Shown here: positions 1 through 24,336 of the stretch, one piece after another
Position numbering within the stretch: the first letter of the stretch is position 1
How the letters are laid out: the number at the start of each line of letters is the position of its first letter
Virus record (IMG/VR): IMGVR_UViG_3300009108_000054
Location: 1-24,336 of that record
Reading direction: 5' to 3' (one strand)
DNA length: 24,336 nt
Origin: a virus
Position numbers and translations under genes: made by a program
The notes under the pieces: generated by a model
The model's database searches: none
What the model was told of the DNA's origin: nothing
Seen by the model: only the letters and a program-made list of their open reading frames with translations

Positions 1-10
1 GATGTGCTAT
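1..10. repeat. Terminal direct repeat, left copy
   Basis: The ten bases GATGTGCTAT open the window and also close it (24327-24336). When the two copies are merged, the minus-strand frame of the fibre gene stays open across the junction. The fragments then add to exactly 876 codons including stop. I infer a circular or circularly permuted genome of 24,326 bp. Ten bases is short, so a false join inside repetitive fibre sequence is possible. Confidence 0.75.
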
Positions 11-2066
11 CTCCGATATATTGTCCACCAGCATTAAGAGTTAAATGTCCTGCACCAGTTAATTGCATTCTTTCTACATAACTACCATTGCTCTCTAATC
101 TATATCCCCAAGAATGTTGCCCATCTGAAGCATTTGATGATGAATGGAAATAAGATAATTCTCTACTTGTTCCTGACATATCTATACCTAATCCATTTCT
201 TATAGATGCAGCATTACAATATACATAAAATTTTTCTCCACCATCAGGACCTAAGTCTAATCTTGCTAATGGAGAGTTAGTTCCTACTCCAATACCAACT
301 TTACCACCACCATCTTGTAAAACAAGATCACCCCAAGCAACACCAGGATTTAAAGTATTAATTACTGATTTATGATTAGTTACATCATAACCAAATCTTA
401 ATCCCTTATCGGTATCTGCACTATTATGGAAAATAACATGTTGAGAGTCATCATCTCTATTTGTCAAATTAGGTAATTGAACTGATAATACTCCTTGTGG
501 AGATTCAGTTCCAATTCCGACATATCCATTAGATTTTTGTATAGTCATTACATTAGCAGAATTACCATAAGAATACACTTGTAATTTATCAGTTGAACCA
601 CGATACCTAATTTGCATATCTGAAGTTCCTGAAGTATTAAAATCTAATCCTGGATCGGCTGAGTTTCCATCTAATCTAATTACAGCTTCTCCATATAAAG
701 TAAGTTGTCTGCCAGGACCATTTGTTCCTATACCGACTCTTGAAGTTCCAGCATCACAGAAGAATAAATCATCAATAGTATCACTTTCAACTCTAAAATT
801 AGTATCTACTTGACTATCATTAACAACAACCTCTCCATTGCCCTCGTGTAGTCGTAACATATTTCTACCACCAATGTAGAACATTACATTGTCAGCACTT
901 TCTTCATAGATGTAAGTATTACCACCACCATCTAAGAATAATTTTTTAGCAGCTTTCAATCTTGTGTCTTGTAGTAAATCAATAGCAGTAGCACCACCAT
1001 CAATAACCATATAGTTAGTAACACCACCAGAACCATCGTCACTTCTAAATATAATATCTTGGTCATCAGCATGATTATCTATATATAAATGACCCTCATA
1101 AGTGCCTATCCAAGAATAGGTAGCTTTATGTCCAATTTGAAACTTATCTCCAGCACCAAATAGAGCTAATGAATTATCAGGTAATCTTAAATGTGTTCCA
1201 TCAAAAGTAAGATTGGCTTCTCCATTAATGGCTGAACCACTACTTGCAGTCATTACTCTATTGTTAGAACCATTTTCAATATAAGGTATTCTTCTCCAAG
1301 CTTTCCAACTTGAACTATCAGTTCTAACACGCATATAAAAATCTGTTCCATTATAATGAGCACCTTGTTGGAATACTGATGCACTACCACCGACATAAGC
1401 ACTTGACATAAATGCACTTGCACCAGTATAGCTTAAATCATAAACTCCATTTGTTGCAACTCTTGTTTCTACATGAGCATCATCAAAAGGATTAGAATCA
1501 GAACCATCAGAAGTTGTTGTAACATTAATAGTTCCTAAATCTTGAAATACACTACTATCTACATTTAAAGTAACAGCACCACTTGTACCACCACCACTTA
1601 AGCCTGTTCCAGCAGTTACGCCTGTAATATCTCCTGTTTGTGTAGCATAGCCATAACTCTCAATTTTTTCTTTAATAGCTCCCGAAGACATTAAATGATC
1701 ATCAGCATCAACAAATTCAGAACCAATATCAATGTCATTAAATGAATGTCCACCAAGAGTTATTGAACCTGGAGTAATTGATGATGTTGTAGTTAATGCA
1801 CCTGTTACTGCTAATGTGCTTCCATCAAAAGTAAGGTTGGATTCGCCATTAAGCGTGGTAGATCCACTCGCAGTTACGAGTCTATTATCTGAAAAGTTTG
1901 CAACTGAAGTTACAGCACCTGAAGCAGAACCGCCTATTGCTGTAATAGTTCCTGAATCGTTAATATAGAGAGTATCTGAACCTCTATCGAATGCAAGTTC
2001 TCTATCTACAGTATTGCTTGTAGTAGGTGTTCCACTACCTGCTTTAATTTTGATAGTGTTAGCCAT
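1..2066 (-). CDS. Tail fibre protein, N-terminal part (runs off the left edge)
   Basis: Open for 688 codons from ATG at 2066 (upstream AGGGATAA) to the window edge with no stop. It begins MANTIKIKAGSGTP and continues with an ELAFDRGSDTLYIND segment, an N-terminus paralogous to that of the next fibre upstream (2080-2991). The body is beta-rich, full of G, S, T and N. It has internal repeats: two NGExNLTFDGxxL units and three VGIG-T-xxP units (RVGIGTNGP, GYVGIGTESP, KVGIGVGTNSP). Such modules are typical of phage fibre shafts; the receptor is unknown. If the genome is circular, the protein continues into the fragment at 24336-23765, for 875 residues in total. It is the last gene of the minus-strand structural operon. 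The receptor-binding role is inferred from composition and position. Confidence 0.85.
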   Translation of the reverse strand, partial: MANTIKIKAGSGTPTTSNTVDRELAFDRGSDTLYINDSGTITAIGGSASGAVTSVANFSDNRLVTASGSTTLNGESNLTFDGSTLAVTGALTTTSSITPGSITLGGHSFNDIDIGSEFVDADDHLMSSGAIKEKIESYGYATQTGDITGVTAGTGLSGGGTSGAVTLNVDSSVFQDLGTINVTTTSDGSDSNPFDDAHVETRVATNGVYDLSYTGASAFMSSAYVGGSASVFQQGAHYNGTDFYMRVRTDSSSWKAWRRIPYIENGSNNRVMTASSGSAINGEANLTFDGTHLRLPDNSLALFGAGDKFQIGHKATYSWIGTYEGHLYIDNHADDQDIIFRSDDGSGGVTNYMVIDGGATAIDLLQDTRLKAAKKLFLDGGGNTYIYEESADNVMFYIGGRNMLRLHEGNGEVVVNDSQVDTNFRVESDTIDDLFFCDAGTSRVGIGTNGPGRQLTLYGEAVIRLDGNSADPGLDFNTSGTSDMQIRYRGSTDKLQVYSYGNSANVMTIQKSNGYVGIGTESPQGVLSVQLPNLTNRDDDSQHVIFHNSADTDKGLRFGYDVTNHKSVINTLNPGVAWGDLVLQDGGGKVGIGVGTNSPLARLDLGPDGGEKFYVYCNAASIRNGLGIDMSGTSRELSYFHSSSNASDGQHSWGYRLESNGSYVERMQLTGAGHLTLNAGGQYIGDST

Positions 2067-2079
2067 GCGTTATCCCTTA

Positions 2080-2991
2080 TTAATATGTTCCGCCATCAAA
2101 AGTAGTATTTGTAAAACCACCTGTGATTGTTGCTGTGCTTGATACTGCTAAAGTTCCAGTTACTTCTAATGGTTTATTCATTTCCCATTGAGTTCCTGTA
2201 TGATCATATATGATTGTTGCACTTGCACCTGCTACTGTTAGTCCAGCTCCATCGGCTGCTGCTGAATCTGCTGCTCCACTAGCACATGTAATATTTAAAT
2301 CCTCTACACTTAAGGTAGAAGTATTTAATGTAGTAGTATCTCCACTTACAATAAAATTTCCACCTACTGTAAAGTTTCCTACTGTGCTACAATTACCTGC
2401 AAGAGCTATATTGTCTGCAATTTTATCAGCAGTAACTTGATCATCCCCGATATGAGCTGTATCAATAGAACCATTTACTAGTTCTGAACTATCAACAGAA
2501 TTAGCTGCTAACGCAGTTGAATCAACCGATCCTGGAGCATAATGTTCTGCATCAATCGAATCTGCTGCTATATGTTCACTATCAATAGCATCATCTGCTA
2601 TCTTAGCTCCTGTTACTGCATCATTTGCTAGTTCTGCTGTAGCAACACCTAAATCTTTAATCGTTACTGCACCACTTGATACTGCAAAATTATCAGAATG
2701 GAATGATGCTACACCTTTTGCTGATGTAGTTGCATTCACTCCTGCCAATGTTAAAGTATTATCGGTATTTCCACTACCCAATGTTCCTGAAAGTCCTGTA
2801 GATCCGGTTATTGTTAAGTCTGCTAAAGAACTAATATGGAATGCTTCTACTGTTCCACCGCCATCTGTTTGTTTACCAATAAATAGCTTTGAACTTCCAT
2901 TATTCCATGCCGCTTCGCCATAAGCTAAACTACTTGGATTTCCTGTAGCACTATATGTCGCACTTCTTTTTACTTTTAATGTATTCGCCAT
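2080..2991 (-). CDS. Fibre-like structural protein with degenerate ID/EH repeats
   Basis: 303 residues from ATG at 2991 (AAGGATAAATT upstream). The N-terminus MANTLKVKRSATYSATGNP, followed by LAYGEAAWNNGSSKLFIGK, matches the start of the downstream fibre in pattern, which suggests a shared virion-anchoring module. Residues about 115-195 are short degenerate repeats such as AIADDAIDSEHIAADSIDAE, ending in VTADKIADN. These are a common feature of marine phage fibre and tail proteins. The C-terminal third is beta-rich (VGGNFIVSGDTTT, LEVTGTLAVSSTATITGG). It lies 13 bases upstream of the next fibre and 9 bases after the preceding gene, so all three are probably one transcript. The structural role is inferred; an enzymatic activity is not suggested. 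Confidence 0.75.
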   Translation of the reverse strand: MANTLKVKRSATYSATGNPSSLAYGEAAWNNGSSKLFIGKQTDGGGTVEAFHISSLADLTITGSTGLSGTLGSGNTDNTLTLAGVNATTSAKGVASFHSDNFAVSSGAVTIKDLGVATAELANDAVTGAKIADDAIDSEHIAADSIDAEHYAPGSVDSTALAANSVDSSELVNGSIDTAHIGDDQVTADKIADNIALAGNCSTVGNFTVGGNFIVSGDTTTLNTSTLSVEDLNITCASGAADSAAADGAGLTVAGASATIIYDHTGTQWEMNKPLEVTGTLAVSSTATITGGFTNTTFDGGTY

Positions 2992-3000
2992 AATTTATCC

Positions 3001-3279
3001 TTATATAAATGTTCCCCCATCAAGGGTTTTATTACTTAATGATTGACTTGAAGCGACATCAACGATGTCATCACTATTCGTTCCTCCGACTGTTTTATCA
3101 TCTAACTGATTTAATTCTGATGTAGTTACAGTTAATCCATCTGTTTTATTGAGTTCTGCTGTAGTAGCAGTAACTCCATCTAAGATGTTTAGCTCAGCGG
3201 AAGAAGATGTAGTAGCAGATATTTTTGTAATAGCTGCGTCTATATCTAACCCGCTATGTGCTGATGTATAATTAGCCAT
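3001..3279 (-). CDS. Small repeat protein, probable tail or fibre component
   Basis: 92 residues from ATG at 3279 with AGGAGA upstream. The centre is a triple repeat with consensus T-x-x-ELN-x-x-DG-x-T (AELNILDGVT, AELNKTDGLT, SELNQLDDKT). This unit recurs in phage fibre proteins. The protein ends SLSNKTLDGGTFI, and the neighbouring fibre ends in the similar FTNTTFDGGTY. The shared ending suggests both are truncated forms of longer fibres, or that this C-terminal motif fits into a common partner. It sits just after the capsid gene and its hairpin, in the structural operon. Confidence 0.65.
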   Translation of the reverse strand: MANYTSAHSGLDIDAAITKISATTSSSAELNILDGVTATTAELNKTDGLTVTTSELNQLDDKTVGGTNSDDIVDVASSQSLSNKTLDGGTFI

Positions 3280-3294
3280 ATTCTCTCCTATTAG

Positions 3295-3322
3295 TTAAGG
3301 GGGTATATTTCAACCCCCTTAA
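3295..3322 (-). terminator. GC-rich hairpin after the major capsid gene
   Basis: A perfect 10-bp inverted repeat, TTAAGGGGGT and ACCCCCTTAA, with an 8-base loop, sits 11 bases after the capsid stop and before the ribosome site of the next gene. No U-tract follows on the transcribed strand. It is therefore more likely a partial terminator, or an mRNA-stabilising hairpin that raises capsid expression relative to the fibre genes, than a full stop. Confidence 0.55.
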
Positions 3323-3333
3323 TTTCCTATGAT

Positions 3334-4197
3334 TTAAGGATTATTAAAATTAACAATCGCACAAGCTGTGCTTGAAGCTGCATGTGATAAACAAGCTCCA
3401 AACAAAGTATCTGCTACGACTGAAGTTGATAAATAATCCAGATCATAATTTGACTGCACTCTAGGAGCGATTTGTTGAGCATAATAAACTGCTTCTCTCT
3501 TAAAGATTGAAGCACTCTCATCTCCTGTGCCACCATCATCATCCCAATCAACAGAAGGATAAATGTTCAAGCCATAAGCTTGCATTATTCTACCGCTAAC
3601 TTTAGGATTTTCTGCATCTCCTCTTACATTAGCTTCTGAAAAGTCGCCAAGTGAAAGTAGAGACATATAACCCGCTGGAGAGCAATACAAGTTTGATCCC
3701 CCATCTGCGTAGTCATGTCCTGCATCAAGAAACTTTTGTAAACCAGTTCTCAATAATGCAGTCGTGAAGGTGTTATCAGCACTCAAGGTTACATCATTTC
3801 CGGTGTGTCCTTGAATGGTAAGAGCTAAGTAATTTTCAATTTTCTTAGCCAAAGCGTATCCCATTGATCTTGCATACGCGTTAAATAAATCGCAACTCTC
3901 TTGAACCTTAACGATATCTTCGATTCGTTTCGCTTCATAGTGATGCTGATCTACTGTTAGATCCACTTTCCCATCGGTATTTGCAGAATAAGTTACTGCG
4001 GTGTCTGCTGATTTAGCAGCTGCAGTTTCTTCTGTTACCTTAGGAATGTGTAATATGTCGCCACCACCGGCTAACATGGATGAGAAGTCAGTTACTTGAT
4101 TTCTAATCTGAAAGCGTCTTTCAGCATAATCAAGAATGGCATCTCGCCACATCTCCGGAATAAAATTTGCGGCGGTTGTTACTGTTACATTTGCCAT
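3334..4197 (-). CDS. Major capsid protein
   Basis: 287 residues from ATG at 4197, preceded by AGGGGAA at good spacing. It begins MANVTVTTAANFIPEMWRDA, and residues 45-55 read LAGGGDILHIPKV. This pattern is seen in phage coat proteins of the HK97-fold, P22-like and related classes. The length fits a shell protein without a long N-terminal delta domain, and a separate scaffold gene lies immediately upstream (4222-4761). That scaffold-coat order is standard for tailed phages. No membrane segment or signal peptide is present. The fold is an inference from pattern and context. Confidence 0.85.
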   Translation of the reverse strand: MANVTVTTAANFIPEMWRDAILDYAERRFQIRNQVTDFSSMLAGGGDILHIPKVTEETAAAKSADTAVTYSANTDGKVDLTVDQHHYEAKRIEDIVKVQESCDLFNAYARSMGYALAKKIENYLALTIQGHTGNDVTLSADNTFTTALLRTGLQKFLDAGHDYADGGSNLYCSPAGYMSLLSLGDFSEANVRGDAENPKVSGRIMQAYGLNIYPSVDWDDDGGTGDESASIFKREAVYYAQQIAPRVQSNYDLDYLSTSVVADTLFGACLSHAASSTACAIVNFNNP

Positions 4198-4221
4198 AAT
4201 ATTCCCCTAATATTAAAATTT

Positions 4222-4761
4222 TTAACTTTTAGTATAAGAGCTAACTACATCCTGCCAATTTTTTCTTTGATCATCATTTGAAAGTTCCTTAAATGGATTT
4301 TCAGGTAAATTCTTTCTTTGTAGCCCCGCTTCTGAACTTTTTAAGTTCTTCTTTGCGACTTCAGAAAAATCATCTACCACATTTCTAAGTGTTGATAAAT
4401 CGACTTCTTTGTATTTATCTCTTTTATCTTCAGGCAACTGATCTAACAAACGATTTTTCTCGCCTGCTACATAGCTGTTAAGTTCTTCTTTAGTGGAATT
4501 TAATTCTTCCCCTAAGTTAGTGGACTTATTTCGTTCCTCAGCAAGCAAAGTTTTAAATTCGCCTTCTTCTTCCAGCTTCTTTGCTCTTGCCTGTTCTGCG
4601 TCAGTTTTAAAAGTAGTTATTTCGTTGCGAAGTTCATTTCGCTCTTTAATAACCTCATTAAACCTGCTTATCGGAACTGCGTTATCTTTTTCTACGACTT
4701 TAGTGTCTTGAGCTTCTTTTACGCCTTGCTCTTGGGCTTCAACTTTTACATCTTCTGACAT
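4222..4761 (-). CDS. Scaffolding protein
   Basis: 179 residues from ATG at 4761 with AAAAGGAGTT upstream. It is highly charged and rich in E, K and D. Residues about 30-105 form a predicted long coiled coil (SRFNEVIKERNELRNEITTF onward), and the acidic N-terminus has few hydrophobic residues. It lies directly upstream of the coat gene, 24 bases away. A coiled-coil, acidic, 150-200 residue protein in this position is the classic internal scaffold that directs procapsid assembly and then leaves. No protease gene is seen nearby, so it may exit intact. Confidence 0.8.
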   Translation of the reverse strand: MSEDVKVEAQEQGVKEAQDTKVVEKDNAVPISRFNEVIKERNELRNEITTFKTDAEQARAKKLEEEGEFKTLLAEERNKSTNLGEELNSTKEELNSYVAGEKNRLLDQLPEDKRDKYKEVDLSTLRNVVDDFSEVAKKNLKSSEAGLQRKNLPENPFKELSNDDQRKNWQDVVSSYTKS

Positions 4762-4827
4762 TTTAACTCCTTTTGTGGATATTTAATATATATAATGTAA
4801 ATTATACTATGCAATTTTACAACTTTT
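4762..4827. promoter_or_regulatory. Divergent promoter region between scaffold and terminase genes
   Basis: Only 66 bases separate two head-to-head operons. The stretch 4781-4810 is almost pure A/T and holds TATAAT (4791-4796) and TATACT (4803-4808) on the plus strand, with similar boxes on the minus strand. Clear -35 boxes at 17-base spacing are lacking. Transcription must start here in both directions, but the exact promoters are not resolved. Confidence 0.4.
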
Positions 4828-6147
4828 ATGGATAAAATTCCAAAAGAATATCAATTTAAAAAGAAATGGTTTGAATACATGGGGTATGAACCACATCATG
4901 GGCAAGAACGAATGCACTATCCCGAAAATAAAAACGCTTCTTTTTTCGTGAATATTTGTGGAAGGCGATATGGAAAAACTACAGCAGCATATCGTGAAGC
5001 AGAATATTATGCGGCTCAACCGAATAAAAAGATTTGGTTAGTTGGGTTATCCTATAAAAAATCACGATTAATGTTTCGTGAAGTTTTTAAAAACATGGTT
5101 AAGGGAAATACAAAAGATATAGTTGCAGCATCTGAAAAGGAACAGTATATAAGGTTTGCTTGGGGAAGCACAGTAGAAGGAATGTCAGCAGATAATCCTT
5201 CTTCATTGCTTGGGGAAGGGTTAGACTTAGTTATTATTGACGAAGCAAGTAGAATGCCAAGAAAAATATGGGATATGTATTTATCTCCAACCTTGTCTGA
5301 TAAAAAAGGGAAAGCTATCTTTATTACTACTCCTAATGGATATAATTGGATCTATGATCTATATGTATTGGGAAAAACAGATCCTAAGTGGTATTCTACA
5401 TCGTCTCCAAGCTGGGAAAATCATCACGCATTTCCTAAAGGAGAAGATGATGAATTTCTACTAGAAAGAAAACGAAATATGTCTAAAGAGTTATTTGATC
5501 AAGAGTATGGAGCTATGTTTGCTTCATTTGCTGGAAAGGTTTATCCTTTTGATAGGAAATTAGATGTTAAGAAGGTTAAATATCAACCACATCTACCAAC
5601 TTATTGCACGATTGACTTTGGGTATAGAATGCCTGCTGCATTATTTCTACAAACTTATAGACATAATGGGGTATGGCATATTAATATTATAGATGAAATA
5701 ATACATAAAAAGAATGTTCCAACAGAACAATTTATTAATATGATTTTAGAGAAGAAATATCCTATATTGCAATACTTTGGAGATCCGGCAGGATATAATG
5801 TTCAAGGACAAACCGGTATGGGAGATATAGAAATCTTTAAAAAGTCCGGAATTAATGTTAGATTTAGGACTGATAAAGCAAGTAGGAGCATAGCTTCTTC
5901 AGTTAGTTATGTAAGAGGATTTTTTGAAACTGCTTCAGGGGAAAGAAAAGTAAGTGTTTCTCAAAAGTGTGAAGGTATTATAGAAGATTTTGAAAATTAT
6001 AGATACCCTGAAGAAGTAGAAGGAAGAAGCCTATCAAATGATCCAATTAAAGATGGCTACTACGAGCATGGTTGCGATGCGTTTAGATATTTTATAACAA
6101 ATCGTTTTCCAATGAAAAATAATAAATTAATAAGGATAGCAAGATGA
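4828..6147 (+). CDS. terL: Terminase large subunit (packaging ATPase and nuclease)
   Basis: 439 residues. The N-terminal ATPase has Walker A GRRYGKTT at residues 45-52, Walker B LDLVIIDEA with D138/E139, and the coupling motif TTPNG at 167-171. The C-terminal RNase H-like nuclease has D263 (TIDFGYRMPA), D319 (YFGDPAG) and D417 (HGCDAFRYF) as the probable metal-binding acids. All motor and nuclease residues are intact, and the length is normal for the family. ATG at 4828 has no obvious Shine-Dalgarno sequence and sits in an AT-rich leader, unlike most genes here. Its stop overlaps the portal start (ATGA). It pumps DNA into the procapsid and cuts it at the end of packaging. Confidence 0.95.
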   Translation: MDKIPKEYQFKKKWFEYMGYEPHHGQERMHYPENKNASFFVNICGRRYGKTTAAYREAEYYAAQPNKKIWLVGLSYKKSRLMFREVFKNMVKGNTKDIVAASEKEQYIRFAWGSTVEGMSADNPSSLLGEGLDLVIIDEASRMPRKIWDMYLSPTLSDKKGKAIFITTPNGYNWIYDLYVLGKTDPKWYSTSSPSWENHHAFPKGEDDEFLLERKRNMSKELFDQEYGAMFASFAGKVYPFDRKLDVKKVKYQPHLPTYCTIDFGYRMPAALFLQTYRHNGVWHINIIDEIIHKKNVPTEQFINMILEKKYPILQYFGDPAGYNVQGQTGMGDIEIFKKSGINVRFRTDKASRSIASSVSYVRGFFETASGERKVSVSQKCEGIIEDFENYRYPEEVEGRSLSNDPIKDGYYEHGCDAFRYFITNRFPMKNNKLIRIAR

Positions 6148-7496
6148 GAACACCGGAAGAAATTATAAAACACTCGCTCAAAGAATTTAAATTACAAAGA
6201 ATATCATCAAAGAGAGACGAGGTAATCAAATTTTTAGACTATTACACAGGCACGCAAACAGAAAAATATATTACAAAATTTTTTAACACAGATGCTTTTA
6301 GGGAAATTCCTCACTATCAAGCAAATATAACTAAAAAATTCATCAATAAGATGTCAAGACTCTATACAGTAGGAGCAAAAAGAAGCGTAAAAGGAGTTTA
6401 CGAGAAATTAACAGCAAAAAAGAATGTTAAAATGAAACATATTGAAAAAATGACAAAATTGCTTGGAACAATAGCTGTTGGAGTGTTTTTTGACGAAAAA
6501 AACGACAAACAAACATTTAAATATGTTCCTGTTTATTATTTTATGCCATTTTTTGACGATGATGATACATTTTCGCCTTCTGCGATCACTTATCCTAACT
6601 TTATGCCTGTAGATGACGCTTACAACACAACAAAAATGACTTATTCTTACTATGATAAGAATAGGCACATAAAATACGATCAAGATGGAGTAATTCTAGA
6701 AGAAGTTATAAATGAAAGCGGAGTTTTTCCTTTTTCGTTCTTTCATAGAGAAGAACAGATAGATAGTTTCTTTGTTGAAGGAGCAAATGATGTTATTTCT
6801 GCTAATGAACACATAAATATCACTATGACTGAAATGCAATTAGGATTAAGATACCAAATGTTTGGACAACCTGTTGCTTCTGGCATTATTGCTGATCAAA
6901 ATGTGGCAAGAGCAGGATCAAATGAGATTTTAATGCTTGGAGAGAATGGAAATTTTGATATTGTGTCTCCAAAAGGCAATATTGATGCTGTTATTGAGAA
7001 TATTAAGCTACAATTAGAGCTTGTAGCACTAAATAACCACTTATATATCACTTTTTCTGACACAGGAGGAGAAGTTCCTTCAGGAATTGCTCTAAAAATT
7101 AAAGATGTTGAAAGAATGGAAGATTATCAAGACGATAAAGAGATGTTTAGAGAGTTTGAGCACAAATTATACGAAATTGAGCACCAAATAGCGTCTTTTA
7201 ACGAAATTAATCTCCCAGATCCTGATAAATTTAAGATTGATTTCCATGATGTAGATTATCCAATGACTACTCAAGATACAATCATGCAACACAATTTTGA
7301 TTTACAGCACAATTTGACTACTCAAGCTCATATTTTTATAAAATCCAATAGAGATTTGACTTTAAAGGATGCAATTAAGCAAATTAATGAGAATAAAAAG
7401 ATCAACGATGAATTAATCGAATCAAAACAACCGATCCAGGAAGAAAAAGAAGAAAAACCTGATATAGTTACGCCAGAAGAAGAAGATGAAGCTTAA
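6144..7496 (+). CDS. Portal protein
   Basis: 450 residues, starting inside the terminase stop (ATGA) as translationally coupled genes do. It shows the SPP1-like portal pattern. The N-terminal part has YYTGTQTEKYI and later FINKMSRLYTVGA, the centre has PFSFFHREEQ and NEHINITMTEMQ, and the region near 310-330 reads FSDTGGEVPSGIALKI. The C-terminus is very acidic (KEEKPDIVTPEEEDEA). It forms the dodecameric ring at the capsid vertex through which terminase loads DNA. Order and length match the terminase-portal pair of many phages. The typical head protease or minor head protein does not follow; the next gene is a morphogenesis protein. Confidence 0.88.
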   Translation: MRTPEEIIKHSLKEFKLQRISSKRDEVIKFLDYYTGTQTEKYITKFFNTDAFREIPHYQANITKKFINKMSRLYTVGAKRSVKGVYEKLTAKKNVKMKHIEKMTKLLGTIAVGVFFDEKNDKQTFKYVPVYYFMPFFDDDDTFSPSAITYPNFMPVDDAYNTTKMTYSYYDKNRHIKYDQDGVILEEVINESGVFPFSFFHREEQIDSFFVEGANDVISANEHINITMTEMQLGLRYQMFGQPVASGIIADQNVARAGSNEILMLGENGNFDIVSPKGNIDAVIENIKLQLELVALNNHLYITFSDTGGEVPSGIALKIKDVERMEDYQDDKEMFREFEHKLYEIEHQIASFNEINLPDPDKFKIDFHDVDYPMTTQDTIMQHNFDLQHNLTTQAHIFIKSNRDLTLKDAIKQINENKKINDELIESKQPIQEEKEEKPDIVTPEEEDEA

Positions 7497-8088
7497 TCTC
7501 ACGATTGACTTCGATTTTGATCCTCTAAAAAAGGATTTGAAGTCTTTAATGGTTGAAAGAATGAACCGAGATATGGTTGAAGTTGATAAAATGATTAAGA
7601 AAGGATTAAAACAAGGCATTAGCCCTGTAAACAATGCTCGATTTCAACCAATTACAGATGTTACAAAAGAAGTTAGAAAAATAAGACGCAGAACTCGAGG
7701 ATCAAAAGCAAAACCGCTTGTATCTACAGGAAGAATGGGAAAACTAAAGATGAAAAAGGTAAAAAAGCAGGGAGACTTGTCTTTTTATGGCTGGATTGCA
7801 ATGGGAGCAGATTATGGACAGTATCATCTTGAAGATAGAATCACACAAACAAACTTTGTAGCTGTTGGAAGAACAAGAAAGGGTAAAAAACAAGGATCTA
7901 AGAAAAATCCTAAAGGAAAATTCTATAAAGTAAAAGGAAAGAAAGTTCCTGCTCGTCTATGGTTTGGAGTTCCTCAGAAATTTTCAGAAAAAAAGAATTT
8001 TGATAGATTTATGCGACAAATCAATCGTAAATTAAAACAAGGCAAAAAGATTATAAACCAACCTATGGGAAGTATTAAGCTTGGATAA
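7486..8088 (+). CDS. Virion morphogenesis protein (gpG/HK97 gp10-like)
   Basis: 200 residues, very basic, overlapping the portal end by 11 bases. The order of features fits phage virion-morphogenesis and tail-completion proteins: FQPITDVTKEV near residue 55, KPLVSTGRMGKLKM around 77-90, GWIAMGADYGQYHLE around 100-115, and VPARLWFGVP near 155-165. The usual family signature is a P-L-x-x-TG-x-L motif followed by a GxxxxYAxxHE-like segment and an R-x-FLG-like segment, and all three counterparts are visible. It would act at the head-tail joint. The basic insert at 125-150 (GKKQGSKKNPKGKF) is longer than usual. Confidence 0.65.
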   Translation: MKLNLTIDFDFDPLKKDLKSLMVERMNRDMVEVDKMIKKGLKQGISPVNNARFQPITDVTKEVRKIRRRTRGSKAKPLVSTGRMGKLKMKKVKKQGDLSFYGWIAMGADYGQYHLEDRITQTNFVAVGRTRKGKKQGSKKNPKGKFYKVKGKKVPARLWFGVPQKFSEKKNFDRFMRQINRKLKQGKKIINQPMGSIKLG

Positions 8089-8299
8089 GTATATTAAAAT
8101 ATTGGAACAAATTCTAAAAAAAGTAGAATCAATAGAAGAAATTGGAAAACAAAACAATCAATTAATAGGGTTTCTAATATCAGAAAGAACTCAATCTCCT
8201 TTTTCAACAAATAGATACAAGTCTGTATTATTAACAGCAGAAATGATCGATTATATGCAAATAAATAAAATTCCTATGGATTTTCTTGGAGATGCCTAG
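8081..8299 (+). CDS. Small coiled-coil protein, unknown function
   Basis: 72 residues from a TTG start at 8081, overlapping the previous stop. The first 35 residues form a likely coiled coil (ILEQILKKVESIEEIGKQNN). The rest contains TNRYKSVLLTAEMIDYMQIN, a tail that could be a small helical domain. It is the last gene of the plus-strand packaging operon, and its end overlaps the end of the convergent terminase small subunit gene by 26 bases. The TTG start and unusual overlap lower confidence, but the frame is open without low-complexity drift. No function is recognised. Confidence 0.5.
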   Translation: MDKYIKILEQILKKVESIEEIGKQNNQLIGFLISERTQSPFSTNRYKSVLLTAEMIDYMQINKIPMDFLGDA

Positions 8300-8843
8300 T
8301 TTCTAATGCTTCGAGTTGTTGTATCCACTCTTTTCTTCTTGTTTTCGTGTGTCTTCCTTTTCCTAAAGGCTTTAATCCAACCTTTTTTGCCCGAGAAAGT
8401 AATTTTTTGGATTTCAGTTTTTGTTTATTTAATACTTCTTTCTTGCTTAGTTTACTTTCCGGTAAGCTTGGTATCTCATCTATTGCGTCTATGATTTTTG
8501 AATCATCTATTTTTCTACTTCCCTCTAAAAATCTTTCAAATGGACTTTCTACTTTAACTTCTACATTCTTGATTAGCTTTCCTGAATGCTCTAGGATCAA
8601 TCTCCCTGCCTGAACATTTCCATTTTTTGCTTCCTTATACATTGCTTCTAATACAGATGGCAGTTTTGCCCCAAAGCTTTTCATGTAAGACTCGTATAGC
8701 GTTTCTATAAATTCTTTATCATTCATCCAATTTGAAATAGTATTGCGATGCACCCCTATCTCATCTGCCATTTCGCCGATTTTCATTTCAGGATTGTTTA
8801 TATAAACTGCTGCAAATTCTGTTTGTTTTTTATTCAGATTCAT
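8274..8843 (-). CDS. terS: Putative terminase small subunit (HTH)
   Basis: 189 residues from ATG at 8843. It begins MNLNKKQTEFAAVYINNPEM and continues with a helix-turn-helix (IGEMADEIGVHRNTISNWMN, about 22-41). A helical segment follows (SVLEAMYKEAKNGNVQAGRL) and then a basic tail. The N-terminal pattern (xxLTxKQxxFxxxY, HTH with R-x-T-x-x-x-W) is that of phBC6A51-type small terminases, which recognise the packaging site. The position is unusual: 2.1 kb after the large subunit and on the opposite strand, in an operon with the holin. A transcriptional regulator is the main alternative. Confidence 0.65.
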   Translation of the reverse strand: MNLNKKQTEFAAVYINNPEMKIGEMADEIGVHRNTISNWMNDKEFIETLYESYMKSFGAKLPSVLEAMYKEAKNGNVQAGRLILEHSGKLIKNVEVKVESPFERFLEGSRKIDDSKIIDAIDEIPSLPESKLSKKEVLNKQKLKSKKLLSRAKKVGLKPLGKGRHTKTRRKEWIQQLEALETRHLQENP

Positions 8844-9051
8844 TTCTTAATGTTTCCTCAATATGGCTATCTTTAAAATCAGAAAATCTTTCTACCACCT
8901 TAATCATGGGAGCAGAAAGTTTCCTTTTAGTTGATACCTTCTTTTTACATGTTTTACAATAAACCTTATGTTTTTTGTTTCGTTCATCAACACTTGCTAC
9001 TATCTCTATTATATCGCGGCAATCGCAATTTTTTTGGTATTCATAGATCAT
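8830..9051 (-). CDS. Small Cys-rich protein, possible zinc ribbon
   Basis: 73 residues, starting in the ATGA overlap with the holin stop, with AGGAAGGG upstream. Cysteines occur as CDC (residues 9-11) and CKTC (32-35), a spacing that could bind one zinc. The rest is basic then acidic (KKKVSTKRKLSAPMIKVVER). It overlaps the start of the small terminase by 14 bases, so it is translated with both neighbours. Function is unknown. A packaging accessory or a regulator of this small late operon are both possible. Confidence 0.6.
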   Translation of the reverse strand: MIYEYQKNCDCRDIIEIVASVDERNKKHKVYCKTCKKKVSTKRKLSAPMIKVVERFSDFKDSHIEETLRNESE

Positions 9052-9416
9052 GCCCTTCCTTTTACCTTTTCAAAGCTGCGCATTCCCGCCATGCCGAGCA
9101 TACCAAATAATACAGTCGTCATGGTATTCATATCAAATACCGGTAAATCAATTACAACTCCTCTTGAAGCCATAATGAATAGTAAAAAAGGTTGAACAAG
9201 ATAATGATATCCAAATGCTAACGCTAAGATCCATCCTAGAAATGGTCTCCAACGCACCAGCAGTCCTGTTTGCCCTGCTTCAACTTTGTTGACTTCAAGT
9301 TGTGCTTTGTTGATCTCCGCTAATAGTTCAGCCTTTTCTTGCTTGTCTAATGTAAAGTCATCTACGCGATCCGCGACTTTGTCAATTAAGCTCCCTACAA
9401 TATTTAATTTAGACAT
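9048..9416 (-). CDS. Holin, 3TM (GTA-type) family
   Basis: 122 residues, start ATG at 9416 with GGGGGATTACGA upstream. The N-terminal half is a charged amphipathic helix (DDFTLDKQEKAELLAEINKA). Then come membrane segments: RWRPFLGWILALAFGYHYLV (about 55-74), continuing through PFLLFIMA, and TVLFGMLGMAGM near 101-112. It ends MRSFEKVKGRA. The motif pair RPFLGW and GMLGMAGMRSFEKVKG is the signature of the GTA holin 3TM group (PF11351 as I recall). It would permeabilise the inner membrane at lysis. No endolysin gene is recognised beside it or elsewhere. Confidence 0.8.
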   Translation of the reverse strand: MSKLNIVGSLIDKVADRVDDFTLDKQEKAELLAEINKAQLEVNKVEAGQTGLLVRWRPFLGWILALAFGYHYLVQPFLLFIMASRGVVIDLPVFDMNTMTTVLFGMLGMAGMRSFEKVKGRA

Positions 9417-9455
9417 TCGTAATCCCCCTGTTATAATTATTGCTCTATCATTTAC

Positions 9456-9596
9456 CTATTTCCCTTGTCCACGATATTTCTTTTTATAGTATTTTTTAGA
9501 AAGCTTATTACCATGTTTGGTATTCTTGGAAGCCCCCTGTCGTGTTTTTTTCGCTCCATTCGTCTTCCTGCCTTGTGGCTTTCTAAACACTCGCAT
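9456..9596 (-). CDS. Tiny highly basic protein with GQGK tail
   Basis: 46 residues from ATG at 9596 to TAG at 9456, 39 bases before the holin start and on the same strand. The product is almost all K, R, G, N, Q and T (KPQGRKTNGAKKTRQGA, then KLSKKYYKKKYRGQGK at the end). The KKYYKKKYRGQGK ending resembles endings I have seen in small proteins of other phages, so I consider it real despite its length. It may bind nucleic acid or coat phage DNA, but no function is established. The plus-strand frame across it is a shadow. Confidence 0.55.
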   Translation of the reverse strand: MRVFRKPQGRKTNGAKKTRQGASKNTKHGNKLSKKYYKKKYRGQGK

Positions 9597-9725
9597 AATG
9601 GAAAATTTACTAAGGCGAATTGTTTTGTGCAATCTTTCCGAATTTTAATTTCCCTTTTGAGCGGAATGCGGTATGTCTTACCGGTAAATCTGGTGATCCG
9701 CCTACCCGCTAAAATTTTAAAAAGA

Positions 9726-9744
9726 CGCGGAACGCAAAACCGCG
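9726..9744. repeat. Hairpin with embedded GCGGAACGCA direct repeat
   Basis: CGCGG (9726-9730) pairs with CCGCG (9740-9744) over a 9-base loop. The overlapping decamer GCGGAACGCA recurs exactly at 9857-9866. Two spaced copies could be binding sites for a replication or regulatory protein. Confidence 0.35.
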
Positions 9745-9990
9745 TTTTGGCGTGCCGAACCCATAAAAAAAAGACTGATCAAAATTTGCCCTGGATCAAT
9801 ACGCAGACCAAGATCAAAATTGATAAATTGAATAATTTGAAATGAAAGAGAGCGGAGCGGAACGCATAAAAAGATTTAAAATTGCCTAAGTTTTCACAAT
9901 TCCAAAGATTGCGGAAGAAATCAAAACATTTCCAAATTGTAAAACATTACATTAATTATTATTGTTTTAGTATTACTACATTTTAATTGG

Positions 9991-10005
9991 GATTGTTTCA
10001 CAATC
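9991..10005. promoter_or_regulatory. Inverted repeat GATTGT-TTC-ACAATC
   Basis: A 6-bp perfect inverted repeat with a 3-base spacer, 157 bases upstream of the amidoligase start. The spacing and symmetry suit a dimeric repressor operator. The binding protein is unknown. Confidence 0.3.
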
Positions 10006-10026
10006 ATATTTTTCGAACTCCAAAAG

Positions 10027-10054
10027 GTTCTGGGATTTTGGAAAAAATGGATCT
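10027..10054 (+). repeat. Direct repeat, left copy, flanking the amidoligase operon
   Basis: This 28-base stretch begins GTTCTGGGATTTT and ends AATGGATCT. The same sequence recurs at 12901-12930, differing only by one extra T and one extra A in homopolymer runs. The copies lie about 2.87 kb apart in the same orientation, one on each side of the amidoligase-to-terminator unit. This is consistent with a gene cassette gained or lost by recombination, or with duplicated regulatory DNA. Confidence 0.7.
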
Positions 10055-10091
10055 CGCAAATTTTTAGGTAAAACAACTGTTTTTCTTACAC

Positions 10092-10105
10092 ACATATATA
10101 TATGT
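10092..10105. promoter_or_regulatory. 14-bp AT palindrome before the amidoligase gene
   Basis: ACATATATATATGT is a perfect palindrome 57 bases before the amidoligase ATG. A related ATATGTATT occurs again shortly downstream. It could be an operator overlapping the promoter, though simple AT repeats of this kind also arise by chance in AT-rich DNA. Confidence 0.3.
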
Positions 10106-10161
10106 ATTTAATTCAATATGTATTAAATTGTTTTTAATGAGATTAACAAAAGGAGATACTA

Positions 10162-11772
10162 ATGAACTTAACAAATAACAAATCAAAACATTACTCAGCG
10201 GAAATAATAAAAGGGATATTCGATAGAAATGCAAAGCATGGGCAAGGAACATTTTGCCTATTATTCGGAGATTATCAAAAGAAAGATAAACATTACATGT
10301 TTTCAAACTCGTTAATTCTTTCCGGCTACATGCTAAACGATAGACAAACAACCTTCGCGAGCTTCGACTATGTTGAAATGAAGAAATTTCTTACATGCGA
10401 AAAACTAATTCTTGATTGGACTCAACCATATCAACAAACAAGCGGAGAAAGTTCACAAGATATCGTTTCCTTACCAAATCAATCCGATTTAGACATGCAC
10501 TACTTAATTTTAAAAAAGGATTGCAAATATATTTGGGATTTAAGAATATCTTGCCCAAGCCATATTAAGCAAAGAAATATTCGCTATTGTAAAACTTGCC
10601 AATATAGTTATGTTAATTTTTGTCAATGTATAGATAATGCAAAGATAGAAGAAGGTAAAACGACAATGACAAAAGCCATTCGATTTCATGACATTGACAT
10701 TAATGGAAATGACATAATGAGTAATGTATCATTAAATGAAATTGGGCAAACTCAAAAAAAGGGATTTATTGGTTTTGAATGGGAACTAGGATATAACAAA
10801 GAAGGAACGACAACCCAAAAACAAACAACCCAAATTTTCAGACAAATCAAAAAGCAAGGGATAGGAATGCTAAACCTATTTGGCGAAACTTTAACCGATA
10901 GTTCAATAAGCCAATTTTACGCGAAAGGCTCAGAAATTCCAACGCACCCATTTTCATTTAAATATTATAGCAAGTATGAGAAAGAATTAAACAAGCTCAG
11001 CGACTTCGCAAATAAATCTGAAATATTCGGAAAGGGATTGGGATTTCACATTCACATTTCAAGGGATTGCTTTTCACAAAATCATTTAATTAAATGGTTG
11101 GCTTTCATGACAAGTTCAAGCCAAATATTATTGGAATTAAGCGGAAGAAATCCGGAAGGCGGAACTTTTCAAACTTACGCAAGATTACAACTCCCAAACC
11201 GATTCGAAGCACAACTAAAAAAGGCAACGAGAACAATGACAACGCACGCCAAATTGGAAGCAATGGCAAAGACAATTTTGGCACGCGATACTTTCGGAAA
11301 CAAGTTCAATTACCTTAATTTCACGCACTCACAAACGATTGAATATAGATTGCCGGCTAGTGCAACCGGAACAAGCAAGGAGAACGAGTTCTCTAAGATT
11401 GGGCGACATATAGAGTTAATGTTCGCAACGCATGAATATTCCGGATTGAAATCAATCCATGACATGCAATTTACATTGTTTTTAGATTGGCTAAAAAAAC
11501 ATAAAAAATATGTCAATCTTTACAATTCGATTGTCAGCAATGATAGAGCCTTAAATGAGTTAATCGAAAGCTCAGAATATAATCTAGTTTCTACTTTAAC
11601 AATACCGAATGCGGAGCAATATGATTTAAGCAACGCGGAAGACATGGAAGAAATGGAGAGCAATTTCGAAAGGTTCAAAAAGCAAGCAAAGAAAGTTAAA
11701 AATGCTAAAAAAGACGCAAGGAAAATTGTCAAAAAGCATAAAGGTAAAATCATTAAAAAGGAGAAAAAATAA
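10162..11772 (+). CDS. Amidoligase (carboxylate-amine ligase, PF12224-type)
   Basis: 536 residues; ATG at 10162 is preceded by AAAGGAGAT. A Cys cluster (C143, C146, C154, C156) may bind zinc. The amidoligase core follows. It has GFEWEL (residues 204-209, metal and ATP acids), TDSS near 245-248, a GSE motif at 256-258, GFHIHIS with H296/H298, and YLNF then TIEYRLPAS (384-400) with E394/R396. These match the glutamine-synthetase-like COOH-NH2 ligase family, which joins an amine to a carboxylate using ATP. The N-terminal 140 residues are unrecognised, and the C-terminal 40 are a lysine-rich tail. It overlaps the glutamine amidotransferase start (TAATG), so ammonia from glutamine is the likely amine. 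The substrate could be a peptide, the host cell wall or a phage protein; it is not known. Confidence 0.8.
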   Translation: MNLTNNKSKHYSAEIIKGIFDRNAKHGQGTFCLLFGDYQKKDKHYMFSNSLILSGYMLNDRQTTFASFDYVEMKKFLTCEKLILDWTQPYQQTSGESSQDIVSLPNQSDLDMHYLILKKDCKYIWDLRISCPSHIKQRNIRYCKTCQYSYVNFCQCIDNAKIEEGKTTMTKAIRFHDIDINGNDIMSNVSLNEIGQTQKKGFIGFEWELGYNKEGTTTQKQTTQIFRQIKKQGIGMLNLFGETLTDSSISQFYAKGSEIPTHPFSFKYYSKYEKELNKLSDFANKSEIFGKGLGFHIHISRDCFSQNHLIKWLAFMTSSSQILLELSGRNPEGGTFQTYARLQLPNRFEAQLKKATRTMTTHAKLEAMAKTILARDTFGNKFNYLNFTHSQTIEYRLPASATGTSKENEFSKIGRHIELMFATHEYSGLKSIHDMQFTLFLDWLKKHKKYVNLYNSIVSNDRALNELIESSEYNLVSTLTIPNAEQYDLSNAEDMEEMESNFERFKKQAKKVKNAKKDARKIVKKHKGKIIKKEKK

Positions 11773-12503
11773 TGTGTGTAGTAATTCTAAAACCTAAAAA
11801 TATAGTAATTAGTAAAGATACATTGAATAAATGTTGGCAAGCAAATCAACATGGCGGAGGGTTCGCTTTCGCTCACAATGGAAAAATTGCTTTATTTAAA
11901 TCGCTTGACAAAAAGGACTTTATGAAAAAACTCCTTTCAAGCATGTCAAGATTTCCGCAAGAAAATTTTATTATTCATTTTCGAATAAGAACGAGCGGAA
12001 ATATTTCAATGGCGAATATTCATCCTTTTGTAATCAATAAAAATAATGTTTTTGCTCACAATGGACATATTTCCGGCTTTCCAAATCATGCGAAAATTTC
12101 AGACACTCGATTTTTTCAAAAGGCAATTTTGTCAGAAATGAAACTAGATATTGAGAACAAAGCTCAAATGTCTTTGATTTCAATGGCTATTGGGCAAAAT
12201 AATTTAATGGCTTTCCTAAATTCAAGCGGAAAGTATAGCCTAGCAAATGAAGAAAGCGGAACATGGGAAAGCGGTTCATGGTTTTCCAATATGTTTTGGC
12301 AACCATATAAAAGTTATTACTATAAAGATAAAGAAGAGGCTCACGAGTTCGAATATGCGGAAATGCTTGAATTGAACGAGCTTAACGATTGCAATTTTTC
12401 GGAAGAACAATTGCAACAAGCAAAAGAAAAAGAAGAAGAATTAAAGGAATGGAAAGGGAAAACTTTGGAACAATTCCAAGATAAAATGAAAGGAGGGATT
12501 TAA
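11772..12503 (+). CDS. Class II glutamine amidotransferase
   Basis: 243 residues. Cys2, exposed after Met removal, is the nucleophile (MCVVILK). Other Ntn-hydrolase landmarks are present: QHGGGFAFAHNG (26-37), HFRIRTSG (69-76), HPF (84-86), FAHNGHISGF (94-103) and SDT (110-112). The first 180 residues make a full glutaminase domain. The last 60 are an acidic coiled-coil tail with no synthase domain. A stand-alone glutaminase must pass ammonia to a partner; the ligase encoded directly upstream and overlapping by one base is the obvious one. Pairs of amidoligase and class II amidotransferase have been described in phages and bacteria by comparative genomics. Confidence 0.85.
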   Translation: MCVVILKPKNIVISKDTLNKCWQANQHGGGFAFAHNGKIALFKSLDKKDFMKKLLSSMSRFPQENFIIHFRIRTSGNISMANIHPFVINKNNVFAHNGHISGFPNHAKISDTRFFQKAILSEMKLDIENKAQMSLISMAIGQNNLMAFLNSSGKYSLANEESGTWESGSWFSNMFWQPYKSYYYKDKEEAHEFEYAEMLELNELNDCNFSEEQLQQAKEKEEELKEWKGKTLEQFQDKMKGGI

Positions 12504-12584
12504 ATGCTTTACTTAGAGCTTAGCATGTTCGCTTTCTCAATCATTCTAGTTTGGGAAATGCTTAAATCAATATGGAGGGATTAA
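12504..12584 (+). CDS. 26-residue membrane microprotein
   Basis: ATG directly follows the amidotransferase stop, with AAAGGAGGG at ideal spacing. The product is one hydrophobic helix (MLYLELSMFAFSIILVWEML, then KSIWRD) with a charged C-terminus. The strong ribosome site and tight spacing argue for real translation. It could be a membrane anchor, a small toxin-like peptide, or the substrate that the ligase pair modifies. None is proven. Confidence 0.6.
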   Translation: MLYLELSMFAFSIILVWEMLKSIWRD

Positions 12585-12585
12585 A

Positions 12586-12687
12586 ATGGAACAAGATTGC
12601 ATAAATGAGTTTTGCCGGCAACAATGGTTTCCAACGATTGTTTTTTTACTTGTTTTTGTTCGCTTAATCGTTAAAATCTTTGATTAA
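12586..12687 (+). CDS. 33-residue membrane microprotein
   Basis: ATG at 12586 comes one base after the previous stop, with GGAGGG upstream. The N-terminus has Cys5 and Cys10 and a charged face (MEQDCINEFCRQQWF). Then comes one transmembrane segment (TIVFLLVFVRLIVKIF). It closes the operon before a strong terminator. Two successive single-pass microproteins with good ribosome sites suggest a membrane-located output for the amidoligase system. Function is unknown. Confidence 0.6.
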   Translation: MEQDCINEFCRQQWFPTIVFLLVFVRLIVKIFD

Positions 12688-12717
12688 TTGAGCAATAAAT
12701 CAAGTATCTCCGAAAAG

Positions 12718-12744
12718 AAAGCCGATTAATTTCGGCTTTTTTTT
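12718..12744 (+). terminator. Rho-independent terminator of the amidoligase operon
   Basis: An 8-bp stem AAAGCCGA / TCGGCTTT with a 6-base loop TTAATT is followed by an unbroken run of T to 12744. It lies 31 bases after the last microprotein stop and ends the four-gene unit cleanly. Confidence 0.85.
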
Positions 12745-12790
12745 ACCCAAAAACGCCAAAAAACAAGTGAATATATATTCGAAAACAAAT

Positions 12791-12822
12791 TTTAAATCGA
12801 TTTTAGAGCCATTTTAGAAGCT
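12791..12822 (+). repeat. Dispersed repeat containing AAATCGATTT, copy 1
   Basis: Starts TTTAAATCGATT and includes the palindrome AAATCGATTT. A diverged copy occupies 23729-23759, with the first 12 bases identical and most of the rest conserved. Both copies lie in gene-free DNA close to the end of a transcription unit. Confidence 0.45.
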
Positions 12823-12900
12823 CGTTTTTTGGCAAAATCTCCAAAATTCGCAAAAAGTCGATCAGATAAACCGGCTGCAAAATTTTTAAAAACATGAAAT

Positions 12901-12930
12901 GTTCTGGGATTTTTGGAAAAAAATGGATCT
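12901..12930 (+). repeat. Direct repeat, right copy, flanking the amidoligase operon
   Basis: Thirty bases starting GTTCTGGGATTTTT, matching 10027-10054 apart from two single-base homopolymer differences. Similarity weakens but continues downstream (an AAAACA..GTT..TTTT pattern follows both copies). See the left copy for interpretation. Confidence 0.7.
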
Positions 12931-13056
12931 TTTTTTTTGCCAAAAAAAACAGTTCTTTTTATGAAAAAAAAATTTTTTAAAAAAACGCAAAAAGCCATTT
13001 TTGCGATTTTGAAATTTTAAAAGCATGTCAAATTTTTGAAAAAGTGCCAAAAAAAA

Positions 13057-13122
13057 ATACTGATCAGTATTGATCCGGGAAGATCAGCCGCAGATGATCC
13101 CCTAAAAAATTTTTTACTGATC
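13057..13122. repeat. Palindrome and GATC cluster
   Basis: ATACTGATCAGTAT (13057-13070) is a perfect 14-bp palindrome. It is followed by TGATC-CGGGAA-GATCA as a second inverted pair (13071-13086) and two further GATC sites (13096-13099 and 13119-13122). A similar but weaker cluster sits in the other flanking region (9777-9815), with the same ACTGATCA start and a downstream CGCAGA. These may be methylation-sensitive binding sites. Confidence 0.45.
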
Positions 13123-13282
13123 CTTTTCCTGTGAAAAAAAAGTGCCCAAAAAATCAATTTTTTTTTCAAAAATAAAAATTTTTTTCAGATCCTTATTTCT
13201 CATCTGTAAAGTTTTGGATATTTTTAACGATTATCTATTGATATTGTATAAATTATAAATTAATTGCTAATTAAAAAAACAC

Positions 13283-13312
13283 TTGATTTAATTACCCCCC
13301 CCATGTTATATT
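13283..13312 (+). promoter_or_regulatory. Early promoter with C8 tract (copy 1)
   Basis: TTGATT (13283-13288) and TATATT (13307-13312) are 18 bases apart. Between them is a run of eight C (13295-13302). It lies 28 bases before the first ATG of the long replication operon. The C-run plus TATAT arrangement recurs at 15344 and 16375, which supports a shared promoter class. Confidence 0.6.
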
Positions 13313-13340
13313 CCATAAAATGCAATTAAAGGAGCAAACA

Positions 13341-13520
13341 ATGAAAAGATATAAAGTTTATAGTTGGGAATTGGTATGGGTAAAATATTCTCAAGAAATT
13401 AAAGCAAAGAACAAAGAGGAAGCAGAAAAAAGAGCAGACGATGGAGATTGGGGAGATATTGTTCAATTTGGAGACTATACAAAAGATAGAGAAATAATAG
13501 TAAAGGAGATAGAACAATGA
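13341..13520 (+). CDS. 59-residue hypothetical, first gene of the early operon
   Basis: I chose ATG at 13341, which has AAAGGAG seven bases upstream, over an earlier in-frame start at 13320 that has none. The protein begins MKRYKVYSWELVWVKYSQEI and ends DREIIVKEIEQ. The alternating hydrophobic pattern and the AKNKEEAEKRADDGDW segment look like a small alpha-beta fold seen in short phage early proteins. Stop overlaps the next start (ATGA). Function unknown. Confidence 0.65.
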   Translation: MKRYKVYSWELVWVKYSQEIKAKNKEEAEKRADDGDWGDIVQFGDYTKDREIIVKEIEQ

Positions 13521-13969
13521 AAAAGAAACAAACTAATCCAATCAATTATGATCAATGCGTTGATCATATAGAAGGCAATGCCGATCTATACCTTAGCAAT
13601 AGAGACAAGAAAAGAGATACTAGCAATTATGAGTTAGTAGAGTCAAAATTTATGAGTCATGGATTTGTTCTTTATAAAGAAACAAAAATTTTAAAGAAAC
13701 AACCATCTCAACTAGATGTAATTGAATCACATAAAAAATTCGCAAAAGAAAATAAATTACTATTTATCAACTTAACCTGGGGGCAAGGAGATTTGCTTGT
13801 AGAAAGCAAGGTTTCGATAATGCCATCACTAGATGATGAAGGAGAAAGGTTTGTTCAATTAGTTTTGTCATCAAACTATAAAGAAGATGCACAATGTATT
13901 TATCATCAGGTAATGAAATATAAACCAAATAAAATTTTAAAACAAAAAAAGGAAGGGTTAGAAACATGA
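13517..13969 (+). CDS. 150-residue hypothetical protein
   Basis: Starts in an ATGA overlap with the preceding gene, with AAGGAG upstream. It is charged and soluble, with no membrane segment. The centre (KKFAKENKLLFINLTWGQGD, about 72-91) and the region FVQLVLSSNYKEDAQCIYHQ look like strands and a helix of a compact domain. The two cysteines (C14, C128) are too few for a zinc site. It ends in an overlap with the zinc-ribbon gene. No family recognised; an early accessory or host-takeover protein is plausible from position only. Confidence 0.65.
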   Translation: MKKKQTNPINYDQCVDHIEGNADLYLSNRDKKRDTSNYELVESKFMSHGFVLYKETKILKKQPSQLDVIESHKKFAKENKLLFINLTWGQGDLLVESKVSIMPSLDDEGERFVQLVLSSNYKEDAQCIYHQVMKYKPNKILKQKKEGLET

Positions 13970-14235
13970 GTTTAATAAAGAAGAAACCTAAGAGAAAACA
14001 CGAAGAAACAAATCATGGATCAGCAAGAAAACTTTGTTGTCCTTATTGTGATAGTAATGATATTTCTATCATGGGATGGGTAGATCCAAACGATGCTTGG
14101 CTAAAATATACTCCTTTGGATCAAAAAGATAATTGTTGGTGCAATGAATGCCAAAAACATTTTAACTATGCAAACATCGGATTGAAATGTGATGGAATAA
14201 TTTTTAAAGGAGAAAAGAAAGAAGGTGCATCATGA
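13966..14235 (+). CDS. Zinc-ribbon protein, unknown function
   Basis: 89 residues, overlapping both neighbours by four bases. A zinc ribbon is clear: CCPYCDSNDISIMGW (Cys24, 25, 28), then CWCNECQKHF (Cys56, 58, 61), with a tryptophan-rich middle. The N-terminus is basic (KKKPKRKHEE) and may contact nucleic acid. Ribbons of this sort are common in small phage regulators and replication accessories. Nothing in the sequence says which. Confidence 0.65.
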   Translation: MSLIKKKPKRKHEETNHGSARKLCCPYCDSNDISIMGWVDPNDAWLKYTPLDQKDNCWCNECQKHFNYANIGLKCDGIIFKGEKKEGAS

Positions 14236-14558
14236 TACCGGTAAACCAACTAAGCGATATTCAACGAGTTTTGGTAGATACTAATGGAAAAATATTTACC
14301 GCTCATTTTGTAAAAAAGAATGGAGAAATACGAGAAATGAATTGTCGATTAGGTGTCAAAAAACACATAAAAGGAACTGGGCAGCCTTCATTCACTTTAA
14401 AAAAAGATAATCCATATATACTTGTCTATGATTTAAAGGTTAAAAATTATAGAACAATTAACCTTGAAACACTGTTTCAGATCAACTTCGGCGGGAAAAC
14501 TTACATTACCAACGAAAAGCTGTGGGAACATGTTGAAGGAGACAACAATGGAACATAA
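14232..14558 (+). CDS. SH3-like beta-barrel phage protein
   Basis: 108 residues. The core reads KIFTAHFVKKNGEIREMNCR followed by LGVKKHIKGTGQP, and later YILVYDLKVKNYRTINLETL then GGKTYI. This string of short strands (FxVxFxKKDGxxRxMNxRxGVxKxxKG, VxDxxxxxYRxINxxxI) matches the small SH3 beta-barrel fold proteins that recur in phages. They are thought to bind nucleic acid or act as regulators, but no biochemistry is known to me. It overlaps the next microprotein start by 11 bases. Confidence 0.7.
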   Translation: MIPVNQLSDIQRVLVDTNGKIFTAHFVKKNGEIREMNCRLGVKKHIKGTGQPSFTLKKDNPYILVYDLKVKNYRTINLETLFQINFGGKTYITNEKLWEHVEGDNNGT

Positions 14559-14622
14559 CATTTTTTGGATCATAGTCGGTATAATTGGTTGGCTATACTT
14601 TATAGGAGAAGGAATGTCATGA
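14548..14622 (+). CDS. 24-residue membrane microprotein
   Basis: ATG at 14548 has GAAGGAGACAAC upstream. The product is one hydrophobic helix (MEHNIFWIIVGIIGWLYFIG plus EGMS). Its stop overlaps the next gene start as ATGA, and its start lies within the end of the previous gene. These couplings make it likely to be translated. It could also be a leader whose translation controls the next gene. Confidence 0.5.
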   Translation: MEHNIFWIIVGIIGWLYFIGEGMS

Positions 14623-14843
14623 GTAAATATTATACATACGAAGATATAAACAAAATGATACGATTTTTAAAAGTGAAAAATATTGCTCAAATGCAATACT
14701 TTTTCGGTGGGAAAATGGGTGTTCGCTTTGTGAACAACAACAAGAGTTTCAGGTGTTTTTATGACTATACGAGCAGGTGTAGTTTAAGCTTGGATCAAGT
14801 TATTTCAATGTATAAAGAAAGCAAGGGAGAAGAAGATGAGTAA
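14619..14843 (+). CDS. 74-residue hypothetical protein
   Basis: I place the start at ATG 14619, with AGGAGAAGG upstream and a four-base overlap with the membrane microprotein. A longer in-frame version from 14565 lacks a ribosome site. The protein begins MSKYYTYEDINKMIRFLKVK and has GKMGVRFVNNNKSFRCF in the middle, then a helix (SLDQVISMYKESKGE). It is small, basic and soluble. No family recognised. Confidence 0.6.
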   Translation: MSKYYTYEDINKMIRFLKVKNIAQMQYFFGGKMGVRFVNNNKSFRCFYDYTSRCSLSLDQVISMYKESKGEEDE

Positions 14844-15033
14844 GAAAGAGAGCAAGGAACAATATCCCCTACAAAATAGGGTGGTAAGTTCAGGATTAGT
14901 TATGTTGGATCTTGAAATTCAAGTGATGGTAGAAAAACATAAGTTGCAAATATCCATGTTAAAAAATGAAATTGAATATTTAAAAAAAGTAATACAAATT
15001 CATGATAAAGGAAGAAAAGGAGAAACATCATGA
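14836..15033 (+). CDS. Small coiled-coil protein
   Basis: 65 residues, overlapping the previous stop by eight bases with AGGGAGAAGAAG upstream. Residues 25-60 form one amphipathic helix (LDLEIQVMVEKHKLQISMLK onward), probably a dimeric coiled coil. Its stop overlaps the next start (ATGA-like). No function recognised. Confidence 0.55.
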   Translation: MSKKESKEQYPLQNRVVSSGLVMLDLEIQVMVEKHKLQISMLKNEIEYLKKVIQIHDKGRKGETS

Positions 15034-15338
15034 CTACTAAACAACAAACCAGCAGCAATCAAGTCCAGCCCCAGGATCAACCGCAGAACGCAAAAGGTGT
15101 AAAACGCAAACTCACTAAGAAAGGGCAAGTTCTGGATCACTTGCAGCAATTCGGGAGCATCACATCAAGAGAAGCGATAACGCTGTTCTGGGCGACACGA
15201 CTTTCTGATATTATTTTTAAACTAAGAAATGAAGGGCACATCCTTATAACTACGAGATACCCTAATAAGAATGGCGGAGGAACTTATGCTGTTTATAATT
15301 ACGAAGGTTGGAATGGAAAATATACTGAGCCAAAATAG
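15030..15338 (+). CDS. Winged-helix DNA-binding protein
   Basis: 102 residues, ATG at 15030 with AAGGAGAAA upstream. The first 25 residues are Gln-rich and disordered. Then comes a winged-helix pattern: KGQVLDHLQQFGSITSREA, TRLSDIIFKLRNEGHIL (recognition helix) and a hairpin wing ending GGTYAVYNYEGW. This QVLxHLxxxGxITSxEA...RLSxIIxxLRxxGxxI string is a frequent phage HTH protein. Gene-dense early position suggests an early regulator, possibly acting at the C-tract promoters, but the target is unknown. It is the last gene before the second C-tract promoter. Confidence 0.7.
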   Translation: MTTKQQTSSNQVQPQDQPQNAKGVKRKLTKKGQVLDHLQQFGSITSREAITLFWATRLSDIIFKLRNEGHILITTRYPNKNGGGTYAVYNYEGWNGKYTEPK

Positions 15339-15343
15339 CTATA

Positions 15344-15363
15344 CCCCCCCCTTATATTATAAT
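15344..15363 (+). promoter_or_regulatory. Promoter with C8 tract (copy 2)
   Basis: Eight C (15344-15351) are followed at once by TTATATTATAAT, containing a perfect TATAAT at 15358-15363. No clear -35 box is present. It lies five bases after the HTH gene stop and 39 bases before the next ATG. Confidence 0.55.
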
Positions 15364-15402
15364 AGTTGCATAGTTAATACATTTATTATTAACTTGAAAA
15401 AA

Positions 15403-15594
15403 ATGATGAAAAACGAACAAGAGACTAAGCTAGTGCTAGTTTTAAGGGATGTAGAAGAATGTGATATGATATTATATGGGTTAGATCAACTTCCAAGAAC
15501 AACTCAAAATGTCAATATGAACAAACTAAATCAACTAAAAGGCACTATACAAGTTATCAAGCAAAGCGTGAAGAAAAAATTCGCCCGCTTATAA
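15403..15594 (+). CDS. 63-residue hypothetical protein
   Basis: Start taken as ATG 15403, the first after the C-tract promoter; a second ATG follows directly. No clear ribosome site. The protein begins MMKNEQETKLVLVLRDVEEC and ends IKQSVKKKFARL. It is a short helical, basic protein. The in-frame extension to 15271 runs through the previous gene and promoter, so it is rejected. Function unknown. Confidence 0.5.
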   Translation: MMKNEQETKLVLVLRDVEECDMILYGLDQLPRTTQNVNMNKLNQLKGTIQVIKQSVKKKFARL

Positions 15595-15677
15595 ACCTAT
15601 TTACCCTTTATATCTCATTAGTTTGTTCATTGAGGTTTGTAGGCGGGATCATTATGTAAAAAAGTAAAGGAGACAGT

Positions 15678-15836
15678 ATGTCAGAAGACAAAGAAAAGAA
15701 AGTAGGACTATTAATACCAAAAACACTATGGGTTGATTTAGATAAAATTGCTAAAACACAATTCCGCAGCACAAGTGCATTAGGTAGAAAAGTTATAAGT
15801 GAATATGTTCAAGGGAGGAAAAATGACAAAAGATGA
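15678..15836 (+). CDS. Small ribbon-helix-helix-like protein
   Basis: 52 residues, ATG at 15678 with AAAGGAGACAGT upstream. After a charged start it reads KVGLLIPKTLWVDLDKIAKT and then QFRSTSALGRKVISEYVQ. A short strand, a helix, a turn and a second helix is the layout of Arc/CopG regulators (V-x-x-x-IP-x-x-L-x-x-x-L...). It overlaps the next gene by 14 bases. A small repressor role is inferred from fold pattern only. Confidence 0.55.
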   Translation: MSEDKEKKVGLLIPKTLWVDLDKIAKTQFRSTSALGRKVISEYVQGRKNDKR

Positions 15837-16278
15837 AATTTGTAAGAAGTATGAATTAGATCCTGATAGAACGAATGTTGAAGGTAAAGGACATTTTTGG
15901 CTACACAAACAAAGTAATAAAGAATGTATTACTTTTGAAGGTGTAGAGAAAATGATCGATTACCACCAGATCAAGTTTAGAGAACCATCAAAAAACTTTT
16001 CTAGTAAAGAAGGAGAAGTCTCATTGTTAATTTTTGGTTATTTCACGAAAGAAGAAGATGGCAAAACTAAATCACAAGATACCGCTTGGAGTTTTGGAGA
16101 AGCAAGTAAGGAAAATTGTGGTTATATATCATACCCCTGGGCGATGGCAGAAAAAAGAGGTAAGATGCGAGTTGCATTAAAGCTTTTAGGAATTTATGGA
16201 GGATCAAGCGGTTTCTATTCTGATGTTGAAATGGAAATTTCTCAGAAATATGAAAACGACAACGATCATGGCTTATAA
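15823..16278 (+). CDS. Putative recombination annealing protein (ERF/Rad52-like)
   Basis: 151 residues. ATG 15823 has GGGAGGAAAA upstream and is preferred to a start at 15799, which lacks one. N-terminal strands (GHFWLHKQSNKECITF, FREPSKNFSSKEGEVSLLIFG) precede the C-terminal motif SFGEASKENC then YISYPWAMAEKRGKMRVALK and a YSDVEME tail. The G-E-A-x-x-x-N ... YPxAMAEKRxxxRAxLKLxGxxG...YS-E pattern is shared by ERF-like and related single-strand annealing proteins of phages. The predicted role, pairing complementary DNA strands in phage recombination, fits the nuclease and SSB-like genes downstream. It is shorter than ERF proteins, so this is a tentative family call. Confidence 0.5.
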   Translation: MTKDEICKKYELDPDRTNVEGKGHFWLHKQSNKECITFEGVEKMIDYHQIKFREPSKNFSSKEGEVSLLIFGYFTKEEDGKTKSQDTAWSFGEASKENCGYISYPWAMAEKRGKMRVALKLLGIYGGSSGFYSDVEMEISQKYENDNDHGL

Positions 16279-16314
16279 TTTAGGGGTGGGCATTTTATTA
16301 ATAGCATAAATATG

Positions 16315-16337
16315 AAAGGTATTTTTTACCCTTTTTT
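16315..16337 (+). terminator. Weak terminator-like hairpin
   Basis: AAAGGTA pairs with TACCCTTT with one bulged C, followed by a run of six T. It lies after the annealing-protein gene and before the third C-tract promoter. Imperfect stem, so low confidence. Confidence 0.35.
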
Positions 16338-16368
16338 AAAGGCTGTTAAACAAATATAGGTTGGCTAC

Positions 16369-16394
16369 TTGAAGCCCCCCCATACATTTTATAT
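16369..16394 (+). promoter_or_regulatory. Promoter with C7 tract (copy 3)
   Basis: TTGAAG (16369-16374) is followed at once by seven C (16375-16381) and a TTATAT box at 16389-16394, giving about 14-15 bases between boxes. It precedes the replication-gene block, whose first ATG is at 16436. Confidence 0.55.
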
Positions 16395-16419
16395 GTAGCT
16401 TACCCAATGATAAGCTACA
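16394..16419 (+). promoter_or_regulatory. Leader hairpin or operator after promoter copy 3
   Basis: A perfect 9-bp inverted repeat, TGTAGCTTA and TAAGCTACA, with an 8-base loop sits between the TATAT box and the ribosome site of the first gene. It is either a repressor operator or a 5-prime RNA hairpin. The other two C-tract promoters lack it. Confidence 0.45.
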
Positions 16420-16435
16420 AAGAAAGGAGTGAACA

Positions 16436-16501
16436 ATGAAGTTCAAGGTATTAAAATCTAATCATTTAGATTGTGAGAGTAAAGGCAAACATGAATTTTG
16501 A
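16436..16501 (+). CDS. 21-residue leader peptide or microprotein
   Basis: ATG 16436 has AAAGGAGTG upstream and the frame stops at 16501. The product starts MKFKVLKSNHLDCES. The next gene begins inside its end at 16491. A strong ribosome site on such a short frame suggests a leader that couples translation, rather than a functional protein. Confidence 0.4.
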   Translation: MKFKVLKSNHLDCESKGKHEF

Positions 16502-16820
16502 ACCATTAAAACAATTAGATGTTAATTTTGATAGCTCTAAGGACTTTTGGGAAAAAACAACAGACGAAAGATATCAGTATTTTAAAAATGCTTGTTTCTC
16601 TCAGATATTGTTCCTGAAAACGCTTCAAGCTGAGACAAGAGATGAGCAATTATGCAGTCTTGCAGCTATGCAATTTGCAAATATTTGCACTCTATTGGTA
16701 TATCTAATGACAACAGACGAAGAAAGAGAATCTGATATAGAAATGAAGTGGCTTAATAAGATCCAAAAGGAAACAAACCAATTAATAATGGTTTCTACAC
16801 AACAACAAGGGGAAGCGTGA
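16491..16820 (+). CDS. 109-residue hypothetical helical protein
   Basis: I use ATG 16491 (AAAGGC upstream) rather than an earlier in-frame GTG. The protein starts MNFEPLKQLDVNFDSSKDFW and is mostly helical (LCSLAAMQFANICTLLVYLM, residues about 54-73, hydrophobic but with charged flanks). It ends at the GTGA overlap with the replisome organizer gene. No family recognised. Position suggests a replication accessory. Confidence 0.55.
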   Translation: MNFEPLKQLDVNFDSSKDFWEKTTDERYQYFKNACFSQILFLKTLQAETRDEQLCSLAAMQFANICTLLVYLMTTDEERESDIEMKWLNKIQKETNQLIMVSTQQQGEA

Positions 16821-17548
16821 GCGGTTGGATAAAACTTCATAGGAGTATTCAAGATCATTGGATTTTTAAAAAAGTAGATTACTTTAAAGCTTGGATTTTG
16901 TTGCTTATAAAAGCAAATCACAAAGAATATACAACCATGTTTTTAGATCAACTTGTCCATATTAATAGGGGAGAAACTATCTTGTCTTATTCTAAATTTG
17001 GGTTAGAGTTGGGTTGGAGTTCTTCTAAGGTTAGAAGGTTTTTAAAGTTGTTAGAAAAAGATAAGATGATTGTTATATATCCTGAAAAGAAATGGACACA
17101 CCTAAGTATCTTAAACTACGAGACTTACCAATATAATGGAATAGGAGACGACACGCTTGCGACACAGACAAGAAACGATGGCGAAAACAATATAAGAATG
17201 ATAAAGAAGAATAAGAATGAAAAGAAAACTTTATCAAAAAAAGAACAATTAGATTTAATCAAGAAAGACATTAAAAATTATAAAGAGAAGTTTCCCAATG
17301 TTGATGTTGATTTAGAATATGCAAGAATGTGTGATTGGTTATTGTCAAGTGGCAAACTATATAAAAACTATAAAGCTTTTTTTAATAATTGGTTAAGGAA
17401 AGCCGATACCGACAATCCAAAAGAAGATATAATTTGGTATGTTTTTACTTGCAATGTTTGCAAAAAACAAAAAGATAAAAGCACATATAGAGATTTATAT
17501 GTCTCATGTTGCGACAAGGCGATCCAACCGATAAAGGAGTATGTATGA
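16817..17548 (+). CDS. Replisome organizer-like protein
   Basis: 243 residues from GTG 16817 (AAGGGGAAG upstream). The N-terminus MSGWIKLHRSIQDHWIFKK and the winged-helix part (GETILSYSKFGLELGWSSSK, VRRFLKLLEKDKMI) are typical of phage replisome-organizer or DnaD-type N-terminal domains that bind the origin. A Lys-rich linker follows, then a small helical part (ARMCDWLLSSGKLYKNYKAF). The end has CNVCKKQKDK, and later SCC, that could hold a zinc. It would load the host helicase at the phage origin. No helicase or polymerase is seen in the window, so host replication proteins are probably recruited. Confidence 0.65.
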   Translation: MSGWIKLHRSIQDHWIFKKVDYFKAWILLLIKANHKEYTTMFLDQLVHINRGETILSYSKFGLELGWSSSKVRRFLKLLEKDKMIVIYPEKKWTHLSILNYETYQYNGIGDDTLATQTRNDGENNIRMIKKNKNEKKTLSKKEQLDLIKKDIKNYKEKFPNVDVDLEYARMCDWLLSSGKLYKNYKAFFNNWLRKADTDNPKEDIIWYVFTCNVCKKQKDKSTYRDLYVSCCDKAIQPIKEYV

Positions 17549-17784
17549 GCAATTTTTCATTCAGGAAATGGGCTAGTAGGCTTTGGGAACACTCTACTAT
17601 CACGAATAAAGAAGAAGAAAAAGAAGAAGGAGAGCTTGTGTGTGTGATCTGCACAAATGGAAAAGTTGCATCTGAGCCTGTAAAATCAGAAGGCGACAAT
17701 GTTTTTATAGCACTATGCACAGGATGTAAAGATTGGGGAGAGTTTATGCCTGAAAACTTAATAGAGGAGATAAATAATGAGTAG
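17545..17784 (+). CDS. Small zinc-binding protein with CxxC pair
   Basis: 79 residues from ATG 17545 (AAAGGAGTAT upstream), overlapping the previous stop (ATGA). The in-frame extension to 17506 lacks a ribosome site. It has CVIC and CTGC about 25 residues apart, a zinc-ribbon spacing, and an acidic linker (EEEKEEGE). Ends PENLIEEINNE. Function unknown; it lies in the replication block. Confidence 0.6.
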   Translation: MSNFSFRKWASRLWEHSTITNKEEEKEEGELVCVICTNGKVASEPVKSEGDNVFIALCTGCKDWGEFMPENLIEEINNE

Positions 17785-18241
17785 TAAGAATGATTATATA
17801 GATTCAATAAGTTGGACACCAAAAAAGAAAAAATGGTATCAATATGAAATAATGCAAAAAAGTGGAGGATTAAGGAGTTTTTATTTTCCAACAGCCATGA
17901 AGTTAAATGTTTTTAGGAACAAAACAAGAGAGCATTCAAGCGAATATATTATGCCGGATAAAACAAATGTAGTTTCTGGCTTGCGTGAAACTTCTTTTGC
18001 TGTTTATATTGATATAAAGTATCCCTATGCCCCTTCTCTTACAGACTTAGAATATTATGCTTGCGAAGAAGATAGCGTTTTTTGGAGTTCGAAAAAATGG
18101 TGGGATCAAGCAAGAGACAATGTAGAGAAAAAAAGAAGGGAAGGGTTGCTTCCCCCAAAAGGAGTGAATCAAACAGATTGGGTTAAGATGAGCCAAAACA
18201 AAAAGAAGAAAACAACAGAAGAATACTATGGAAAAAAGTAA
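17777..18241 (+). CDS. 154-residue hypothetical protein
   Basis: Starts at ATG 17777 with AGAGGAGATA upstream, overlapping the previous stop by eight bases. Soluble, basic and aromatic-rich. Features visible are KKKKWYQYEIMQKSGGLRSF near residues 16-35, YIDIKYPYAPSLTDLEYYA near 96-115, and a Lys-rich end (NKKKKTTEEYYGKK). No family recognised. The operon position suggests a role in DNA metabolism. Confidence 0.6.
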   Translation: MSSKNDYIDSISWTPKKKKWYQYEIMQKSGGLRSFYFPTAMKLNVFRNKTREHSSEYIMPDKTNVVSGLRETSFAVYIDIKYPYAPSLTDLEYYACEEDSVFWSSKKWWDQARDNVEKKRREGLLPPKGVNQTDWVKMSQNKKKKTTEEYYGKK

Positions 18242-18419
18242 AGTTTACAAGGTTGTTTCAGAACTATTGGATAGCGGTATTGTTCTAAGCGTTAAGTATC
18301 TAAACGATTATAAAGGGTTTTCATTAACAACAGAAACGATTGATCATAGGAGGAAAAGTGATAAATTCGCAGCAAAAGGGAAAAAGAGCAGAACGAGAAG
18401 TAGCAAAGACGATAAATAA
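18228..18419 (+). CDS. 63-residue basic hypothetical protein
   Basis: ATG 18228 overlaps the previous gene by 14 bases. The first half has strands and a helix (VYKVVSELLDSGIVLSVKYL). The second half is very basic (KKSRTRSSKDDK) and is encoded in DNA that also starts the nuclease gene in another frame, overlapping it by 62 bases. The ribosome site is weak. The N-terminal half looks real; the tail may simply reflect the overlap. Confidence 0.45.
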   Translation: MEKSKVYKVVSELLDSGIVLSVKYLNDYKGFSLTTETIDHRRKSDKFAAKGKKSRTRSSKDDK

Positions 18420-18756
18420 ATATTTAGGAACAAATGTTAGGAGAACTCCATCGTCAGGAGGGCTTAGTATTAAGGGCGATATTATAGACATAAACCCCGA
18501 TAGTGCTGCATTTGATTTTCATTTCGAAGTCAAGGATCAGAAAAAATTATCTATCCCTAAATGGTGGGATCAAATCTATTCAGACTGTCCAATAGGAAAA
18601 ATACCTATGAATGTTTTTAAAATGAATAGTAAGTTCTATGGTATGTTGGAGTTTACAGACATCTTAGATATGCTTGCAGAAAAGCAAGAATTAAAAGAAG
18701 CTTTAGATATGTCAGAACAACTCAATAAAGAACTACAGGAGAAACTATCTAAATGA
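18358..18756 (+). CDS. PD-(D/E)XK nuclease, probable Holliday junction resolvase
   Basis: 132 residues from GTG 18358, which has a strong TAGGAGG upstream; the longer form from 18340 has no such site. Helix QQKGKRAEREVAKTINKYLG is followed by RRTPSSGGLSIKGDI with D41, and FHFEVKDQKKL with E57 and K59, the catalytic PD-(D/E)XK set. The size, the basic N-terminus and the S-G-G-x-x-x-K-G-D motif match small phage resolvases and putative PDDEXK endonucleases. The C-terminal helix is Glu- and Lys-rich. It would resolve recombination or replication intermediates before packaging. It is coupled (ATGA overlap) to the metallophosphoesterase gene. Confidence 0.7.
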   Translation: MINSQQKGKRAEREVAKTINKYLGTNVRRTPSSGGLSIKGDIIDINPDSAAFDFHFEVKDQKKLSIPKWWDQIYSDCPIGKIPMNVFKMNSKFYGMLEFTDILDMLAEKQELKEALDMSEQLNKELQEKLSK

Positions 18757-19979
18757 GAGAATATGAAAACCAGGTATTAGTTTGTCCTTCTTGTAATGGA
18801 TCAAGAATAACAAAGAAGGGATTTCACAACACATCAAAAGGAAGAACGCAAAGATATAGTTGTTATGATTGTGGATATAGAACAGTAGATCCTATGCTGC
18901 TTGATAAAGAGGTAATAGCAGAAAATGTAAGGCTAGAAAAAAGGGCACAAAGATTTCAAGATATAAATAGAATTAAAAACAAATCATTTAGAGAGTTTGC
19001 AAGATTAGAAAATTGTGTTGCAGCATATTCAGAACATCTTGTAAATATTTTCCAAACCCATCAATTAAAGAACTTTAAAAAAATAAAGGTTAGAGAGGAA
19101 TCTCCGGTAGGATTAATACAAATATCAGATACACACTTCAACGAACTCGTGGACATAGATCATAATAAATACAATTTTGAGATAGCGTCTAAAAGATTAA
19201 GAACTTTCATTAGGAAGTCTAAAATCCATTTAAAGGCTTGTGGTGTAAAAAAGGTTTTTGTTGCTTTTACAGGAGACTTAATGAATAGCGACAGAAGGAT
19301 GGATGAGTTGTTATCTAATGCGACAAACAGATCTAATGCAACCTTTGTTAGCGTAGAAATATTAAGGCAGGCATTGGTTGATTTAAGAGAAGATTTCATG
19401 GTTATTTGTGGCTGTATAAGTGGGAACGAAAGTAGAATACAAAAAGACATTGGGTTTACAAATGTTATAGCTTCTGACAACTATGACTTTACCATATACA
19501 ACATATTGGATTTAATATTTAGAAAATCTGATGTTGAATTTATAAGAAATAAAGATGCAAATGAATTAGTTGTTAGCTTAGCAGGACAAAATGTATTATT
19601 AATTCATGGACACTCTATAAGAGGGAAACAAGAAACTTCTATAACTCAAATTAAAGGAAGGTATAGTAGTAAGAAAGTGTTCATAGATTATGTAGTATCT
19701 GGACATGTTCATAGTGCAAGGATTGGAGACACCTATGGTAGAAGTTCTGCTCTTGTTGGGGCAAATGCTTATTCTGAGAAAGGATTAAACCTAGAAGGTA
19801 GAGCGAGTCAAAATATTTATTTGTTTTATGCTAATGGAAATAGAGATGGAATTAAAATAGACTTACAAAACTATGACGATATTGGGTATGATATTACTAA
19901 AGAATTAGAAGCATATAATGCTAAATCTAACATAAAAGGAAAGCAAGACAAGGTTATATTAAAAGTAGTAAGTGTTTAA
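18753..19979 (+). CDS. Zinc-ribbon metallophosphoesterase (Mre11/SbcD-like fold)
   Basis: 408 residues. The N-terminus is a transposase-type zinc ribbon, VCPSCNGSRITKKG and YSCYDCGYRT with C11, C14, C37 and C40. A helical linker follows. The calcineurin-like core has D126 and H128 (QISDTHFN), GD at 174-175 (FTGDLMN), GNES at 224-227, H285/H287 (IHGHS) and GHVH at 317-320. All metal ligands are present, with GNES replacing the usual GNHE. The ribbon suggests DNA targeting, so a DNA nuclease or phosphatase role is inferred. It follows the PD-(D/E)XK nuclease and precedes the methyltransferases, consistent with DNA processing. Confidence 0.8.
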   Translation: MREYENQVLVCPSCNGSRITKKGFHNTSKGRTQRYSCYDCGYRTVDPMLLDKEVIAENVRLEKRAQRFQDINRIKNKSFREFARLENCVAAYSEHLVNIFQTHQLKNFKKIKVREESPVGLIQISDTHFNELVDIDHNKYNFEIASKRLRTFIRKSKIHLKACGVKKVFVAFTGDLMNSDRRMDELLSNATNRSNATFVSVEILRQALVDLREDFMVICGCISGNESRIQKDIGFTNVIASDNYDFTIYNILDLIFRKSDVEFIRNKDANELVVSLAGQNVLLIHGHSIRGKQETSITQIKGRYSSKKVFIDYVVSGHVHSARIGDTYGRSSALVGANAYSEKGLNLEGRASQNIYLFYANGNRDGIKIDLQNYDDIGYDITKELEAYNAKSNIKGKQDKVILKVVSV

Positions 19980-19992
19980 TTTTTGTTCGTTA

Positions 19993-20121
19993 ATGAATAA
20001 AAATTGTCCTTTTGCAGGAAAAAGAGAGAAAAAAACACACTGTGGATTAAAATATGGAAGCTTATACGAAAACAATGTTGCTTATATGAAATCTTGTCCT
20101 ATAAAAAAAAGAAAGAAATGA
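19993..20121 (+). CDS. 42-residue Cys-containing microprotein coupled to dcm
   Basis: ATG 19993 to TGA 20119-20121, where ATGA overlaps the methyltransferase start. The product begins MNKNCPFAGKREK and continues HCGLKYGSLYENN to a CPIKKRKK end. Three Cys and one His (C5, H16, C17, C35) could bind a metal. The CPF...HCGLK...CP pattern looks like a conserved mini zinc protein. Ribosome site is weak. Coupling to the methyltransferase is the best support. Confidence 0.5.
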   Translation: MNKNCPFAGKREKKTHCGLKYGSLYENNVAYMKSCPIKKRKK

Positions 20122-21113
20122 AACATGGAAGTTTATTTAGTGGAATCGGCGGCATTGATCTCGGGTTTGAAATGGCAGGAATACAAACATTGTGGACTTG
20201 CGAAATTGACGATTGGGCAAACAAGCTATTGCAAAAAAGATTTCCGCTTGCAACGCATTATAGAGACATTAAAGATATTGGAGCACATAATCTTGAAGGA
20301 GTTGATGTTATTAGCGGAGGTTTTCCTTGCCAAGACATCAGCACAGCAGGGAAGGGAGCAGGGTTAAAAGGTGCGAGGAGTGGTTTATGGTTTGAAATGT
20401 GGAGAATTATTAGCGAGCTTCGCCCAAGATGGGTTCTTATTGAAAATGTCGCAAATCTCACTTTTAAAGGAGGAGCAAGAGTTCTTCACGATCTTGCCGA
20501 AATCGGGTATGATGCGGAATGGCAAATTATATCAGCAAGAGATGTTGGAGCACGACATCTACGAAAAAGAATCTGGATCATCGCCTACCCAAGAGAAGTT
20601 TCCAACTCCGAACGCAAGAGATTTTCGAGATCGGATCTCAGCCCTAAAGTGCAGGGTGGGAACGAAGTGGGAAAAAAACAACCTTCCGAGAGCAGTTTAC
20701 AGAACAGCAGCATTAAACTTTCCAACTCCGAAAGTATCGGACATAGAAGGAGCTCCGGTAAAAAATGTAGAGTTGAGCGAGAAGGGAAGCTTCAGCAGGA
20801 AGAACAAAAAAGGAATAAGGTGGGGAGTAAAACTAAAAGACGCAGTAATATATCTTCACAATCAACTTCCGAAAGAAGAACAAAGCAAAATTTTGAAGAA
20901 GAAGATAAAAGAAATGGAAGATTTAAGCTCAGAACCTTTGACGAGCTTAAAAGTGAACCCCGATTGGATAGAGTGGCTTATGGGCTTTCCCAAAAAGTGG
21001 ACAGATATAACGATAGAGTCAAAGGACTTGGAAATGCAGTTATACCACAAATCCCATATCTTATCGGAAGAAAGTTAATTGAACTAAACAATAAGGAGAA
21101 AAACAATGGCTGA
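20118..21113 (+). CDS. dcm: DNA (cytosine-5) methyltransferase
   Basis: 331 residues from ATG 20118, which makes an ATGA overlap with the small Cys protein. The longer form from a TTG at 20004 adds a non-conserved head. Motifs in order: SLFSGIGGIDLGF (I), GGFPCQDIS with catalytic C71 (IV), ENV at 109-111 (VI), GYDAEWQIISARDVGARHLR then KRIWIIAYP (VIII), and GLGNAVIP around 303-310 (X). Residues 160-275 are a charged, variable target-recognition region, with VSNSERKR and LSNSESIGHRR marks. EPRLDRVAYGL follows near 279. Enzyme and motif order are intact, so it should make 5-methylcytosine, protecting phage DNA or mimicking the host. The +1 frame of its 3-prime two thirds is open and encodes another recognisable pattern (next entry). 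Confidence 0.93.
   Translation: MKHGSLFSGIGGIDLGFEMAGIQTLWTCEIDDWANKLLQKRFPLATHYRDIKDIGAHNLEGVDVISGGFPCQDISTAGKGAGLKGARSGLWFEMWRIISELRPRWVLIENVANLTFKGGARVLHDLAEIGYDAEWQIISARDVGARHLRKRIWIIAYPREVSNSERKRFSRSDLSPKVQGGNEVGKKQPSESSLQNSSIKLSNSESIGHRRSSGKKCRVEREGKLQQEEQKRNKVGSKTKRRSNISSQSTSERRTKQNFEEEDKRNGRFKLRTFDELKSEPRLDRVAYGLSQKVDRYNDRVKGLGNAVIPQIPYLIGRKLIELNNKEKNNG
20371..21078 (+). CDS. Overprinted +1-frame protein inside dcm
   Basis: 235 residues from GTG 20371, preceded by GCAGGG at about 7 bases. The whole frame lies within dcm in the +1 register. Its protein is not random. It has LLASFAQDGFLLKMSQISLL (13-32), LPKSGMMRNGKLYQ (42-55), two FPTPxxxD motifs (FPTPNARD at 77-84, FPTPKVSD at 117-124) and NPDWIEWLMGFPKKWTDI (196-213). 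I recognise these as the hallmark of a phage protein family usually annotated as methyltransferase-associated. GMMRNG is written by the same bases as GYDAEW of the methyltransferase, and FPTPNARD as VSNSERKR. This could be a separate overprinted gene, or a frameshift extension of the methyltransferase. It could also be a fossil of such a pair. Function is unknown. Confidence 0.6.
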   Translation: MRGVVYGLKCGELLASFAQDGFLLKMSQISLLKEEQEFFTILPKSGMMRNGKLYQQEMLEHDIYEKESGSSPTQEKFPTPNARDFRDRISALKCRVGTKWEKNNLPRAVYRTAALNFPTPKVSDIEGAPVKNVELSEKGSFSRKNKKGIRWGVKLKDAVIYLHNQLPKEEQSKILKKKIKEMEDLSSEPLTSLKVNPDWIEWLMGFPKKWTDITIESKDLEMQLYHKSHILSEES

Positions 21114-21357
21114 TAAATTTGAACTAAAAGAAGGACAAGGGTTTCTATTTAAAAATAAATTTAAAAAAGAAGGAAACCCTGAACACTCAAAAAAATATGA
21201 CTACTCAGGAAATTTCAAAATAAATGGAGAGGAAGTTCAGGTTCTTCTTTGGAAAGCAAGGACTAAAAAAGGAGAGCCTATGTTAAAGCTTGCTAAAAAA
21301 GAATATAGAGAAAAGAAACAAGATGAAACATATTCATCTGATGATCTTCCTTTTTAA
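21106..21357 (+). CDS. Putative single-stranded DNA-binding protein
   Basis: 83 residues, ATG 21106 with AAGGAGAAA upstream, overlapping the dcm stop. A small beta-rich domain (FELKEGQGFLFKNKFKK, YSGNFKINGEEVQVLLWK, MLKLAKK) is followed by an acidic tail ending SSDDLPF. A terminal DDLPF/DDIPF motif is the SSB signature through which SSB recruits other replication proteins. The N-terminal part could be a short OB-like fold, but it is smaller than a standard SSB. It lies between two methyltransferase genes, and its stop abuts the next ATG. SSB function is inferred from the tail and the beta pattern. Confidence 0.55.
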   Translation: MADKFELKEGQGFLFKNKFKKEGNPEHSKKYDYSGNFKINGEEVQVLLWKARTKKGEPMLKLAKKEYREKKQDETYSSDDLPF

Positions 21358-22262
21358 TGAAAACAAACTATACTCTCTTTGGGAATGCTAAAGATGAGTT
21401 GTTAAAGATACCTGATAAATCTATACAGATGTGTATTACATCTCCGCCTTATTATGGATTACGAAATTACAACGATCAAGAAAAACAATTAGGGCTCGAA
21501 GATACTCCTGAAGAATTTGTAGGAAACATGGTAGATGTATTTGCAGAAGTGCATAGAGTATTAAAAGACGATGGAACATTATGGCTAAATCTTGGCGATA
21601 GTTATTCAAGTGGTGGCAGAACATCAACAACAAACCAATCTTTACGAAAAGACATAGACTATGGAGTAACAAGACCGCCTGCAAACAAAAACATCAAACC
21701 GAAAGCTTTATTAGGAATCCCCTGGAGAGTAGCAATAGCATTACAAGAATGGGGTTGGATATTACGACAAGATATTATATGGCACAAAACAACTTGTATG
21801 CCTGAAAGTGTTAAGGATCGTTTTACCAAAACCCATGAGTATATATTTTTACTATCCAAACAACCAAAATACTTTTTTAATCAGATATTAGAGCCATATA
21901 CAAGCATAGAACGATCAAATTATGGTTGGGGTGGAGTTGAGATTGAAGGAAGAAATAGCCCCCAAAAATCTAAAGACATGAAAAGTTTTTATTCTAATGA
22001 AGGAAAAAATAAAAGAAGTGTATGGACAATTCCCCCAGCGTCTTACAAAGAAGCACACTTTGCAGTATTCCCACCAAAAATACCAGAAATATGTATTAAA
22101 GCTGGAAGTGATGAGGGAGATATAGTATTAGATTGTTTTATGGGATCTGGAACAACTGCAATGGTAGCACAGCAAATGTGTAGAAAATGGATAGGAATAG
22201 AATTGAATCCTGAATATGAAAAATTAATTAAAAAACGAACTGCACAAGGGGAGCTATTTTGA
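21357..22262 (+). CDS. DNA methyltransferase, SPPY type (N4-cytosine or N6-adenine)
   Basis: 301 residues, beginning at the last base of the previous stop. The catalytic motif is TSPPYYGLRNY with SPPY at 29-32. The AdoMet motif FMGSG at 261-265 lies near the C-terminus, in the order IV then I of the beta class. A variable target-recognition part sits between (RNSPQKSKDMKSFYSNEG near 200). SPPY is most often linked to N4-cytosine, though some SPPY enzymes make N6-adenine. No restriction endonuclease is next to it, so it is an orphan modification enzyme, probably anti-restriction or regulatory. Confidence 0.85.
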   Translation: MKTNYTLFGNAKDELLKIPDKSIQMCITSPPYYGLRNYNDQEKQLGLEDTPEEFVGNMVDVFAEVHRVLKDDGTLWLNLGDSYSSGGRTSTTNQSLRKDIDYGVTRPPANKNIKPKALLGIPWRVAIALQEWGWILRQDIIWHKTTCMPESVKDRFTKTHEYIFLLSKQPKYFFNQILEPYTSIERSNYGWGGVEIEGRNSPQKSKDMKSFYSNEGKNKRSVWTIPPASYKEAHFAVFPPKIPEICIKAGSDEGDIVLDCFMGSGTTAMVAQQMCRKWIGIELNPEYEKLIKKRTAQGELF

Positions 22263-23413
22263 AAAATAAAATACTATGTGGCGATAGCTTAGAAATATTA
22301 AAAGACTTTGATGACAACTACTTCCATAGCGTAATAACTGATCCGCCTTATGGACTTTCCTTTATGGGAAAGAAATGGGATTATGATGTTCCTTCTGTTG
22401 ATCTGTGGAAAGAAGTCTATCGTGTCCTAAAACCAGGTGGGCATTTACTATCTTTTGCAGGTTCAAGAACATATCATAGGATGGCAGTCAATATAGAAGA
22501 TGCTGGATTTGAGATAAGAGATATGTTAGGGTGGTTATATGGTAGTGGCTTTCCTAAATCACATAATATTGGACATAAGGTAGAAAAATATAAAGGTTGG
22601 GGAACTGCACTAAAACCTGCACACGAACCTATTGTAATGGCAAGAAAACCATTTAACACATCAGTAGCAGAAAATGTATTAACACATGGCACAGGTGGAA
22701 TAAACATAGATGAGTGTAGAGTGCCTAGTAAAGACAAGATAAAATCAACAACGAATAACAATATAAAAGGGAACGCATATAAATCTGATAATAGCAAAAG
22801 AGAAAGAGATACAACATATATTCCATCTGAAGAAGGAAGATTCCCTGCAAACATAATACACGATGGAAGTGAAGAAGTATTAGAGATATTTCCTGAAACT
22901 GGCAAAAGTTCAGGTGGTAGAATAGGCAAAAAACAACAATCAAATACTACACACATTGTTGCAGGAGAATATAGGAAAGGTGATCCTGGTTTTGGAGATT
23001 CAGGTTCAGCAGCAAGATATTTTTATTGTGCCAAAGCAAGTAAAGCAGAACGAAATATGGGGTTGAATGAATTATCTACAAAACAAACGACAGGTGGTGG
23101 TGGATTAACTGCCCCTAAAGACAAAGATGGAAATTATATTTCTTCAAGTGCTGCAGGTAAATATGGAAGTGTAAAAGCACCAAATAAAAACTACCACCCA
23201 ACAGTAAAACCTATAAAGCTAATGGAATATTTAGTAAGATTGGTAACACCTAAAGAAGGCATAGTATTAGATTGCTTTGCAGGGAGCGGATCAACACTCA
23301 TTGCTTGTGAGCAGCAAGGGTTTCAATTTGTGGGAATAGAAAAAGAACATGAATATTGCCAGATAGCAGAAGCGAGATTAAAAGCAGTAGCAGTTCAGGG
23401 AAAGTTATTTTAG
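22259..23413 (+). CDS. DNA methyltransferase, DPPY type (N6-adenine)
   Basis: 384 residues from TTG 22259, overlapping the previous stop (TTGA). DPPYGLSFMGKKWDYD holds the catalytic DPPY at 28-31. The AdoMet motif FAGSGSTL lies at 340-347, again beta-class order. The central region includes GWLYGSGFPKSHNIG, KPAHEPIVMARKPF and HPTVKPIKLMEYL, typical of phage adenine methyltransferases. The predicted product is N6-methyladenine at an unknown site. It may act with the C5 and SPPY enzymes to mask several sequence contexts. The start codon is weak, but frame overlap and the early GDS motif support it. Confidence 0.88.
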   Translation: MKNKILCGDSLEILKDFDDNYFHSVITDPPYGLSFMGKKWDYDVPSVDLWKEVYRVLKPGGHLLSFAGSRTYHRMAVNIEDAGFEIRDMLGWLYGSGFPKSHNIGHKVEKYKGWGTALKPAHEPIVMARKPFNTSVAENVLTHGTGGINIDECRVPSKDKIKSTTNNNIKGNAYKSDNSKRERDTTYIPSEEGRFPANIIHDGSEEVLEIFPETGKSSGGRIGKKQQSNTTHIVAGEYRKGDPGFGDSGSAARYFYCAKASKAERNMGLNELSTKQTTGGGGLTAPKDKDGNYISSSAAGKYGSVKAPNKNYHPTVKPIKLMEYLVRLVTPKEGIVLDCFAGSGSTLIACEQQGFQFVGIEKEHEYCQIAEARLKAVAVQGKLF

Positions 23414-23421
23414 GAGAAATT

Positions 23422-23649
23422 ATGGATAACAACACTAAAATATTATTTATGATCCAGGAGAGATTAAATAATGGAGCAAAACAATATGGAGAGTTTGTTC
23501 CTATTGATGGATCAAGAGACAATTTAAAAGAAGCTTTAGACGAAGTGTTAGACTTAACAGTATATTTAGCTTCTGTTATTTTAGAGCTTCATGAAAAATA
23601 TAAAAAATTTGAAAAAGAAGACAATCCACCTGATAAATTACCATTTTAA
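23422..23649 (+). CDS. MazG-like nucleotide pyrophosphohydrolase
   Basis: 75 residues from ATG 23422 with TAGGAGAAA upstream; an earlier in-frame start inside the methyltransferase is rejected. The pattern RLNNGAKQYGEFV, RDNLKEALDEVLDLTVYLAS with E-x-x-D-E-x-x-D acids is the helical MazG-type site for (d)NTP hydrolysis. The length is that of a minimal single-domain form. It ends EKEDNPPDKLPF, an SSB-like C-terminal motif also seen in the SSB-like protein. A possible role is adjusting the nucleotide pool or the host stringent signal. It closes the plus-strand operon. Confidence 0.7.
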   Translation: MDNNTKILFMIQERLNNGAKQYGEFVPIDGSRDNLKEALDEVLDLTVYLASVILELHEKYKKFEKEDNPPDKLPF

Positions 23650-23650
23650 A

Positions 23651-23718
23651 AAGGCAAAGGAGTGATACTTGTTTTTCATATATTTTATTCGCTTATCGTG
23701 AAATGTGCACTTTGCCTT
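23651..23718. terminator. Inverted repeat in the convergent gap
   Basis: AAGGCAAAG (23651-23659) is complementary to CTTTGCCTT (23710-23718), with a 50-base loop. It lies between the last plus-strand gene and the end of the minus-strand fibre gene, where two transcripts meet. The long loop makes it a weak terminator candidate. The loop also holds an isolated AAAGGAGTG with only a 10-residue frame after it. Confidence 0.3.
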
Positions 23719-23728
23719 GATTATTGAA

Positions 23729-23759
23729 TTTAAATCGATTCTAGGGCTATTTTCAAGCG
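23729..23759 (+). repeat. Dispersed repeat containing TTTAAATCGATT, copy 2
   Basis: A diverged copy of the element at 12791-12822. The first 12 bases are identical, followed by CTAGGGCTATTTT against TTAGAGCCATTTT. Both copies are gene-free and follow plus-strand operons. Confidence 0.45.
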
Positions 23760-23764
23760 TTATA

Positions 23765-24336
23765 TTACACTTCTTGTATTAAAACAATGCTTGTTGAATA
23801 TATATTATAAGCACTTTGATCAAATTCAAGTTCATCGTCATTAAATCTAACATTATAAAAAGTAGATCCGGTATCAGGAGAAAAATAAAATGGAGTCTTT
23901 CTGCCCTTAACAGCATTCCATAAAGCTTCTAATATGTCTCTATCAGCAGAACTCATGTTTGTATAGTTTAATTCCCATCTTAATTGTTTTCCATATCGTT
24001 CATTTGTATAAACTTTTCCCCCATAAGCTTGTGTAGTAGTAATTCCATTATAATCTGTAGCGAATGTTACATCCATATCCGGATTTCTTGATGGAGTATA
24101 AGTTGGGCTTGTGTCTTCATATACAACAGCATTATCATTGTGAGTTGCTGCAGATGTTCCATTAACAGCTCTAACAACAACAAGAAAGTCTTGACTGTTA
24201 AGACTATCCATAGAGGTAATAGTCATTTCTTCGCTATCTACTTTTATATTTTGTCCTACTGCAAAATCGTCTTTATCATCAACATCTACAGATGTTTCAG
24301 AATTGGTTAAGCCTTCTGCTAATAAAGATGTGCTAT
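23765..24336 (-). CDS. Tail fibre protein, C-terminal part (runs off the right edge)
   Basis: 190 codons plus stop on the minus strand, open from the window edge. A methionine at 24226 is internal, because the frame stays open through SLLAEGLTNSETSVDVDD upstream of it. The region GLTNSETSVDVDDKDDFAVG and VRAVNGTSAATHNDNAVVYE resembles the short domains strung along phage tail proteins. The last 100 residues (KVYTNERYGKQLRWELNYTN, ADRDILEALWNAVKGRKTPF, YFSPDTGSTFYNVRF) look like a compact tail-protein domain. If the ends are joined, this is the C-terminus of the 875-residue fibre. Confidence 0.8.
   Translation of the reverse strand, partial: STSLLAEGLTNSETSVDVDDKDDFAVGQNIKVDSEEMTITSMDSLNSQDFLVVVRAVNGTSAATHNDNAVVYEDTSPTYTPSRNPDMDVTFATDYNGITTTQAYGGKVYTNERYGKQLRWELNYTNMSSADRDILEALWNAVKGRKTPFYFSPDTGSTFYNVRFNDDELEFDQSAYNIYSTSIVLIQEV
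24327..24336. repeat. Terminal direct repeat, right copy
   Basis: The final ten bases, GATGTGCTAT, are identical to the first ten of the window and in the same reading frame of the fibre gene. See the left copy. Confidence 0.75.

Follow-up and report, generated by a model that had tools for sequence, protein, structure and literature searches.

The translational operator of gene 32 in phage T4 is a structured leader that lies next to an SSB-type gene. A study of E. coli promoters reported that those with GC-rich spacers require negative supercoiling, and that the GC content of the spacer sets the sensitivity to supercoiling (PMC8695583). Homopolymeric C-runs are also known hardware of bacterial promoters. 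The poly-C promoter of opc in Neisseria was reported to be phase-variable (PMC3960869), and for fim3 in Bordetella, a phenotypic mutant with one C deleted in the promoter was reported (PMC10172299). The locus described here has features in common with each of these systems. The window, that is, the whole stretch of 24,336 bases that was analysed, comes from a marine phage and belongs to an IMG/VR record classed as linear. Two C8 runs (13295-13302, site 1; 15344-15351, site 2) and one C7 run (16375-16381, site 3) were present where the first-pass annotation had reported them, and no further C/G run of at least 6 was found on either strand of the window. A first-order Markov model gave an expectation of 0.31 runs of at least 7 and 0.06 runs of at least 8. 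Overlapping CCCCCC words occurred 8 times, whereas the shuffle mean was 1.85, and a count of 8 was reached by 1 of 100 shuffles. A TATAT followed each run (at 13307, 15353 and 16390). The gaps were 4, 1 and 8 bases, so the range of 1-7 bases given earlier was slightly off. The distances from the runs to the next ATG were 38 (13341), 51 (15403) and 54 bases (16436), and an in-frame ATG at 13320 lies just 17 bases past run 1.

The terminase, capsid and phosphoesterase were used as queries, which gave several hundred relatives, and 80 per query were retained. The clade was defined as the records with the early genes of the window (14232, the winged-helix gene at 15030, and 15406). The sister phages share the terminase (about 67%) and the phosphoesterase (about 50%) and are without the early genes of the clade. 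L002 was the sole relative from the single-protein scans with both DnaD-like and phosphoesterase proteins, and the cultured relatives were all too distant to indicate the host. The 19 clade records (348 kb) contained 32 C/G runs of at least 7, against about 2.6 expected. All 32 were C on the + strand. The sister phages had 3 such runs against 1.7 expected, which is no excess. By the analysts' own assignment, the 32 runs were divided among four places, with 13 at site A, 4 at site B, 12 at site C and 3 at site 2. Runs at non-promoter places would speak against a promoter element, and the result was divided: random places had no runs of at least 7, but 16 of the 32 runs belonged to sites B and C, neither of which is a promoter spacer. 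As judged from these sequences, the C-runs mark the replication-gene region of the clade; they are conserved, lie on the sense strand and are of at least two kinds. With a probability of about three in four, the two kinds are runs in promoter spacers (13295 and, less clearly, 15344) and the 3' strand of the helix P1 in a conserved RNA (16375).

Site 1 is site A of the clade and reads TTGATT-18-TATATT at 13283-13312 on the + strand. The -35-like TTGATT (13283-13288; TTGACT, TTGACA or TTGCAT at the same place in relatives) is separated from the -10-like TATATT (13307-13312) by an 18-bp spacer that holds the C8, and a TG one base upstream of the latter gives the extended -10 form. Site A opens the early operon and follows the GATase gene and a gap rich in A/T. 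The first ORF past promoter 1 (13320-13520, + strand) has its ATG 7 nt after the -10 in a leaderless layout, and its in-frame ATG at 13341 is preceded by the SD AAAGGAG. The non-coding gap before promoter 1 spans about 0.8 kb (12504-13319) and abounds in runs of A and of T. Farther upstream, at 10162-12503, an Amidoligase_2-like gene (below the Pfam cut-off) lies beside the class-II GATase gene, and both are kept in relatives.

The arrangement of site 1 recurred in 12 relatives, with a TTGACT-like -35, a spacer of 17-18 bp holding the C-run, and TAnnnT. The layout of site A was TTGACT/TTGACA/TTGCAT/TTGATT, 3-6 nt, C6-9, 4-6 nt and TAnnnT, and an ATG usually followed after 6-9 nt; therefore, the C-run is placed within the spacer. 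Thirteen of these runs were of at least 7, and G006 had a C6. The spacing of sigma70-type promoters (16-19 bp) was found in nearly all records as 17-18 bp, and this total stayed constant for runs of C6 to C9 because the flanks compensated. In G004, G005, L293 and L295, the printed best-scoring promoter pair differed from the hand-read pair; the hand-read pairs among them were TTGCAT-17-TAAACT, TTGACT-18-CAAATT and TTGACA-18-TAATTT, and the -10 of G005 was poor. The promoter scan recovered the same pair at site 1 of the window. Over the region, it returned 18 promoter-like pairs against 17.1 in shuffles, and because this is no excess, the case for the promoter rests on the comparison among relatives.

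The layout of site 2 was the same as that of site 1. The C8 (15344-15351) lies upstream of a -10-like TATAAT (15358-15363, both on the + strand), and the -35 in the window is weak, a good one being absent. The -35, C-run and -10 were kept in L002 (TTGACT) and L303 (TTGGTA). The leader past promoter 2 contains the inverted repeat GTTAATA/TATTAAC (15373-15393, + strand), which was seen in the sequence and is kept in L002. The first-pass annotation had taken the runs for parts of a promoter element. They do mark conserved regulatory sites on the sense strand before genes, and in many relatives site 1, together with site 2, resembles a promoter. However, the run had been placed upstream of the promoter, and at both sites it sits inside the -35/-10 spacer.

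The position, spacing and conservation of the promoter are evident from the records compared. The run at 13295, and less clearly that at 15344, would lie inside a sigma70-type -35/-10 spacer that starts a transcription unit, and host RNA polymerase would be expected to begin transcription at the ATG or immediately upstream of it. Set in a spacer rich in A/T, the G:C block would most likely tune the opening of the promoter, for example, through its dependence on negative supercoiling, or a factor would read the block. By analogy with E. coli, the supercoiling effect of a GC-rich spacer may carry over to the clade promoters. Supercoiling alone fails to explain why the sense strand always has C and never G, and a sequence-specific reader thus keeps a place among the candidates.

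A conserved structured RNA of about 100 nt was recognised at site 3 (16283-16381, + strand) by a model match, RNAfold and covariation. RNAfold on the window gave helices P1, P2, P3 and P4, and the architecture consists of P1, an arm P2/P3 and a hairpin P4 (GGU-UGGCU-ACY). The 5' strand of P1 is GGGGUGGGC (16283-16291), which covaries in relatives, and its 3' strand is GCCCCCCC (16374-16381), which is the third C-run. P2, which also covaries, is formed by UUAAUAGC (16298-16305) and GCUGUUAA (16342-16349), and the P4 hairpin (16357-16371) carries the conserved GGUUGGCUAC at 16359-16368. A separate inverted repeat, TAGCTTA/TAAGCTA (16396-16417, + strand), lies in the leader before the MKFKVLK gene; it was also found in relatives without the C-run RNA at that place. 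An intrinsic terminator at site 3 was considered and rejected, as there is no U-run.

The conserved GGTTGGCTACT that precedes the run was used as a search sequence; some clade members keep it and have GTCTCC or GCCTCC in place of the C-run, and these variants were matched by GGAGAC or GGAGGC some 70 nt farther 5'. Scanning IMG/VR with a pattern revealed more phages with the two strands of P1 changing together, and the co-changed pairs were GGGGUAG/CUACCCC, GAGGUAG/CUACCUC, UUAGCGGGUG/CACCCGCUAA and UUAACUUCCCUUC/GAAGGGAAGUUAA. MAFFT misaligned P1, and permutation tests and a covariance model were therefore used. When the 5' and 3' strands of P1 were re-paired among 24 sequences, the observed complementarity was reached in 0 of 5000 permutations; the values were 0 of 5000 for the 13 sequences without C-runs, 49 of 5000 inside the C-run group and 0 of 5000 for the P4 hairpin, with the relatedness among the sequences left in place by the P1 and P4 permutations. 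The idea of a single C-run plus TATAT promoter element common to the three sites was not supported, since the site 3 run is the 3' strand of a helix that keeps its complementarity and not its C sequence.

Matches to the covariance model R1, built from 14 sister-phage sequences only, fell where the RNA was expected, both in the window and in the clade copies. The score for the window copy was weak (16279-16384, 18.7 bits, E 0.53), and that for the nearest relative, L002, was 26.7 bits (E 0.007). The fold of the window RNA had a z of -1.4. Because its own score is weak, the window copy is assigned to this RNA through L002 and a chain of relatives. In the model-fitted alignment A5, 92.8% of cells paired, against 70.3% when shuffled and 46-55% when slid, and 103 cells had double changes against 28.9, with double changes at 16 of 16 pairs; A5 was fitted to the structure, and these counts are thus inflated. 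Across the phage sequences compared, the RNA helices covary, and compensatory changes were found.

The RNA lies directly 5' of an SSB-like gene in most C-run members and directly 3' of it in G006. In most sister phages, it lies directly 3' of a gene whose product has the same DELPF-type tail as the SSB-like protein, a match made by the tail alone. The RNA precedes the MKFKVLK gene in the window and L002, and the window homologue of its usual neighbour in relatives, the SSB-like gene (phrog_18154), is at 21106-21357 on the + strand. The MKFKVLK gene has 21 codons in the window (16436-16501), and its product in L002 has 93 aa. A search of Rfam 15 with positions 12500-17000 of the window (E up to 5) returned nothing for the RNA, and the search with nine loci of relatives (E up to 1) yielded only a 12-bit chance hit to tmRNA at another place. 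In named phage genomes, blastn did not detect the RNA and returned only short matches of 21-28 nt, and a pattern scan of bacterial genomes flagged 47 places, most of which were chance or repeats as judged by the model score. The RNA would act in cis on the neighbouring mRNA, like a translational operator or a riboswitch. A broader proposition, on which we are evenly divided, is that P1 / P2-P3 / P4 with GCAAAUAC-N-GGUUGGCUAC would be an undescribed RNA class, widespread in uncultured marine phages, linked to the SSB-like gene and serving as a cis-regulator or small-RNA module; the clade would moreover use C7-9 runs as a signal of its own, both in this RNA and in promoter spacers. The motif GCAAATAC-N-GGTTGGCTACTAA past a gene end, without P1, was seen in other AT-rich phage contigs (L376, L381, L383, L397, L399, L406, L418 and L438) and may represent another class of this RNA. 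A conserved GGCAAGATGAAATTCACGATAAGC...TCTTGCC, with a small ORF and an inverted repeat, was observed 3' of the RNA in L282, L447, L452 and L401.

Site B consists of a C7-8 run 1-2 nt before an ATG, past an AAGGAA-type SD and 3' of the DnaD-like gene, in four relatives (G004 8681, G005 14436, L304 9322 and L299 1451). It fits neither the promoter kind nor the RNA kind, which keeps a shared reader of the C-runs under consideration. A phage- or host-encoded protein would then recognise C7-9 at each of the four kinds of site, as an operator or in RNA, the homopolymer itself being the signal. This explanation is doubtful but is the strongest of the alternatives. The confinement of all runs of at least 7 to C on the sense strand is consistent with it, as are the pure C strand of the RNA opposite an interrupted G partner (GGGGUGGGC, GAGCGGGGG and GGAGGCGGGGG) and the lack of a recognised promoter or RNA around the site B run. 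However, records such as G002, G006, L206 and L313 have the site A run, yet their RNA is without a C-run, and a candidate protein is lacking. The winged-helix protein (15030-15338, + strand; Pfam HTH_39, phrog_4973) had been suggested for this role in the first-pass annotation. Its gene was present in every site A record covering the region, a link that is confounded by clade membership. AT-rich loci with winged-helix genes outside the clade (718 kb) had 12 runs of at least 7 against 10.3 expected, which is no excess, and the -35/C-run layout was absent from them except in L582, which carries the site A sequence of L298 and hence belongs to the clade. The protein was accordingly rejected as a general C-run reader.

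Slippage in the C-run, which would alter the spacer length and switch the promoter, is improbable, although the promoters of opc and fim3 provide a precedent. The runs are short (6-9), and the spacer total is held. Moreover, near-identical pairs share the length of the site A run (G003/L199, C9; L168/L181, C8; L293/L295, C9), and a length difference within a near pair was found only in the RNA (C7 in G003, C8 in L199). A phase-variable poly-C promoter was rejected because close relatives show no spacer change driven by run length. An additional promoter at site 3, with TTGGCT from GGTTGGCTAC as the -35 and the C-run in the spacer, is just as improbable. L002 does have TTGGCT 17 bp from TATAAT, but other members that keep GGTTGGCTAC lose the -10 or exchange the C-run for GCCTCC or GTCTCC with matching 5' strands, and in G003-G005 the start would land in or beside the SD; this promoter was rejected on the loss of the -10 or the replacement of the run. 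Functionless homopolymers produced by chance or mutation can practically be dismissed: other phages do have rare long runs by chance, but the clade has a 12-fold excess, on a single strand and always at the same four places, and the sister phages have no excess.

Elsewhere in the window, an inverted repeat (3299-3318; GGGGG TATATTTCAA CCCCC) lies between the capsid gene and its neighbour, with GGGGGG/CCCCCC in the relatives L088, L098 and L108; it is perhaps a terminator.

With the runs read as promoter-spacer blocks and a helix strand, one guessed promoter box becomes two testable things. The first is a natural promoter set with a homopolymer block fixed in the spacer, which may be useful for exploring how spacer mechanics time phage genes. 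The second is a covarying RNA beside a replication gene, common to many uncultured marine phages and directly probeable.

Like sigma70-type phage early promoters with a GC-rich spacer, the site A promoters have the form TTGACa / 17-18 bp / TAnnnT; unlike them, they have an uninterrupted C-run at a fixed position of the spacer throughout the clade, and the ATG is often at about +1. A homopolymeric C-run also lies in the core region of the poly-C promoters of opc in Neisseria and of fim2/fim3 in Bordetella. Those promoters serve phase-variable bacterial surface genes and have longer tracts than the short runs found here, whereas the present promoter is an early phage promoter with a constant spacer and no sign of switching. 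The RNA resembles the T4 gene 32 operator as a phage structured leader beside an SSB-type gene, a likeness of gene linkage alone; its fold differs, and in many relatives it lies after and not before the SSB-like gene. It is set apart from the Rfam 15 families by having no match among them in the regions searched, and it is similar to the candidate structured RNAs derived from metagenomes (e.g., PMC2864571) in being a covarying intergenic RNA, here in marine phages.
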